Assembly: GCA_020846005.1 (NCBI GenBank) | Contig: JADLEQ010000035.1 | Coordinates: 62,001-126,000 of the forward strand | Direction of reading: 5' to 3' | Origin: Polyangiaceae bacterium | GTDB taxonomy: Bacteria; Myxococcota_A; Polyangia; Polyangiales; Polyangiaceae | Length of the DNA: 64,000 bases | Shown: positions 1 through 64,000 of the stretch, one piece after another | Numbering within the stretch: position 1 is the first letter of the stretch | Layout: the number at the start of each line of letters is the position of its first letter | Notes under the pieces: generated by a model | What the model saw: the letters and a program-made list of their open reading frames with translations, nothing else | Databases searched by the model: none | Told to the model about the DNA's origin: nothing | Made by a program: the position numbers and the translations under genes

Positions 1-610
1 TGGGGTTCGCGGCGACCCGCGCCTGCATCGCCTTACTGGCTCGGAACTCCTGCCGCCGGTGGATGAGCGTCACCTTGGAGCAGAGCGCCGCGAGGTAGGC
101 CGCCTCCTCCATCGCGGTATCTCCGCCCCCGACGACCGCCACCGGCCGGTTGCGGAACAGCGCCCCGTCGCACACCGCGCACGCGCTCACCCCCTTGTTC
201 TTGAGCTTCTCCTCGCTCTCGAGCCCGAGGTAGTTGGCGCGCGCCCCGGTCGCGACGATGACCGCGCGCGCACGGTGCAGGACGTTGTCGTCCTCGCCCA
301 CCCACACCTCGAAGGGACGCTTCGCGAGATCGACGCGCATCACGTCCGCCGTCTCGATCTCCGCCCCCTGGTGCGCCGCCTGATCGCGGAACCGCGCCAT
401 GAGGTCCTGGCCGGTGACCCCCTGCGGGAAGCCCGGGTAGTTCTCGACCTCGGTGGTGAACATCAGCTGCCCGCCGGGCACGAGGCCCCCCGCGCTGAAG
501 CCCTCGACGACGTACGGCTTCAGGTTGGCGCGCGCGGCGTAGATGGCGGCGGTGAGGCCGGCAGGGCCAGACCCGATGATGAGAAGATCGTGGACGCGCG
601 GCTCGCTCAT
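1..610 (-). CDS. trxB: Thioredoxin reductase, 3' part cut by window edge
   Basis: NADPH-dependent flavoenzyme that reduces cytoplasmic thioredoxin. The 203 visible residues start MSEPRVHDLLIIGSGPAGL, with the FAD-binding GxGxxG motif near residue 13. The redox-active pair is Cys144 and Cys147 in CAVCDG (the family usually has CATCDG), followed by the NADPH-binding glycine motif VVGGGDTAMEE. The C-terminal FAD domain lies outside the window. The start is the ATG ending at 610; no better upstream start was seen. It is last in a minus-strand run behind the FadL-like gene, 50 bases away, so co-transcription is possible. The identification is firm from the motif order. Confidence 0.95.
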   Translation of the reverse strand, partial: MSEPRVHDLLIIGSGPAGLTAAIYAARANLKPYVVEGFSAGGLVPGGQLMFTTEVENYPGFPQGVTGQDLMARFRDQAAHQGAEIETADVMRVDLAKRPFEVWVGEDDNVLHRARAVIVATGARANYLGLESEEKLKNKGVSACAVCDGALFRNRPVAVVGGGDTAMEEAAYLAALCSKVTLIHRRQEFRASKAMQARVAANP

Positions 611-660
611 GGGGCCGTCCTAGCGCCGCAGGACGACGGCCGCCACGGCGGAGGCGCGGA

Positions 661-2217
661 TCAGAAGCGGGCGGTCGCGCCCAGCGAGACGAGGTGCGCC
701 TCCTGGCTCGCCCGACCACCGTTGATGGCGTAGGGCGACCGGAAGGGCGGCGTCGTGACGACCTCGCCAGCCACGACGAGGAGCTTCCCGTTGCCGCCGT
801 TGTCGGCGTCCTCGAACCCGACGTGGGCGTACGCCGCGTCGAGGTCGACCGGACCGATCCGGTAGGTCGCGCCGACCGACAGACCGAGCCGAGCCGTCGC
901 GAGCTGGGTGACGTTGAGGTACGCGGGATCCTGAGCGTCCGACTCGTACCAGGCGCCCGCGCGGACCGCGAGCTGCGCCGGGAGGACGACCCAGTCGCCG
1001 CCGAGCCGCACACCGAAGGTGTCGCGGGGCAGCCTCAGCTCCACGTCGTTGTTCTGGGGCACCTCCGAACCGGCGCCTTGCACGACGATCTTCGGCTGCG
1101 CGGGGAACCGCACGGAGACTCGCTCGTGCTCGCTCGTCTGTGTCCACTCGAAGTCGAGCCCGATGTCGAACACGTCATCAGCGAGCGGATCGCGGACGGT
1201 CGCCCCGCCCTCGACGGGCGGCTTCTGGCCGCGCGGCGCGTGGTACCGGGCACCGACGCGCGCGTTCAGCGGGTGCTCGAGCCGGAACCGGCCGAGACCT
1301 TCACCGATGTCACGGCTCTCGGTCACCGTAGGGTTCGGGTTCACGCCCCGCGTGCCGTAGTAGCTCGCCTGGGTCTGCAGATCGATGCGCCCCTGGATGT
1401 CCTGCTGCGCGCGGACGGCCAACCCGACGTCGAGCACGGGCACCGGCGACCAGTGCGCGCCCACGACCACGCCGGGAGTGAACCAGTCGGCGGTGTGGAT
1501 CGTGGCGATGATGTCGCCGTTCGGATCCTCGGGCGCGCACGTGCCGTCCGCCGCGCACGGCGTGACGAGGCTCATCGTGGCTTGGCGCACCTCGAGCTGC
1601 CCCATGCCCCAGATGAAGCCGGCGCCGAGCCGCAGATCGCGGATTGGCTCCCAGGCGACGGCGAAGACGTGGTCGAGCAGGATCCCCTTCTGCTCGAGCA
1701 GCATGTAGCGCTGGGGCGAGGGGATCTGCTGAGCGTAGCCGAACGAGTTGGTGACCTCGACGGTGTCCGGGAACTCGACGCTGCCGTACGAGTTGGGCGG
1801 CGCCACCAGATAGCCGACCGCGAGCGAGGGACCGAGGCGGACCACCGCGCCGAGGGAAGGAAGCGGGGTCGGGGTGGACTCGGTGCAGGTAGGCGTCTTC
1901 GGATACGTGAGCCCCGTGGTCAGCGTCGTGCCCGGCCCCGAGCGGGTGAAGCACGTCTCGTTGAAGACGAGGTGCGAGCCGGCGTAGACGCTCGTCGCCT
2001 GCGTCACGATGGCGGCCGGGTTGGCGCGCACGGCCCACGGCGTCGACGCGCGCGCCACCCACGCCGCGCCGCGGCCGAGGCTCTCGGTGCCGTCCGCCGG
2101 GAACTGGAGGAAGTCCTCGGCGCGCGCCGGGCTCGCGCCGAGAGCGGCGGCCAGGCCGAGGAGCGCGGCCGCCGGGGCGAGCGCCGTTCGAGGCCGCGAG
2201 ACGTGGTCGTCGTACAT
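661..2217 (-). CDS. FadL/OmpP1-like outer membrane protein
   Basis: 518 residues beginning with a signal peptide that ends around ALGASPARA. The mature N-terminus (DGTESLGRGAAWVARAST, then AVRANPAAI) follows the pattern of the OmpP1/FadL/TodX family, whose members have a Gly-rich N-terminal hatch followed by asparagine-proline and form 14-stranded barrels for hydrophobic compounds. The rest alternates amphipathic strands and polar loops and ends in phenylalanine (SLGATARF), as outer-membrane barrels do. The substrate cannot be inferred. It lies 18 bases downstream of the MXAN_5187-like gene and probably shares its transcript. The family is likely, the exact subfamily uncertain. Confidence 0.7.
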   Translation of the reverse strand: MYDDHVSRPRTALAPAAALLGLAAALGASPARAEDFLQFPADGTESLGRGAAWVARASTPWAVRANPAAIVTQATSVYAGSHLVFNETCFTRSGPGTTLTTGLTYPKTPTCTESTPTPLPSLGAVVRLGPSLAVGYLVAPPNSYGSVEFPDTVEVTNSFGYAQQIPSPQRYMLLEQKGILLDHVFAVAWEPIRDLRLGAGFIWGMGQLEVRQATMSLVTPCAADGTCAPEDPNGDIIATIHTADWFTPGVVVGAHWSPVPVLDVGLAVRAQQDIQGRIDLQTQASYYGTRGVNPNPTVTESRDIGEGLGRFRLEHPLNARVGARYHAPRGQKPPVEGGATVRDPLADDVFDIGLDFEWTQTSEHERVSVRFPAQPKIVVQGAGSEVPQNNDVELRLPRDTFGVRLGGDWVVLPAQLAVRAGAWYESDAQDPAYLNVTQLATARLGLSVGATYRIGPVDLDAAYAHVGFEDADNGGNGKLLVVAGEVVTTPPFRSPYAINGGRASQEAHLVSLGATARF

Positions 2218-2235
2218 GAGGTCTCCTGGCTGAGC

Positions 2236-3894
2236 TCAGTCTTTGATCGGGCTCGCCTTGAGCGCCGCCTTGCCGTCCTTCACGTAGACGCTGAACTTCA
2301 CGCGCTTGGCGCCGTGGCGCTGGACCAGGGCGTCGCGGTTCTTGATGAGCGTCTGCTCGAACTTCTCGTAGGTGAAGCCCTCGGTCGGTTCGCCGCACTG
2401 CTGCTTGAGCGCGACGAACTCCTCGAACACCCGCTGCCACTCCGCGCGGGGGTCGTCCTCGTCCGCCGCGGCCGCCGCGCGCCGCGGCGGGGGCGGGGGC
2501 CCGCCGCTGCTCGGCGCGGCCGGCGCCGCCTCCGGGGCCGGCGCGGCCACCGGGGCGGACTTCGCGCCGGGCGGCTGCGGGAGCCCACGCGGGCCGGGCG
2601 GCTTGGGCAGGCGAGGACTGGAGGGCTCGGCCGCGATGGGCGACGACGGCTCGGGGGCCGCCGAGGGAGAGCTCGCCCCGAACGCGAACGCGCTCATCTG
2701 AGGCTCCTTGGGTAGGTCCCCGAGGACCTTCCCGAGATCGGCCGCCCGACGCGGGACCCCGCCCTTGGCGGCGACCTGGTCGATGCCGTCGTTCAGATCG
2801 CTGGCGATCTTGCGGAACACGCCGCGGAACTTGCTGGGCGTCATCTGGTCGACCTCGCCCTTGGCCATCCGCTGCGCCTCGCGCCTGAAGACACCGATCG
2901 GGCGCGTGTGCTCGAGGACGCTGAAGATCAACCCCAGGCCCAGAGCGAGCAGCGCGCCGAGCCCGACGATCGGGACCTGCACATGGGCCTTGTCCTTGTC
3001 GTCCGCCTTCTGGAGGAAGCCGAACGGCCCCTTCACCTCGGCGGGCACGCGCCCGACCGCGAACCCCGCGCCGAGCAGCCACGCCTCCCCGGGCAGCCTG
3101 CTGTAGACGACGCCGAGCACGCCGCCCACCGTGCGGATCCCGCTCCGCCCCTTCTCGCGGTAGTCTGGGTCCTCGCCCTCGAGCTTGTCGAAGTCGCTGA
3201 CGATCTGCCCGAGCTGCGACTTGTCGAAGCCCTCGGGCGCGGCGGACGCCGCCCGCTCGCGGTTCGCGTAGAAGGCGACCGCCGCGCCGGTGCGCACGCT
3301 GAGCTCGCGCGCGTACTTGTCGTCCACGATGCGCGCGCCGACGATCGCGCCCGCCGGCAGCTGGCCCAGCTCGAGCTCGACGGGACGCGCGACCACACGG
3401 TAGATGCGATCGAGCACCAGGGTGTCGTCGCGGATGTAGCCGTGCAGCGCATCCGCGACGACCGGGTAGCCGCCGAGCTCGAAATCCTCGAGCCCGCTCG
3501 CCTGGTCGTAGCCAAGGTGCGCGACGACCCTCCCGTGCTGATCGACGGCGAAGATGGCGTCGAAGCCGAACTCCTCGTCGATGCCAGCGTTCTCCTTGCG
3601 GAGCTCGGCGCGGAGCTTCTCGCGCACCTCGTGCGGGACCTTGGCCTCGCTCTCCGTCGCCTTGCCGAGGAGCTTGGCGATCTCCTGATTGACGGCGAAC
3701 TTGATGAGCTGGGCGGCGCGCTGGCGCGCGTCGATCTGCAGGTACCAGGAGACGACCTGCGAGTCCGACTGCAGCGCCTCGCCCATCGCGCGGGCGCCCG
3801 CGCGGTCGTACATGCTCTCCGCGAGGAACAGCACGTAGCCGAACAGCCCGATCGCGAAACCGCAGACGACGAACCAGAACCGGGTGAGCAGCAT
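2236..3894 (-). CDS. Membrane protein with HAMP-like segment and MXAN_5187-type C-terminal domain
   Basis: 552 residues. An N-terminal membrane helix (residues 1-25) is followed by an extracytoplasmic domain of about 260 residues that resembles sensor domains and contains FDAIFAVDQHGRVVAHLGYD. A second helix follows near 300 (VPIVGLGALLALGLGLIF) and then a HAMP-like stretch (PIGVFRREAQRMAKGEVD). After a Pro/Ala-rich linker comes a compact C-terminal domain (EWQRVFEEFVALKQQCGE to KNRDALVQRHGAKRVKFSV) that I recognise from memory as the MXAN_5187 C-terminal domain of myxobacteria, of unknown function. No kinase or methyl-accepting domain is present, so it senses or scaffolds rather than acting as an ordinary transducer. 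It sits between a cupredoxin-like gene and a FadL-like gene with gaps of 18-27 bases. Confidence 0.7.
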   Translation of the reverse strand: MLLTRFWFVVCGFAIGLFGYVLFLAESMYDRAGARAMGEALQSDSQVVSWYLQIDARQRAAQLIKFAVNQEIAKLLGKATESEAKVPHEVREKLRAELRKENAGIDEEFGFDAIFAVDQHGRVVAHLGYDQASGLEDFELGGYPVVADALHGYIRDDTLVLDRIYRVVARPVELELGQLPAGAIVGARIVDDKYARELSVRTGAAVAFYANRERAASAAPEGFDKSQLGQIVSDFDKLEGEDPDYREKGRSGIRTVGGVLGVVYSRLPGEAWLLGAGFAVGRVPAEVKGPFGFLQKADDKDKAHVQVPIVGLGALLALGLGLIFSVLEHTRPIGVFRREAQRMAKGEVDQMTPSKFRGVFRKIASDLNDGIDQVAAKGGVPRRAADLGKVLGDLPKEPQMSAFAFGASSPSAAPEPSSPIAAEPSSPRLPKPPGPRGLPQPPGAKSAPVAAPAPEAAPAAPSSGGPPPPPRRAAAAADEDDPRAEWQRVFEEFVALKQQCGEPTEGFTYEKFEQTLIKNRDALVQRHGAKRVKFSVYVKDGKAALKASPIKD

Positions 3895-3921
3895 GAGGAG
3901 TCCTGTGCAGGCGGCGCCCGC

Positions 3922-4761
3922 CTACTTCTTCTCCGCGTCCTTCGCCGCGGGCTTCGGGTCGGGCGCCACCTTGATGGGCTCCTTCGTGAGGTCCAGATCG
4001 GTGGCCTCGACCTTCACGGGCTTCGCGTCGCCGACCTTCTTGCCGGCGAAGTAGACCTGGATCGTGTAGTCCCCGGCGGGCAGCGAGAGGGCGAACTCGC
4101 CCTTCAGGTTCGGGTAGACGCTCGCCGCGACGTTCGGCTCGCCGATGACCCAGAAGCGCAGGCTGGGCGCGAGCTCGTCACGCACCTCGTACGCGCCCGG
4201 CGCGGCGACCGTCCACTCCCGCGTGGCGCCCTTCATCGTCGCCGCGGCCTGGAAGGTCGCGATCTCCACGCCGTGGAGGCGATGCGCGAACGGATCCGTG
4301 TTCTTGAAGCTGAGCTGCGTGCCGGGCGGCACCACCATCGTGACCGGGGTCGCCCGACCGCCGCCCACGCGGACGAGGATCGGCTTCGGTACCTTCGCCT
4401 TCTCCGTGCCGAGCGCCGCGATGCAGAGCTCCTTCGGCGCGTGCGGGAACAAGCGGCGGAACTCGGGGCGGATCGTCGGAACCGCTTCGCGGAACGAGTA
4501 GCCGCGGTTCTTCGGGTTCGCGGCGTCCTTCCACACCGGGTTCTCGAGCTCGCGGAAGTTCGCGATGATGCCCTTCACCGTGACGGGCTTCGCTTGCGCG
4601 GGGCTCGGCTCGGTCACCGGGGGATCGGGCGCGCGCTGGGGGGCGACCGGCTCGGCGGCGACCGCCGCCGGCGGGGTCGCCCGCAGCGCGAGCACGACGG
4701 CCAGCCCCCCGCCGGCGCCGAGCAGTACGGCAGCGCGGAGGAGCAGATTTCGGAGCGCCAT
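3922..4761 (-). CDS. Secreted or anchored cupredoxin-like protein
   Basis: 279 residues from the ATG at 4761. An in-frame ATG at 4794 is possible but would place charged residues before the signal helix LLLRAAVLLGAGGGLAVVL. After a Pro/Ala-rich linker come a folded domain with PGTQLSFKNTDPFAHRLHGV, typical of cupredoxin-like or MauL-type proteins, and a carboxypeptidase-regulatory-like beta-sandwich (FALSLPAGDYTIQVYFAGKK). Candidate metal ligands are the histidines of that segment; a full blue-copper Cys-His-Met set is not evident, so copper binding is unproven. The tail is Lys/Pro/Ala-rich. First gene of the minus-strand run ending in trxB. Confidence 0.6.
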   Translation of the reverse strand: MALRNLLLRAAVLLGAGGGLAVVLALRATPPAAVAAEPVAPQRAPDPPVTEPSPAQAKPVTVKGIIANFRELENPVWKDAANPKNRGYSFREAVPTIRPEFRRLFPHAPKELCIAALGTEKAKVPKPILVRVGGGRATPVTMVVPPGTQLSFKNTDPFAHRLHGVEIATFQAAATMKGATREWTVAAPGAYEVRDELAPSLRFWVIGEPNVAASVYPNLKGEFALSLPAGDYTIQVYFAGKKVGDAKPVKVEATDLDLTKEPIKVAPDPKPAAKDAEKK

Positions 4762-5245
4762 GTCACGCGAACGGTAGCGGACTCCCGCCCGCAATTGAAC
4801 GACGAATCGCGGCGCGGGGCGCGTCGGCGCCCGCCGAGGCCGGAAACCCTCCCCCCCCCAACACGCTCACGAAGCGAACGGGCCGGCGCGAGCCGACCCG
4901 TTCTTCGAGCCCGTACCGTCACCGCCGAGATTTGCGATCTAGACGAACCCCTAGTCTCGCTAGGTGGGCGACCCAGGCACGGCTTCGGCTCCCGGTGAGT
5001 TCGTCCGGGCCTGCACCCGCGCGTGCGCGGCGGGCCTCCCTGGGTTTGAGCATCTGGGATTCGTTACTAGCTCCTCTCGACGGCGACGGGGGACTCACGA
5101 CCAGCGTACGGACCCGGACCCCGACCGTCAACCGACGCCCGCGAGATCGCCAGCCGGCCCCGCGGGTCGGCGCGCGCTTCGGCTCGGCGCGCGCGTCGGG
5201 TCGGCGCGCGCGTCGGGTCGGCGCGCGCGTCGGGTCGGCCCCTCC
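4762..5245. other. Intergenic region with a 17-base tandem repeat
   Basis: 484 bases without a convincing gene. It separates two minus-strand genes. The side next to 5246 carries a 17-base direct repeat (listed separately), and there is a short perfect inverted repeat (CCTAG, 5-base loop, CTAGG) at 4950-4964. I see no consensus promoter. Open frames here have no coding-like third-position pattern. Confidence 0.5.
5163..5238. repeat. 17-base tandem repeat, about 4.5 copies
   Basis: A unit of the form CGGGTCGGCGCGCGCGT begins at 5163, 5180, 5197, 5214 and (partial) 5231. The first two copies carry single substitutions and the middle two are identical. The array lies just past the stop of the PglZ-like gene. 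The CGCGCG cores could form hairpins or Z-DNA, but no function is evident. Confidence 0.8.
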
Positions 5246-7273
5246 TCAGTGGACCTCGCCGGTGAGCCAGGCCAGCGCGGGGACCAGCACCTCATCCGGG
5301 CTCGCGCGCCCGGAGCGCGCCGCGCCGGTGCCCACCCCCTGCCGATCGAGGCGGAAGCCGTGGTCGCCGAACACCAGCACGAGCGTCCGACCGGGCACGC
5401 CGACCAGGTGCGCGGTGAGCGCCTCGGCGACCAGCGGCGCGAGCTCGTCCAGCCGCTCGGCCGCCGCCGCGCCCGGCAGCGTGAGCGAGGCCTCGACGAG
5501 ATCGAGCTTCAGCACCTCACGCCCGGCGGTGCGCACCCGACGCAGCGTGGCCGCCGCGCGCCCGCGCGCGACGGGGACGTCGCTCTCGGGCACGCGACCG
5601 ACCTCCCGCAGACCGGCCGGACCGCGGCCGATGAGCGAGAGCTGGACGGCGGTCGTCGTGGGGAGCGCGCTCCAAACGAGCGCGCGCTCGGCGAGCGTCG
5701 CGCGACCGGCGACCCGCTCGGCGAGCGCCTTCTCGACGCGGAGCCCGAGATCCCAGCGCAGGCCGTCGACCAGGACGAGCTGCACGTTCCGCGCGCCGTG
5801 GAGCCGGCCGATGCGCGCCGCGAGATCCGCCACGTCGGCGGTCATCGTCGGCCGCTTGCCGCGCTGGCAGAGCGCGGGGAAGGCCTCGGAGTAGCTCCGC
5901 TCGAAGCTCTGCGCCCACGTGTCGAGGACGGGAAGCGCCTCGGCGCCGGCCACGCCGCGGTCGACGGCGTCGGCGAGCGGGACGTACGCGCCGACGAACA
6001 GGCGCTCGATCACGGCGAGCGGTTTCGGTCCGCGCGCCGCGTCGAGCTCTGCCATCCAGGAGCGCCAGGCCGAAGGTGCGTCGGGGAACAGCGGCCCGGA
6101 CGACGCGACGCGACGCGCGGCCACCGTCTGACGCGCCCGGTCCTCCTCCGGCGTGGGCTCGGGCTGCGGCTCGGGCTGCGGCTCGGGCGACGTCTCGCCC
6201 TCGGGCCGGGCCGGCACGCGGACGAGGCGGACGCGCGCGAGCGGGACGCGCGTCTCCGACGCCCGCTCGTCGGGGCGAGCCGCGGGCTCCTCGGGCTGCG
6301 GCACCGCGTCGTCGTCGCCGGGCGCCGCGAGCGCCGGCGCCTCCTCGGGCTCGGCCGCGGCCGGCTCCGGGGCGGGGGCCGCGCTCGCCTCGGGCTCGAT
6401 CGCAGGCGCGTCAGCGGCGTCGACGCGAGGCTCCTCCGCTCGAGGCGCGCTCTCCAGCGGCGCGACGGTCGGCGGCGGGAACGTCGAGAGCGGCTGCGCG
6501 GCGGTCGCGGCCTCCACGCACTCTCGCAGCGCCGCGAGCGTCACGTCCTCGAACAACGCGGCGAGCGCGCGAGCCGCCGACGGCGCGGGGGCCTCCTCCG
6601 CCAGGTCGTCCAGCACGAGCGGGACGCTGAAGTCGAGGACGGGCGTCGAGGGCGGCGGCGCGCTCTCCTCCGCCGCGCTGCCGGGGGCGGCGTCGGCCCC
6701 GGGGTCCGCGGCGGCTGCGGCGCCGACCGCGTCCTGGTCGGCGGCGCGCTCGGCCTCACGGGGCCGGGGGCGTCCATCGCCGTCGCTCAGGTACGCGGCG
6801 AGTCCGACGGGCGGGCCGTAGATGGCGAGCCGGCAATTGTGCGCGTCGAGCAGCAGCCGGAGCGGCCGCTCCGCCGCCGCGCCCATCCACCAGCGCAGCA
6901 CCGCGCTGTCCTCGGCGTCGAGCACCCCCGCGCGCGAGGCGAGGCCGGCGAGTGACGGGACGTGGACGGCGATCCCGCGCGAGCCGAGCAGCCGCGCGCG
7001 GTAGAGCTGATCGCTCAGCGACCCGTCGAGATCAGCCGAGGCCTCGACCCCCGGGGGCGGAGAGCCGCGCCGCTCGAGCGCGTCCTCGACGGCGCCCTCG
7101 ATCGCGAGGGCCAGCCGACCGCGATCCGTCGCGCCGGGCCGCGGCACCCGCGCGAGCAGCATCCCGTCGCCGAGGGCCTCGGCGAGGTACACGTCGAGCT
7201 CGCCGGGCTCCACCACACGCAGCCCTCCCTCGCGCAGGGGCGCGGTTGCCTCGTCGGGGACGGACCACGTCAT
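5246..7273 (-). CDS. PglZ-like protein (alkaline phosphatase superfamily)
   Basis: 675 residues from the ATG ending at 7273, chosen because the next upstream ATG (7438) would add a low-complexity extension across the divergent promoter region. The N-terminal 200 residues form an unrecognised globular domain. Residues of about 210-420 are an acidic Pro/Ala/Glu-rich linker. The C-terminal part carries the metal and catalytic signatures of PglZ-type alkaline-phosphatase-fold domains: VLVDGLRWDLG (Asp503), a threonine cluster PTTTAVQ (Thr539-541, candidate nucleophile) and VFGDHGF (Asp637-His638). PglZ is known from BREX phage defence, but no other BREX gene is present. It is alone between intergenic regions and divergent from the penicillin acylase gene. 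Phosphatase or sulfatase activity is inference. Confidence 0.65.
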   Translation of the reverse strand: MTWSVPDEATAPLREGGLRVVEPGELDVYLAEALGDGMLLARVPRPGATDRGRLALAIEGAVEDALERRGSPPPGVEASADLDGSLSDQLYRARLLGSRGIAVHVPSLAGLASRAGVLDAEDSAVLRWWMGAAAERPLRLLLDAHNCRLAIYGPPVGLAAYLSDGDGRPRPREAERAADQDAVGAAAAADPGADAAPGSAAEESAPPPSTPVLDFSVPLVLDDLAEEAPAPSAARALAALFEDVTLAALRECVEAATAAQPLSTFPPPTVAPLESAPRAEEPRVDAADAPAIEPEASAAPAPEPAAAEPEEAPALAAPGDDDAVPQPEEPAARPDERASETRVPLARVRLVRVPARPEGETSPEPQPEPQPEPTPEEDRARQTVAARRVASSGPLFPDAPSAWRSWMAELDAARGPKPLAVIERLFVGAYVPLADAVDRGVAGAEALPVLDTWAQSFERSYSEAFPALCQRGKRPTMTADVADLAARIGRLHGARNVQLVLVDGLRWDLGLRVEKALAERVAGRATLAERALVWSALPTTTAVQLSLIGRGPAGLREVGRVPESDVPVARGRAAATLRRVRTAGREVLKLDLVEASLTLPGAAAAERLDELAPLVAEALTAHLVGVPGRTLVLVFGDHGFRLDRQGVGTGAARSGRASPDEVLVPALAWLTGEVH

Positions 7274-7436
7274 GCGAGGTGCCTTGCCTGCCCCGGCCCG
7301 TTTGGCCCAATTTTCTACGGATCCGGTGGCGCTCGGCACAGGCCGGCCCGCGGGACGACCGCCGCCGTGGGTGGCGAAGCCAGGGAGATCGTGGTTCGAT
7401 CCCGCCCACGGTCCTCGTAACAGGCGGGTGGAGTCC

Positions 7437-10400
7437 ATGCAGCTCAGGCGTCTCTTCAGGTTCGGTTGGATGGCGGCGGCGGCGGCGATCGCGGCCTCGG
7501 CGTGCGGCGACGATGAGCCGGCGAAGCAGCGCGCGGCGACGGGGGGCGCAGCCGGCGCGTCGGGCGCGTCGGGGGCGTCCGGCGCCGCAGGCAGCTCGGG
7601 TGCGTCCGGCGCCGCCGGGGCGGACGCGGGGCCCGACCTCGGGCCGTTCGGGGATCAGGTGCCGGTCACGACGGAGACCACCGAGGTGACCGGGTTGCTC
7701 GGCCCGGTGAACGTCGTCCGCGACCGCCACGGCATGGTCCACATCTACGCGCGGCATCTCGAGGACGCCTTCCGCCTCCAGGGCTACATGATGGCGCTCG
7801 ATCGCGCGCCGCAGCTCGAGATCATGAGGCGCGTGGCGACCGGGAGGCTCGCCGAGGTCGTCGGCGCGATCGACCCCGGCCAGATCGACGACGACATCAC
7901 GATGCGGCACGTCGGGCTGCACCGCGCGGCGGAGGCGATGTACGCGGCGCTGCCCGCGGGCAGCGAGGCCAAGCGCGGGCTCGACGCCTTCGCCGACGGC
8001 ATCAGCCAGTATTTCGCGAAGCTGAACGACGGCTCGAAGCAGCTCGCGGTGCCCTTCGCGGGCGCGACCGGCCAGCTCGAGGCGTTCACGCCGCAGCAGG
8101 CGCTGGCGATCGCGCGGCTGCAGACGTTCGCGCTCAGCTACGACGCGGGCGACGGCGTGTCGCTGAGCAGCCGCATGCAGGCGCTCCGGGACGCCTTCCC
8201 GTCCGGCTCCGCCGATCCGGCGATCGCCGCCCGCGCCGGCATGGTCCGCGACGTGATCCGCTTCGCCCCCGCGGATCCGGCGGTCCACCAGGCGGGCTTC
8301 CCCAACGACGCGCCGCTCCCGCGCCTCGTCGGCGCGGGGACCGTGCACGCGAAGCTCGGCGGGCCGACGCAGCACCACGCCCCGATCGCGGCCCAGCACG
8401 CGCCGGTCGTCCGCGCGGCGACGCTCCGCGCGCTCGAGCGCGGGCTCAGGTCCATCCAGCGGCTCAAGGACGTGGTGGGCGGAGACGAGTTCGCCGGATC
8501 GAACAACTGGGCCGTCGCCGCCACCCACTCGGAGAGCGGGAACGCCATGGTGGCCAGCGATCCCCACCTCGGCCTCTCGGGGCCGATGGTCTTCTGGGCG
8601 AACCACCTCACCGTGCGCAACCCGGCCGCGCCCGCCGAGGATTTCGAGATCGCCGGGCTCGCGTTCGCGGGCATCCCGGGCGTCATCCTGGGCGCCAACC
8701 GCCACCTCGCGTGGGGCGCGACCACGGCCTCGTTCGACGTGACGGACGACTGGCGCGAGACGATCTCGGCGGACGGGCAGGGCGTCGTCTTCGGCGGCCA
8801 AGACGTGCCGTTCCAGAAGATCCAGGAGACCGTGAAGGTGAACGGCAAGCCTGACCTCCCGATCGAGATCTTGGTGGTGCCCCACCACGGCCCGCTCCTG
8901 CCGGTGATCGACTCCAACCACCAGCTCGTGGCGCCCGCGGCGGGCGGCGAGGCGGTGAGCGTCAGGTGGACCGGGCACGCGCCGACCCGCGAGCTCGAGG
9001 CCGTCACCGCGCTGTGGCGCGCGACGACGGTGGACGAGGCGCGCGCGGCGCTCAGCCTGTTCGGCACCGGCGCGCAGAACTGGACGCTCGCCGACGCGAA
9101 CGGCGACGTCTTCACGTACTCGCCCGGCCACCTCCCGTTCCGCGACGAGCGCGCCCTGACGTGGAACCCCGCGACGTACGACGGGCTGACGCCCAATATG
9201 CTGCTCGACGGCGCGAGCGGGCACCACGAGTGGACCGGGGAGTTCCTCGACGAGCGGTACATCCCGAAGGTGCGAACGCCCGCCTCGGGCTGGGTCGCCA
9301 CCGCCAACGGCGACCACATCGGCACCACCCTCGACAACGATCCGACCAACGAGGTGCTCCCCGCGCCGGACGGGCGACGCTTCTACCTGCAGGGCGACTA
9401 CGATCTCGGCTTCCGCATCGGCCGGGTGCAGGCGTTGCTCACGGCGGCGACGGCGAGCGGCGGGAAGGTCTCCGCGGCCGAGATGGCCGAGATGCAGGGC
9501 GACGTGCAGTCCCCGCTCGGGCTGCGGCTCGCGCCGCTGCTGGTCGAGGCGCTCGAGCGCGCCGAGGCCGAGCGCGCGACGCCGAGCACGCACCCCGACC
9601 TCGCGGCGGTCGTGGCGGACGCTCGGTACGACGCGGCCGCCGTCGCGCAGGCGATCACGCTGCTCGACGCCTGGGTGCAGGCCGGAGCGCCCGCGGCGTC
9701 CGGCGTGGACCCAACGTCCGGCGCGCTGCTCACGGGGACGGTGCTGGATCACGCGCGCGCGACGTCGCTCTTCAACGGCTGGATGGTGCGGGTGCTCGCC
9801 CGCACCTTCGACGACGAGCTCTCGCTCGCGGGTACGGGCCTCGGCTCGCAGCCCGCGGCGAAGGCCTTCCTGCACCTCGCCCTGTCGACGCCGTCGTCAC
9901 TCGCGACGTACGACGCGGTCCGCGGCGACAGCGCCCTGTGGGACGACCTCGGGACGGCGGGGATCCTCGAGACGCGCCACGAGCGCATGGTGGTCGCGTT
10001 CCTCGACGCGCTGGAGAGCCTCGCCTCCGCGTTCGGCTCGGCCGATCGCGCGACCTGGGCGTGGGGCAAGCTCCACCGGGTGACGTTCAGCGAGCTCGTG
10101 CCGCTGTGGCCGAGCCAGATCCCGCCGGACAACGACCCCGTCGCACCGAACGGCTTCTTCCGCCACGGCGACATGTTCGTCGTGGACGCCTCGAACTACG
10201 GGCTCGTGCGCGGCTTGGGGAGCCCACTCTCGTTCACGTACGGCTCGGGGCCCGTCCAGCGGTTCGTCGCCGAGGTCAGCTTGAACGGCCCGATCGTGCG
10301 CAACGCGCTGCCGGGCGGCGCGCAGATCTGGCCGTCATCGCCGTTCTTCCGCGACGAGGCGGATCTCTGGAGCCGCAATGAGTCCCACGACGTGCCGTTC

Positions 10401-10463
10401 AACGACGGCGAGGTCGTCGCGGCCGCGGTCTCTCCCGGCGGCGAGCACGTCCTGTTCCGATGA
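7437..10463 (+). CDS. Penicillin acylase family lipoprotein (Ntn hydrolase)
   Basis: 1008 residues. It would hydrolyse an amide bond in a beta-lactam, acyl-homoserine lactone or acylated peptide outside the cytoplasm; the substrate is unknown. The signal peptide ends in a lipobox-like AASAC (Cys about 22), followed by a Gly/Ala/Ser spacer. The alpha-chain region contains the GLLGPVNVVRDRHGMVHIYA motif of the family. The autocatalytic site is Ser355 in GSNNWAV, the new N-terminus of the beta chain, followed by SGNAMVASDPHLGLS as in penicillin acylases. The beta-chain motif GIPGVILGANRHLAWGATT is also present. It is longer than typical members (about 750-850). Quorum quenching is one possibility among several. 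Confidence 0.92.
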   Translation: MQLRRLFRFGWMAAAAAIAASACGDDEPAKQRAATGGAAGASGASGASGAAGSSGASGAAGADAGPDLGPFGDQVPVTTETTEVTGLLGPVNVVRDRHGMVHIYARHLEDAFRLQGYMMALDRAPQLEIMRRVATGRLAEVVGAIDPGQIDDDITMRHVGLHRAAEAMYAALPAGSEAKRGLDAFADGISQYFAKLNDGSKQLAVPFAGATGQLEAFTPQQALAIARLQTFALSYDAGDGVSLSSRMQALRDAFPSGSADPAIAARAGMVRDVIRFAPADPAVHQAGFPNDAPLPRLVGAGTVHAKLGGPTQHHAPIAAQHAPVVRAATLRALERGLRSIQRLKDVVGGDEFAGSNNWAVAATHSESGNAMVASDPHLGLSGPMVFWANHLTVRNPAAPAEDFEIAGLAFAGIPGVILGANRHLAWGATTASFDVTDDWRETISADGQGVVFGGQDVPFQKIQETVKVNGKPDLPIEILVVPHHGPLLPVIDSNHQLVAPAAGGEAVSVRWTGHAPTRELEAVTALWRATTVDEARAALSLFGTGAQNWTLADANGDVFTYSPGHLPFRDERALTWNPATYDGLTPNMLLDGASGHHEWTGEFLDERYIPKVRTPASGWVATANGDHIGTTLDNDPTNEVLPAPDGRRFYLQGDYDLGFRIGRVQALLTAATASGGKVSAAEMAEMQGDVQSPLGLRLAPLLVEALERAEAERATPSTHPDLAAVVADARYDAAAVAQAITLLDAWVQAGAPAASGVDPTSGALLTGTVLDHARATSLFNGWMVRVLARTFDDELSLAGTGLGSQPAAKAFLHLALSTPSSLATYDAVRGDSALWDDLGTAGILETRHERMVVAFLDALESLASAFGSADRATWAWGKLHRVTFSELVPLWPSQIPPDNDPVAPNGFFRHGDMFVVDASNYGLVRGLGSPLSFTYGSGPVQRFVAEVSLNGPIVRNALPGGAQIWPSSPFFRDEADLWSRNESHDVPFNDGEVVAAAVSPGGEHVLFR

Positions 10464-10555
10464 GCGAAGCGCGCGGGGCGCGGCGGCGGCGACCGCCGCG
10501 GCGTCCCGGGCGCGGCGGCGTTCCCGAGGCCGGCGGCGGCTGCTAGGCTGCCGCC

Positions 10556-12184
10556 ATGACCCTCGTACACGGCGGCCGCTTGGTCGCGCAGGCGCTCAAG
10601 CGCCACGGCATCACCCACACCTTCACGCTCTGCGGCGGCCACATCCAGGCCATCTACGACGGCTGCCTGGACGAGGGCATCCGCGTGGTCGACGTCCGGC
10701 ACGAGCAGACGGCGGGCCACGCGGCCGACGGCTGGGCGCGGGTCACCGGCATCCCCGGCGTCGCGCTGGTGACGGCGGGCCCCGGGATCACGGACGTGGT
10801 CACCGCGCTCGCGACCGCCCAGCGCACCGGCGTCCCGATGCTCTGCATCGGCGGCGCCGGGCCGGCCGCGCTGCAGGACATGGGCTCGCTCCAGGACATG
10901 GACACGGTGACGTTGATGCGTCCGATCTCGAAGTGGAGCGCGCGCGTGCCCGAGGTGGGGCGCGTGAAGGAGTACATCGACTCCGCGCTCCGCATCGCTC
11001 AGTCGAACGTGCCGGGGCCGGTCTACCTGGAGATGCCGCTCGACCTCCTGATGAACTACGCGGAGGACTCCGATCCGCTGACGGCGCCGCTCGCGCCGCC
11101 GCGTCCCGCCGGCGATCCCGACGCGATCGAGCGCGCAGCGGCGCTGCTGCGCGCCGCCGAGCGCCCCACGTTCATCGTCGGCGCGCAGCTCCGCTGGGCC
11201 CGGGACCGTGAGATCCTGCGCAAGCTCGCCGAGAAGGTGCGCGTCCCGTACTTCTTGAACGGCATGGCGCGCGGCGCCCTCCCGCACGCCCACCCGTGCC
11301 TGTTCAGCCGCTCGCGCCGGCAGGCCCTCGCAGAGAGCGACCTGGTGTTGGTGTTCGGCACGCCGTTCGACTTCCGCGTCGAGTACGGGCGACCGGGGAC
11401 CTGGAACCCGGACGGCAAGGTCGTCCAGGTCGACCTCGACGGCGCCGAGCTCGGCCGCAACCGCCGCATCGACGTGGCGATCCACGGCGACAGTGGCCTG
11501 GTGCTCGCCCAGCTCCTCGACGCGGTGGGCTCGAAGGAGGCGCCCGCGTGGGTCTCGACGCTCCGCGCGAGCGAGCAGCGCGCGCGCGACAAGATGGCCG
11601 CCGAGATCGCGCAGAGCAGCGACCCGCCGAACCCGCTCCGCGTCTGCCACGAGCTCGGCCAGCGCCTCGGCAAGAACGACGTGGTCGTGGGCGACGGCGG
11701 GGACTTCGTCGCCACGGCCGCGTACACCATCCCCCTCGAGTGGCCCCAGCTCTGGATGGACCCGGGTCCCCTCGGCACGCTCGGCATCGGGCCCGGCTTC
11801 GCGATGGCCGCGCAGCTCGCGCGGCCGGACGCGCGCGCCGTGCTGGTCTACGGCGACGGCTCGTTCGGGCTCCACGCGATGGAGTTCGAGGCCATGGCCC
11901 GGCAGAAGCTCCCGGTCGTAGCCGTGATCGGCAACGACGCGGCGTGGACGCAGATCCGCCGCGGGCAGGTCACGATGTACGGCGAGGAGCGCGCGGTCGC
12001 GACCAGCCTCACCCACACGCGCTACGAGCAGGTGGTGGAGGCCTGCGGCGGCAAGGGCTTCTGGGTCGAGAAGCTCTCCGAGCTCGGCCCGGCGCTCGAC
12101 GCTGCGTTCGGCGCCGGCGTGCCCGCCTGCGTGAACGTGAAGATCGCGGGCAGCGAGTTCCGCAAGAACGCCATCAGCGTCTGA
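10556..12184 (+). CDS. ThDP-dependent enzyme, 2-hydroxyacyl-CoA lyase / acetolactate synthase-like
   Basis: 542 residues, the usual length for the family. The N-terminal Pyr domain has the activating glutamate in VRHEQTAGHAADGWAR, and the C-terminal PP domain has the Mg-ThDP motif GDGSFG followed by NDAAW about 25 residues later. PGPLGTLGIGPGFAMAA resembles the GTMGVG segment of 2-hydroxyacyl-CoA lyases and oxalyl-CoA decarboxylases more than anabolic acetolactate synthases, and no ilvN-type small subunit is adjacent. The reaction is probably thiamine-dependent C-C cleavage or condensation of a 2-hydroxyacyl-CoA or 2-oxo acid. It is convergent with the sigma-54 activator, 13 bases apart. The substrate is uncertain. 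Confidence 0.82.
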   Translation: MTLVHGGRLVAQALKRHGITHTFTLCGGHIQAIYDGCLDEGIRVVDVRHEQTAGHAADGWARVTGIPGVALVTAGPGITDVVTALATAQRTGVPMLCIGGAGPAALQDMGSLQDMDTVTLMRPISKWSARVPEVGRVKEYIDSALRIAQSNVPGPVYLEMPLDLLMNYAEDSDPLTAPLAPPRPAGDPDAIERAAALLRAAERPTFIVGAQLRWARDREILRKLAEKVRVPYFLNGMARGALPHAHPCLFSRSRRQALAESDLVLVFGTPFDFRVEYGRPGTWNPDGKVVQVDLDGAELGRNRRIDVAIHGDSGLVLAQLLDAVGSKEAPAWVSTLRASEQRARDKMAAEIAQSSDPPNPLRVCHELGQRLGKNDVVVGDGGDFVATAAYTIPLEWPQLWMDPGPLGTLGIGPGFAMAAQLARPDARAVLVYGDGSFGLHAMEFEAMARQKLPVVAVIGNDAAWTQIRRGQVTMYGEERAVATSLTHTRYEQVVEACGGKGFWVEKLSELGPALDAAFGAGVPACVNVKIAGSEFRKNAISV

Positions 12185-12197
12185 CGCGCCAGCGCGC

Positions 12198-14072
12198 TCA
12201 GCCGCCGTGCGGCTCCTCGGAGCCGTGCGGCGCGGCGACGCCTCCGGCGCCGCTCGGCATCGGGTTCTGCTCCTTCTCGAGGTAGCGGAAGATGGTGCGC
12301 GGATCGACGCCCAGGTCGCGCGCCGTCTGGGTCCGGTTCCCGTTGTTTCGCTCGAGCACCTCGAGCACGTACCGCCGCTGAAACTCCTCCTTGGCCTTCT
12401 CCAGCGGGAGGATGGGCGCCTGCGCCTCCGGGCCGAGATCGAGATCCTCGGGCCCGAGCAGGGGCTTGTCGCAGAGCACCAGCGCCTTCTTGATGCGGTT
12501 CTCGAGCTGGCGGATGTTGCCTGGCCAGGCGTGCTTTCGGACGGCCGAGAGCGCCTGAGGGCTGAAGCCGCGCACCGGCGAGCCCATCTCATCGGCGTAT
12601 TTGCTGAGGAGCGCCTTGGCGAGGATGAAGACATCGTCGCCGCGGTCGCGGAGGGGCGGCAACCAGAGGTTCACGACGTTCAGGCGGTAGTAGAGATCCT
12701 CACGGAACTCGCCCGTCTTGATCATCTCCTCGAGGTTGCGGTTCGTGGCGGCGACGATGCGGATGTCGCACTTCTCCGGCCGACTGTCGCCGACGCGGAA
12801 CACGACTCGCTCCTGGATCGCGCGCAGCAGCTTCACCTGCAGCGAGGGGCCGAGCTCGCCCACCTCGTCGAGGAAGAGCGTCCCGCCGTCCGCGCTCTGG
12901 AACTTGCCCGGGCGGCTGGCGATGGCCCCGGTGAAGGCGCCCTTCACGTGGCCGAACATCTCGCTCTCCATCAGGTTCTCCGGGATCGCCCCGCAGTTCA
13001 CCGTGATGAACGGCCCCTTGATCCGGTTGCTCCTGCGGTGGATCTCGCGCGCGATGAGCTCCTTGCCCGTGCCCGTCTCGCCGGTGATGAGGACGTTGAT
13101 GTCGGTGCTCGCCACCTTCTGCAGCTTGCGGAACACCTCGAGCATCCCCGGGCACGCGCCGATGATGTCGCCGAAGCGCTTGTCACCGAGCTCGGCCGCG
13201 AGCTTCTCTTTGTCGGCGCGGAGCGCGTTCACGAGCATCGCGTTCTGCAGGATCAGCGACGCCTGACCCGCGAAGATGACCAGCAGATCGAGCTGGGCAC
13301 GGTCGAACAGGTGCTTCACCTCGTCGTTGCCGACGTAGATCGCGCCGATGGCCGCGCCGGCGCTGAGCAGCGGCACGCACATCACGCTCTTCAGCGAGAG
13401 CGCGATCACGCTCTCGCTCTTACCGAAGGTCGTGTCGGCGAGGGCGTCGCTCACGATGATCGGGCGCCGCGACTCGATCACCTGGCGGACGATGCTGTCG
13501 CTGATCTGACCGCTGGCGTCCTCCATCGCCTCGCGGCGTACGTTCCTCGCGGCCCGCACCCGGGGGCGGGTCTCGACGCCGTCTCCGGGGTCGACCAGAA
13601 GCACGACGCCGCGCGCGGCGCCGGTCACCTCGATCACGTCGTCGAGCAGCGCGCCGAGCAGCTCATCCACCGACGCGGTCGCCATCAACCGCTCGCTGAA
13701 CGCGTGGAGCCGCCTGAGCATCGCGAGCACGTTGCCGCTCTCCGCGGCGTCGTCGCCCTCCGCCGGCCCGGCCGGCGGCAGCTCGGCCAGCATGCTGAAG
13801 CCGAGCTGCGCGCGACCGAGGGTCAGGCGATCGCCGTGGACGAGGCGCGCCCGGCGCTTCTTCTTGCCGTTGATCAGGATCTCGCCCTGGCGGTCGATCT
13901 CCTCGAGCTGCCAGTCGCGGCCGTCGAACACGATCTGCGCGTGGTGGTCGGCGACGCCGGCCTCGGGCAGCGCGAGGTCGTTGCCGAGGCCCCGGCCCAG
14001 CGTGATCACCGGCTTGTGGAGCGCGTGGAGCACCGGAGCGCCCTCTGCGAGGAAGTGACGGAGCGTCGCCAT
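12198..14072 (-). CDS. FHA-GAF sigma-54-dependent transcriptional activator
   Basis: 624 residues. The N-terminal FHA domain (residues about 20-90, with LGRGLGNDLALP and DHHAQI) reads a phosphothreonine, probably placed by a Ser/Thr kinase. A GAF domain follows at about 130-290. The central AAA+ domain has Walker A GETGTGKE (Lys337), the sigma-54-contacting GAFTGA loop near 379, and Walker B GGTLFLDEVGEL. The C-terminus is a Fis-type helix-turn-helix (NRTQTARDLGVDPRTIFRYL). This is the FHA-type enhancer-binding protein frequent in myxobacteria. No sigma-54 promoter was recognised nearby, so its target is unknown. Confidence 0.95.
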   Translation of the reverse strand: MATLRHFLAEGAPVLHALHKPVITLGRGLGNDLALPEAGVADHHAQIVFDGRDWQLEEIDRQGEILINGKKKRRARLVHGDRLTLGRAQLGFSMLAELPPAGPAEGDDAAESGNVLAMLRRLHAFSERLMATASVDELLGALLDDVIEVTGAARGVVLLVDPGDGVETRPRVRAARNVRREAMEDASGQISDSIVRQVIESRRPIIVSDALADTTFGKSESVIALSLKSVMCVPLLSAGAAIGAIYVGNDEVKHLFDRAQLDLLVIFAGQASLILQNAMLVNALRADKEKLAAELGDKRFGDIIGACPGMLEVFRKLQKVASTDINVLITGETGTGKELIAREIHRRSNRIKGPFITVNCGAIPENLMESEMFGHVKGAFTGAIASRPGKFQSADGGTLFLDEVGELGPSLQVKLLRAIQERVVFRVGDSRPEKCDIRIVAATNRNLEEMIKTGEFREDLYYRLNVVNLWLPPLRDRGDDVFILAKALLSKYADEMGSPVRGFSPQALSAVRKHAWPGNIRQLENRIKKALVLCDKPLLGPEDLDLGPEAQAPILPLEKAKEEFQRRYVLEVLERNNGNRTQTARDLGVDPRTIFRYLEKEQNPMPSGAGGVAAPHGSEEPHGG

Positions 14073-14126
14073 GGATGCCGGAACGGCCAGGCTAGCAGAA
14101 GCCGCCGGCCGGGACGCGAGCGCGGG

Positions 14127-15296
14127 TCAGAACGTCCCCGTCAAGCCGAGGCCCACGCCGCCCGGGGTAGGCGCGAGCGAGAGGCTGGTGACGGAGACCG
14201 GCGACCGCTCGCGGCTCGCCGCCGCGCGAGCGCCGCCCCGCGCGCCGAGCTCGACCTCGTCCGAGGCGAACACACCCGCGGCGCCGGCACCGAGCGCGAG
14301 CGCCACGCCGCTGAAGACCAGCCCACGCTTCGCCGGTGGCGTGTCGTCCCCGAGGTAGAAGAGGTAGACCGGGAGCGACGCCAGCGTCCCGATGCCGGCG
14401 CCCGCCCACATCCACCCGATCTGGTCGGCCTCCGGCGCGACGAGGGCCGAGACCACGGCGCCGATCCCCAGGCCTACGTCGTAGCCGACGAGCGCGCCGA
14501 GCGAGGCGCCGTCGTCGGCCTCGCCCGCGGGCTGGTCGGCGCCCGTCGTGCCGTAGCCGATCATCATGCCGGCGAGCGAGCCCCACACGGCCGTCGACGC
14601 GAGGAGCGCCGGGGTCTCCGGAGGCGGCTCGAGATAGTAGCCGCCCAGCGCGCCGACGACGCCCCCGGCGGTCGAGCCGAGCGCGATGGCGCGGGAGTAC
14701 CCGGGGAAGCCCCACGCCTCGCCGGGTGCTGCGCTCACGCCCTGGTGGAGCGCCACGACGAGCCCCTGCCCGGCGCCGACACCGATCCCGGCCGCCACGC
14801 TGGCGGGAACGCCGGGATCGAGCTCGGCCTCCTGGTCGACGAAGTAGACGCCGACGGGGGCCGCGACCCCGAGCAGCGCGGGGGCGATGAGGAACGTCGC
14901 GGGATCGCGGAGCCCGGCCTCCGACGACACGAAGACGCCGAGCCACACCCCGTAGGGGATGCTCGCGCCGTAGAGCCAGGTGAGCTCGGAGCTCTCCGGC
15001 TTGGCGGGCGGGCCGTATCCCGGCGGCGGCTGGCCGTACCCGGGCGGCGGCGGCCCATACCCGGGCGGCGGCTGGCCGTACCCCGGCGGCGGCTGCCCAT
15101 ACCCGGGCGGCGGCTGGCCGTACCCCGGCGGCGGCGGCTGGCCGTACCCCGGCGGCGGCCCATACCCGGGCGGCGGCTGGCCGTACCCCGGCGGCGGCTG
15201 CCCAGGCCCGGGCTGCTGCTGCGCGCCAGCGCCGCCTGCGCGCCCGAGGCACACGAGGAAGAGGCCTGCCGCGACGCCCCGAGCGGTTCGGCTCAA
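14127..15296 (-). CDS. Pro-Gly-Tyr repeat membrane protein
   Basis: 389 residues from a TTG start at 15296. I chose it because it overlaps the gpsA stop as TTGA and has AAGGAG at 15302-15307 directly upstream, and because it opens a good signal peptide (GVAAGLFLVCLGRAGGAGA). The secreted N-terminal region is about ten repeats of PPPGYGQ-like units. After ELTWLYGAS come several Gly/Ala-rich hydrophobic segments (for instance FLIAPALLGVAAPVGVYFV and YSRAIALGSTAGGVVGALGGYY) with glycine-zipper character. It ends in GVGLGLTGTF, possibly an outer-membrane C-terminus. I do not recognise the family. Translationally coupled to gpsA, though no functional link is obvious. Confidence 0.7.
   Translation of the reverse strand: MSRTARGVAAGLFLVCLGRAGGAGAQQQPGPGQPPPGYGQPPPGYGPPPGYGQPPPPGYGQPPPGYGQPPPGYGQPPPGYGPPPPGYGQPPPGYGPPAKPESSELTWLYGASIPYGVWLGVFVSSEAGLRDPATFLIAPALLGVAAPVGVYFVDQEAELDPGVPASVAAGIGVGAGQGLVVALHQGVSAAPGEAWGFPGYSRAIALGSTAGGVVGALGGYYLEPPPETPALLASTAVWGSLAGMMIGYGTTGADQPAGEADDGASLGALVGYDVGLGIGAVVSALVAPEADQIGWMWAGAGIGTLASLPVYLFYLGDDTPPAKRGLVFSGVALALGAGAAGVFASDEVELGARGGARAAASRERSPVSVTSLSLAPTPGGVGLGLTGTF
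15010..15212. repeat. In-frame Pro-Gly-Tyr repeat coding array
   Basis: Tandem 15- to 30-base units encoding PPPGYGQ/PPPGYGP on the minus strand, with alternating synonymous TACCCCGG and TACCCGGG copies. All indels between units are multiples of three, so the frame is kept while the length can drift. It lies inside the gene at 14127-15296. Confidence 0.85.
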
Positions 15297-16306
15297 TCGA
15301 TCTCCTTGCGGAGGGGTCGCGCGAGCACGTCTCGGACCGCGCGGTCGGGGCTCTTGCCCTCGTGCAGGACGCGGTGGACCTCGAAGCAGATCGGGAGATC
15401 GACTCCGAGCCGGGTGCCGAGCGCGTGCGCCGCGCGCGCGGTGTTCACGCCCTCGGCGACGGCGCCGAGCCCGGCGAGCACGTCGTCGAGCGCGCGCCCC
15501 GCGCCGATCTCGCGCCCGACCGTGCGGTTGCGGCTGAGATCGCCGGTGCACGTCAGCACGAGATCACCCATCCCGGCGAGGCCCGAGAGCGTCAGCGGCT
15601 GCCCGCCCTTGGCAACGGCGAGGCGGACGAGCTCGGCGAGGCCGCGGGTGATGAGCGCGGCGCGCGTGTTGTGACCGAAGCCGAGGCCGTCGCACGCCCC
15701 GGCCGCGATCGCGATGACGTTCTTCAGCGCGCCGCCCACCTCGACGCCGACTGGATCGTCGCCGGAGTAGACGCGGAAGCGCTCGGTCGCGAACCGCTGC
15801 TGCACGTCCACGGCCAGCGCGTGGTCGGACGCGGCGACCACGACGTTGGTCGGGCTGCCCGCGGCCACCTCCCGCGCGAAGCTCGGCCCCGACAAGAAGG
15901 CCGCGCGCCGGGCGCCCTCGGGGCCGAGGACGTCCGCGATGACCTCGCTCATCAGCATGAGGCTCCCATTCTCGATGCCCTTCGTCGCGCTGACGATCGG
16001 CACGCCGGGGGGGAGGAGGCCTCCGAGGCGCTCGAGCGTCTCGCGCAGGGCATGCGAGGGGACGACCAGCACGACCAGCTCGGCCCCCCCGAGCGCGCGC
16101 GCCGCGTCCGCCGTCGGCTCGACGCCGGGATGGAGGCGCACGCCCCGCAGGAGCTCGTTCTCCCCGGACGCCCGCATCCGCGCCGCGTGGTCCTCCTGCC
16201 ACGTCCAGAGCCGTACGGGCTGGCCCCGTCCGGCGAGCACGGTCGCGAGCGCCGTACCCCAGGCACCGGCTCCCAGTACGGCGGCGTGGGCCACGGCTGG
16301 ATCCAT
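15293..16306 (-). CDS. gpsA: Glycerol-3-phosphate dehydrogenase [NAD(P)+]
   Basis: 337 residues, the normal length. It reduces dihydroxyacetone phosphate to sn-glycerol-3-phosphate for phospholipid synthesis, in the cytoplasm. The Rossmann motif is VLGAGAWGTALA near the N-terminus. SATKGIE, FLSGPSFAREVA and the catalytic-lysine segment VGGALKNVIAIAAGACDGLGF are all present, followed by GDLVLTCTGDLSRNR. The stop overlaps the TTG start of the downstream repeat protein. The identification is secure. Confidence 0.97.
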   Translation of the reverse strand: MDPAVAHAAVLGAGAWGTALATVLAGRGQPVRLWTWQEDHAARMRASGENELLRGVRLHPGVEPTADAARALGGAELVVLVVPSHALRETLERLGGLLPPGVPIVSATKGIENGSLMLMSEVIADVLGPEGARRAAFLSGPSFAREVAAGSPTNVVVAASDHALAVDVQQRFATERFRVYSGDDPVGVEVGGALKNVIAIAAGACDGLGFGHNTRAALITRGLAELVRLAVAKGGQPLTLSGLAGMGDLVLTCTGDLSRNRTVGREIGAGRALDDVLAGLGAVAEGVNTARAAHALGTRLGVDLPICFEVHRVLHEGKSPDRAVRDVLARPLRKEID

Positions 16307-16462
16307 CCGTCAGGGGCGTCCGGGTGTCAACGAACCGCCCCGATCCGCCGGGCACCGGAGCCGAGGCCGAGAGGCCCGCCGACGGCCCGGGGCCCCCGAG
16401 GATCGACCGACCGCGGCGCCAGCCGGTGAACGAGCCGGCGATCTGGGCTAAGCCTCGCCCCC

Positions 16463-17551
16463 ATGCACGCCTCAGGCCACCGCGCAGGCGCCGCCATCGC
16501 GGTCGCGGTCGCCGCGATCGGCGCGCTGACGGGGTGCCCGAGCCGGGAGGCCGTCGGGGCGAGCGCGCTCACCGTCCTCGGCGCGGGCGTCGTGAACGAT
16601 CCGCGCAACAAGTCGCTGCGGTTCGACGTGCTGAAGTTCGGGCTGGAGCGCTTCTGCGCGGAGATGCAGCGGGCGGGCGCGGCCGTGAAGCTCGCGGACG
16701 ACCAGCCGGTGATCGGCAGGTTCTTCGCGGACGGGTGCAGCCAGCAGGTGCTGGACGACCCGAAGCGCCAGTCGATCGTGGTGCAGTTCTCCGGCAAGGG
16801 CTACGCGTGGACGAACGTCTCGCGGCGCCTGGGGTTCACCTCCGCGGGGCTGCTGGAGCTGAAGCCGGACTTCAAGGTGCACGACGGAGCGATGTACGTC
16901 TACTTCCGCCCCAAGCAGGTCGACGCCGCGAGCTTCGAGCGGCGGGTCGTCGAGTCGGCGTTCGCGACCGCCGGCGCCGCCGCCGCCGGGGTGGACTTCG
17001 ATCGCGTCGGCCGGCGCATCCTGGCGGGGCAGCTCGCGCGCGGGTTCACCGTGATCCGGATCGACGACTCCGGCGAGACCGACTTCGGCCTCGGGATCAT
17101 CCCGGTGGGCGAGCGACCGTTCCGCCCGTTTCGGGTCGAGCGCTCCGAGCACCGGACGGTCGCGAACGATCGCACCGAGGTGCACAGCCAGCAGCAGGAC
17201 TACATCGGCGCCTTCGAGATCGAGGACGACGACCAGGCCGTGTACCTGAACCTCGTCCTCGAGGGGGCACCGACGGTAGACGTGCTCGTCGTGCAGAAGG
17301 CCATGGGCGACATGATGCTCGAGCGGTACGTCACCGAGGCCGGGCCCGCCAAGCTCCCGGCCGCCCCGTTCCTCGACGACGTGCTCGCGCAGGGGCAGCC
17401 TTTCCGCCGGTACGTGCCGCTGCCGAAGGGCCAGTACTACCTGGTGCTCGACCACTCGCAGGCCGCTGGCAGGAGCCAGCCGCCGCAGGGCCAGCGGGAC
17501 GACCGCGCCGCCCGCGTGGACTACCTCGTGCAGGTCGGGGACGCGCCGTGA
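16463..17551 (+). CDS. Lipoprotein of unknown function
   Basis: 362 residues with a clear lipoprotein signal (IGALTGCPS, Cys about 28). The rest is a soluble domain with alternating beta strands, including VIGRFFADGCSQQVLDD, GAMYVYFRPKQVD and a segment after DYIGAFEIEDDDQAVYLNL that resembles a small beta-sandwich. I do not recognise a family. It lies 40 bases before lepB on the same strand, so the two probably form an operon. Nothing in the residues points to an enzyme. Confidence 0.75.
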   Translation: MHASGHRAGAAIAVAVAAIGALTGCPSREAVGASALTVLGAGVVNDPRNKSLRFDVLKFGLERFCAEMQRAGAAVKLADDQPVIGRFFADGCSQQVLDDPKRQSIVVQFSGKGYAWTNVSRRLGFTSAGLLELKPDFKVHDGAMYVYFRPKQVDAASFERRVVESAFATAGAAAAGVDFDRVGRRILAGQLARGFTVIRIDDSGETDFGLGIIPVGERPFRPFRVERSEHRTVANDRTEVHSQQQDYIGAFEIEDDDQAVYLNLVLEGAPTVDVLVVQKAMGDMMLERYVTEAGPAKLPAAPFLDDVLAQGQPFRRYVPLPKGQYYLVLDHSQAAGRSQPPQGQRDDRAARVDYLVQVGDAP

Positions 17552-17591
17552 CCGCCGCGCCCGGAGCGGCCCCGCGCGCCGGAGTGGACGC

Positions 17592-18989
17592 TTGAGCGAG
17601 CCGCCCGAGCCCGCCGCGCCCGCCGAGCCCGCCGCCCCTCGCGCACCCACGCGCGAGATCGGGCGGGCCGGTCGCGGCCTGTACACCGCCCTCTGGTACT
17701 TCGCCATCCCGTTGGCCCTCGCCTGGGCGTCGGTGCAGGCGCTGTCGTCGCTCCCCGAGGGGGCGGGCGGGGCGCTGGTCGACAAGCTGCGGTTCTTTGT
17801 AGTCGACCAGCCGATCCCGGCGGGCATCGTGTTCTTCACCCTGTTCGACATGGCGATCGTGCGGTTCCGCCATCGGCTCCCGCTCGCGTCGTCGTTCGGC
17901 CTCGCCGGCCGCCCGGGGGTGAGCCCGGGCCTCGGCCGCGAGCTCGAGCAGGCCACGCACCTGCTCGAGGAGGCCGAGACGATCCTCGTCCGCCGGCGCC
18001 GCGACGTGGAGCGCACGCTCCCCGCGGCGGCGCGCGAGGAGCTGGAGGACGCCCTCACCGCGCTCCGGGAGCTCACGGCGGCCGAGAGCGTCACGGAGCA
18101 GCAGGTCGCCGAGGCGCGCCAGCGCACCGGCGCGCTCGTCGGGCGCCACCTCGATCGGTGGCGGAAGGGGGAGATCCGCGAGTACGCGGAGTCGATCGGC
18201 GTCGCGGTCGGGGTCGCGCTGTTGCTCCGGATGTTCGTCGTCGAGGCGTTCAAGATCCCGAGCGGCTCCATGCTGCCGACGCTGCAGATCCAAGATCACA
18301 TCTTCGTGAACAAGTTCGCGTACGGGCCGCTCGTCCCCGGGACGCCGAAGCGGGTGCTCGACCGCATGCCGCCCCAGCGGGGCGACGTGGTCGTCTTCGA
18401 GTACCCGTACCCACCTCCTGGCTTGCGGGGCGACGACTACATCAAGCGGGTCATCGCGCTGGAGGGCGACGTGCTCACCGTGGAGAACGGCCACCCCGTC
18501 CTCAACGGCTGGCGCGTGCCGAGCTGCCGCGTCGGCCCGTATGTCTACCGCGAGGGCGAGGACCGCGACGACCGCCGCGGCATCCTGTACGTGGAGCACC
18601 TGGGCGAGAGCTCGTACCTGACGATGTACCGGCACGAGGACAACGACTTCGGCGGCCGGGAGATCGAGGGACCGTACGCGGTGCAGCCAGGAGAGTTCTG
18701 GGTGCTCGGCGACAACCGCGACAACTCGAGCGACTCGCGGGCGTGGCGGGACGGCCGCGGCGGAGGTGTCCCGTACGCGAACGTGAAGGGCCGGGCGATG
18801 TTCGTCTGGCTGAGCTTCGACAACGAGGGTCGCGTCCCGTTCGACCGGCTCTTCCACCGCGTGATGGGCTCACCCATCCTACCGAAGGGCGCGCCCCCGG
18901 AGACCTTGGCGCGGATCCGGGAGTGCCTCGCCACCCGGCCCGCCGAGACGCTCCCCCCGCCGAGCTCCGCGCCTGCCGCGGCCCGCTGA
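17592..18989 (+). CDS. lepB: Signal peptidase I with long N-terminal extension
   Basis: 465 residues from a TTG start. Cleaves signal peptides of exported proteins on the outer face of the inner membrane. The Ser-Lys dyad is Ser226 in IPSGSMLPTL and Lys285 in DYIKRVIALEGD. The family boxes GDVVVFEYP and GDNRDNSSDSR are present. The first 205 residues are unusual: a Pro/Ala-rich start, two hydrophobic segments (about 30-55 and 75-95) and a charged, probably coiled-coil region before the membrane helix preceding the active site. There is a large insertion between Lys285 and the GDNRDNS box. An alternative start further upstream cannot be excluded. Likely co-transcribed with the lipoprotein gene before it. 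Confidence 0.95.
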   Translation: MSEPPEPAAPAEPAAPRAPTREIGRAGRGLYTALWYFAIPLALAWASVQALSSLPEGAGGALVDKLRFFVVDQPIPAGIVFFTLFDMAIVRFRHRLPLASSFGLAGRPGVSPGLGRELEQATHLLEEAETILVRRRRDVERTLPAAAREELEDALTALRELTAAESVTEQQVAEARQRTGALVGRHLDRWRKGEIREYAESIGVAVGVALLLRMFVVEAFKIPSGSMLPTLQIQDHIFVNKFAYGPLVPGTPKRVLDRMPPQRGDVVVFEYPYPPPGLRGDDYIKRVIALEGDVLTVENGHPVLNGWRVPSCRVGPYVYREGEDRDDRRGILYVEHLGESSYLTMYRHEDNDFGGREIEGPYAVQPGEFWVLGDNRDNSSDSRAWRDGRGGGVPYANVKGRAMFVWLSFDNEGRVPFDRLFHRVMGSPILPKGAPPETLARIRECLATRPAETLPPPSSAPAAAR

Positions 18990-19047
18990 GCGCCAGCGCC
19001 CGGCGAGGCCGGCGTCAGGTGGGCCCAAGCGGCGGGCGGCGGGCGTG

Positions 19048-19120
19048 CCCACACCCAGCGCCCGCGCTCGCGGGCGGGCCCACACCCAGCGCCCGCGCTC
19101 GCGGGCGGGCCCACACCCGC
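19048..19120. repeat. 31-base direct repeat with internal palindrome
   Basis: Two complete identical copies start at 19048 and 19079, and a third partial copy starts at 19110. Each complete unit contains CCCGCGCTCGCGGG, which folds into a hairpin with a two-base loop. A transcriptional stop for lepB or a small mobile palindromic element are both conceivable; no U-tract follows. Confidence 0.8.
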
Positions 19121-19210
19121 GCGGCTCCGCACGCGGCCGGCCTCCCCCCCCGGGCCGGGCGCGAGGCCGGGGCGACCGGCCGAGACGACCGGGCGCCTAG
19201 ACGACCGGGC

Positions 19211-19268
19211 GACGGAGCGCCGCAGCGACGGAGCGCCGCAGCGACGGAGCGCCGGAGCGACGGAGCGG
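19211..19268. repeat. 16-base tandem repeat, about 3.6 copies
   Basis: Units of GACGGAGCGCCGCAGC start at 19211 and 19227. A copy with one substitution starts at 19243 and a partial one at 19259. They are non-coding and immediately precede the promoter-side region of the SH3-like lipoprotein gene. Confidence 0.8.
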
Positions 19269-19344
19269 CACCGAGGTGCGCGGCGGAGGGCGTTCCCAGC
19301 AGGTCACCGCTGGGGTAGGGTGCGGGTTCGTCGAGGAGAGCACC

Positions 19345-19974
19345 ATGGGACGGAATGTCGAGAGATTCATGATCGGAGCGTCGGCCGCGGTGGTCGTGGC
19401 GGCCCTCGTGGCCTGCAAGAAGGACGAGCCGGCGCCGGCACCGGTGGCGTCCGCGCCCGCCGTGACGGCGGAGGCGACCGCGAGCGCGTCCGCGGCCCCT
19501 GCGAAGGACGACGGCGTCAAGCGCTACACCGACAAGGAGACGGTCGAGAGCGGCACCGTCCGCGTCGCCATCGACCAGCTCCGCGTCTACAAGGAGGCGG
19601 ACGCCGCGACGCCCCACATCGCGACCCTCAGCAAGGGTACCTTCGTCAACCGCAAGGCGCGGTACGGCAACTTCCTCCTGATCGAGTACCCGTCCGCGCC
19701 GGGCACCTTGTCGCCGGGCTGGATCCAGGCGTCGTTCGCGTCCGACAAGGTCGAGAAGATCGATCCCAAGGACGTCGCCAATCAGGACGCCGGAGTCGTC
19801 GTCACGCCGCCGCCCCCCACGTCCGCGTCGGCGCCGCCCCCGCCCTCGGCGTCCGCGCCCCCCACGCCCAGCGCCACCACGGCGCCGCCCCCGAGCGCGA
19901 GCATCAACGTCCGCGTCCCGCGGCTGGGCCGCGTGCCCCCGCCGCCCAACGCGTCCCCGCCTCGCCCGCAGTGA
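19345..19974 (+). CDS. SH3-like lipoprotein
   Basis: 209 residues from the ATG at 19345, supported by GAGGAG seven bases upstream. The lipoprotein signal ends [12 protein letters not shown] compact domain of about 70 residues ([15 protein letters not shown] to GWIQASFA) has the strand pattern and the lead-in LRVYKEAD typical of bacterial SH3-like domains that bind peptidoglycan or protein ligands. The C-terminal third is a Pro/Ala/Ser-rich tail. It lies 22 bases upstream of kbl, but the products are unlikely to work together. The SH3 call is by pattern only. Confidence 0.7.
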
Positions 19975-19996
19975 CCGCCCCCACCGAGGCTCGGAG

Positions 19997-21193
19997 ATGA
20001 GGCCCTGGGAGCGCGCTCGCGCGGTGTATGCCGCGGAGCTTGAGGCGATCCGCGACGCCGGCCTGGAGAAGCACGAGCGCGTGATCGCGACGCCGCAAGG
20101 CGCCGCGATCCGCGCCGACGGCCAGGACGTCGTCAACTTCTGCGCCAACAACTACCTCGGGCTGTCGAGTCACCCGGAGGTGGTCGCGGCCGCCCAGCGC
20201 GCGCTCATCTCCCACGGGTACGGGATGAGCAGCGTCCGCTTCATCTGCGGGACGCAGGATCTGCACCGCCAGCTCGAGCAGCGGCTCTCGGCGTTCTTCG
20301 GCACCGAGGACACCATCCTCTACTCCTCGTGCTTCGACGCGAACGGCGGCCTGTTCGAGACGCTGCTCGGCGCCGAGGACGCCGTCATCAGCGACGCGCT
20401 GAACCACGCGAGCATCATCGACGGCATCCGCCTCTGCAAGGCGGACCGCCACCGCTACGCCAACGGCGACCTCGCGGAGCTCGAGGCGTGCCTCGTCGCG
20501 ACGCGCGACAAGCGCCTGCGCCTGATCGCGACGGACGGCGTCTTCAGCATGGACGGCTACCTGGCGAAGCTCGACGCCATCTGCGATCTCGCCGAGCGAC
20601 ACGACGCGCTCGTCATGGTGGACGACTCCCACGCGACGGGCTTCGTCGGCCCGACGGGCCGTGGCACGCCGGAGCACCACGGCGTGATGGCGCGCGTCGA
20701 CGTGATGACGAGCACGCTGGGCAAGGCGCTCGGCGGCGCGAGCGGCGGCTTCACGACCGGCCGGCGAGAGCTCATCTCGCTCCTGCGCCAGCGGTCGCGG
20801 CCGTACCTGTTCTCGAATTCGCTGGCGCCCGCCATCGCGGGGGCGAGCCTCGCCGTCCTCGACCTGCTCGAGCGGAGCGGCGAGCTCCGCGAGCGCGTGA
20901 TGTCGAACGCGCGACGCTTCCGTGACGGGATGAGCCGCGCGGGGTTCGAGCTGCGCGAGGGATCGCACCCGATCGTCCCGGTCATGATCGGAGACGCGCG
21001 CCGGGCCGCCGAGCTCGCCCACGCGCTGCTGGCGGACGGTATCTATGTGATCGGCTTCTCGTATCCGGTCGTCCCGAAGGGCGCGGCCCGGATCCGCGTG
21101 CAGCTCTCCGCGCAGCACACGCCCGAGCAGGTCGAGCAGGCCATCGCCGCCTTCGGCCGGCGCGGCCGCGAGCTCGGCGTGCTCCCCGGCTGA
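19997..21193 (+). CDS. kbl: Glycine C-acetyltransferase (2-amino-3-ketobutyrate CoA ligase)
   Basis: 398 residues, full length for the alpha-oxoamine synthase family. A PLP enzyme that cleaves 2-amino-3-ketobutyrate with CoA to glycine and acetyl-CoA in threonine breakdown. Signatures are [50 protein letters not shown] and the Schiff-base lysine Lys243 in [13 protein letters not shown]. The GTPEHHGV and [11 protein letters not shown] segments match Kbl better than KAS, HemA or BioF. The partner threonine dehydrogenase (tdh) is not in the window. Confidence 0.95.
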
Positions 21194-21403
21194 CACCGGG
21201 TGCAGTAGGCGCGTGTCGGCCCGCGTCGACGCCCAGGGTCACCCCGCCGGAGTCGGAACCGAGCTTCGATCCGGCCGCGCCTGCTGCGGCGCTCCGCCCC
21301 GATCGGCCGAAGCACAGCGGCGTGCTCGGCGGCACCGGGGAGGCCCGTGCACTCCGACAGACCACGCGCTATGGGAAGCCGAACTCGTGACGGAGGCCTC
21401 CCG

Positions 21404-22924
21404 ATGAACCCGCCCGCGATCGTGTTGTCCGTGAACCCGTCCCGGCGCGCGCTGCGCTGGCTCGCCAGCGCCGTCGCCCTCGCGGCGGCGAGCGCGGTCG
21501 TCGCCTGCGGCGAGGGTACGGGCGCGTCCAAGCCGAAGGGCACCGGCGGAACAGACGGTGGAGACGGCGGAGGCGGCGCCGCCGGCAGCGGAGCGATCGA
21601 CTCGTTCCCCTACACCCCCGCCGGCTGCGGCTACACGGTTGCGCCGCCGGACGTAGCCGAGTCGGCGGGCAACACCGACACCTTCGGAGCGGACGCCACT
21701 CCCCGATACCTCCACTCGAGCTGGCCGGGCGAGACCCACACGGGCTTCGCGGTCAACTGGGTCACCGATCTCGACACGCTCGCAACGCAGATGCTCATCG
21801 GCAAGGAGCGGACGGCGGTCGAAGGGGCCGATGCAGCGTCTGCCGGCGTGACGCTCCAGTACGGCCACACCATGCTCTACGGCAGTGTGCTCTTTGCTGA
21901 TTCGAAGCAGCGAGCCCACGAGGTCCACGTGTGCGGTCTCGATGCGGACACGACCTACTACTACAAGGTCGGCGGCCCCGGTCACTGGAGCCAGACCTAC
22001 GAGTTCTCCACCGCGCCGACCCCTGGGACGGCCGCACCCTTCAAGTTCGCAGTCCTGGGAGACTCGCGGAGCGGCCCGGAGATCTACGCACAAATCCAGA
22101 AGGCCGCGTTCGATGAAGGCGCGGACTTCCAGCTGTTCAGCGGCGACTTCGTCGACAACACCCAGAACCAGAGCCAGTGGGAGGCGCTGTTCGGCGGGGC
22201 TTCCAGCGGCTTCGCCGTCCAAGACGCGCTCGCCCAGCGACCGATGATGCCGGCCAACGGCAACCACGACAACCTCTCTGCCTACTACAACGGGCTGATG
22301 GCGCTGCCGCAGGACGTGAGTCAGGGGGAGAGCGCGCAGGGCGAGGAGTGGTACTCGTTCGACTATGCGAACGCGCACTTCGTCGTCGTGAACAGCGAGT
22401 CGCCGGCGGCGACACTGACAACGCAGCGCGAGTGGATGCGCGCCGATCTCGCGAAGGTCGACCGGGCAGAGACGCCCTGGATCTTCGTCTCCTTCCACAC
22501 GCCCACGTATTCGTGCGCGTCGACGCACGAGGGCGACCAACTGCCCATCCGTGCGGCCTGGCAGCCGGTGTTCGATGAGTTCGAGGTCGACTTCGTGCTG
22601 ATGGGCCACGTCCACAACTACCAGCGCACGGTCCCGATCCGAGGTTTCCAGCCGGGCGGGACGGAGGGGCAGGTGGCCGCGAAGGGAGCGAACGACGTGC
22701 CGGTCATCGATGGCGCCGGCAAAGCGAGCGGCACCCTCTACGTCCTCTCGGCCGGTGCGGGAGGCGACCTCTACGGCGTCAAGCCCGCGAGCGAGTGCTA
22801 TTTCGCCTCCAAGACTGAGGAGACGAACAACTGGGGGCTGTTCGCCTTGGATGGCAAGCAGGTCGCGTTCACCGCGTACAAGCTCGACGGCTCGGTGATG
22901 GATCAGCTCACGTTCACGAAATGA
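21404..22924 (+). CDS. Purple-acid-phosphatase-like metallophosphoesterase lipoprotein
   Basis: 506 residues from the ATG at 21404, preceded by GGAGG. The signal peptide ends in a lipobox (SAVVAC) and is followed by a Gly-rich spacer. An N-terminal beta domain (about 80-210, with VHVCGLDADTTYYYKVGG) matches the fibronectin-like domain of purple acid phosphatases. The catalytic domain has the metal motifs in order: VLGDSRSG, SGDFVDN, NGNHDN, VSFHTP and MGHVHNYQR. It likely hydrolyses phosphomonoesters outside the cytoplasm. Its stop overlaps the next start as ATGA, placing it first in a five-gene coupled run. Third-position GC is slightly lower than in neighbours, which may indicate transfer. 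Confidence 0.88.
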   Translation: MNPPAIVLSVNPSRRALRWLASAVALAAASAVVACGEGTGASKPKGTGGTDGGDGGGGAAGSGAIDSFPYTPAGCGYTVAPPDVAESAGNTDTFGADATPRYLHSSWPGETHTGFAVNWVTDLDTLATQMLIGKERTAVEGADAASAGVTLQYGHTMLYGSVLFADSKQRAHEVHVCGLDADTTYYYKVGGPGHWSQTYEFSTAPTPGTAAPFKFAVLGDSRSGPEIYAQIQKAAFDEGADFQLFSGDFVDNTQNQSQWEALFGGASSGFAVQDALAQRPMMPANGNHDNLSAYYNGLMALPQDVSQGESAQGEEWYSFDYANAHFVVVNSESPAATLTTQREWMRADLAKVDRAETPWIFVSFHTPTYSCASTHEGDQLPIRAAWQPVFDEFEVDFVLMGHVHNYQRTVPIRGFQPGGTEGQVAAKGANDVPVIDGAGKASGTLYVLSAGAGGDLYGVKPASECYFASKTEETNNWGLFALDGKQVAFTAYKLDGSVMDQLTFTK

Positions 22925-23919
22925 TCCCGCGCCTCGTGGCGTGGCTCACCCTGGCCCTCGGGCTGATGGCGGGGCACGCCCGAGCCGAGACGCAGACCGA
23001 TCTCGTGCGCGCCGCGGAGCGGGCGGAGCGCGCGCTCCGGTTCCGCGAGGCGCTCGGGGCATGGCGAGAGGCGGCGAGCGCCGAGCCGGGCACGCGCCTG
23101 GGGGCGCGCGCCAGGGCTCGCGCGGAGTACCTGGCGGCCCGCCAGGAGGGAGACTTCGCTCCGCTCGTCGCGCTGGAGCAGATGCGGCGGCGCCCGCAGG
23201 GTGAGGTCCGAGCGCCGCTGGTCGAGGCCTTCACCGAGGAGGTCGAGGCGATGCCGCGGGGGCGGGTCCGAGTGGAGGCGAGGGGGGTCGTCGCCGAGGC
23301 CTGGCTCCGCTCGCTGAAGGAGCCGCGCCGCGCCGTCACCGCGTTCGAGGCTTGGATCGCAGAGCCCGGGATCGAGTCCGGAGAAGAGAAGCTCGCGGTG
23401 CTCGGCCTCGCGCAGGCGCGCGCCGAGCTCGGCGAGTACTCGGCGTCGTTCGAGCTCCTGCGGGAGGCGGGCCTCGATCGGCTCATCGTCGCGAGCCGGC
23501 TCCGCGTCGCCAGCGTCCGCGGCTGGGCCACTCCGCTCGCGATCGCCGCCATCGCCGGGTTCATCGCCGCCGGGCTGTGGCTCGGCGGCCGGCGCCTCCT
23601 CCGCCGCGCCACGTGGACGCGAGCGTTCGCGCCTGCGCGGCTGGCGGTGGGCGCGTGGGCGCTCGGGGTGCCGCTCGCGCTGGCGTGGCTGCACCGCTAC
23701 GAGACGTGGCGCGGGCTCTCGCTCGCGCTCCCGCTGATGGCGGCGCTGCTCGCCGGGGCGTCGGTGTTCGGCGCCGCGCTCGGCGCGGCCGCGCCTCCGC
23801 GACGCTACGGCCTGGGGCTCTCGGTGCTCGGTGTCGCCGCGCAGGTCGGAGCGTTCTACCTCGGGCTCGACTCGCGCGACGGGCTGGTCCCCCTCGCGCT
23901 CGCGCTGAGGCTCGTCTGA
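22921..23919 (+). CDS. TPR-like protein with four C-terminal membrane helices
   Basis: 332 residues. The start overlaps the phosphatase stop by four bases. A cleavable signal peptide (WLTLALGLMAGHARA) leads to a helical, Arg/Ala-rich extracytoplasmic region of about 170 residues with TPR-like units (RALRFREALGAWREAASAEP). Then come at least four membrane segments between residues 200 and 325 (TPLAIAAIAGFIAAGLWLGG, LAVGAWALGVPLALAWL, LPLMAALLAGASVFGAALG, LSVLGVAAQVGAFYLGL). I do not recognise the family. The coupling to a secreted phosphatase and three small membrane proteins suggests a membrane complex; this is inference. Confidence 0.75.
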   Translation: MIPRLVAWLTLALGLMAGHARAETQTDLVRAAERAERALRFREALGAWREAASAEPGTRLGARARARAEYLAARQEGDFAPLVALEQMRRRPQGEVRAPLVEAFTEEVEAMPRGRVRVEARGVVAEAWLRSLKEPRRAVTAFEAWIAEPGIESGEEKLAVLGLAQARAELGEYSASFELLREAGLDRLIVASRLRVASVRGWATPLAIAAIAGFIAAGLWLGGRRLLRRATWTRAFAPARLAVGAWALGVPLALAWLHRYETWRGLSLALPLMAALLAGASVFGAALGAAAPPRRYGLGLSVLGVAAQVGAFYLGLDSRDGLVPLALALRLV

Positions 23920-24116
23920 TGCGATCAGGGTCACCCGGCGCACCTTCGCAGCGCCCACGGTCGAACGGCTCGAGCGACGCCACCATCCTGACGCTCGTGG
24001 GGCTCACGCTGATCGGCGCGTGCGCGCTCACAGCGCTCGCGCTGGGCAGAGGCCGCGCCCGCCCGGAGCCGCCCGAGCTGCCCCCGGATCCGGAGGAGCG
24101 TGAGCGCCGCGACTGA
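23919..24116 (+). CDS. Small single-span membrane protein
   Basis: 65 residues. The ATG overlaps the preceding stop as TGATG. It has a Ser/Arg-rich N-terminus, one hydrophobic helix (ILTLVGLTLIGACALTALAL) and a Pro/Glu/Arg-rich tail ending PDPEERERRD. Its size and layout recall small accessory subunits of membrane complexes, but no family is recognised. The overlaps on both sides and the GC-rich third positions support translation. Confidence 0.65.
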   Translation: MRSGSPGAPSQRPRSNGSSDATILTLVGLTLIGACALTALALGRGRARPEPPELPPDPEERERRD

Positions 24117-24450
24117 CCGCGCCGCCGCCGCCCGCGTCGAGCGCCGCGAGCGGATCGCCATCGGCGGCCTCGTCCTCGCGTGGGTGACGCCCTCGACGTA
24201 CGCGGCGCAGCGCGTCTTGGAGGTCGCGCTCGGTGAGGCCGGGAGCCCAGCGATGGTGCTGCGCGCGGTGCACACGATGTACTACTGGCGAGCGGGCGTC
24301 GCGCTCTGGTGGGGCATCACCGCGGCGGTGCTCGCCGCCGCGTGGCTCGAGCGGCGGCCGCAGCACCTGGCACCGGCAGGCCGATGGTTGGGGTACTTGC
24401 TCCCGCTCACCGCGGCGATCGTGCTGATCGTGAGCTTCGCGCTGCCATGA
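24100..24450 (+). CDS. Small membrane protein, three predicted helices
   Basis: 116 residues from a GTG start overlapping the previous gene by 17 bases. After a charged N-terminus it has about three membrane helices (IAIGGLVLAWVTPSTYAA, YWRAGVALWWGITAAVLAAAW, WLGYLLPLTAAIVLIVSFAL). One loop carries His and Tyr residues in VLRAVHTMYYWRAG. It is unrecognised. It ends in ATGA overlap with the following gene, so the run remains translationally coupled. Confidence 0.65.
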   Translation: MSAATDRAAAARVERRERIAIGGLVLAWVTPSTYAAQRVLEVALGEAGSPAMVLRAVHTMYYWRAGVALWWGITAAVLAAAWLERRPQHLAPAGRWLGYLLPLTAAIVLIVSFALP

Positions 24451-24884
24451 TGCTCGATCGGATCCTCCAGGCAGTGCATGGGCACCTCGGCGTCCTCACC
24501 GCGGCCGCGCTGCTGCACCCTGCCCTCCTCCTCCGCGCGGGCAAGCCGCTCGGGCGACGCAACGTGTGGAGCGTCGCCCTCTCGACCGCCTTCGCCGTCT
24601 CGGCGTGGGCGAGCGGCGCCTGGATCTACGCCGGGTACCGCGCGCTGGTGAAGCGCCCGCTCTTCCTGGCGAGCGAGCGGGCGGGGCTGCTCTTCGAGAC
24701 GAAGGAGCACCTCGCGGTGCTCGTCGTGGGCTTCGCCGCCGGCGCGTGCGTGGCGGCGCTGCTCGCGCCCCGCGAGGCGGCTGGCCTCCGTCGCACGGCG
24801 GCCGTCGCCTACGCCGCCGCGGCGCTCGTCTGCCTCATCGTCTCGGCGCTCGGCACCTGGGTCACGGCGATCCGCGGCTTCTAG
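24447..24884 (+). CDS. Four-helix membrane protein with paired histidines
   Basis: 145 residues from the first of two adjacent ATGs. Helix 1 (VHGHLGVLTAAALLHPALLL) contains three histidines and helix 3 begins TKEHLAVLVVGFAAGACVAAL. Two more helices lie at VWSVALSTAFAVSAWASGAWIY and VAYAAAALVCLIVSALGTW. Histidines facing each other from helices 1 and 3 would suit b-type heme or metal binding, but this is inference and no family is recognised. Last gene of the run starting at 21404. Its stop overlaps the stop of the convergent gene. Confidence 0.68.
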   Translation: MMLDRILQAVHGHLGVLTAAALLHPALLLRAGKPLGRRNVWSVALSTAFAVSAWASGAWIYAGYRALVKRPLFLASERAGLLFETKEHLAVLVVGFAAGACVAALLAPREAAGLRRTAAVAYAAAALVCLIVSALGTWVTAIRGF

Positions 24885-25342
24885 CCGGGCTCCCGGGAAG
24901 GAGGCGGCGCGCCGAGGCGTACGCCTGCGTTGAGACCGAAGATGCGCGCGCGGCGGCCGCGCACGAACGTCACGATCACGGCGGTGACCCACGCGAAGAA
25001 GACCGTGCCGCTCACGACGTACGGGACCCACCCCACCCCAGCGGCTGCGGCCGCCGCCACCGCGGCCGGCGCCTGGAACCGCTCCACGAGCCCGACGATC
25101 GCCTTGAACACGCAGGCCGTGCTCCCAAGCCGGTAGGCCGACACCTCGCGGCGCTGCCACTCCGCGAAGCTCGCGGCGTCCACCCCCGGATGATCCGCGA
25201 GGACCTGCCGGCGCGCGTCGAGCAGGCGCACCGTGTAGATGACGGCGAGGACCGCCGCGAGCACGTCGAAGATCACGGCGCGATGGTGGCGCGGAACGCG
25301 CCGCTCCGCCACCGGGCGCGAACGTCGCACGAAGCGCGGCAC
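24881..25342 (-). CDS. Small membrane protein of unknown function
   Basis: 153 residues. It has a basic N-terminus, then hydrophobic helices near VIFDVLAAVLAVIYTV, in the Ala-rich segment around AAAGVGWVPYV, and VVSGTVFFAWVTAVIVTFV. A conserved-looking amphipathic loop (DAASFAEWQRREVSAYRLGS) lies between. I do not recognise it. An internal start at about 25275 would remove the Arg-rich leader. It converges on the operon at 21404-24884 with stops sharing CTAG. Confidence 0.6.
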   Translation of the reverse strand: MPRFVRRSRPVAERRVPRHHRAVIFDVLAAVLAVIYTVRLLDARRQVLADHPGVDAASFAEWQRREVSAYRLGSTACVFKAIVGLVERFQAPAAVAAAAAAGVGWVPYVVSGTVFFAWVTAVIVTFVRGRRARIFGLNAGVRLGAPPPSREPG

Positions 25343-25385
25343 CCCGGCGCTTGCCGCGCGCGCTGGCGTGTGTCATCCGGGCGCG

Positions 25386-25805
25386 GTGCCGCCGCTCACT
25401 CGTCGTCGCGTCCTGGTGGGCGCGCTCGCCGCGCTCGCGCTCGCCAGCTGCCTCGGCGCCTGCCAGACGGGGCGGATGCACCAGGGCACCGTCGAGCTCC
25501 CCGGGCCCGGTCCGATCCCCGAGCGCCTCGCGCGCGCCAAGGAGATCGCGACGCGAGTCTGGGACGACGGCAAGCTGCGCGATCGCCTGCGGCAGCGGTT
25601 CCCGACGATCCAGGAGGGTGATCTCGTCGGGATGTTCCTCCACTGGGCCGAGGTGACGATGCAGGGCCGCACGGAGAAGACGGTCGTGATCCAAATCGGA
25701 GTGCGGGAGAAGGACGGGCGCGTCCCGGCTGCGGAGGCCGTCGAGCACGTGAGGCAGCTCTGCCTCGCCGAGCTCGAGCGCGCGCCCGGCGCCCCCGCAC
25801 CATGA
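25386..25805 (+). CDS. Small lipoprotein of unknown function
   Basis: 139 residues from a GTG start at 25386, chosen because it opens directly into LTRRRVLVGALAALALASC, a twin-Arg-like basic start with a lipobox. The mature part is mostly helical (PIPERLARAKEIATRVWDD, RLRQRFPTIQEGDLVGMFL) followed by a strand-rich section (KTVVIQIGVREKDGR). No family recognised. The stop overlaps the PfkB start as ATGA. Confidence 0.65.
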   Translation: MPPLTRRRVLVGALAALALASCLGACQTGRMHQGTVELPGPGPIPERLARAKEIATRVWDDGKLRDRLRQRFPTIQEGDLVGMFLHWAEVTMQGRTEKTVVIQIGVREKDGRVPAAEAVEHVRQLCLAELERAPGAPAP

Positions 25806-26743
25806 GAACTGGCGCGCTCGTCGTGTGCTGGGGCGAGCTCCTCTGGGATCTCTTCCCCGACGGTCCGCGCCTCGGGGGAGCGGCCGCGAACGTCGCCTTT
25901 CACCTGGCACGGCTCGGCGAGCGACCGCTGCTCGTGAGCCGGGTAGGAGGCGACGCGCTCGGTCGGCGGGCGCTCGCTACCCTGACCGACGCCGGGGTGG
26001 ACGTGAGCGGCGTGCAGCTCGACCCCGACGCGCCGACCGGGACGGCCCGCGTCCGGCTCGAGGACGGCCAGCCGCGCTTCGAGCTAGGCGACTCGGCCGC
26101 GTGGGATCGCCTCGCGCTCACGGAGCGCGTGCGCGACGCGCTCGAGGGCCCCGCCGAGGCCCTCGTGTTCGGGACGCTCGCGCAGCGGACGGCGCTCGGC
26201 GGCGCCGCCCTACACGCGGCGGCCCGCGCGGCGACCGGGAAACACCGCGTCGTCGATCTGAACCTGCGCCCGCCGCACGACTCCTTCGGCGTGGCGCGCG
26301 CCTCGCTCGAGCTCGCGACAGCGGTGAAGCTCAACGAACACGAGCTCGCGCGCGTGGGCGCGGGGGCGGGCGCGCCCGACGCCATCGCCTGGCTCGAGGG
26401 GATGGAGACGCTGCGCCACGTCGCGGTCACGCGGGGCGCGGCCGGCGCCTCGCTCTCGAGCCGCGGGGTGGGCGGCGAGTGGGGGCGCTCTGCTGCGCCG
26501 GGCGTCCCCGCCGCCGCGCCGCCGGGTGAGGAGGCGGATCCGGTGGGCGCGGGAGACGCGTGGACGGCGGTGTTCGTCCACTGGCTCGTGCGCGGGGGTG
26601 AGCTCGAGCAGCTCCCCGCGCGCGCGAACGCCTACGCGGGTGCCGTCGCCGCGCGCCGTGGCGCGATGCCGGCGCTGGAGCCGCTCGTCGTGGCGGCGGC
26701 GCGGTTGGGGGAGCCCGCCCGCGCTGGGCGCGCGTCCGCGTGA
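25802..26743 (+). CDS. PfkB-family carbohydrate kinase (fructokinase-like)
   Basis: 313 residues. ATP-dependent sugar kinase of the ribokinase/PfkB fold. It begins CWGELLWDLFPDG, has the N-terminal glycine box GGAAANVAFHLARLG and RVGGDALGRR, and near the C-terminus the family signature DPVGAGDAW, in which Asp252 is the catalytic base. AVKLNEHELARVG is the second family element. The lead-in GELLWDLFP is typical of fructokinases, but the sugar cannot be fixed from sequence. Coupled by a four-base overlap to the preceding lipoprotein gene. Confidence 0.88.
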   Translation: MRTGALVVCWGELLWDLFPDGPRLGGAAANVAFHLARLGERPLLVSRVGGDALGRRALATLTDAGVDVSGVQLDPDAPTGTARVRLEDGQPRFELGDSAAWDRLALTERVRDALEGPAEALVFGTLAQRTALGGAALHAAARAATGKHRVVDLNLRPPHDSFGVARASLELATAVKLNEHELARVGAGAGAPDAIAWLEGMETLRHVAVTRGAAGASLSSRGVGGEWGRSAAPGVPAAAPPGEEADPVGAGDAWTAVFVHWLVRGGELEQLPARANAYAGAVAARRGAMPALEPLVVAAARLGEPARAGRASA

Positions 26744-26752
26744 GGTGGGAGG

Positions 26753-28816
26753 TCAGATCGAGCTGTCGAACTGCTGGCACGTCAGGGACTGCCAGTTCGA
26801 CGGGAGGTTGCCGTACGCGGTCGCGGAGGGCGTGGCGCCGACGGAGCAGCCCGTCTGGCAGCTCGCCACCGAGAAGGGCTGGCCGCTGTAGCGGCAGTCC
26901 CCCTCGCTGAAGCCGCCCGCCGTGTAGCAACCGGCGCACTTGGCGCAGAAGTCGGTGCAGAACGGCTCGCCCCAACCGCCGCCGCTGCTCCCGCCGGTGC
27001 CGCTGCTCCCGCCGGTGCCGCCGCTGCCCCCGGTACCCCCGCTGCCCCCGGTACCCCCGCTGCCCCCGACGCCAAACCCGGTGGAGTCGACGTACGTCGT
27101 CCACTCGTCGATGATCTGGCCGTTCAGGATCTTGTAGTACCCACGCGCCTTGCGCGGGTCGCCGTCCGCTCCGAGCACGAGGAAGGCCGCCCCGGCGCCG
27201 CTGGAGGACTTCGTCGTCCGCACTCCGTCGTTGATGGTGACGTTGCTCGTCCATCCGCTGGACCACCAGGTGTCGTCGTCGTGGCGGCTCGCGCTGTACG
27301 TACGCAGGCTCGATCCGCCCGCACCGTTGACGACCACGTAGGTCTTGCCGAGCGCCAGCGAGAGCACATCCCACGCGCCCGTCGCGCCGTGCGCGTTGGC
27401 GCCGTTGCCGACGTCCGTGAGCGTCAGCGTGCGCCCGTACGAGTGCTCATGGCCGTTGACGATGAGCGCCCCCTGCGCCTGGCAGCGCTGGAACACGCCC
27501 CATCCAGCCTCGTTGCCCTTGTCGCCGAGCTGCAGGTCGGACTGGTTCACGTGCCAGCCGCAGATTCGCCAGATATGGTGGCTCGCCTCGAGTTGCTGCT
27601 GGAGGAACGACTCGTGGCCGGTGCCCATCAGGCCGACGCCGCTCAGCATGAAGTGCAGGCCGCGGTAGGTGCAAGCGTGCTTCACGCCCGGCTCGCCGAC
27701 ACACGAGGCGCCGGTGATTTGAGCGAGCTTCGCGTCGATCACCTGGCGGTAGCCATTCCACGCGTCCGTATCGTGGTTGCCGACGACGGCGAACCACGGG
27801 ATGTCCCCGAAGTTGCTCATCAGGCTGCTCCACGCGGTCGGGTTGTCGGAGTAGTCGAAGTCCCCGAGGTGGAGCACGAGGTCGGCGCCCTCCGCCACGA
27901 TCAGATCGACGAGCGCCCGCGAGTTGGAGTTGTTCCCCTGGTCGCCGAAGAACGCGACCTTTAGCCCGGGATCCGGTTCGACCAGGGACGGCCCGCCGTC
28001 GCCGCCATCGCCTGGGACGCCGCCCGCGCCGGCCGAGCCGCCGCCAGCGCCCGCAGCCCCGCCGGAGGAACCGCCAGCGCCGCCGGCGGACGCGTCCACG
28101 TCGCCCCCGGTGCCACCCCCTCCTCCCGTACCGCCGGCGCCCGAGGACGCGCCGGTACCCCCGCTCCCGCCACCACCCCCACCGCCGCCGCCGCCACCCG
28201 TCGCCCCGGCACCCGAGGTGCCGCCCGAGCCGCCCGACGCGCCGCCCGCGCCCGCGACACCGGCGCCACCCGACGCCCCGGCGGCGCCCGACGCGGCGCC
28301 GGCTCCCGCCGTGCCCCCGCCACCGGACACGCCGCCCGCACCCGACGCGCCCGAGGTGCCCCCGCCCGACGCGCCCGATGCGCCCGAGGTCGCGCCCGTC
28401 CCCGAGACGCCAGCGCTGCCGCCCGCGCCCGCGGTCCCGCCCGCTCCGGACGTGCCGCTTGCGCCAGACGTGCCGCCCGCGCCGGCCGCTCCGCCTGCGG
28501 CGGTGCCTCCTGCCCCGGAGGTGCCACCTGCAGCGCCCGCGCCCGACGCGCCCCCGGTGGAGCCAGCGCTCCCGCCCGTGCCTCCTCCACCGGAGCCGCC
28601 CGACCCGCCGCCGCCGGTCGCCCCGCCACCGGAGCCGCCCGACCCGCCGCCGCCCGACGACGCCCCGGCCACGCCGGAGGCTCCGCCTCCCGCCTGGCCA
28701 CCGTCGTCGCCCGAGCCGCTGCAAGCCACCGCGGTCGCGGCGACGAGCAGGCACGCGTGGGAGAACGCACGTTGGGGGATCCGGTGGGGTCGCGGGGGGC
28801 GCAGCGAGGCATGCAT
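26753..28816 (-). CDS. Calcineurin-like phosphoesterase lipoprotein with long Gly-rich spacer
   Basis: 687 residues. The lipoprotein signal ends AATAVACSGSG. Residues of about 35-285 are an uninterrupted Gly/Ser/Ala/Thr spacer of [10 protein letters not shown] type. The catalytic domain (about 290-570) carries VAFFGDQGNN, HLGDFDYSDN, VVGNHDT, ICGWHVNQ and NGHEHSYGR, the metal-binding series of calcineurin-like phosphoesterases. A second Gly-rich repeat follows (GGSGGTGGSGG type), and then a Cys-rich C-terminal module with at least seven cysteines (FCTDFCAKCAGCY) that may be disulfide-bonded and bind a surface ligand. A secreted, surface-tethered phosphatase or nuclease is likely; the substrate is unknown. 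Confidence 0.85.
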   Translation of the reverse strand: MHASLRPPRPHRIPQRAFSHACLLVAATAVACSGSGDDGGQAGGGASGVAGASSGGGGSGGSGGGATGGGGSGGSGGGGTGGSAGSTGGASGAGAAGGTSGAGGTAAGGAAGAGGTSGASGTSGAGGTAGAGGSAGVSGTGATSGASGASGGGTSGASGAGGVSGGGGTAGAGAASGAAGASGGAGVAGAGGASGGSGGTSGAGATGGGGGGGGGGGSGGTGASSGAGGTGGGGGTGGDVDASAGGAGGSSGGAAGAGGGSAGAGGVPGDGGDGGPSLVEPDPGLKVAFFGDQGNNSNSRALVDLIVAEGADLVLHLGDFDYSDNPTAWSSLMSNFGDIPWFAVVGNHDTDAWNGYRQVIDAKLAQITGASCVGEPGVKHACTYRGLHFMLSGVGLMGTGHESFLQQQLEASHHIWRICGWHVNQSDLQLGDKGNEAGWGVFQRCQAQGALIVNGHEHSYGRTLTLTDVGNGANAHGATGAWDVLSLALGKTYVVVNGAGGSSLRTYSASRHDDDTWWSSGWTSNVTINDGVRTTKSSSGAGAAFLVLGADGDPRKARGYYKILNGQIIDEWTTYVDSTGFGVGGSGGTGGSGGTGGSGGTGGSSGTGGSSGGGWGEPFCTDFCAKCAGCYTAGGFSEGDCRYSGQPFSVASCQTGCSVGATPSATAYGNLPSNWQSLTCQQFDSSI
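27963..28712. repeat. Low-complexity DNA encoding the Gly-rich spacer
   Basis: About 750 bases of imperfect 9- to 18-base units coding on the minus strand for [12 protein letters not shown]-like repeats. Unit lengths are multiples of three, so copy-number change would alter tether length without breaking the frame. Confidence 0.8.
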
Positions 28817-28901
28817 GCCCCCAAGCTACAGCGAGCGCGCCCGCGGCTGGTGAAAGCTCCGCGACCGAGAGGTAACGGTTCGTCGACCGCGCGTCGCGCG
28901 C

Positions 28902-29900
28902 TCAGGGCGTCGCGGGCGCGCCAGCGTCGACCGCCGCCGCGGAGGGGAGCACTAGCACGAAGGACTCCGGGCCCGATCGGTAGAGCTTCGTCTTGCCCGG
29001 GTGCGAGGCGCGGTCGAAGTGCGGGTACCAGGGCAGCGACCGCCACGCCTCGGTGTCCTTCACGTACTCGGGAACAATCAGGTCGAGCTCTACGTAGCGC
29101 CCGCCCGTCTCGGCGCGGAGCGCGGGGCCGAAGCTCCACGCCTCTCGCCCCGGGCGCGGCGCTGCGTCGTTGTGCATCGCGCCTCCGTACGCGACGACCA
29201 TGCGCGCGGCGCCGGCGTCCGCTCGCGCCGCCCCGGCGTCGCCCGGCGCGCCTCCGGTCGTCGCCGCCGCGCGCGGCTGCGTGAGCAGCCGGCGGACCTT
29301 CTCGGCGGTGAGGCGCGCGATCATCTCGAGCATCGTCGCGACGTCGCCGGCGCCGGCGTCGACGATCCGCGCGTACTCCTCGCAGCTCGGCCGCAGCACG
29401 TGCGGCACGATGCCGTGCCGCCGCGCCGCGTGCCCCAGCGTCACGAACTCGTTCTGGTTCGTGGGCGCCTGGGTGACGGTCACGTCGCGCTGCTGCTGAG
29501 CCACCTGCTTCTCCTGCTTGCCGCAGGAGCCATCCGCCACCCAGATCTCGACGACGACGTCGCTCGCCCGCCCGCCGAGCACCGGCAGGAGCTCCTCGGT
29601 GAACCTGCGAGTCGTGGAAGGGATCCCCTCCAGGCCACGCTGCGCGTGCGTCTCCCCGATCGCCAGCACGCGCGGCTCGAGCGCGAGCACTTCGCGGAAC
29701 GCGGCCTCGGGCGAGTCGAAGAGGCGACACTCGAGCGCGCCACAGCTCGCCGCGCTCGCCGCGCTCGCCGCGAACGACGCCGCGGGCGGGGCGGGCGCCG
29801 AGGCGCTGGCCGCAGCGCCCGGCCCGGGAGCTCGCGAGCACGCCGCGGCGACGAGCAGGGCGCCGCCGCAGCGCGAAGCGAGCGCCCCGCGTCGCCGCAT
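28902..29900 (-). CDS. ChaN-like lipoprotein
   Basis: 332 residues from the ATG at 29900. The lipoprotein signal ends LLVAAACSRAPG, followed by an Ala/Pro/Ser spacer. The folded part starts at FREVLALEPRVLAIGETHAQRG, where GETH followed by a short distance to a second motif is characteristic of ChaN-like/TraB-type proteins, a haem- or metal-binding or metalloprotease-like superfamily. HAARRHGIVPHVLRPSCEEY and VAYGGAMHNDAAP supply further His/Asp residues typical of the fold. It starts four bases after the trpB2-like stop, so the two are almost certainly co-translated. The biochemical role is not established. Confidence 0.7.
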   Translation of the reverse strand: MRRRGALASRCGGALLVAAACSRAPGPGAAASASAPAPPAASFAASAASAASCGALECRLFDSPEAAFREVLALEPRVLAIGETHAQRGLEGIPSTTRRFTEELLPVLGGRASDVVVEIWVADGSCGKQEKQVAQQQRDVTVTQAPTNQNEFVTLGHAARRHGIVPHVLRPSCEEYARIVDAGAGDVATMLEMIARLTAEKVRRLLTQPRAAATTGGAPGDAGAARADAGAARMVVAYGGAMHNDAAPRPGREAWSFGPALRAETGGRYVELDLIVPEYVKDTEAWRSLPWYPHFDRASHPGKTKLYRSGPESFVLVLPSAAAVDAGAPATP

Positions 29901-29904
29901 ACGC

Positions 29905-31269
29905 TCAGGCTCCGACCGACGGGAGGCCCGCGAGCGCCATCGCCAGCTCGCCCTCGTCGTAACGCTGATCGGTGAGCTTGCCCGCGTGGTAGTCGATGTA
30001 CGCCTGCATGTCGAAGTGACCGTGCCCGCAGAGGTTGAAGAGGATCGTGCGCGCGACCCCCTCCTCCTTGCACCGGAGCGCCTCGTCGATGGCGCCACGG
30101 ACGGCGTGGTTGGCCTCGGGCGCAGGCAGGATCCCCTCGGCGCGGGCGAACTGCACGCCCGCGGAGAACGCCGCGAGCTGCTCGACGGCGCGCGCCTCGA
30201 TGAGTCCGGCGTCGAGGCAGTGCGACACGAGCGGCGCCATGCCGTGATAGCGGAGGCCGCCCGCGTGGAACCCGGGGGGCGTGAACGTGGAGCCGAGCGT
30301 GTGCATCTTGACGAGCGGCGTGAGGTGTCCCGTGTCGCCGAAGTCGTAGGCGAAGCGGCCACGCGTGAGCGACGGGCAGGCCGCTGGCTCGACGGCGACG
30401 ATCCGCACCTTGGGCCCGCCCCGGAGCTGGGCCCCGAGGAACGGGAACGCGATCCCGGCGAAGTTCGAGCCGCCTCCCGTGCAGCCGACGATCACGTCGG
30501 GCTGGTCGCCGGCCAGCTCGAGCTGCGCCATCGCCTCCTGCCCGACGATCGTCTGGTGCAAGAGGACGTGGTTCAGGACGGAGCCGAGGGCGTACTTGGT
30601 GTCGTCGTTCGTCGCGGCGATCTCGACCGCCTCCGAGATGGCGATCCCGAGGCTCCCGGGGTGCTGGGCGTTCTGCTCGAGCACGGCTCGACCGGAGCGC
30701 GTGTGCGGGGAGGGCGACGGGATGCACTCGGCGCCGTACGTCTCCATCAGCGCGCGGCGATACGGCTTCTGGTCGTAGGAGACGCGGACCATGAACACCT
30801 TGACCTCGATGCCGAACAGCGCGCCGGCGAAGGCGAGCGAGCTCCCCCACTGGCCAGCGCCCGTCTCCGTCGTGATCTTACGGATGCCGGCCTCCTTGTT
30901 GTAGAAGGCCTGGGCGACGGCGGTGTTCGGCTTGTGGCTGCCCGCGGGCGAGACTCCCTCGTACTTGTAGTAGATGCGCGCCGGCGTCCCGAGCGCGCGC
31001 TCGAGCCGGCGCGCGCGGAAGAGCGGCGACGGACGCCACTGGCGGTAGATGTCTCGCACCGGGCCGGGGATCTCGATCTCGCGGTCCTGCGACACCTCCT
31101 GCTGGATGAGCGCCATCGGGAAGAGCGGCGCGAGGTCGTCCGGGCCGACCGGCTGCTTCGTCCCCGGATGGAGCACCGGCGCGGGCGGCGCGGGGAGATC
31201 GGGGACGAGGTTGTACCAGGTCTTCGGCAGGCGCGACTCATCGAGCAGGTACTTCACGGTGTCGGTCAT
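29905..31269 (-). CDS. TrpB2-type tryptophan synthase beta-like enzyme
   Basis: 454 residues from the ATG at 31269, with GGAGG seven bases upstream. A PLP enzyme; the TrpB2 class makes tryptophan from indole and serine, in many bacteria independently of TrpA. Signatures are [16 protein letters not shown], the Schiff-base lysine in [32 protein letters not shown] (the E-TGAGQWG loop) and the phosphate-binding GCTGGGSNF. The extra N-terminal segment and length above 430 fit TrpB2 rather than TrpB1. No other trp gene is nearby, which agrees with a stand-alone salvage role. Confidence 0.92.
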
Positions 31270-31302
31270 CAGATCCTCCCAGCGAAAGAGCCCGCGCATC
31301 CT

Positions 31303-32716
31303 AGCGGAAGTCGGGCGGGCGAGCGCGGCGAACGCGTTCGGTTGCGGCCGCCCGCCGCGAGCGGCGACGTTGGCGGCGGGCCCCGCATGGAGCGACGACT
31401 CGAGCGCACGCGCCGGGACCAGCACGACCGAGCCGGTCACGTCCTCGGGCGCGGTCGGCGTCGGTGGGTACACGCTCTCGTGCACGGGCGCCCCCTCGGG
31501 CGGCGCGCTCGCCGGCGCCTGCACCGACACCCGCGCAGGCGGCGAGGATTCGTTCCCGTTCACGACCGCGGCGGTCGGGGCGGCGCCCGTCGAGCGATCC
31601 TGCGGCGACCTCGCGGGAGCGGAGGTCGGACCGCCGAACGTGCTGCGGTCGGGCCCGGTGGCGGGGGCGGTGGCCTTCACCCCGCGCCTGCGAGGTGCGA
31701 CGACCGGCACCGGCGCGGGCTCCTCGGTGAGCCTCGCGCTGCCGCTGTCGGGCAGCGCCACCGGCGCGCTCGCCGGCGCGACGAGCTCCGGCACGTACTC
31801 GGTGCCGAGCGCGGGCGACGGCACGTTCACCGCAGCGCGCGGCGGGGGCCCGACGGCCAGCGGCGGCGGCACCGACGGCGCGAGCGGCTCCGGCGGCGCG
31901 AACGGCTCCGGCGGCGCGAACGGCTCCGGCGGCGCGAGCGGCTCCGGCGGCCCCGGCGGCGGCGTGCCGAGGCAGATCGCGACGGGCATCGCCGATGCCG
32001 GAGACGTCGTGACCGGTCAGGGGCTCGCGCGCGTGACGTGCGTGGCTGTTGGACGCGGTGAGAGCGACCTCGGTGGTGGATCTCTCCACCGGGTCGGTGG
32101 TCGCCCGACCCTCGGGGCTCGACCCGACGCAGGTGAGCTGCTCCGCCTCGGAGGTGTACTTCGTCGCGTCCGGGACGCCGGATCCGATCCTGCGCGTGTT
32201 CCCGAAGGCCGGGGGTGCCGCGGCGCAGGTGCAGGGCAACGTCAGCGCCTGCGCGATCGCGGGCTCCGCGCAGCACCTCGTCACGCCCCCCTCGGCGATC
32301 GGCACGCGACCGGGCGCCGGCGGCGCCGCGACCGCGCTCGGCTCCGTCTCCGACGACCCCGCGTCGATCGTGGCCGACGCCACGCACGTCCACGCGGCGA
32401 CCACCGACGCGCCTCCCACGATCGGGCAGGTGCATGCGCTGCCGGTCGCCAGAGGCTCCGTCGTGACGCTCGCCAGCGGCTACGCGGGCGCCCTGTCGCT
32501 CCACGAGGACGGCGGTGGCCTCGTCTGGTGCCACGGGATGTACTCCACCAAGCTGGTGCGCGTCCCGAAGTCCGGCGCCGCGACGAGCGTCATCGTCGAT
32601 ACCCCCGCTGGCTGTCGCTCCCTGGTGATGGACGCGACGCACTACTACTTCGGCGACCTCCTCGGCGCCGTGGAGCGCGCCGCGAGGTCGGGCGGCTCCT
32701 CCCGCTCGCTCCCTGA
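31303..32716 (+). pseudogene. Frameshifted beta-propeller-like gene
   Basis: Two adjoining plus-strand frames look coding. The first (about 31303-32040) reads an Ala/Gly/Ser/Thr-rich domain ending in a [14 protein letters not shown] linker and [14 protein letters not shown]. The second continues from about 32043 in another frame (LDAVRATSVVDLSTGSVVA) with about five repeats of the type SEVYFVASG-RVFPKAGG or THYYFGDLLGAVERAARSGG, which resemble propeller blades of myxobacterial secreted proteins. The join at about 32035-32045 requires a one-base shift. A second shift near 32700 would reach the TGA at 32714. No signal peptide or good start is seen at the left end, so the 5' part may be missing. 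Start and end are approximate. Confidence 0.5.
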
Positions 32717-32746
32717 CGGGCGACGCCGCGCGACCCGGCGCGCCGG

Positions 32747-35700
32747 CTACGGGGAGAGGCCGCCGCCGAGGCGGGCGGCGCCGAACCCGAGGCAGGCCAG
32801 GCCCCAGCAGCCGAACCCCGTCGCCGGCACACTCACGGTGGTCGCCATCACGCTCACCGCGCCGCCGGTCGTGACCGCGCGCGAGCGGGTGCTCCCCGCC
32901 GCCGTGACCGTCACCTTGACCTCGCGACCCGGCTCCCCGCCGACGATCAGCGTACGGTAGACGCCGGACGTGGGGAGGGCGATGGCGACCGAGCGCGCGC
33001 CGGCGCGCGCGCCCTGCGGAGTCCACGGCGACGCGACGGCCCCCGTCGGCGTCACCACGACGACGAGCGGACACCCCGCCGGCCCCTCGCACTCGACGGA
33101 CGCCTGCAGCTCGCCCGGGTTACCGCGGTCGGCGAGCGGCGCGACCGGCTCGCCCTTCTCCAGCGACGCGACGATCGAGCGGACGAGCGGCCCGGGGCGA
33201 GCGATCGCGCGCGCCGCGGCGAGCGCACCGGGCGCGTCCCCCTCCAGCGTCGCTCGGCAGCGGAGCGCCTCGTGGAGCGCCTCGTCGTCGGGCCGGACCT
33301 CCGCCAGCGCCGTCCAGTGCGCGCACGCCCGCAGCGCGTCGCCCGCCGCCTCGTAGGCCCGCGCCGCGCGGACCTGGGCCCGGGCGCTCCGCGGATCACT
33401 CTCGACGAGCGCAGCGACCGCCGCGAGCGCGGCGTCTCGATCGCCGCGCGCCGCCGCCGCCCACCCCGCCAGCTCGCGCGCCACGCCCAGATCCGGATCG
33501 AGCTCGACGAAGCGAGACGCTGCCTGGCTCGCGTCCTCGAAGCGTCCGCGGGAGAGGAGCGCGCGAACGAGCGCCTCGTGGGCCTTACGGCTGGTCGGCT
33601 TCGCGTCCACCGCGGCGCGCGCCTTGCCGATCGCGTCCTCGCCGGCCGAGGTCCACGCGGGGCCGTCGTCGGCGTGGCGGGCGGTCGTCGACTCCGGGGC
33701 GGCGTCCCAGCCGCCGTGCGAGACGAACGGCCGCGGAGGGGCCTCCTGGGACGTGAACACGAGACGGGCAACGACCTGGACGGGCTCGGTGTCCGCCGGG
33801 AGCGGGAAGCTCATCCCCCGGACGCGCGCGACGACGCACCCATCGAGCGACGGGTGGAGCCCGGAACCCAGGGTCGCGGCCGCGACGCGCCCGTCGGCGG
33901 CGATCCTCCAGCGCACGGCCACCGCGCCTTGGAGGCCCGGATCCATGCGCAGCGCGCGCTCGTAGCACATGCGGAGCGCGGCGCGCCCGCGGGCGAGCCC
34001 ACGCCGCACCTCGTTCCGGACGCTCGGGTTGGAGACCGTCACGTCGCCGATGGCCAGGCTGGCCACCCGCCGGGCGCTGGGATCTCCGATCCCGAGCGAC
34101 CCACCGTCGCCGAGCGATCCGGACAGCTGGCGGCCGGCCGGGCTGCCCGGCGCGAGGCCCGAGATACCGGACCCGACGCCGGCACCCCCGGACGAACGCA
34201 TCGAGCCGCGGGCGTCCCCGTCCAGCCGGTCCAGCGCCGCGCCGATCCCCGCCGAGCCGTGCCCGACGGCGCCGAGCCCCCCGCCGCCGGAGGCGGTCCC
34301 CTCCCCCCTACCTCCACCACCGGGCAGCTCCTCGGCGGCCGGACCTGCGCCGCGGCGCCGCTCGATGCCGAACTCCGCGTACATCTGGTCCGTCTCGAGG
34401 ACGAGCAGCGCGGTGTGGCGGCTCATCACGTGGTGGTCCCGCGAGAGCCGGATCGACTCGCGGCGGGCCTCCGCGTCGTCGGAGGTCGCGAGCGCCGCCA
34501 GGCGCGCCTCGGCCCACAGGCGCGGCACGACGGGGTTGCGCTGGGCGCCCGGGGCCTCGAGCGGCCTCGTCGCGACGTACGGGCGCCCCGCGAGCTCGCC
34601 GCGCAGCGTGAGCTCGCCGGCGCCGGGCGAGTCGGCGCGCCCGTGGAGCAGGATCTCCTCGCCGAGCACGAGGTTCGGCAGCGTCGCCGGGACGAGGTCC
34701 GTATACCCGGCGGGCAGCTCGACGACCGGCGACCGCAGCACGGGGCGGGCGAGCTCCTCGGCCAGCTCGGCGGCGCGGGGCGCGGCGGCGGTGCCCGCCG
34801 TCGCGACGCGGCGATGGGTGCCGCCGAGCTGGCGCGCGAGGCCGCCGAGCACCACGTCGTCCAGCGTGCGGCCCACCCCGAACAGCCGAACCTCGAGCCG
34901 CGACGCGTCGACGTGCGGGCGGACGCGCGCCGCGATCGCGTCGACCGCCAGCGGCCCGGCCGTCGGCGAGCCGTCGCCGATGTAGACGAGCTGCGCGCCC
35001 GCGGCGCCGTGCGCGCGCCGCGCGCCCTCGACCAGCGCTCCGGCGAGATCGGACGCGCCCGCCGCCACGCGGGCCTCAAGGAAGCGGACCGCGCCCGCGA
35101 TGGACGTCGAAGTCGGCGCCTCGAGCGCGGGCGCGTGCGCCTCACAGGCGGTGTCGCACCCCAGCACGAGGAACTGCTCGCCCGGCTGGAGCGAGCGCAG
35201 GACCGCGGCGACGAGCCGGCGCGAGGCGAGCAGAGTGTCCGTACCCTGGCTCCCGCTGGTGTCGACCACGATCACGCGCGGCTTCGACTCGCGGGGCGGC
35301 GCCGGCGCGCCCGACGGCGCGTCGGCGCGCACCCGGAGCGTGAAGTAGTCCGCCGCGGCGCGCGCGGCGCCGCCGTCCTGCTTGCGCGCGCCGGCCGCAG
35401 CCGGCGCCGCCGCACGCAGGACGGGCGGTGCCCCGACCGCGGCGCGCGCGGCGCCGCTGGCCGGCGATCGCCTCCAGGTGACGACGAAGTCCCCGGGCGG
35501 CGCGAACCGCTGCCGATCGAAGCGGACGCGCCCCGCCGCGCCGTCGCCGCTCCCGGCCGACTCCCAGCCTGGCGCGGCGAGCGCCTCGGCGGGTTGATCG
35601 CCCTCGGTGACCGTGACCTGGATCGAGAACTCGTCGATGGCGTTGGCTCGGTCTGGACCGAGCGACAGGGGATAGACGTAGCGCCCCTCGGCGCCGCCAC

Positions 35701-36334
35701 CGGGGAGCGCCTCGTCGTAGGCGAGGAGCACTCGCCGGCTCCCGCGCGCGGGGATCGGGAAGATCTTCAGCGACAGCTCGCCGCCGCGCACCCACTCGAG
35801 CAGCGCAGGATCGCGGGGACGGACCGTGTCGTCGACGATCCCCTTGAAGATCGCCGCCGCGCGCCGGCGCTCGACCATCTCCCCTTCCATGAGCCGCTCA
35901 CCCACCCAGAGCGCGAGCCGTGACACGCTCGCGGCCGGCGGCACGGGGAAGACGTACCGACCCTCGAGGACCTGCGCGGTGTCGTTCTGGAAGACCTCCT
36001 CCACCTCGGTGCGCGCGAAGCCATCGTGCACCGTGACGCGCACGGCGTGCGACGCCAGGCGCACCCCCTCGACGACCGCCTCCTTCCCCGGCACCCTGGC
36101 CGTCATCGTGCCGAGACCGCGCCGCGGAGCGGGCGCGGCGCCGACCTCGCCGAGACCCAGCGCCTCGTCGCTCGGGGCGGGATCGCAGCCGCCCCCCGAG
36201 GCGCACGCGGCGTCCGCGCCTGCAGCGCCATCCAGCGACGCCTGCCCCGGGCGGGCAGTGGACTCGCCTCCGCCAGCGCAGGCGCCGAGGAAGGTCGCGG
36301 ATAGGGCGCCGAGCAGGAGGAGAGAGAGCCGCAT
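32747..36334 (-). CDS. VIT-vWA protein with AgmX/PglI-type domain and TPRs
   Basis: 1195 residues from the ATG at 36334. A much longer open frame continues upstream but is antisense to the next gene. The lipoprotein signal ends ATFLGACAGGG. A VIT domain (about 90-230, with EVEEVFQNDTAQVLEGRYVFP) is followed by a vWA domain with a MIDAS-like VDTSGSQ (Asp358). After a Gly-rich linker comes an AgmX/PglI C-terminal-type domain (ALRMCYERALRMDPGLQGAV, then LDGCVVARVRGMSFPLP), a TonB-like module found in myxobacterial gliding and energy-transducing proteins. Then TPR-like repeats (about 980-1110) and a small C-terminal beta domain complete it. It probably acts as a surface scaffold or adhesion assembly. 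It overlaps no neighbour. Confidence 0.85.
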   Translation of the reverse strand: MRLSLLLLGALSATFLGACAGGGESTARPGQASLDGAAGADAACASGGGCDPAPSDEALGLGEVGAAPAPRRGLGTMTARVPGKEAVVEGVRLASHAVRVTVHDGFARTEVEEVFQNDTAQVLEGRYVFPVPPAASVSRLALWVGERLMEGEMVERRRAAAIFKGIVDDTVRPRDPALLEWVRGGELSLKIFPIPARGSRRVLLAYDEALPGGGAEGRYVYPLSLGPDRANAIDEFSIQVTVTEGDQPAEALAAPGWESAGSGDGAAGRVRFDRQRFAPPGDFVVTWRRSPASGAARAAVGAPPVLRAAAPAAAGARKQDGGAARAAADYFTLRVRADAPSGAPAPPRESKPRVIVVDTSGSQGTDTLLASRRLVAAVLRSLQPGEQFLVLGCDTACEAHAPALEAPTSTSIAGAVRFLEARVAAGASDLAGALVEGARRAHGAAGAQLVYIGDGSPTAGPLAVDAIAARVRPHVDASRLEVRLFGVGRTLDDVVLGGLARQLGGTHRRVATAGTAAAPRAAELAEELARPVLRSPVVELPAGYTDLVPATLPNLVLGEEILLHGRADSPGAGELTLRGELAGRPYVATRPLEAPGAQRNPVVPRLWAEARLAALATSDDAEARRESIRLSRDHHVMSRHTALLVLETDQMYAEFGIERRRGAGPAAEELPGGGGRGEGTASGGGGLGAVGHGSAGIGAALDRLDGDARGSMRSSGGAGVGSGISGLAPGSPAGRQLSGSLGDGGSLGIGDPSARRVASLAIGDVTVSNPSVRNEVRRGLARGRAALRMCYERALRMDPGLQGAVAVRWRIAADGRVAAATLGSGLHPSLDGCVVARVRGMSFPLPADTEPVQVVARLVFTSQEAPPRPFVSHGGWDAAPESTTARHADDGPAWTSAGEDAIGKARAAVDAKPTSRKAHEALVRALLSRGRFEDASQAASRFVELDPDLGVARELAGWAAAARGDRDAALAAVAALVESDPRSARAQVRAARAYEAAGDALRACAHWTALAEVRPDDEALHEALRCRATLEGDAPGALAAARAIARPGPLVRSIVASLEKGEPVAPLADRGNPGELQASVECEGPAGCPLVVVVTPTGAVASPWTPQGARAGARSVAIALPTSGVYRTLIVGGEPGREVKVTVTAAGSTRSRAVTTGGAVSVMATTVSVPATGFGCWGLACLGFGAARLGGGLSP

Positions 36335-36478
36335 GGGTTCGAGCCTTGGCCGCACCGACCGCGGGCGTGCCCCGGAGTTCCCTCGCCTTCGTAACGCGAC
36401 CGCGCCCGCGACGGAATCGGCGACGGGGGAACCCCCGCGATGTCTTGCTGTCCAGGCGAGGGCGTGGTCGAAGAAGAC

Positions 36479-38173
36479 ATGCGAACCCGCGCTCGCGCGC
36501 CACGGTCCTCCACGCGGTGGCTGGCCGCGGCGATCCTGCTCGGCGCGTGCGGCGCGCCCCCGCCCCGACCAGCAACGGCGCCTGCGCCTGCGCCTGCGTC
36601 CCCGGCGCCGACACCGGCGCCTGCGCCGCCCCCGCCGCCGCCGCCCGGGCTGCCGGCGGCGCCTGCGGCCGTGCCGGCGGTGCCCGCGTCGTGCGACGCC
36701 TTCGCCACGACGCCCCCTGCGACCTGCACCGCCGACGGCGAGGCCTTCCGCGGCGCGCTTGCGGACGCCCTCGCGACAGCCGACGCCGCCGCCCGGGACA
36801 CCGCGCTCGCGGCGCTGGAGCCCTGCGCCGCGCTCCCGCCCGGCGCCGTCCGAGCGCTGCGCGCCGAGGTCGCCCCCACCGAGTGTGGCGACGCCCTCGT
36901 GCAGGGGGTGCTCGCCGCGCCCCCTGCGCGCCTGCGCGACGACGTCCGATCCGTGCTCGAGGGGCTCGGCCTCGCCGCGCGCCTGGCGCGGCTCGTCCGC
37001 GAGCCGCCGCGCCTCGCGCCGCCGTTCGACAAGCAGCGCTTCCGCGCGTTCTTCGAGGAGCGCCTCGCGCCGTGGGTCGCCGCCCAGGCGGGCGCGATCT
37101 ACGAGCTCTCGAGCGCGGGCGCGCGGCTCGGCGGCTACGGCAAGGGCATCGTGGCCGTCGAGGCCGGGCTGGCGGACCTGCGGTTCGTGGAGGAGGTCCG
37201 CAACGTCCCCCTCCCCGTGGAGATCACGAAGGACCGGGAGCTGGCCGACGTGTACTTCGGTGCGCTCGACGAAGCGCTCGATCCCCGCAAGGATCGCGGG
37301 CGCGACGCGGCGCTCGCCGGGCTCCGCCTGCTCGCGTCGGCCGGGGTGATCCGAGACGCTCGCGTCGACCGAGCGCGCTCGCTGCTCAGCAAGCTCTACG
37401 GGGGCCGGCGCATCGATCGACTCGACGCGCTCGCGCTCCCGCCGCTCGGTCCCGTCGACACCACCACACCGGACCGCCGCCTCGCCACGCTCCTGCCGAC
37501 GTTCTACGCGGGCCTGACGTTCGCGGCGACATCGCCGCCGGACGCGCCCCTGCTCCGCGCGTTGCTGGAGCGCGGCGTGCCCCCCGAGCTGGCGCGGCAG
37601 CTCGACGCCAGCGCGTTGCCCGAGGCGACCCGGCGCCTGTGGGCGCGGGCACACGTCGAGATGGGGCGCACGTACTGGCGCTCCCGCGATTTCGCGCGCG
37701 CCGCCGAGCTCGCCCAGCTCGGCGCCGCGGGCAGCGGCGCCGCCGCAGACGACGCCACGCTCCTCTCGGCCCTCGCTCAGGCGCTGGCGAAGGGCCCCGC
37801 AGACGCGGTCGAGATGATGGCGAAGGGGCCGATGCTCCCCGCAGCGCTCGGCGATGTGACGGCGCTCGACGCCCTGGCGAAGCGCCGCTCGCCGCTCTCC
37901 GGCATCGCCGCGTACGACGCCGCGTTCTTGCTCGAGCTCGCGCCGCCCGAGGCGCCCGATGCCGGGTACTGGGAGGGCGTCGCGGAGCGCTACGAGCAGG
38001 CGGCGAAGCTCCTGCGGGCCGACGCCACGCTCTCCCGTCGCGCGCTCGATCGCGCGACGGCCGCGCGGTCGACGGCGCGCGCGCTCGGCGCGCCCGGCGC
38101 CGGCGCCCCGCGCCCGGCGCCGCCCAAGCCTCCCGGCCCGAGCACCGGCGCGCCGGCGTCGCCACGCCCCTAG
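36479..38173 (+). CDS. Lipoprotein with Pro/Ala spacer, unknown function
   Basis: 564 residues from the ATG at 36479. An in-frame ATG at 36440 would put 13 residues before the signal and is less likely. The signal ends AAAILLGACGAPP and is followed by about 45 residues of Pro/Ala. The mature domain is largely helical with conserved-looking FFEERLAPWVAAQAGAIYELS, KGIVAVEAGLADLRFVE and EITKDRELADVYFGALDEAL, and C-terminal TPR-like helices. It ends in another Pro-rich tail. No family recognised. The recN gene follows 32 bases later on the same strand. Confidence 0.72.
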   Translation: MRTRARAPRSSTRWLAAAILLGACGAPPPRPATAPAPAPASPAPTPAPAPPPPPPPGLPAAPAAVPAVPASCDAFATTPPATCTADGEAFRGALADALATADAAARDTALAALEPCAALPPGAVRALRAEVAPTECGDALVQGVLAAPPARLRDDVRSVLEGLGLAARLARLVREPPRLAPPFDKQRFRAFFEERLAPWVAAQAGAIYELSSAGARLGGYGKGIVAVEAGLADLRFVEEVRNVPLPVEITKDRELADVYFGALDEALDPRKDRGRDAALAGLRLLASAGVIRDARVDRARSLLSKLYGGRRIDRLDALALPPLGPVDTTTPDRRLATLLPTFYAGLTFAATSPPDAPLLRALLERGVPPELARQLDASALPEATRRLWARAHVEMGRTYWRSRDFARAAELAQLGAAGSGAAADDATLLSALAQALAKGPADAVEMMAKGPMLPAALGDVTALDALAKRRSPLSGIAAYDAAFLLELAPPEAPDAGYWEGVAERYEQAAKLLRADATLSRRALDRATAARSTARALGAPGAGAPRPAPPKPPGPSTGAPASPRP

Positions 38174-38205
38174 TCGCGCCACGGCGCGCGGTGTAGCGAC
38201 CGATC

Positions 38206-39987
38206 GTGCTCACCTACCTCCGCATCCGCGGGCTCGCGCTCCTCGACGACGTGACGCTCGAGCTCGGAGGCGGCCTGAACGTGCTGACCGGCGAGACCGG
38301 CGCCGGCAAGTCGATCATCGTCGACGCGCTGGCGCTCCTCCGCGGGGCTCGCGGGAGAGCGGAGCTCGTACGCTCGGGCGTCGACGTGGCGATCGTCGAC
38401 GCGCAGCTCGAGCCGTCGGCAGCGGTGGCGCCGCGCGTGGCGGCGGTGCTCGCACGCCACGGCCTGCCGTCTCTGGACGGCGCGCTCGTCCTGCAGCGCA
38501 CCGTGGCGCGAGGGGGTCGCGGGCGCTGCAGCGTGCAGGGGGAGCTGGTACCGCACGCGGTGCTCGCGGAGGTGTGCGGCGAGCTCGTGGACATCTGCAG
38601 CCAGCACGAGCACCACTCGCTCACCGAGGTCGCGCGACACGGTGAGGTCCTGGACGCCTACGCCGGGATCGAGCCCGAGGTGGCGGAGTACGCCGCCCGC
38701 TACCGCGAGCTGGCGCTGGCCCAGGGTGAGCTACGGGAGCTGCGCGCGCGGGCCGACGCCGCGCGCGCGCGCGCAGATTTCCTTCGCTTCCAGATCGACG
38801 AGATCGAGCGGATCGCGCCGCTCCCCGGCGAGCACGAGTCGCTCGTCGAGCGGCTGACGCTGCTCCGCGACGCGCGGGCGTGGTCGGAGCTGGCGCGACA
38901 GGTCGAGGCAACGCTGTACGAGGCGGACGACGCCGTCGCGCCGCGGCTCCAGGCGCTCGCCGAGCGGGCACGACGCGGCGCGGGCGCCTCGGAGCGGCTC
39001 GCGCGCATCGCCGAGCAGCTCGACGCCGCGCGCTTCGCCTGCGAGGAGGCGGTCAGCCTGGCGGAGCGCCTCGGCGCCGAGCTGGAGCTGGAGCCGGGCG
39101 AGCTCGAGCGCGCCGAGGAGCGCAAGCACGAGCTCGACGGACTCGCCCGCAAGCACGGTCCGCTCGCCGGGATCGAGGAGCGCCTCCAGGCGCTGCGCGA
39201 GGAGCTCGCGCTGGTGGAGGAGGGCGACGCGCGCAGCATCGAGCTCGAGGCGCTCGTCGCCGCGCTGCTAGCCGATGGTCACGAGCGCGCGCGGAGGCTC
39301 GCCCAGGCGCGACGCAGGAGCGCCCGCGCGCTCGCCTCCGCGCTGGAGGCGGAGCTCGCGGCGTTGCACCTGCCGCGCGCGCGGCTCGAGGCGCGGATCG
39401 AGGCGCTCCCGGCGGGGGAGCTCGGGCCGCGCGGGACGGATCGGGTCGAGCTCGCGTTCAGCGCCAACGCGGGCGAGCCGCTCGCGCCGCTGGCTCGCGT
39501 GGCGTCGGGCGGCGAGCTGTCGCGCGTGCTGCTCGCGTTGAAGGGCGCGCTCGCCAGCGGCGATCGTGTCGCGACCTACGTGTTCGACGAAATCGACGCC
39601 GGGGTCGGCGGCGCCGTCGCCGAGTCGATCGGGCGACGACTCTCGCGCGCCGCCGCCGCGCACCAGGTGCTCTGCATCACCCACCTGCCGCAGATCGCGG
39701 CGTTCGCCTCGGCCCACTTCCACGTCGGGAAGGGCGAGGTCGAGGGCCGCACGGTGACGCGGGTCACACGGCTCGCCGACGCGGCTCGGGTCGAGGAGCT
39801 GGCGCGCATGCTCGGAGGCCGGCGCGTGGGCGAGAGCGCTCGCGAGCACGCGCGCGCGCTGCTCGCCGAGGCCGGCGCGGCGGCCGAGGAGTCCGAGGGC
39901 GCGCGAGGGCCGGCCGCCCCACCGGGCAGCCGCGGCGGCGAGCGGCGCGCTCCAGCGTCCGCCGCGCGGCGGCGCGGGGCCCGGTAG
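38206..39987 (+). CDS. recN: DNA repair protein RecN
   Basis: 593 residues from a GTG start. SMC-like ATPase that binds double-strand breaks and supports recombination. Walker A is GETGAGKS (Lys35). The middle is long heptad-rich coiled coil (EYAARYRELALAQGELREL and later segments). The ABC signature is ARVASGGELSRVLLALKG and Walker B is VATYVFDEIDAGVGG, followed by the D-loop and HQVLCITHLPQIAAFA. The C-terminal Ala/Gly/Arg tail of about 40 residues is a low-complexity extension. The usual neighbour nadK is not adjacent. A LexA-type box was not recognised upstream. Confidence 0.97.
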   Translation: MLTYLRIRGLALLDDVTLELGGGLNVLTGETGAGKSIIVDALALLRGARGRAELVRSGVDVAIVDAQLEPSAAVAPRVAAVLARHGLPSLDGALVLQRTVARGGRGRCSVQGELVPHAVLAEVCGELVDICSQHEHHSLTEVARHGEVLDAYAGIEPEVAEYAARYRELALAQGELRELRARADAARARADFLRFQIDEIERIAPLPGEHESLVERLTLLRDARAWSELARQVEATLYEADDAVAPRLQALAERARRGAGASERLARIAEQLDAARFACEEAVSLAERLGAELELEPGELERAEERKHELDGLARKHGPLAGIEERLQALREELALVEEGDARSIELEALVAALLADGHERARRLAQARRRSARALASALEAELAALHLPRARLEARIEALPAGELGPRGTDRVELAFSANAGEPLAPLARVASGGELSRVLLALKGALASGDRVATYVFDEIDAGVGGAVAESIGRRLSRAAAAHQVLCITHLPQIAAFASAHFHVGKGEVEGRTVTRVTRLADAARVEELARMLGGRRVGESAREHARALLAEAGAAAEESEGARGPAAPPGSRGGERRAPASAARRRGAR

Positions 39988-40003
39988 CCGGCCGCGCTCC
40001 CGC

Positions 40004-40972
40004 TCAGAACCGCGCCTCGAGGCCGAGCGAGGCGCCGCGAGCGCGCGGACGCGCCACGATCGCGGCGCGCGGAGCGCCGGGCTCGTCGCCGCCGAGCCAC
40101 AGGTAGGCGCCGACCCCGACGCCGACGGCGCCGACCACGAACCCCACCGTGCTGAGCGTTGCGAACGTGCGGCCGTCCTCCACCGCGGCGTACCCCTCGG
40201 GCGAGCAACGCTTCGCCGGACACTCGGCGTCCGCGCTCGACTTCGCGTCGAGGGTCGCGAGGCCCGCCACGCCTCCCAGCACGAGGCCCGCGATGCCGAT
40301 CCCCCCCGCGACCCACGCGAGCGTCGGCGCGCCCGCCGAGCCCGCGTCGGGGCGGCCGGGCCGCGACCCCGGTGGGCGCTCGTCCCCTCCGGCGTCGACC
40401 GGCGCGCCGAGCTCGAGCGTGACCGTCTCGGAGGCGCCCTCGCCCACGTCGATCTTCACGAGGCGCCGAACGCGACCGGGGGCCTCGACGGACAGCTCGT
40501 GCTCACCCGGATCGACGGGGAGCGGCACGTCGAGGCTCGCTGCGCGCAGCACGACCCCGTCGCGGCGCACGACGACCCCGCTCGAGTCCGGGGCGGCGAG
40601 CCGGACGGTCAGGCGGGGCAGCCGCGGCGAGAGCGCGTCCGCCCGACCCTTCGCGACGCCGTGACGCGGATCGCTCGGCGGCAGCTTCTGCGCCACCTCC
40701 TGGAACAGCGTCCACGCCGTCGCGAGCCGCCCGACGCGCTCCTCGCAGTCCGCCAGGTTGAACACCGTGCCGGGCGCCGGATCGAGGCGGTTGCTCTCGC
40801 GGAACTTCGGGCACGCGGCCACGTAGTCGCCCCGATCCATCGCGGCGCGGCCCTGCTGGAACAGCGCCTCGGCTGCGGCAGGATCGCGATCCTGCGCGCG
40901 GGCGATCCCGGACACGACCACCAGCGCGCAGACAGCAGCGCACGACCGGACCAGCGACGCGAGCTTCGTCAC
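40004..40972 (-). CDS. Secreted TPR/PEGA-like protein
   Basis: 322 residues. The signal peptide ends VVVSGIARAQ. The mature protein starts with a TPR-like unit (AAAEALFQQGRAAMDRGDYV, then FRESNRLDPAPGTVFNLADC), continues with a PEGA-like beta domain (SGVVVRRDGVVLRAASLDVP to GEHELSVEAPG) and, after a Pro/Gly linker, has two hydrophobic segments (WVAGGIGIAGLVLGGVAGLATL and VGFVVGAVGVGVGAYLWLG). This layout is very common beside Hanks-type kinases in Sorangium-like genomes. It lies 73 bases downstream of the kinase gene and is probably co-transcribed. Confidence 0.75.
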   Translation of the reverse strand: MTKLASLVRSCAAVCALVVVSGIARAQDRDPAAAEALFQQGRAAMDRGDYVAACPKFRESNRLDPAPGTVFNLADCEERVGRLATAWTLFQEVAQKLPPSDPRHGVAKGRADALSPRLPRLTVRLAAPDSSGVVVRRDGVVLRAASLDVPLPVDPGEHELSVEAPGRVRRLVKIDVGEGASETVTLELGAPVDAGGDERPPGSRPGRPDAGSAGAPTLAWVAGGIGIAGLVLGGVAGLATLDAKSSADAECPAKRCSPEGYAAVEDGRTFATLSTVGFVVGAVGVGVGAYLWLGGDEPGAPRAAIVARPRARGASLGLEARF

Positions 40973-41045
40973 GCACCGGAGCCTAGCGCGGCTCGAGGCG
41001 ACGCACCCTGGTGGACACTCCGAGCGGCAGACGGTCGAGGAGGTG

Positions 41046-42482
41046 TCAGTGCCTGCGATCCCACAGGCTGGCCGTCGAGGTCGGCGGGGGCGCCGCGGTG
41101 GTCGATACGGCCGGAGGCTTGGGTGGCTTGGGTGGCGCGGCCGACGCGCCGGCGACCGGCCCCCCTCGCGCCGGCGGGTGCCGTGGCGCCACGGACGCGA
41201 CGGGCTCGGCCGGCGCCGCGGCGGGCGGGCCGGGCACCTCCGCGGATACGGCGGGCCCGACGGCCACGGCCGGGCCCGCAGGCTGGGCGACCGACGCTGC
41301 CGCCTTCGGCGCGGACGGCGGCGTCTCCGATGCAGGCGCGGCGACCGGCTCCGGCCGCCCGCCGGACACCACGAGGCCGACGGCGACCGCAGCGCCGACC
41401 ACCGCTGCGGCGACGCCCACGCCCAGGAGCGCGCGGCGCCGAGCAGGGGGCGCCGCGAGCTCCGCGCTCCGGGTGATGGGGCGCGCCGTCGTGAGCGTCT
41501 CCGCGCGGACCGACGGTGTCGGCGCGGAGGCGGCCATGAGCGTCGGGGCCTCGTGCGGCTGGACCACGCTCGGGACGGGGAGGAGCGTGGAGCGCGCCTC
41601 GTTCAGCACGGGGTAGGCGCGGCGGAGCGCCGACTGCATCGCCGAGGCGTCCGACCAGCGCTCGGACTTCTCGAAGGTGAGCGCGCGGTCCACGATCGAG
41701 GCGAGCTCGGTCGACAGCTCGGGCTGCACCTCGGCGATCGGCCGAGGCGGGCGAGTGGCGGCGAAGATGAGCTGCTCGTTCACCGTCTCGGCCTCGTGGA
41801 CGAACCGACCTGTGAGGAGCGCGTGCATCGTCGCGCCGACCGCCCAGATATCGGTGCGGCCGTCCACGTCGTCCCAGCGCCCCCGCGCCTGCTCCGGCGA
41901 CATGAACGCTGGCGTGCCGAGGAGCGACCCGGCCTGGGTCGTCACGTCACGGTCGCGCGACAGCTCTCGCAGCCGCGCGATCCCGAAATCGAGGACCTTG
42001 ACCCGCCCCTCCGTGGTGAGGAACAGGTTCTCGGGCTTGAGATCGCGGTGCACGATCCCGCGGCCGTGGGCGGCGGCGAGCACGTCGAGCACCTGATCGA
42101 AGAGCGTGACGACCTCCTGCTCGGGCAGGCGCTCCCCCTTGCGGAGCCAGCGGGCGTCGAGGGTCTCCCCCTCGAGGAGCTCCATCACGAGGAACGGGGC
42201 GCCGTCCTCCGTGGTGTCGTCGTCGAGCACGCGGACCGTGCCCGGGTGGCCGACGGTGTTGGCCACATACCCCTCGCGGAGGAAGCGTTGGGTGACCTCA
42301 GCCTCGACCGCCACCTCCGGGTGGAGCATCTTGATGGCGACCCGACTCTGGTTCCGGTGCGTCGCGGAGTAGACGACCGCCATCCCGCCGATCCCCAGCA
42401 CGCGGTCCAGCTTCCACTTCTGCTTCAACACCGCGCCGAGCCGCGCCTGGGCGCGCTCGCTGATGCCGTCGCTCACCGCCAT
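41046..42482 (-). CDS. Ser/Thr protein kinase with membrane anchor
   Basis: 478 residues. The Hanks-type kinase domain spans about residues 20-290: glycine loop GIGGMAVVYSATH, ATP lysine Lys51 in VAIKMLHP, catalytic loop HRDLKPENL (Asp147), DFGIARL and GTPAFMSPEQARG. An Ala/Pro linker leads to one membrane helix (GVGVAAAVVGAAVAVGLVV) and a Pro/Ala-rich outer tail, so it is oriented with the kinase inside. Conserved catalytic residues are present, so it should be active. Possible clients include the FHA-containing sigma-54 activator elsewhere in the window, but that is only a suggestion. Confidence 0.95.
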   Translation of the reverse strand: MAVSDGISERAQARLGAVLKQKWKLDRVLGIGGMAVVYSATHRNQSRVAIKMLHPEVAVEAEVTQRFLREGYVANTVGHPGTVRVLDDDTTEDGAPFLVMELLEGETLDARWLRKGERLPEQEVVTLFDQVLDVLAAAHGRGIVHRDLKPENLFLTTEGRVKVLDFGIARLRELSRDRDVTTQAGSLLGTPAFMSPEQARGRWDDVDGRTDIWAVGATMHALLTGRFVHEAETVNEQLIFAATRPPRPIAEVQPELSTELASIVDRALTFEKSERWSDASAMQSALRRAYPVLNEARSTLLPVPSVVQPHEAPTLMAASAPTPSVRAETLTTARPITRSAELAAPPARRRALLGVGVAAAVVGAAVAVGLVVSGGRPEPVAAPASETPPSAPKAAASVAQPAGPAVAVGPAVSAEVPGPPAAAPAEPVASVAPRHPPARGGPVAGASAAPPKPPKPPAVSTTAAPPPTSTASLWDRRH

Positions 42483-42633
42483 TGGACTACCGGGAAGGGT
42501 ACTGGGAGGACCGGCCGGACGCCAATCGACCCGGTCGAGCGCTTCTACGCTCCGGGCGGGCCGGGGATCCCCCCGAACCCGCCGCCTGACCGCCGCTGGT
42601 GGGCTGGAGGGAAGGCGAGGGCTGACCTTGACG

Positions 42634-42639
42634 TATACT
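42634..42639 (+). promoter_or_regulatory. Possible -10 element for the small secreted protein gene
   Basis: TATACT is an unusually AT-rich hexamer in this region, 29 bases upstream of the ATG at 42669, with AGGAGG (42658-42663) between. No good -35 match stands 16-18 bases upstream, so the assignment is tentative. Confidence 0.35.
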
Positions 42640-42668
42640 GCGCCCGAGACCGATTCGAGGAGGTTCCC

Positions 42669-42977
42669 ATGACGAGTTGGATGAAGCGCGCCGCGCTCGG
42701 CGCAATGGCAGCAACGGCGCTAGGCGGCGCGTTCTACGCGGGCACCGCCTACGCCGCGGACCCGCGGCTGGACGACGCCATCGTGTCCATCGACCGCGCC
42801 ATCGCGCTGCTCGAGGCCGCGCAGAACCCGAACGGGAAGCGAGTGCCGTTCGGCGGGCACCGCAAGTCGGCGATCCGCGATCTCAAGCAGGCGAAGGGCC
42901 ACGTCGAGAAGGCGAAGAAGTGGGCGGACGACCACCCGCCGCCAGCTCCGTCCGGATCTGCGGCTCCGAGCCCGTGA
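42669..42977 (+). CDS. Small secreted helical protein
   Basis: 102 residues with AGGAGG five bases before the ATG. The signal peptide MTSWMKRAALGAMAATALGG ends near AYAAD. The mature 70 residues form two amphipathic helices (LDDAIVSIDRAIALLEAAQN and RKSAIRDLKQAKGHVEKAKK) around a PFGGHRKSA motif. I recall that motif from other small secreted bacterial proteins of unknown role. A Pro/Ser tail ends the protein. A strong hairpin follows the stop. It is divergent from the Ser/Thr kinase gene. Confidence 0.8.
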   Translation: MTSWMKRAALGAMAATALGGAFYAGTAYAADPRLDDAIVSIDRAIALLEAAQNPNGKRVPFGGHRKSAIRDLKQAKGHVEKAKKWADDHPPPAPSGSAAPSP

Positions 42978-42999
42978 ACGAGCGACGATGATGCGCCCG

Positions 43000-43029
43000 G
43001 ACCACGGCGCCCCGAGCGGCGCCGTGGTC
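43000..43029. terminator. Perfect 12-bp stem-loop, probable terminator
   Basis: GACCACGGCGCC, a 6-base loop and GGCGCCGTGGTC form a perfect 12-bp stem starting 22 bases after the stop of the small secreted protein gene. No U-tract follows, as is frequent in such GC-rich genomes. It would insulate the next gene, which starts at 43061. Confidence 0.6.
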
Positions 43030-43060
43030 GCGAGCCCGTGGATCGACTAGCCTGGTAGCG

Positions 43061-44431
43061 ATGCGAGCCATGGTCCCCCGTCGCGCGCACGCCGCATGGA
43101 CGCTCGTCGCCGTGGTCGCGGCGACCGGGTGCGCCGTGTCGTTCGACGGCTACGTGCGCGACGAGGCGGACGCGAGCGTCGGGACGGGGGGCGGGGGCGG
43201 GAGCGGGGGCGGGAGCGGGAGCGCGGGGGCGGGCGGGAGCGCGGGCGGGGGCGGGAGCGCGGGCGGGAGCGGGAGCGCGGGGGCGGGCGGGAGCGCGGGC
43301 GGGAGCGGGAGCGCGGGCTCTAGCGGCGCTGGCGGTACCAGCGGCGCTGGGGGCACTGGAGGCACGGGAGGCGCTGGCGGCACTGGCGGCACTAGCGGCG
43401 CCGGCGGCGCTGGCGGCACTGGCGGCACTAGCGGCACTAGCGGCACTAGCGGCGCTGGCGGCATTGGGGGCACTAGCGGCGCTGGCGGCACTAGCGGCGC
43501 TGGCGGCATTGGGGGCACTAGCGGCGCTGGCGGCACTAGCGGCGCCGGCGGCACTAGCGGCATTGGCGGCGCTGGCGGCACTGGCGGCACTGGCGCCACG
43601 GGCGGCATTGGCGGCGCTGGCGGCACTAGCGGCACTGGCGGCACTGGCGGCACTGGCGCCACTGGCGGCTCGGGTGGCTCCAGCGGCTCCGGGGGGACCG
43701 GAGGGACCGGAGGGTGCCCCACGGGGCTGGCGGGGCCAGCGCTGGTGTCCGTGCCCATCCAGGGCGGCGGCGAGTACTGCATCGACGCGACCGAGGTGAC
43801 GAACGTCCAGTACGAGACGTTCGTCGCGGTCGCGGGCACCTCGGGCCAGATCACGGCGTGCACGGGCAACACGACCTTCACGCCGTCCGCGAGCTGCTCG
43901 ACCGGCGACTACGATCCGCAGTTCCGACCCCACCACCCCGTCACGTGCGTCGACTGGTGCGACGCGTACGCGTACTGCGCTTGGGCGGGCAAGCGGCTCT
44001 GCGGTGGCATCGGCGGCGCGACGCTCGCCACCACCGACTTCGACGACACGACGAAGAGCGAGTGGTTCAACGCCTGTTCGAAGGGCGGCTCGCGGCAGTT
44101 CCCGTACGGCAACACCTACATCGGTGACTGGTGCTGGGGGCTCGACATCGCGAGCAGCCACACGACGAGCGTCAGCAACGTGACCACGTGTCAGGGCGGG
44201 TACACGGGCCTCTTCCACTTGAGCGGCAACGCGTGGGAGTGGGAGAACTCGTGCAGCTCCGACCAGTGCACGATCCGCGGGGGCGGTTGGCTGCAGTACG
44301 ACGTGCCCGGCTCGAGCGGGTTCACGCTGCGCTGCAACTCCGCCGCCGCCGGCGCGTCGAACCCCTCCCCGCCGCTCGCGAATCGGATGAGCGTGGACCG
44401 CGGCCGCGGGTTCCGCTGCTGCGCCGACTGA
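43061..44431 (+). CDS. FGE/sulfatase-modifying-factor-like lipoprotein with Gly-rich spacer
   Basis: 456 residues. The lipoprotein signal ends [11 protein letters not shown]; a second ATG at 43070 is an alternative start. About 190 residues of GGTSGAGG-like repeats separate the anchor from a C-terminal domain of about 230 residues with the formylglycine-generating-enzyme-like pattern: [56 protein letters not shown] and GRGFRCC. The CysX4Cys pair of true FGE (in the segment before the final RYR) is not seen; only a single Cys is in [10 protein letters not shown]. It is therefore probably a ligand-binding, non-catalytic member. Cysteines elsewhere may form disulfides outside the cell. Confidence 0.82.
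43186..43715. repeat. 9-base-periodic repeat DNA encoding a Gly/Ser/Thr spacer
   Basis: About 530 bases of tandem units such as GGCGGCACTAGC and GGCGGCATTGGG, coding [12 protein letters not shown]. The left part (43186-43320) is GGGAGCGCGGGC-like, the right part uses GGCACTAGC units. CTAG occurs repeatedly here although it is rare in the window. Confidence 0.8.
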
Positions 44432-44492
44432 TCCGCGGGCTCGCAGGGTCGTCGGACGACGCGAGGGCGCCGACGTCTGGTATCCTGGCGGG

Positions 44493-45188
44493 ATGCACGA
44501 CATGGGGACGGCCGCCGTCCGCCGGCTCAGGCGCGCCCTCGCGGTGGGGGTCGCCGCCGTGACGCTCGGCGTCGCGTGCGGCGGGTCGTCCGACGCGGGC
44601 CTCTACGGAGCCGGGGCCGACGCCGGGGACGCGGCCCCCGGCGCCGGCGGGACGGGCGGCGGCGCGAGCGGCGGGGGGGGGGCCGGGGGAGCCGCCGGCG
44701 CCGGGGGCGACGCGGCGACCGCGGGCGGCGGCGCGCCCGGCGGCGGCGCGCCCGGCGGCGGCGGCGCGCCCGGCGGCGGCGCGCCCGGCGGTGGCGCGCC
44801 GGGCAGCGGTGGCGCCGGAGGGCAGCCGTGCGGGTTGTTCCCCTGCGGCGCTGGCTTCACCTGCTGCAGCGGGCTCTACTGTTACCCGACGCTCTGCGGG
44901 GACGTCTGCTGCCCCCTCGGGAGCGGCGGCGCGACGGACGGCGGCCCCTCCAGCGACGCTGCTACCGACGCCGTGCCCGACGCCCCCGCGGACGTCGCCG
45001 CCGACGTGACGCCCGACGCGCCCACGGACGCGCCGCGCGACGTCGCTACCGATCTCGGCGACGAGGGCAGCGCCGACGGCTCGAGCGACGCCACGCGGCC
45101 CGACGCCATGGACGACGTCTCGAGCGCCGACGCACCCGCTCCGTTCGACGCGAGCGACGGCGCGCCGGCGGAGGCAGGCGACCACTGA
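44493..45188 (+). CDS. Cys-rich, Asp-rich lipoprotein
   Basis: 231 residues. The signal ends TLGVACGGSSD; an ATG at 44502 is an alternative start. A Gly-rich spacer encoded by GGCGGCGCGCCC units is followed by a small cysteine module (QPCGLFPCGAGFTCCSG, YCYPTLCGDVCCP; nine cysteines in about 40 residues), likely a disulfide knot. The last 100 residues repeat Asp every three to four positions (DAPTDAPRDVATD), an acidic tail that could bind calcium. Unknown function. The repeated scheme of anchor, spacer and small exposed module matches other lipoproteins of the window. Confidence 0.72.
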   Translation: MHDMGTAAVRRLRRALAVGVAAVTLGVACGGSSDAGLYGAGADAGDAAPGAGGTGGGASGGGGAGGAAGAGGDAATAGGGAPGGGAPGGGGAPGGGAPGGGAPGSGGAGGQPCGLFPCGAGFTCCSGLYCYPTLCGDVCCPLGSGGATDGGPSSDAATDAVPDAPADVAADVTPDAPTDAPRDVATDLGDEGSADGSSDATRPDAMDDVSSADAPAPFDASDGAPAEAGDH

Positions 45189-45293
45189 AGCCCAGCGCCT
45201 CGCCGCGCGCGGGCGACGTGGGCCGGAGCGACGGGCGCGGCCGCTGCCGCGCGATCGGCAGCGACGCGCTCCTGGTGTAACCTGAGCCCACCC

Positions 45294-47777
45294 ATGACCA
45301 CGGGGGGCCCTCTCGACGATCTCGGCCTGCGGAGGATCCACGAGCTGCTCGAGGCGGATGACATCGACGCCGCGCAGGCCGCGCTCGCAGCGATCTCGGA
45401 CCAGCCGGGGCTGCGCGACGGCGTCGACTACCTCACCGCGCGGCTGCTCTACCGAAAGCGGCGCCTCGCGCGCGAGGACGTCGCGAGCCGCATGCGCGAC
45501 CTCCTCGCGCGGCGCAGCCACTTCCCCGAGGCGGCCCGCCTGCTCGCCGCGGTAGGCGGAGCGTCCGGGATAGGCGACTCGGCGCCCGCGGCCATCAGCC
45601 CACGGCCGTCCGCCCTGCCCCCGATCCCCCGCTCCCCGGGGGTTCCGACGATCGACCGCGGCCAAGGTCCCCCGAGCTATGTCCCGCCGGTTCGTTCGGA
45701 GCCCGCCGCGGAGCCGCGCAACGCGCACCCGACGCTCACGGGCATCCCGAGCCGGGCCGCCGACCGCGCCGCGCGCCCCTCGGCGGGGCCGCCCGTGCAG
45801 CGGATCTCCGACCCGATCGTGACGCCGCGTCCGCCGAGCCTGGCGCCGCCCGCTGGGACGCCGCGCGGCTCCTACTCCCACCGCCCGGCCGCGCCCGATC
45901 TCCTCGGCGGGGACGCGGCGGCGCGATCGCGCGCGGCGAGCGACGCGCCGCCGGCCGGCCGCGTCGAGGCCCGGACGGCGCCCTCCGGGCTGCGCCCGGA
46001 GCCCCGTCCCCCATCCTCCGTCCCGGCGCGGATCCGGTCGGTCGTCCCGCCCGCCGTCGTCGAGGCGCCCGCGAGCCCGATCGATCTGGCAGCGCTCATC
46101 GACGAGGGGCGCTTCGAGGAGGCGCTCGCGCGCACGAAGGGCGCCGCGCACGGTGGTCGCCCCGAGGTCGCGCTGCTGCGGGCGCGCGCGCTGGCTCGGA
46201 GCGGGCACGGGGCGGAGGCGCTCGACCTCGCGCTGCGGGTCGCCCACGCGCCGCTGATCGAGCCGGAGGTGCGCGCCGGCTGCGCGCGGCTCCTGGTCGA
46301 GCTCGGCGACGCACCCTCCGCGCTCGAGGCGGCGCGCCGCGCTCACCGCGACGACCCAGGTCACGCGGCGGTCCGCCTCGCGTTGGCGTCCGCGCTGGCC
46401 CGAGCCGGCCTGCACGCGGCGGACGACGCGCTGCTCGCGGAGGCGGCCGGCGCGCTCGACGCCGCCTCCGACTCCAACCCGACGACCCTCCCCTTCGCGG
46501 CGGGGATCCAGGCGCTGGTGCACGCGAGCCTGGGCGACCCGGAGCGCGCGCTGGCACAAGCGCAGCGCGCGCTCGGAGGTGCCGCGCGCTCGGCGGAGGC
46601 GCTCGCGGCGGTCGCGCTGGCGTGCGCTCGGCTCGGCCGCCACGGGGACGCAGGGCGCGCGTGGCTACGGCTGGTGGAGGTCGACCATCGCGCAGCGGAC
46701 GCGCTCGCGCCCCGCCTCGGCGCGAACGGCGTGGCGCTCGACGCGCTGGTCCCGGAGTCGATGGCGAGCGCGGCGCCCCCCCCGGCCAGCACCTGGCACC
46801 CCACCGAGGAGCTGCTCCTCTCGGGGAACCGCTCGGGGGCGCTGGCCTCGCTCGCCAGCGTGTTCGCGGCGCGGCTCCTCGGTGTGGGCGACGCCGCGAC
46901 GCGTGAGGACCCGATGCTCCTCGGGCGGATCGCGGCCGCGGTGCTGCAGGGCGCGCCGATCTTCCGGGCGTTCGTCCCGTACGATCTGTCGCTGGCGAGC
47001 CTGCGCCGGCTGGACGCAGCGCTCGACTGCCTGATCGGCACGACCGGTCGGGTGCCGCCGGGCGCGGACTCGCACGCGCTGCTGGCGCTCGTCGCCTCGT
47101 ACGCGGGCGAGTGCGTCCGCCTCGCGACGGGGGGCCGCTGGTTGCCGGGCGGCCCGCTGACCTCGGGGCGGGTCGGCGCCGGCTCGCGTGAGTGGACTCC
47201 CTTCCGTGTGGTGGCCGCGCGCGCGCAGGAGTGCGACCGCGGCGCGCTCGCGGAGCTCGCCTCCAGCGCCCGGGCCGCCGCCCGCGACGCTGGCGCGGGG
47301 CGCCCGAGCCCGAACCCTGCGGCGCCGGCCTGGCCCTGGGACCCACTCCCCTGGCCCGCGCCGAGCGACGCCGCGCGGCTCGGCCGCGAGCTGGCGCGCT
47401 CGATCCCGGCGCTGTACTGCGCGCGACGAGGCACTCCGCTCGACGGATCCCTCGAGAGCGTCGCGGCGCTCGACGCCTACCTCGAGCTGCTCGCGCCCGC
47501 GGACGCCCTCCCGGAGCCGGACGCGGCCTGGGCGCGCGGCGTCGCCGCGCTGGCAGGGACGTACCTCGGCGAGGTGCTCCGCGCGCGCCTGGGCGGCGAG
47601 TGGGACGACACCGAGGCGGCGACCGGCCCCGAGGCGTTCCGCGTCCGGCTCGCGTGCGGCGCGGTGCGCCCCGTCGCGCTGGTGTGGGATCGGCTGGCGG
47701 GCAGGGCGCGCGAGTCGCTCGCGGAGCGTGTCGCTGCGCTGAGCGCCGCCTGCCTGCGCGCGGGCGCCCGCGCGTAG
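45294..47777 (+). CDS. Cytoplasmic TPR protein, function unknown
   Basis: 827 residues without a signal peptide. N-terminal helical repeats (IHELLEADDIDAAQAALAAI and LLYRKRRLAREDVASRMRDL) precede a Pro/Ser/Arg-rich disordered stretch (about 95-255). Then come TPR-like units (FEEALARTKGAAHGGRPEVA, ALDLALRVAHAPLIEPEVRA, ALAQAQRALGGAARSAEALA) and an all-helical C-terminal domain with YDLSLASLRRLDAALDCLIG and DPLPWPAPSDAARLGRELA. No catalytic motif seen. Similar large TPR proteins occur in myxobacteria, but I cannot name a family. Confidence 0.75.
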   Translation: MTTGGPLDDLGLRRIHELLEADDIDAAQAALAAISDQPGLRDGVDYLTARLLYRKRRLAREDVASRMRDLLARRSHFPEAARLLAAVGGASGIGDSAPAAISPRPSALPPIPRSPGVPTIDRGQGPPSYVPPVRSEPAAEPRNAHPTLTGIPSRAADRAARPSAGPPVQRISDPIVTPRPPSLAPPAGTPRGSYSHRPAAPDLLGGDAAARSRAASDAPPAGRVEARTAPSGLRPEPRPPSSVPARIRSVVPPAVVEAPASPIDLAALIDEGRFEEALARTKGAAHGGRPEVALLRARALARSGHGAEALDLALRVAHAPLIEPEVRAGCARLLVELGDAPSALEAARRAHRDDPGHAAVRLALASALARAGLHAADDALLAEAAGALDAASDSNPTTLPFAAGIQALVHASLGDPERALAQAQRALGGAARSAEALAAVALACARLGRHGDAGRAWLRLVEVDHRAADALAPRLGANGVALDALVPESMASAAPPPASTWHPTEELLLSGNRSGALASLASVFAARLLGVGDAATREDPMLLGRIAAAVLQGAPIFRAFVPYDLSLASLRRLDAALDCLIGTTGRVPPGADSHALLALVASYAGECVRLATGGRWLPGGPLTSGRVGAGSREWTPFRVVAARAQECDRGALAELASSARAAARDAGAGRPSPNPAAPAWPWDPLPWPAPSDAARLGRELARSIPALYCARRGTPLDGSLESVAALDAYLELLAPADALPEPDAAWARGVAALAGTYLGEVLRARLGGEWDDTEAATGPEAFRVRLACGAVRPVALVWDRLAGRARESLAERVAALSAACLRAGARA

Positions 47778-47873
47778 CGCGGCGCGTGACGCCGTCGTGA
47801 ACCCGCCGTGAAGTCGCCGTTTCCTCGCGTCACTTCCGTGGCCCGCCCGCGCGGAGCTGGTAAGAGGCACCTC

Positions 47874-49400
47874 GTGATTCGGCGCGACAGGCTCGGCACC
47901 GCGCTCGCCGTCGCCCTCGCCGCGGCCGGCGCCGCCGGCTGCAGCCCGGACGAGGGGGCCAACGGCGCGGGAGGCGCGACGCCCGACTCGGGCACGAACA
48001 CTCCGCGCTGGCCTGCGTGCAGCGCGAAGACGGGCGTCCAGACGCTCTCCTTCGTGCACATGAACGACATGCACGGCCACTACAACGTGGAGCTGGACGG
48101 CGCGCCGAAGGTCGCCCGGATCCGAGGCTTCTACGAGTCCGTCCTCGCGGAGAACCCGTACACGATCTTCACCAACGGCGGCGACGACTACGAGAAGGGC
48201 AGCGTCGTCGAGGCGCTGAGCGAGTACGCCTCGACGCGCGAGGTGAGCAAGGCGCTGCGCTTCGACGTGCGGGTCATCGGCAACCACGATCTCGCCTGGA
48301 GCCAGGAGGAGCTGCTGGCCTACGCGCGGGACGACCACGCGATCGTGCTCGCGAGCAACCTCGAGTACATCGGGGACGATCCGCAGGGGTTCGGCGCCGT
48401 GCGGTGGGCGGAGCTCCAGATCGGGTGCGTCCGCGTCGGGTTCCTCGGCGCGGTGTCCGCCCCGTGGGACGCACGCAACACGCAGTACCAGGGCGACTAC
48501 TACGAGCAGTTCCCCACCGATCTCGATTTCATTCGGGTGCACCGCGAGCTCGTCGACGCGCACCGGGGCGAGGTCGACCTCATCGTCGCGGTGAGCCACC
48601 TCGGCGTGGGCGACGACCTCCTGGTGGCGACCCAGGTAGAGGGCATCGACGCCATCCTCGGCGGCCACTCGCACACCACGCTCTTCCAGCCGGAGGTCGT
48701 GGGCAAGACCTTGGTGGTCCAGGCCGGGTGGGCCTCGACCTACGTCGCCCGCCTCGATCTCGACTTCGACCTCGACCGCCGCGAGCTCGCCGGCCACCGC
48801 TACGACCTCCGCATCGTCACGCCGGGGATCGAGGCGAGCGTGGACACGGCGCAAGAGGTCGAGGCGATCCTGCAGCGCCATGGCCCGGGCGCGTTCGAGT
48901 CGATCGGGCGCATGCGATCCTCGAGCTCGGAGCTCGCCACGTGCGAGCTGGCGGCGCGCGCGGCCATCGCCGATCTCGGCGTCGACGCCGCGCTCGTGAA
49001 GCGCTCGACCTCGTTCGGGGCGCTCGGCCTGGGGCCGGTCACCCAGCAGGACCTCTTCGACGTGTTCAAGATCGAGAGGCAGCCCGCGGGTACCCCGGGC
49101 TGGACTGCCATGTACGTCGCGGAGCTCACGGGTGCGTCGCTCGCGCTGCTCGGCGGGCTGCCGGCGGACGAGTGGGTGCTGGTGGCGCCAAATCCGATCG
49201 ACCCGGGGCGCACGTACCGCCTGGCCGTGCAGAAGCTGGCGGCGCTGCACCCGGAGGACTACCTTCCCGCCGGCGTGTCGCTCTCGGCGCCTTCGTTCGC
49301 CAAGGAGACGTGGGAGCTCCTCGACCAGCTCACGCGCGCGCGCACGCGGGACTGCCTCTACCTCGATGCCGACGAGCCGCTGCCCGACTGCAAACCCTGA
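47874..49400 (+). CDS. 5'-nucleotidase / 2',3'-cyclic phosphodiesterase-like lipoprotein
   Basis: 508 residues from the GTG at 47874, which has AAGAGG upstream and begins the signal helix; an ATG at 47808 would add 22 basic residues. The lipobox is AAAGAAGCSPD. The N-terminal calcineurin-like domain carries VHMNDMHGHY, NGGDDYEKGS, VIGNHDLAW, VAVSHLG and LGGHSHTTLF. The C-terminal 5'-nucleotidase substrate domain follows (LATCELAARAAIADLGVDAA, GPVTQQDLFDVFKIE). It would hydrolyse extracellular nucleotides to nucleosides and phosphate. The HupE/UreJ-like gene begins 21 bases later. Confidence 0.92.
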   Translation: MIRRDRLGTALAVALAAAGAAGCSPDEGANGAGGATPDSGTNTPRWPACSAKTGVQTLSFVHMNDMHGHYNVELDGAPKVARIRGFYESVLAENPYTIFTNGGDDYEKGSVVEALSEYASTREVSKALRFDVRVIGNHDLAWSQEELLAYARDDHAIVLASNLEYIGDDPQGFGAVRWAELQIGCVRVGFLGAVSAPWDARNTQYQGDYYEQFPTDLDFIRVHRELVDAHRGEVDLIVAVSHLGVGDDLLVATQVEGIDAILGGHSHTTLFQPEVVGKTLVVQAGWASTYVARLDLDFDLDRRELAGHRYDLRIVTPGIEASVDTAQEVEAILQRHGPGAFESIGRMRSSSSELATCELAARAAIADLGVDAALVKRSTSFGALGLGPVTQQDLFDVFKIERQPAGTPGWTAMYVAELTGASLALLGGLPADEWVLVAPNPIDPGRTYRLAVQKLAALHPEDYLPAGVSLSAPSFAKETWELLDQLTRARTRDCLYLDADEPLPDCKP

Positions 49401-49421
49401 AGCTCGGGCGCGCCCCGAGAG

Positions 49422-50621
49422 ATGAGCGGCGGCGTGCGCAGCCCGGGCCGAGCCACGCCCGCTCGGCCGACACGCGATCGGCTCCGGCGCGCCGCCGCCG
49501 TGCTCGTCGCGTGCGCCGCCTGCTGGCTCACGGGCAGGGCGCAAGCGCACCCCGTCGGCTTCAGCTCGCTCTACGCCGAGCTGGAGGACACTACCGTCTC
49601 GGTGTCGCTCGATCTGCACCCGCTCACGCTGATCGACGTCCTCCCCGGCGTCGACACCGACCAGGATCGCCGGCTCTCAGAGGGCGAAGCGACGGCGTCG
49701 CGGTCGGCGCTCGAGTCGTACCTGGATCGAACGCTCGTCGTCCGGTCGGATGGCACGCCCTGCTCGGCCGCGCCGCTCGAGGCGCCCCGGCTCGTCGGCG
49801 GGGAGCGCCTGCTCGCCCGCAGGAGGTTCGCGTGCGCCAAGCGCCCCGCGGTGCTCGGGTGGGAGGTGCGCATCTTCCAGGAGGACGAGGGCGGGCACCA
49901 GGTGATGGGGCGGATCCGCACGCCCGCCACGTACGACCAGTTCGTGTTCCAGGGCGGCCAGGAGCTGCGCGACGTGCCGGCGGTCGCTCGCCCAGGCGCG
50001 CCGCCGGCGGCCGTCTCCGGCTCGACCCCGGCGCCCGCCGCGCAGCGCGGGCGCGGCGAGGTGTTCGTGTCGTTCCTGGGCAGCGGCGTCGAGCACATCC
50101 TGCTCGGGTTCGATCACGTGCTGTTCGTCGTGTTGCTCGTGTTCGGTGTGCGTTCGCTCCGCGAGCTGGTGAAGGTGATCACGGCCTTCACGCTGGCGCA
50201 CAGCGTCACGCTGGCGCTCGGCGCGCTCGACCTCGTGCGCGTGCCCTCACGGTGGGTCGAGTCCGCGATCGCGCTCAGCATCGCCTGGCTGGCGGTCGAG
50301 AACGTCCTGGTCGCGGCGCCCCGGCACCGCGCGAAGCTCACCTTCGCTTTCGGGCTCATCCATGGGCTCGGCTTGAGCGCCGCGCTGCGGGAGCTGGGGC
50401 TGGACGCGACGGACGCGACCGTGCCGCTCGTCGCGTTCAACCTGGGCGTCGAGGCCGGCCAGCTCGCGCTGGTCGCGCCGTTGCAGCCGCTCCTCGCCTG
50501 GCTGCGCCGTGAGCCGCGCCGTGACCGCTGGTCCTTGCTGGTGAGCAGCGGCGTGGTGGGCTCGCTCGGGGTGCTGTGGTTCGTCGACCGCGCGTTCGAT
50601 CTCGGGCTCATGCCGTTCTAA
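49422..50621 (+). CDS. HupE/UreJ-type membrane protein
   Basis: 399 residues. The signal peptide ends GRAQAHPVGF, giving the extracytoplasmic His-Pro N-terminus typical of this group. An outer domain of about 190 residues contains an EF-hand-like DTDQDRRLSEGEA. The C-terminal membrane domain has the family motifs SGVEHILLGFDHVLFVVLLV, TAFTLAHSVTLALGAL, VESAIALSIAWLAVENVL and FGLIHGLGLSAALRELG. HupE/UreJ proteins are putative nickel or metal permeases, but members with this outer domain are found without hydrogenase or urease genes, as here. The ion transported is unknown. Confidence 0.87.
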   Translation: MSGGVRSPGRATPARPTRDRLRRAAAVLVACAACWLTGRAQAHPVGFSSLYAELEDTTVSVSLDLHPLTLIDVLPGVDTDQDRRLSEGEATASRSALESYLDRTLVVRSDGTPCSAAPLEAPRLVGGERLLARRRFACAKRPAVLGWEVRIFQEDEGGHQVMGRIRTPATYDQFVFQGGQELRDVPAVARPGAPPAAVSGSTPAPAAQRGRGEVFVSFLGSGVEHILLGFDHVLFVVLLVFGVRSLRELVKVITAFTLAHSVTLALGALDLVRVPSRWVESAIALSIAWLAVENVLVAAPRHRAKLTFAFGLIHGLGLSAALRELGLDATDATVPLVAFNLGVEAGQLALVAPLQPLLAWLRREPRRDRWSLLVSSGVVGSLGVLWFVDRAFDLGLMPF

Positions 50622-50670
50622 CGCGCGCGGCCCGCTCGTGGCGGCGCCGCGCCCGGGGGCGGCGAGCCGG

Positions 50671-52302
50671 TCAGTTCGGGAGCCCTGAGCCGGCGCGATC
50701 CCCGAAGGCGGCGCCGGAGGCCTCGGCGGGCGGCCCGGGCGGCACGCTCGCGCTGGCGTCGCGCCTCCGCTCGACCTCGAGCCGGAGCTTGCGATCGAGC
50801 ACGCGGCTCAGGAGCTTCGACTTACGGCGCCCGCCCCAGAGCTCCAGCTCCACGTCCCCCACGGCGACGAGCGTCACGACGAGCACGTCCTCCTCGACGC
50901 GGCAGGCCACGTCGCTGACCAGCAGGTGGTGACTGCGGTCGAGGCCGTCCGCGAAGCGGAGGATCGCCGAGAGCACCCGGACGACCCGCCGCTCGCGCGG
51001 CGGCAGCGCCGCGTAGTCGGCGTCGCGCTTCTTCGGCCGCGCCTTGCGGTGGTAGCGGGCGACCAGCGCGATGATCTCGCGCTCGAGCTCGGAGAAGCCG
51101 CGGAGCTCGCCGTTCCGGATGATGTACGCGGCGTGGTGCTCGTGCCGCTCATAGCCGATGAGCTGGCCGATGTCGTGCAGCCACGCGGCGTGCTCGAGCA
51201 GGCGACGCTCCGCGATCCCGAGGCGATGCAGCGCGACGGTGTCGTCGAAGAGCCGGAGCGAGAGGCGCGCCACGTGCTCGGGGTGATCGCTCGTCTGCCC
51301 GCAGCGCCGCACCAGCTCGAGGACGCTGTGCCGGCGGATGTCGCTCGCCACGTCGTAGGCGCGGAGGGTGGCGCTGGCCCGCTCGAGCCAATCCAGCACG
51401 ACGCCCTCGCGGAGCGCCCAGTCGCAGAGGACGAGCTCCTCCGCCCCCGCCAGCTCGAGCAAGGTCGTGACCAGCACGCCGCCGACGTGGATCGTGTCCG
51501 CGCGCTTGGCGTCGAGCCCGGCGTACCCGGCGCGCGCAGACGGGGGGAGCTCGACCAGCGCGTTCGTCAGCGCGCGGATCGCCTCCAGCGTCACCTTCTG
51601 GCCGGTGATGCCGGTCGCCCACGGCTCGCCCCCCCCGAGCTGGTGCGCGGCCTGGCCGAGCGCCAGGATCGTCCCCGAGGTGCCGCACACGAAATCGAAG
51701 CCGCGCTGGCGAGCCTCGGCGACGACCGGCTCGGCCACCTCCCGCACGTGGGCCTCCAGCTCGCGCCGCTCGCGCCGCCCGAGCGGCGCGCCCCCTCCGA
51801 AGCGAGCCCGGAGCCGCTGGACGCCGAGCTTCAGGCTGCGCCCGACCTGCTGCTTCCGGGCGTCCCCCGCCACGGCCTCGACGCTCCCGCCCCCCACGTC
51901 GAAGGCGAGCGCCGTCCGCTCGCTCAGATCGATGCCGCTGCGGACGGCGAGGTAGATGAACCTCCCCTCCTCCGCCCCGCTGATCACCTGGGCGTTGATC
52001 CCGGTGCTCTCCGACAGCGCGTAGAGGAACTCGCCGCCGTTCTCGGCCTCGCGCACCGCGGAAGTCGCGACCGCGAGCACGTCGTCGACGCCGTGGCGCT
52101 GGGCGAGCTTCGCGTAGCGCTGGAGGGTGGCGAGCCCGACCGCGAACGCCTCCTCGGTGAGGCGCCCCTCCTCGAAGACCGCCCGCCCGAGGAACACCAT
52201 GTCCTTCACCCGATCGAGCACCTCGAACGAGTGCGCGCCGTTCGGGCGCACGACGATCATGTGCACGGAGTTCGAGCCGATGTCGATCGACGCGAGCTTC
52301 AT
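50671..52302 (-). CDS. ppx: Ppx/GppA phosphatase with HD-like domain
   Basis: 543 residues from the ATG at 52302, where the conserved ASIDIGSNSVHMIV begins; a longer start would add only low-quality sequence. Hydrolyses polyphosphate or (p)ppGpp. The actin-like fold motifs are TSAVREAENGGEFL, ALAFDVGGGSVEAV and FVCGTSGTILALGQA. The C-terminal HD-like domain contains LLEHAAWLHDIGQLIGYERH and HHAAYIIRNGEL, giving the long Ppx architecture. Whether it prefers polyphosphate or pppGpp cannot be told, so the symbol is indicative. It converges with the HupE-like gene. Confidence 0.92.
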   Translation of the reverse strand: MKLASIDIGSNSVHMIVVRPNGAHSFEVLDRVKDMVFLGRAVFEEGRLTEEAFAVGLATLQRYAKLAQRHGVDDVLAVATSAVREAENGGEFLYALSESTGINAQVISGAEEGRFIYLAVRSGIDLSERTALAFDVGGGSVEAVAGDARKQQVGRSLKLGVQRLRARFGGGAPLGRRERRELEAHVREVAEPVVAEARQRGFDFVCGTSGTILALGQAAHQLGGGEPWATGITGQKVTLEAIRALTNALVELPPSARAGYAGLDAKRADTIHVGGVLVTTLLELAGAEELVLCDWALREGVVLDWLERASATLRAYDVASDIRRHSVLELVRRCGQTSDHPEHVARLSLRLFDDTVALHRLGIAERRLLEHAAWLHDIGQLIGYERHEHHAAYIIRNGELRGFSELEREIIALVARYHRKARPKKRDADYAALPPRERRVVRVLSAILRFADGLDRSHHLLVSDVACRVEEDVLVVTLVAVGDVELELWGGRRKSKLLSRVLDRKLRLEVERRRDASASVPPGPPAEASGAAFGDRAGSGLPN

Positions 52303-52401
52303 CCTCGGGGGCTCCACGACCACGCGGCCTCTCCGCGTACGTTGGCCCAGCGCGGTGACGGGAGCATGGCGATCGGAGGGCTACCACGCACCGGGCCCGG
52401 A

Positions 52402-53532
52402 CTACAGCCCGAGCGACTTGCCGATGACCTCGTTCATCACCTCGGTCGTCCCGCCGCCGATGGGCAGCAGGCGCGCGTCACGGCTCAGGCGCTCCACTCG
52501 CGTCTCGCGCATGTAGCCCATGCCGCCCAGGATCTGGACGGCCTCCCAGCAGACCTCGTTCGCGACCTCGGCGGCGAAGTTCTTCGCCATGCTGACCTCG
52601 CCGACGAGGTACTCCCCGCCCTGGACGCGGAGGGCCACGGCGTAGTCGAACGCCTTCGCCGCGTGCACGCGCGTGGCCATCCACGCGAGCTTGTGGCGCG
52701 TCACCTGGAAGCCCGTCAGCGGCCGACCGAACGCGCGGCGCTCGCGGGCGTACTCGAGGGCATCCTCCAGCACGATCTCGGCCGTCGCGTGGCCGAAGAA
52801 CGCCAGCGCGAGGCGCTCGCTCTGGAAGTTCTTCATCAACGAGACGAAGCCGCTCCCCTCCTCCCCGACGCGGTTCCGTGCCGGTACCCGCACGTCGTCG
52901 AAGGAGAGCTCGGCGGTGTCGCTCGCGCACCAGCCGGTCTTCCGGAGCGCGCGCGACACCTCGAAGCCGCGCATCCCCCGCTCCACCACGAAGAACGTCA
53001 GCCCCGCGTGGGCCTCCTCGCTCGTCCGCGCGAGCACGGTGACCTGGTCCGCGCGGACGCCGCTGGTGATGAACAGCTTGCTCCCGCTGATCCGGTAGTC
53101 GTCACCGTCCCGCACCGCGCGCGTCGTCACCCCCGCCACGTCGCTCCCGGTGCCCGGCTCGGTGATGGCGAGCGCGGCGATCCGCTCCCCCGCCAGGACG
53201 GGCGGCACGAAGCGCTGGCGCTGCTCGTCGTCTCCGAGGAGCAGGATGGGCGGCAGGGCGATGCCGAGCGAGCCGAGCCCGGCGACGACCCCGCTCGAGC
53301 CGCCGCGGAGCAGCCCCTCACTGGCGACGAGCCCGTGGAGCAGATCCCCGCCGCCGCCGCCGAGCTCTTCCGGGAAGGACACGCCGAGGAGCCCGGCCGC
53401 CGCGGCCTCGCGGTAGAGCTCGCGCGGGAACTCCCCGGCCTCCTCCCAGTCGACCACGTGCGGACCGATCCGCTCCTCGGCGAAGCGCCTCGCCGAATCA
53501 CGCAAGCGATCGTGGGACTCGTCCAGTGCCAC
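52402..53532 (-). CDS. Acyl-CoA dehydrogenase
   Basis: 376 residues from a GTG start, normal length. FAD-dependent alpha-beta oxidation of an acyl-CoA. Family signatures are ALAITEPGTGSDVAGVTT (FAD/substrate), GSKLFITSG, ERRAFGRPLTGFQVTRHKLA and, at the end, ARLLPIGGGTTEVMNEVIG, in which the Glu after GGTT occupies the catalytic-base position of many short-chain members. Chain-length preference is unknown. It lies 11 bases after the His-rich protein gene on the same strand. Confidence 0.94.
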   Translation of the reverse strand: MALDESHDRLRDSARRFAEERIGPHVVDWEEAGEFPRELYREAAAAGLLGVSFPEELGGGGGDLLHGLVASEGLLRGGSSGVVAGLGSLGIALPPILLLGDDEQRQRFVPPVLAGERIAALAITEPGTGSDVAGVTTRAVRDGDDYRISGSKLFITSGVRADQVTVLARTSEEAHAGLTFFVVERGMRGFEVSRALRKTGWCASDTAELSFDDVRVPARNRVGEEGSGFVSLMKNFQSERLALAFFGHATAEIVLEDALEYARERRAFGRPLTGFQVTRHKLAWMATRVHAAKAFDYAVALRVQGGEYLVGEVSMAKNFAAEVANEVCWEAVQILGGMGYMRETRVERLSRDARLLPIGGGTTEVMNEVIGKSLGL

Positions 53533-53543
53533 GGCGACCTCGC

Positions 53544-54077
53544 TCAGCGCCCGCGGCCACGGCGGCGCCCGCCGCCCCTCGGGCCCGCCGCCGGCGGCGG
53601 CGCAGCGGCAGGCGCGCTCACGACCGCGCGCGCCGCCTCGCGTACACGATCCTGCAGGCTGCGTGAGCCCTCGCGCCGGCTCGCGATCGCGGCCTCGATG
53701 CCGAGGTTCGCCTCGAAGTCGCGCGCGGCCTCCTCCGCGACCAGGCGGGCCACCGCGCGGAGCCGGGCGCCAATCCGGGCGTCGAGCTCGTCACGGATGA
53801 CCTCACGCATCAGGTCGATCGCGACGTGCCGCACGAGCTGCTGCGCCTCGCCCGCGAGCACCTGGCTCAGCTCGAGCTGGAGGAACTCCGTGCCTTCGGG
53901 GCCGCCCGCGTCGCGCCCGGGCCCACCTCGCCCCGGGCCGTGGTGGCGCCAGCCGTCGGGCCCGTGCGCGCTCCCGCCGTGGCCCGGGCCGCGATCCCCG
54001 CCCCCGTGACCGTGCCCGCCAGCGTGGCCCCGGTGCGAACCTCCTCCGTGCCCATCTCCTCGTCGATCGTCGTTCAT
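53544..54077 (-). CDS. His/Gly-rich protein with conserved helical C-terminus
   Basis: 177 residues from the ATG at 54077, preferred over the GTG at 54086 because GAGGAG lies at a proper distance only from the ATG. Residues 8-65 are rich in His and Gly (GDGHGGGSHRGHAGGHGHGG), a probable metal-binding stretch. The rest is helical (LQLELSQVLAGEAQQLVRHV, DLMREVIRDELDARIGARLR). There is no signal peptide. The tail is Arg/Gly-rich and might contact nucleic acid. Unrecognised. Divergent from the PHA-system gene and directly upstream of acyl-CoA dehydrogenase. Confidence 0.68.
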   Translation of the reverse strand: MNDDRRGDGHGGGSHRGHAGGHGHGGGDRGPGHGGSAHGPDGWRHHGPGRGGPGRDAGGPEGTEFLQLELSQVLAGEAQQLVRHVAIDLMREVIRDELDARIGARLRAVARLVAEEAARDFEANLGIEAAIASRREGSRSLQDRVREAARAVVSAPAAAPPPAAGPRGGGRRRGRGR

Positions 54078-54266
54078 GGTCGACACGCTCCTCGGTCGTC
54101 ACGTCCTACGGCACCCCCCGGCGGAAGGCAACGGCCGCGGGGCCTCGCGTCGCCGGCGCGGCGCCGCCCGCCCGCGCGCTTTACAGTCGCGACGGGGGGC
54201 GCTACTCGCCCCTGGCTCGGAGCGCGACTCCGACCCGCTCCAGGACCCCAGCACGAAGCACCCGGC

Positions 54267-54578
54267 ATGAAGCACACCGTCCCCCACAACCTCGGCGCCG
54301 ACCAGGCCAAGAAGGTCACGCTGGCGGCCATCCAGGCCTACACGACGAAGTTCGAGAAGTACAACCCGGCGGCCCGCTGGGAGTCGGACACCCGGTGCGT
54401 CGTGTCCTTCAAGGCGAAGGGGATTGGCGTCGAGGGGCGGGTCACGATCCTCGAGCGCAGCATCGACATGGAGCTCGACGTCCCGTTCTTGCTCAAGCCC
54501 TTCCAGGGGCAGGCCATCGGGATCATCGAGCGCGAGATCCGGGTGTGGCTGGAGAAGGCGCAGCGCGGCGAGGTGTGA
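54267..54578 (+). CDS. Polyhydroxyalkanoate-system family protein
   Basis: 103 residues from the ATG at 54267. It matches in length and pattern the PHA_gran_rgn / polyhydroxyalkanoic acid system domain: MKHTVPHNLGADQAKKVTLA at the start, VSFKAKGIGVEGRVTILERS in the middle and LKPFQGQAIGIIEREIRVWL at the end. Members associate with granules or regulate PHA accumulation. No PHA synthase is nearby. The call rests on remembered family features. Confidence 0.82.
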   Translation: MKHTVPHNLGADQAKKVTLAAIQAYTTKFEKYNPAARWESDTRCVVSFKAKGIGVEGRVTILERSIDMELDVPFLLKPFQGQAIGIIEREIRVWLEKAQRGEV

Positions 54579-54615
54579 GCGCCTGGCCAGCGCGCGCCGC
54601 GCGCGCCGCCCGCCC

Positions 54616-56280
54616 TCACGCCAGCAGATCGTCTGCGGAGCGGGGGCGGACGACCCGCGCGACGCCCGCGCGCTCGAGGTGAGCCATCGCCTGGAGCACG
54701 CACGCCTCGTCCCACGCGTCGCCGACGAGCTGGACCCCGAGCGGCAGCCCCTCGCGATCGACGCCGACGGGCGCCGTGCCGCACGGCACGCCGGTGAGGT
54801 TGCCGAGGAACGCGAACCGACACGCCGCGTCGATGGCAGCGGAGTCGACGAAACCCTCCCGGGCCTCCTCCTCGGTCGCCCGGGGCGCCGATCGGGCGAC
54901 CGTCGGTAGCGCGAGCAGATCCACGGAGCGGAGCGCCTCGGCGACCTGCCGCCGGAGGGTCGCGCGCAGGCGCTGCGCGTCGAGGTAGTCGTCGGATCGG
55001 AAGGCCTCGAGCCCGGCGAGCATGAGCTGGAGATCGAGCCCGAACTCCGATCCGTGGATGGGGAGCACCGATCGCAGACCGACCAGCGTCTCGAGCGCGA
55101 TCGTCAGGTACCCGATCGCGGGCGCGCGGGCAGCGAGGCCGATCCGGACGTCGACGAGGCGCGCACCGTCGGCCTCGAGGGCGCGCAGCGCGTCGCGCGC
55201 CGCGCGCGCGAGCTCGGGATCCGCCACCGCCCACTCCGCCTCATCGATGCCCACCGTGAGGCCGCGGACGCCGCGCCCGAGCGCGGCCTCGAGGCCCTCC
55301 AGCGGCGGCTGCCCGACCGAGGCCGGATCGCGATCGTCGGCCCCACCGCAAGCCTGGAGGAATGCCGCGAGATCGTGGCACGACGCGCCGAGCGGCCCCG
55401 CGTGCCCGACCGTGGAGCCGGTGCCCGTCCCCGAGCCCGCCATGGGGATGCGCCCGAACGTGGGCTTGAGCCCGAAGACGCCGTTGTGCACCGCCGGGAT
55501 GCGGATGGAGCCGCCGCCGTCCACGCCGAGCGCCATCGGCGCGACGCCCGTCGCGACGGCGACGCCGGAGCCCGTCGAGCTGCCGCCGGCGAGGCGCCGC
55601 TCGTCGTGCGGGTTGCGCGGCATCACGCGGTGCGGGTTCTGCCCGAGGGGACTCATCCCGTACTCCGTCATCGGCGAGTGGCCGAGGACGACCGCGCCGG
55701 CCTGGCGGAGCCGCGCGACGGCGGGGCAGTCCTCGCGGGCCGGAGCGCCGCGGATCCAGCCGGTGCCGAGGCGCGTGACGAGCCCCTGCACGTCGACCTC
55801 CTCCTTGATGACCACGGGGACGCCCTCGAGCTCCCGGGCGGCCCCGCGCGCGAACCTCGCGGCCGACTCCTCGGCGGCCGCGAGCGCGCGCTCGTCGTCG
55901 TAGGCGACGAGCGGGCCGAGGCTGGGCGTGCGCGCGCCGAGATCCCGCGCGAACGCCAGCGCCTTGCGCGCCACGTCCAGCGGCCGCGCCGTGCCCTCGG
56001 CGTAAGCGCGCGCGTACGACCCGTTCGTGCGCGGCCACTCCTGGGCCGGCGGCAGGCCGAGGCCCAGGGACGCTCGCGCGTGGCTCGAGCGCGCGCGCGT
56101 GGGGCGCTGATCGACCGGCAGTGGGCCGCGGTACTCCTCGGCCAGCGCGCGCACCGCGTCGATCCCGAGCTGCGCGCGGAGCACCCCGACCAGCGCGTGC
56201 TTGAGCGGGGTCGCCTTGACGGTGGGGACCAGCGCGCGGAGCGCGCGACCCGAGATCCTGGGAGCGGAGAGGTTGGCCAT
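54616..56280 (-). CDS. Amidase signature family hydrolase
   Basis: 554 residues. The Ser-cisSer-Lys triad is Lys159 in PVVIKEEVD, Ser234 in LAGGSSTGSGVAVATG and Ser258 in DGGGSIRIPA, which fits the family order and spacing. An N-terminal extension of about 100 residues precedes the domain, longer than in GatA. No gatB or gatC neighbours exist, so it is a catabolic or detoxifying amidase rather than part of the tRNA amidotransferase. The substrate is unknown. Confidence 0.93.
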   Translation of the reverse strand: MANLSAPRISGRALRALVPTVKATPLKHALVGVLRAQLGIDAVRALAEEYRGPLPVDQRPTRARSSHARASLGLGLPPAQEWPRTNGSYARAYAEGTARPLDVARKALAFARDLGARTPSLGPLVAYDDERALAAAEESAARFARGAARELEGVPVVIKEEVDVQGLVTRLGTGWIRGAPAREDCPAVARLRQAGAVVLGHSPMTEYGMSPLGQNPHRVMPRNPHDERRLAGGSSTGSGVAVATGVAPMALGVDGGGSIRIPAVHNGVFGLKPTFGRIPMAGSGTGTGSTVGHAGPLGASCHDLAAFLQACGGADDRDPASVGQPPLEGLEAALGRGVRGLTVGIDEAEWAVADPELARAARDALRALEADGARLVDVRIGLAARAPAIGYLTIALETLVGLRSVLPIHGSEFGLDLQLMLAGLEAFRSDDYLDAQRLRATLRRQVAEALRSVDLLALPTVARSAPRATEEEAREGFVDSAAIDAACRFAFLGNLTGVPCGTAPVGVDREGLPLGVQLVGDAWDEACVLQAMAHLERAGVARVVRPRSADDLLA

Positions 56281-56315
56281 GGGTGGAGGAGGCTACACCG
56301 GGCCTCTCCCCCGGG

Positions 56316-57209
56316 TCACGACGCGGCGGGCGTCGCCTCGGCCGGAGGCTCGCCGCCGCGGTTCACGAGCCAGCCGAAGGCCGCGGCGGTGAAGAACATG
56401 ATCAGGCTGTAGATGGCGGGCGGGATCGCCATGGTCGTGTTGTTCAGCAGCGTGGGAGCGCTGGCGATCGCGATCGCCAGCGTGCCGTTGTGGATCCCGA
56501 TCTCCATCCCGATCGCGATGGCCTGGCGCTTCGGCAGCCGCACGATCCGGGGCACGAAGTACCCGACCGCCATGCTCGCCAGGTTGAACGCGAGCGCCGC
56601 GAGCCCGACCTGGCGGAAGAACTCGGCGAGGTTGTCCTTCTCCTTCACGACGCTCGCCACGATGACGAGGAGGAGGAAGACCGCGGAGAGGATCTTGACC
56701 GGCTTGTCGAGCTTGCGCGCGACCGCCTCCTTCTTCGCGTTGATGAGCATGCCGATCCCCACCGGGATGAGCACGATCGCGAACACCTGGATCACCTTGC
56801 TGAACTGCAGCGGGATGGCCTTGCCCTCGCCCATGAAGGCGACGAGCGAGTAGTTGACGACCAGCGGCAGCGTGAAGAGCGAGAGGATGCTGTTCGTCGC
56901 GGTGAGCGTGATGTTCAGCGCCACGTCGCCCTTCGCCAGGTGGCTGTAGAGGTTCGCCGTCGCGCCGCCCGGGGACGCGGCCAGCAGCATCAGCCCGACC
57001 GCGAGCGCGGGCGGGAGGCCGAAGCCCTTGGCGATCGAGAAGCACACCACCGGGAGGAGGATCACCTGGCAGAGGAGGCCGACGATCACCGCCCGCGGAT
57101 AGACGACCACCCGCTTGAAGTCCGCGAGCGTCAGGCTGAGGCCCAGCCCGAGCATGATCACGCCGAGGGCGATCGGCATGAAGACGGCCGTGAACACGTT
57201 GCTCTGCAT
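56316..57209 (-). CDS. Bile acid:sodium symporter family transporter
   Basis: 297 residues with about nine or ten membrane helices. The family elements are [18 protein letters not shown] near the start, [20 protein letters not shown] with the Na+-site region, [20 protein letters not shown], and [14 protein letters not shown] near the crossing helices. BASS-type transporters move organic anions with Na+; the true substrate is unknown. It is upstream of the amidase gene on the same strand, with a 35-base gap. The polypurine tract lies behind its start. Confidence 0.93.
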
Positions 57210-57708
57210 CGCGCGCGCTCCGAAGAGCCCGCACGCTAGGCGGTCGGCCGCGGAGCCGCAAGGGGGGGGAGCGCGCGGGGGCGAGGGAGTGGGAGCCGCG
57301 GGCGCGAGGGAGAGGGCGAGGGAGAGGGCGAGGGAAAGCGCGAGGGAGAGGGCGCGGGAAAGCGCGAGGGCGAGGGCGCGGGCGGGGGAGAGCGCGGGGG
57401 CGAGGGCGAGGGAGAGGGAGAGGGCGCGGGAGAGGGAGAGGGAGAGGGCGCGGGAGAGGGAGAGGGCGCGGGCGGGGGAGAGCGCGGGCGGGGGCGCGGG
57501 AGTGGGAGCGCGCGAGGGCGAGGGCGGGCGCGGGAGAGCGCGCGAAGGAGGGGGCGGGCGCGGGGGAGGGAGTGGGGGCGGTCACGGGAGGGGGCGGCGG
57601 GTGGAGGGCGTGTTGCGCTCGATTCGGCGCCGGGATGGGCAGACGTGCGACATCGCGTTCAGGCCGGCCCGCCCCCACGGGGACCAATTCCCGTGTTCGA
57701 GTCGCCCC
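57210..57708. other. Non-coding region with polypurine tract
   Basis: 499 bases between the symporter start and the stop of the HARE-HTH gene. Most of it is the polypurine repeat at 57261-57612 (separate entry). The last 95 bases are ordinary and hold no recognised signal. Long Pro/Leu/Arg or Glu/Arg-rich open frames across it are low-complexity artefacts. Confidence 0.7.
57261..57612 (+). repeat. Long GA/GC polypurine tract
   Basis: About 350 bases made mainly of GAGGGAGAGGGCGAGGG-like units, with nearly all bases G or A apart from isolated C in GCG. Such tracts can form triplex (H-DNA) or G-rich structures and slow replication. It sits exactly at the border between the core-like amidase/symporter genes and the accessory HARE-HTH locus. 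Confidence 0.8.
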
Positions 57709-58701
57709 TCACGGTGCCTTTCCCTTCTTCGTCTTCGCCTCCGGCTGCACGAGTCTCTTTGCATAGGCGTCGGGGTCCGCCGGCACCGCGTCGTACTCGG
57801 CGTCGTGGATCCGGTTGGCGTTGAGATCGATCTTCACCGTCTCGAGGAAGTGGGCGACGTCGGAGTTCATCGCGACGAGCTTGTCGAGCGTCACCCAATC
57901 GAGATCGTCACGAACCCGAGCCGGATGCACTACCCGGCTGGCGGAGAAGTCGTCGAGGCAGAGGTGGATCGCACCAATGCCGAAGCTCTGGGAGAGCCTC
58001 GTGAGTTCCTCGTCGAACTCGTCGTCGTCGAGCCAGCGGGCGGCCACGAGGTATCCCTCGTGGGCCCAGGAGGAGTTCGACACCGCCTGAAAGAAGCACT
58101 CCCGGAGGTTCGAGAAGTCCACCGACCGCTTCAGCTCGAAGGAGAACAGCCGGATGATGGGGGCCCGAACCGTTCCGGCGAACTCGACAGTGATCCGCTC
58201 CCCGAGGGCGCTGAGGGGGAAGCGCACCCCCACCACGTCCGGGTGAACCCATTCCCCGAAGCGCTTCTTCGTGCTGGCCGTGTGCTGAATCGTCTTCGCT
58301 CGAACCCCGTTCAGCTGGGTCCTGGCGAACGCTACGAGCACCGGGTGGAGATCCTTCTCGAGGAAGCGTCGCTCCTGGGGTTCGTCGGGCTCGACGACGG
58401 GGACATCTTTGGCGCCCTCCCCGGGACCCACCGCTGACCATCCATGTGGGAACGGACGGGTTCGGAGCCAGAAGCGCACCGGCCGGCGCCCTACCCGGAT
58501 GAATTCCGAGGACGTGTTCTCCTTGGTGTCGACGTAGAGGAGGGCCCCGAGGCTGTGCCATGGGGTCTTACCGACCGACGTGAGCTTGTCGGTCAGCTTC
58601 TTGGTCTCCGCGTAGGCCCAGAGTTCGGGGGCCGACATCGGCGTCGGCGCTGACTTGAGCGCCACCCTGACCATGTCCATGAACGTGAAGGCCTGCGTCA
58701 T
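57709..58701 (-). CDS. HARE-HTH protein with PD-(D/E)XK nuclease-like domain
   Basis: 330 residues. The N-terminal 75 residues match a HARE-HTH domain (TFMDMVRVALKSAPTPMSAP, ELWAYAE, GKTPWHSLGALLYVD), a module linked by published domain analysis to modified-DNA recognition and restriction. The C-terminal half contains the order Asp155 in GEWVHPDVVGV, Glu189-Leu-Lys191 in FSFELKRS and Gln205 in FFQAVSNSS, the pattern of a PD-(D/E)XK nuclease core; together it resembles HrgA/COG2958 proteins. Third positions are less GC-rich than in neighbours, suggesting transfer. Its ATG overlaps the stop of the upstream degraded toxin frame as ATGA. No methyltransferase is adjacent. Nuclease activity is inference. 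Confidence 0.78.
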   Translation of the reverse strand: MTQAFTFMDMVRVALKSAPTPMSAPELWAYAETKKLTDKLTSVGKTPWHSLGALLYVDTKENTSSEFIRVGRRPVRFWLRTRPFPHGWSAVGPGEGAKDVPVVEPDEPQERRFLEKDLHPVLVAFARTQLNGVRAKTIQHTASTKKRFGEWVHPDVVGVRFPLSALGERITVEFAGTVRAPIIRLFSFELKRSVDFSNLRECFFQAVSNSSWAHEGYLVAARWLDDDEFDEELTRLSQSFGIGAIHLCLDDFSASRVVHPARVRDDLDWVTLDKLVAMNSDVAHFLETVKIDLNANRIHDAEYDAVPADPDAYAKRLVQPEAKTKKGKAP

Positions 58702-59357
58702 GCGGTCCTCGCCCTCTGCGTGGTGGTCGTTGCGGTCCTGACCGCAGACTGGTCGGCCTCGACCGGGACCCTCCGGGGAAGCGCCTGGGCCGTCTCGTGG
58801 CTCCTTCCGTCGGCCGCAGCGAGTTCAGCCTCCGGCGGTACGGACCTTCGCGAGACCGCGCCGGATAGCATCGTCTGTGGGAGCAACTCGTCCCTGCCGG
58901 TCGCTGCCTCGGTCCACTTCTCGATCGTGTCGGCGCGTGCGAAGCGACGCTCTACCCGGCGAGGTGGAACCCCCTGAAGTGGCGATGGCGGGCGGTGTCG
59001 ACCCAAACCAGGCTGGACGTGTTGCGGATCGTCTCTGCGCCAACTTGCTCGACGTCCCCGCCTTGCTCGACGATGTGATGCCACAGTATTCCAGGTCCAG
59101 GCGGCCCCAGCGCCCGCTTCGCTGCCGAGAGCGATCGCAAACCGCGTGGACGATACGTACCACGCCCGCTACGGCAAGGCAGCACCCCTACGCATCGTCA
59201 TCGTCTCCAGCGGGGTTTCCCACGTAGCTTTCAAGGGTTCGGAGACATGGGCCCCGACGAGGACCTGGGCGGCGCGGTCGACACCGTCGATACGCGCTTC
59301 GAGCACCGAAAGCTGCGAGCCGCTGCCATGCGCGGGGGCGAGCGGGGTCATCACGAC
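58698..59357 (-). pseudogene. Remnant of WHH-type nuclease toxin gene, frameshifted
   Basis: Three consecutive minus-strand frames look like parts of one protein. The first (about 59351-59169) reads MTPLAPAHGSGSQLSVLEAR and stops. The second (about 59185-58952) contains SAAKRALGPPGPGILWHHIV, then EQGGDVEQVGAETIRNTSSL, which resembles the WHH/HNH-like nuclease modules at the C-termini of polymorphic toxins, and stops at HFRGFHLAG. The third (about 58960-58698) continues RRFARADTIEKWTEAATGRD and ends in ATGA overlap with the HARE-HTH gene. Two shifts are needed (near 59175 and 58960). It could be a decayed toxin or, less likely, several small genes or sequencing errors. The 5' end is missing. 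Confidence 0.5.
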
Positions 59358-59532
59358 GAGAATCAGCGGGGGTCACGGTGCGCGTCCGGCGGCATGCTGC
59401 CCGCGCCCGCTCCGCACACAGCCCGGCGAGTTCCGAACACATCGCGGCGGAACACGCCGCGCTCGAGGCGCGGGCAGCATGGTCCCTTCGCCCGAAGCGG
59501 CGCCCCCGGTGTGCTCCGAAAGGTGCCCCCCC
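59358..59532. other. Gap between toxin remnant and glycosidase gene
   Basis: 175 bases with mixed codon pattern and no convincing gene. A minus-strand frame starting MCSELAGLCAERARAACRR may be further debris of the toxin gene. No terminator hairpin was recognised behind the glycosidase stop. Confidence 0.4.
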
Positions 59533-61869
59533 TCACCGCACCGCGACGATCTCCAGCCGCCCTCCGCTCCACTCCAGCTCCACGACGTCGGCCGACGGGT
59601 CGCGCCGGAGGGTCGCGCTGCGGCCGCCCTCCCAGACCTCGCGGAACGCGACGCCCGGGTCGAGTCGCAGCGAGACGGTGGCCGTGAGCCCGCTCGGGCC
59701 GGAGAGGACGATCCGCCAGCCCTCCTCGAAGGCGTCCACCTCGAGATCGAAGCGCCGATCCCCGAAGCGGAGGCGGCGGACGCGCACCGCGCCCCACCCG
59801 CTCGGGAGGCGGGGCGCGATCGTGAGGCGCGCGCCGGGCACGTCCGGCTCGAAGCCCGCGAGGTACGCCAGGAGGGCGTGCGCCACGTCGCCCGTCTCCC
59901 ACGAGCGGTAGCGAGCCGAGGCGTCCGAGCCGCTGCCGTCCGGCTCGTGGCCGAGATCGAGCACCGAGTGATCGAACGCGTGCAGCTCCTCGAAGTGCCC
60001 GGACGGCGTCGCCACCCGGTCGAGCGCGTGGAACGCCGCCTCCGCCTCGGGGCGGCCAGCGGCGGAGAGGTTCTGGAGGAGATACCCCGGCACCATCCCC
60101 GTGACCCCCACCCCGCGCGGGCTCGCGGCCGTGGCGTCGTCCTCGACCAGCTCCGCGATGACGCGGTCCAGGTTCCGGCGCGCCCGCTCGTCGTCCGGCG
60201 ACGCGAAGCCGTGCCAGAGCGGCCCGAGGGACACGTCTTCGTAGGGCAGGAGGTACGCGTCCTTCTCCGGATCGAAGAACGCGAGCGGCTCCCAGAAGCC
60301 CAGCTCCTCGTTCCAGTAGCGCTCCTCTGCCGCGGCGCGTACGCGCTGGCCGAGCGCCGCGACCTCGGGCCCGGCGCCGAGCGCGGCGAGCCGCTCGGCC
60401 GCCGCGGCCAGCAGGAACGACGACGCCGCCGAGGACCCGAACGCCGCGATGCTCGAGGGGATGCCGTTCACCGCGGCGCCCATCGGGATGTGGTACGTCT
60501 CGTCGCCGCTGAACGGCAGCAGGCCGGCGGCGTCCACCTCCTGCCGGACGAGGCACGCCTCGAGGAAGGCCAGCCGCCCGGGGTCGAGCCAGGCGGTGTC
60601 CCCGGAGGCGCGGACGTACCGCGCGGCGAGCAGCGGCGGGTAGCTCGTCGCTTCGGCCCGCCCCCGGCCCTCCATGAACGGCACGCCCTGCCAGAACGCG
60701 CGCGGATCCGCCGGCTCGACGAACGCGGCGGGATCCACGTCCAGCGGGAACGAGTTCGAGATGCGCCCGATCGCGCCGAGCGCGCCGTAGGTGGCGTCGA
60801 GGACGCCGCGCGCCTCCTCGTGCAGCCCCGCAGAGAGCTGCAGGCGGACGGCGCCCTCCGCGTCGCGCAGCCACCCCGACGTGTAGCGGTGGAGCTGGCT
60901 CACCAGGCCGCTCGGCGCCGTCTGCGCGAGCAGCGTGAGGAGCGCTCCCTCGTACAGGTCGGCGGGCTTCGGGTCGGGCAGCTCGAGCGCGACCGCGCGA
61001 TCGAGCGACGCCAGCGACGCCGCGCGCGAGCGCTCGAGCGCGTCCGCGAGGCTCGGGATCTCGGACGCGGGCTCCGCGCCGGTGGCGAAGGACCACGCAC
61101 ACGTCGTGCTCCACTCGGCCGCCGGCGCGAGCTCGGGCGGCGTGAGCTCGAGGCGTGACGCGTCGGGCGTCGTGAACGGCTCGTCGCAGTGGATGAGGAG
61201 CGTGCGCGCGCCCCGGCGCTGCACGAGCCCGCGCGGCTCGGCCGGCTCCGTCTCGGAGGCCGCGCGCGCGAGCCGAACCCGCACGAGCACGCTGCGCGGG
61301 GCGGGGCCGTCGTTCCTCACCGTGACGTGCCGGAGGATCACGTCTTGGCCGGGGACCGCGACGTCCGTCGTGAGCAGCGCCAGCGTCCCGCTGCGCGCGA
61401 GCGTGCGGGCGACCAGCGTGCCGCGCGGGCGCTGCGCGGCCTGCTCGTCTGGCGCCAGCGCGGCGCCAGACTCGACCAGCTCGAACCAGGCGTCTCCGAA
61501 GAACGAGCCCGCGCGTTGGTACCCGGGCCCGAGGCCGTTCGTGAGCGTGCTCACCGGATCGTCGAGCCCGATCAGCCCGAAGACGCTCCCGTTGCCGACG
61601 GCGAACGCGCCCGCAGACTCGCGCGTGACGCGCCCGCCGCGCCAGCCGTAGCGGCTCGGCGCGCCGAGCCAGGGGTGCGACGCGAGCGCGCCGGGGATCG
61701 GCAGGGGCTCGCCCGCTTCGTCGGGCCAGTCGTCGCCGGCGGCCACCGGCGCCCACCGACTCGGGTCGGGCGCGCGGGCGAACTCGCGCGGCTCGGCCTC
61801 ACCGCAGCCGAGCGCGAGCGCGCACGCGGCGCACGCGCCACGGAGCCGCCACGCCGCGGCGCGGCCCAT
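59533..61869 (-). CDS. Six-hairpin glycosidase-like lipoprotein
   Basis: 778 residues from the ATG at 61869, whose A overlaps the preceding TGA; an ATG at 61875 is two codons longer. The lipobox is ALALGCGEAEP. An N-terminal beta-sandwich (about 60-300) precedes an (alpha/alpha)6 barrel-like region with HRYTSGWLRDAEGAVRLQLS, SFPLDVDPAAFVEP, PFSGDETYHIPMG and YWNEELGFWEPL, and a small C-terminal beta domain (VRVRRLRFGDRRFDLEVDAF). The layout resembles GH65/GH15/GH63-type enzymes acting on alpha-glucosides. Acidic residues in LRDAEG and GDETYH are candidate catalytic residues. The exact family and substrate are uncertain. Confidence 0.75.
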   Translation of the reverse strand: MGRAAAWRLRGACAACALALGCGEAEPREFARAPDPSRWAPVAAGDDWPDEAGEPLPIPGALASHPWLGAPSRYGWRGGRVTRESAGAFAVGNGSVFGLIGLDDPVSTLTNGLGPGYQRAGSFFGDAWFELVESGAALAPDEQAAQRPRGTLVARTLARSGTLALLTTDVAVPGQDVILRHVTVRNDGPAPRSVLVRVRLARAASETEPAEPRGLVQRRGARTLLIHCDEPFTTPDASRLELTPPELAPAAEWSTTCAWSFATGAEPASEIPSLADALERSRAASLASLDRAVALELPDPKPADLYEGALLTLLAQTAPSGLVSQLHRYTSGWLRDAEGAVRLQLSAGLHEEARGVLDATYGALGAIGRISNSFPLDVDPAAFVEPADPRAFWQGVPFMEGRGRAEATSYPPLLAARYVRASGDTAWLDPGRLAFLEACLVRQEVDAAGLLPFSGDETYHIPMGAAVNGIPSSIAAFGSSAASSFLLAAAAERLAALGAGPEVAALGQRVRAAAEERYWNEELGFWEPLAFFDPEKDAYLLPYEDVSLGPLWHGFASPDDERARRNLDRVIAELVEDDATAASPRGVGVTGMVPGYLLQNLSAAGRPEAEAAFHALDRVATPSGHFEELHAFDHSVLDLGHEPDGSGSDASARYRSWETGDVAHALLAYLAGFEPDVPGARLTIAPRLPSGWGAVRVRRLRFGDRRFDLEVDAFEEGWRIVLSGPSGLTATVSLRLDPGVAFREVWEGGRSATLRRDPSADVVELEWSGGRLEIVAVR

Positions 61870-62207
61870 CACCATGGCCGGAACACGAGCGTGGCGCCGA
61901 CCCCGACGAGCGCGAAGCCGGCGAGGTGGTTCCACCGGATCGGCTCCCCGAGGTAGAGCGCAGAGAACGCGACGAACACCCCGAGGGTGATCACCTCCTG
62001 GAGCGTCTTCAGCTCCGCGGTCGCCATGCCCGCCGCCGCGCCCACCCGGTTCGCCGGCACCTGGAAGCAGTACTCGAAGAACGCGATGCCCCAGCTCGCG
62101 AGCACCACGATCCAGAGCGGCGACGCCTGATGGCGCTTGAGGTGGCCGTACCAGGCGAACGTCATGAACACGTTGGACACGAGGAGGAGCGCCGCGGTCT
62201 TGAGCAT
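61869..62207 (-). CDS. DMT-family small membrane protein (DUF486)
   Basis: 112 residues, full length for the DUF486 family. Four helices: LKTAALLLVSNVFMTFAWYG with the typical FAWYGHLK, LWIVVLASWGIAFFEYCFQV followed by PANRVG, a helix at LQEVITLGVFVAFSALYLGE, and HLAGFALVGVGATLVF. All of the family's hallmark residues (WYGHLK, EYxxQVPANR, LQE) are present. Substrate unknown. It is coupled by a TGATG overlap to the glycosidase-like gene. Confidence 0.93.
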   Translation of the reverse strand: MLKTAALLLVSNVFMTFAWYGHLKRHQASPLWIVVLASWGIAFFEYCFQVPANRVGAAAGMATAELKTLQEVITLGVFVAFSALYLGEPIRWNHLAGFALVGVGATLVFRPW

Positions 62208-62322
62208 GGGGCACCTTCGAGCCCAGGTGGGAGACCCCGCGGGCTCGACGAGACGAGAGCGCCGCCGCGCCCCCGGCGCAAGCTGCCGACGCCCCGGGCG
62301 CGCGACCGGCGCGCCGGGCGGC

Positions 62323-62901
62323 TCACCACGCCACTTCGGACCCGCACAAAGTCCCCTTGGACCCGGCTGTCTTCTTCTCCACGGAGAGATCGCAACCGCG
62401 GTTGACCCGGTGGCGCGAGCCGTAGGCGGTGACGTAGCCCTCCATCTGCAGCCCCACCGCGGCGTACGTGTACCCGACGCTGATCGAGGACGCGCTCCCC
62501 TCCTTCGTGGCGGTGCCGTCGAACGTCACGTCGCCCTGCAGCTGACCGTCCGCCGAGCGAGGCGCGGGCGCACAGCCGGTGAGCACGAACGTGAGGTCGA
62601 CGCTCCGCGTGCTGGTCGCCATGTCGATGGTCGTCGTCCCCGTGATCGTCGCGGTGCCGCCGCCAGCGCAGGCGAGCGTGCGATCGTGCGTCCCCTCGGG
62701 CTGCGCCAAGACGAGCTCGTCGTGCAGCGCGTCGAGGCTCGCGACGACGGACCACGCGGTGTACCGCAGCCCCTCCTCCTCCTGCGAGGTCGCCTCGTCC
62801 TCCGACTCGGGCAGGCAGGACGCCGACAGCGCGGAGAACAGGGCGAGGGCAGCGAGCGACCAGCTCGCCCGCGGGCGGAGAGCGCGAAGCAGAGATCCCA
62901 T
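62323..62901 (-). CDS. Small lipoprotein, beta-rich
   Basis: 192 residues from the ATG at 62901; an upstream in-frame ATG at 62937 would add basic residues before the signal. The lipobox is FSALSASCLPE. The mature part is Thr/Ser/Gly-rich and strand-forming (TATITGTTTIDMATSTRSVD, LQGDVTFDGTATKEGSA, GYTYAAVGLQMEGYVTAYG). It has three further cysteines before the C-terminus. No family recognised. It stands alone between the DUF486 gene and the divergent gor gene. Confidence 0.7.
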   Translation of the reverse strand: MGSLLRALRPRASWSLAALALFSALSASCLPESEDEATSQEEEGLRYTAWSVVASLDALHDELVLAQPEGTHDRTLACAGGGTATITGTTTIDMATSTRSVDLTFVLTGCAPAPRSADGQLQGDVTFDGTATKEGSASSISVGYTYAAVGLQMEGYVTAYGSRHRVNRGCDLSVEKKTAGSKGTLCGSEVAW

Positions 62902-63044
62902 GGCGTGATGCTCGCACGGCGGCCCCGGACGCTTCAACCCGGCGCCAGCCGACCCGGCGGCGCGCGGGCGCCCGCCGCCGGATCCGACCCGCCGCCGGGC
63001 GCGAAACCGACGGCCGCCCCGGCGCGTTCGCCTAGCATCGCGCC

Positions 63045-64000
63045 ATGACGGAGCCGGAACGGTACGACTACGTGGTCCTGGGCGGAGGGAGCGGGGGGGT
63101 GGCCTCCGCGCGGCGCGCGGCCGCCCACGGGGCCCGCGTGGCGTTGGTCGAGCGCGATCGCCTGGGCGGGACGTGCGTCAACGTGGGCTGCGTTCCCAAG
63201 AAGGTGACGTGGTACGCGGCAGAGCTCGCCGGCGGGTTCGCGGACGCGGCGGACTACGGCTTCGCCGTCGAGCGCCCTCCGTTCGACCTCGGGGCGCTCC
63301 GCCGCGCTCGCGACGCGTACGTCGCGCGACTGAACGCCTCGTACGGCCAGACGCTCGCGTCCAGCGGCGTGACGGTGCTGAAGGCCACCGCTCGCTTCAC
63401 CGGCGAGCGGACGATCGTGGCCGGGGACCGCGCCCTGGTGGGGGAGCACGTCCTGGTGGCGACCGGGAGTCGCCCGCGGCTGCCGCAGCTCGCGGGCGCT
63501 CGGCACGGGATCGACAGCGACGGGTTCTTCGCGCTGGACACCCTCCCCGGTCGCGTGGCGCTCGTAGGCGGCGGCTACATCGCCACCGAGCTCGCCGGCA
63601 TCTTCCACGCGCTCGGCAGCGCCGTCACGCTGATCCTCCGCGGCGAGCGGCTCCTCGGCGGCTTCGACTGCACGGCGCGTGATCTGGTGATGGAGGCGAT
63701 GCTCGAGTCAGGCGTCGCCCTCGTGCCGCGCCGCGAGGTGATCGAGGTGAGGCGTCGGGCGACCGCCGAGCTGGACCTCGCGCTCGACGACGGCACCTGG
63801 CTCGAGGGCTTCGACTGCCTCGTGTGGGCGATCGGGCGGGAGCCGGTGTCGGACGGGATCGGGCTCGAGGAGGCCGGCGTGAGGAAGGACGCCCAGGGCT
63901 TCGTGGAGGTCGACGAGTGGCAGCAGACGACCGCGGCGCGGGTCTACGCCGTCGGGGACGTGACCGGGCGCCTCGCGTTGACCCCCGTCGCGATCGCGGC
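63045..64000 (+). CDS. gor: Glutathione-disulfide reductase, 3' part cut by window edge
   Basis: 318 of an expected 450 or so residues. Reduces glutathione disulfide with NADPH in the cytoplasm. It starts DYVVLGGGSGGVASARRAA with the FAD motif, has the redox-active disulfide in GGTCVNVGCVPKKV, the NADPH-binding region GGGYIATELAGIFHALGSAV, and after LILRGERLLGGFD the arginine expected for NADPH specificity. VYAVGDVTG is the second FAD element. The arrangement matches glutathione reductase better than mercuric or lipoamide forms. The dimerisation domain is outside the window. Confidence 0.93.
   Translation, partial: MTEPERYDYVVLGGGSGGVASARRAAAHGARVALVERDRLGGTCVNVGCVPKKVTWYAAELAGGFADAADYGFAVERPPFDLGALRRARDAYVARLNASYGQTLASSGVTVLKATARFTGERTIVAGDRALVGEHVLVATGSRPRLPQLAGARHGIDSDGFFALDTLPGRVALVGGGYIATELAGIFHALGSAVTLILRGERLLGGFDCTARDLVMEAMLESGVALVPRREVIEVRRRATAELDLALDDGTWLEGFDCLVWAIGREPVSDGIGLEEAGVRKDAQGFVEVDEWQQTTAARVYAVGDVTGRLALTPVAIA

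Follow-up and report, generated by a model that had tools for sequence, protein, structure and literature searches.

Radical-SAM enzymes paired with short peptides are a known kind of system, and SPASM-modified peptides are known as secreted products, as soluble cofactors or as enzyme active sites. A SPASM-modified peptide that is retained in the membrane together with conserved small membrane partners would, if true, be a new use. The locus described here, five overlapping genes (A-E) whose relatives carry in addition a radical-SAM enzyme gene (R), points to such a peptide (C), and what is new in it is a peptide that is conserved throughout the phylum and probably retained in the membrane, that has constant membrane partners, and that occurs both fused to the enzyme and in descendants without it. 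The mycofactocin (TIGR03962) and GeoRSP (TIGR04303) systems likewise place a radical-SAM/SPASM enzyme gene beside a short peptide gene, but all R proteins lie far below these family cut-offs (for example 95 bits against 265 and 82 bits against 400; the two are the strongest curated neighbours of R), and C has a membrane span and the partners D, E and B. PqqE, from PQQ biosynthesis, is the closest solved relative of R (6c8v, E = 8e-27), yet R reaches only 77 bits against a cut-off of 381, and no other PQQ-pathway partners are found among the recurrent genes. Substrates of the anaerobic sulfatase-maturating enzymes (anSME), SPASM enzymes that act on protein, carry Cys or Ser at one site, and either is converted to formylglycine (PMC5682303). 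The likeness to anSME/AtsB is that one motif position of C likewise accepts either Cys or Ser; the difference is that C, a membrane peptide, has N-[C/S]-S-[SA]-x-G in place of a C/S-x-P/A-x-R motif, and no sulfatase is found among the recurrent module genes. Finally, the purple acid phosphatases (1xzw, 1kbp) share with protein A an N-terminal domain, the metallophosphoesterase domain and most metal-ligand motifs, whereas A is a predicted lipoprotein in which the position of the Tyr ligand is not clearly conserved.

Five overlapping genes in the window

The window (the whole 64,000-nucleotide stretch of DNA that was analysed) carries A-E on the forward strand, and, as a preliminary description had stated, the five reading frames overlap at all four junctions: by 4 bases (ATGA) between A and B, by 1 base (TGATG) between B and C, by 17 bases between C and D and by 4 bases (ATGA) between D and E. 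Scans of the region for sigma-70 promoters, terminators and Rfam families returned nothing. Gene F (24881..25342, reverse strand), which follows convergently, encodes an unrelated small membrane protein outside the module and has no homologue among the fetched loci L061-L095; in the related clusters L099, L100 and L136, R stands on the opposite strand at the place of F.

Protein A (21404..22924, 506 aa) was correctly described as a purple-acid-phosphatase-like lipoprotein. It matches Pfam PF16656 (Pur_ac_phosph_N, 8e-13) with 49.3 bits (cut-off 30) and PF00149 (Metallophos, 6e-14) with 53.3 bits (cut-off 21.5), it matches the purple acid phosphatases 1xzw and 1kbp at 1e-24 to 1e-22, and a lipobox (VVAC) at Cys35 predicts the lipid anchor. 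The metal-ligand motifs GDs, GDf, GNHd, Htp and GHvH (ligands D, D, N, H and HxH) align with those of 1xzw and 1kbp; at the site of the Fe(III) Tyr ligand (GDxxY), where the kidney bean enzyme has GDLSYAD, A reads GDFVDN, with no clear Tyr match in a local alignment that is itself uncertain.

Protein B (22921..23919, 332 aa), which had been called a TPR/4-helix protein, needs a small correction: after a signal peptide or N-terminal span it has a TPR domain, predicted to be periplasmic, and then four predicted C-terminal TM helices, an architecture seen in its AF2 model (pLDDT 91.7). B is a TPR protein as judged from weak Pfam TPR_2 matches in 7 of 15 homologues and from TPR structures that align to residues ∼76-205 of the model (Z ∼10-12), and the positive charges that follow TM1 place the domain outside. 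C (23919..24116) is a 65-residue one-span peptide, D (24100..24450, 116 aa, GTG start) a small membrane protein with ∼3 spans and E (24447..24884, 145 aa) a four-helix membrane bundle. Pfam and NCBIfam scans placed none of B-E in a curated family, in line with the earlier remark that the last four proteins are unrecognisable, and for these and all aligned members the scans gave scattered sub-threshold matches only.

A recurrent B-C-R-D-E module in Myxococcota

Among 59 near genomes searched, homologues of E were found in 21, of B in 20 and of D in 13. The loci compared comprised up to 20 kb around the near-genome matches, a phylum-wide sample and loci from one species-collection scan, all annotated with profiles of E, D, B, R and C. 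The order B-C-R-D-E recurs across Myxococcota in many families: 13 clusters are complete B-C-R-D-E, 6 more are then followed by A, and 4 have the order A-B-C-D-E-R. D is immediately followed by E in 49 of the 59 loci that contain it, and in 42 of these 49 pairs the start and stop codons overlap by 4 bases. R is present in 69 and E in 74 of 329 sampled Myxococcota genomes; 60 have both, 14 only E, 9 only R and 246 neither (Fisher p = 4e-42, relatedness ignored), and the genomes with both are spread over many families. The core of the conserved unit is thus B-C-R-D-E rather than A-E, a recurrent and apparently unnamed module that often includes A, and its most telling component, the R gene, is invisible to a reader of the window alone. 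Curated families and general literature searches, including motif strings, gave no description of it; the literature was one paper collection, which is no proof of absence.

Since homologues of B, D and E occur throughout the order Polyangiales and the phylum, C has a counterpart in locus L061 and the D-E overlap recurs, the A-E run is more than chance. That it should be an accidental run of unrelated small genes, as might be supposed from the missing curated families for B-E, is scarcely credible and is already refuted by a gene order that is conserved, with its coupling, phylum-wide. The proposal of an undescribed envelope unit therefore survives in altered form: there is an uncharacterised conserved envelope module of translationally coupled small membrane proteins, but no fixed five-gene unit. 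Homologues are present in Polyangiales as anticipated, and the coupling is conserved; the conservation extends to the whole phylum, however, and it is not the five-gene set that is conserved.

The preliminary description had envisaged a stoichiometric five-protein envelope complex around the phosphatase. Overlap of all four junctions in the window speaks for such a complex, as does the position of A upstream of or beside B throughout the clade holding the window, but in genomes as dense as these starts often overlap, E is separate in 36 distinct loci, and A is missing from 32 of 51 distinct clusters and in many lies on the opposite strand, so that we consider the proposal improbable. A is a frequent partner of the module, not a constant member: it is present in the remaining 19 of the 51 clusters and in none of the 36 E-only loci (Fisher p = 9e-6), and its placement varies (ahead of B, or beyond E on the opposite strand; divergent or convergent). 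On whether the small proteins or the phosphatase occur mostly outside this neighbourhood, the answer is divided: E is often apart, D mostly adjoins E, and A adjoins B in the close relatives (L061, L064, L065, L085, L099, L100, L136, L138-L143, L156 and L165).

R is a radical SAM/SPASM enzyme (PF04055, 9e-14; TIGR04085 SPASM, 32.2 bits, cut-off 27) with an invariant radical-SAM CxxxCxxC motif (C70, C74, C77) and seven invariant SPASM cysteines (C306, C324, C361, C364, C370, C374 and C391). Its best solved relatives include, besides PqqE, the sactipeptide enzyme SkfB. R scores well under the threshold of each curated maturase family, and falls short by an equal margin for the peptide, PQQ and heme maturases, so that it may have a non-peptide substrate.

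The R-linked C peptides (56 distinct sequences) share a consensus ahead of the span, G-x-x-[AP]-N-[C/S]-S-[SA]-x-G: S3 is found in 56 of 56, G6 in 55, G-3 in 54 and N1 in 53, and position 2 is Cys in 49 and Ser in 7. We dropped the notion that the Cys is always required, given that the Ser-type clusters (L112, L118, L122, L215, L218, L223 and L225) have R. The charge count of C (3.0 K/R before the span, 3.5 after it) leaves its orientation ambiguous by the positive-inside rule. In 22 distinct cases, C and R form one in-frame ORF. A ribosomal peptide that adjoins, or is fused with, a putative modifying enzyme is a trait of RiPP precursors, present in the relatives and not in the window, and one could accordingly read the module as a pathway for a secreted RiPP natural product with C as the precursor. 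We hold this to be very improbable: C keeps its span and a single nearly invariant motif phylum-wide, unlike diversifying core peptides, it is often fused to R, and no peptidase or exporter is found among the recurrent genes.

Joint loss of R and of the C motif

R is absent genome-wide from six genomes (G001, G006, G053, G343, G359 and the 99% complete window genome, G000), all of which still carry A-B-C-D(-E) clusters. Their best radical-SAM matches are generic, at 137 bits or less (119 bits for the window genome), where nearly all R score 270-615; the absence of R from the window reflects its loss in the window lineage. In every R-less cluster, C is without the motif: the region reads RSNGSSDAT in the window, TANGSSDST in L061, QTGGGGT in L064, LTGGGGV in L209, RSGGGGN in L140 and ARTGIGT in L065, and L141 has none. 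R and the motif have thus been lost together, and the motif is kept in three genomes (G044, G024 and G054) where R stands away from the rest of the cluster. In the nearest pair, the window and L061, N-x-S-S is kept and Gly replaces Cys/Ser, so that the window motif has degenerated to N-G-S-S-D. Against the C profile, window C reaches about 0 bits, and it is identified by its place between B and D in clusters lacking R, by N-x-S-S and by its homologue at the corresponding site of L061, a locus from a genome of the same genus.

In a concatenated A+B+D+E tree, L065 groups with the R-bearing L165 (95/93), apart from the other R-less rows, and an AU test on this branch gives a borderline p of 0.042. 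Placement and test together favour, rather than prove, at least two joint losses of R and the motif. The R-less losses are confined to one corner of the tree.

Gene order, motif, fusions, co-occurrence and joint loss are observed; from them we infer that R modifies the Cys/Ser of C or at minimum relies on it. On balance we lean towards the reading that A-E of the window is a maturase-less descendant of a module in which R modifies this residue, with C staying with B, D and E and with A as an accessory. The conserved polar cluster of E, the charge patterns, the cysteines and solved relatives of R and the adjacency of A to clusters (19 of 51, as against 0 of 36 E-only loci) also count towards this reading. 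In the ancestral form, R would act on C at the motif Cys or Ser, just before the span, and the modified C would not leave the inner membrane, where it would probably form a complex with B, D and E. In this complex B would place its TPR domain in the periplasm, and D and E would direct most of their conserved residues towards what is probably the periplasmic face; in clusters that have it, A would be a periplasmic or outer-membrane-anchored phosphoesterase that acts on this complex or alongside it. The window lineage would have lost R and the Cys/Ser jointly, and C would persist there as an unmodified one-span subunit whose translation is coupled to that of its partners. With R cytoplasmic and the span of C crossing the membrane, the motif would lie outside and modification would precede insertion. 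C could also be a mere membrane tether or docking tag for R, and the co-loss would follow likewise.

As to the modification itself, the simplest guess, albeit a rather unlikely one, is that the residue is oxidised to an aldehyde (formylglycine, for instance); this guess is prompted by the Cys/Ser interchange, as in the substrates of anaerobic sulfatase-maturating enzymes, an analogy that the absence of the sulfatase motif leaves only suggestive. More tentatively than the descent of A-E from an R-bearing module, we put forward a Myxococcota-wide envelope complex whose smallest subunit would bear a permanent radical-SAM-installed Cys/Ser modification, some lineages, the window lineage among them, having switched to an unmodified version through joint loss of enzyme and residue. 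The natural C-R fusions, the Cys- and Ser-type motifs and the enzyme-free lineages provide ready-made comparisons.

Conserved residues of D and E and a possible cofactor

D has three invariant residues (Y34, R64 and P116) and three nearly invariant ones (R38, P50 and W63; alignment A2). In a 60-sequence alignment (A5), the residues H11, G12, H24, P25, Y61, F83, E84, K86, E87, H88 and A90 of E are invariant. The AF2 model of E (pLDDT 95.5, pTM 0.88) has four long helices, with invariant histidines at similar depth in helices 1 and 3. Judged from their helix places, H11, Y61 and E84-H88 should share one half of the bundle. The Arg-rich loop that joins helices 1 and 2 is at the other end, so that by charge this half is probably periplasmic; the helix 2-3 end is positively charged as well.

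These histidines bear on the main rival explanation, in which R would work on a small molecule or cofactor (e.g., a heme or quinone that E binds) and C would serve as a membrane tether or docking peptide recruiting R to D-E, its motif decaying after R is lost. The C-R fusions resemble an anchored enzyme, 11 of 11 R proteins tested match the heme maturases NirJ2 and AhbC in addition to the PQQ and mycofactocin maturases, and weak matches to COX15-CtaA (best 6.5e-4) come from 3 of 19 E proteins. A tether would, however, have no need of a near-invariant N-[C/S]-S-[SA]-x-G, and a Cys/Ser interchange at one site resembles a reacting residue. A fold search with E returned generic four-helix bundles and, weakly, cytochrome c oxidase subunit III, with no heme protein clearly above other bundles; the VIA-align Z of up to 13 for the E model is uninformative for helical bundles, and a profile search against PDB sequences gave chance matches only. 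As regards a b-type cytochrome, H11, H24 and H88 are invariant and the fold matches are uninformative. We consider action of R on a cofactor unlikely, though deserving of serious attention, and retain modification of C by R as the preferred reading.

Genes flanking the operon

Downstream of E, a small membrane protein (F) is encoded at 24881-25342 on the reverse strand, so that the two genes converge with a 4-base overlap at the stop of E; F sits in the position held by R, the radical-SAM/SPASM enzyme of related clusters, in the relatives' loci L099, L100, and L136. At 1.9 kb from the operon (26753-28816, reverse strand) lies another gene for a metallophosphoesterase-like protein, whose N-terminal stretch is very long and rich in Gly, Ala and Ser; this gene is outside the A-E module. 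The gene directly 5' of the phosphatase gene A (19997-21193, forward strand) encodes what we take, from its sequence pattern, to be a glycine C-acetyltransferase-like protein (i.e., an alpha-oxoamine synthase), and at L068 and L079 a family f15 gene, by its pattern presumably PLP-synthase-like, precedes the TPR gene B; this recurrence of PLP-synthase-like genes upstream of A in the window and of B in these loci may be a coincidence.

Variation among related loci

Phosphatase A is present in two tandem copies 5' of B at L085 (954-3878), and B lies 10.7 kb (L079) or 3.6 kb (L080) 5' of C-R-D-E, with other genes intervening. The one-span C peptides of L084 (5823-6509) and L138 (7351-8691) have repetitive tails, built of His-Glu (EHEHEH...) or Thr-Glu/Asp units.

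Irregular records

At L203 (G105:C148:17508-18479), where C retains its motif, one TGA and two TAG codons lie within the R match; either the R gene is decaying or the assembly contains errors. A Myxococcota-type E gene is present in a record titled Klebsiella pneumoniae (L182; CAMAWH010000030.1), which is probably a mislabelled MAG.
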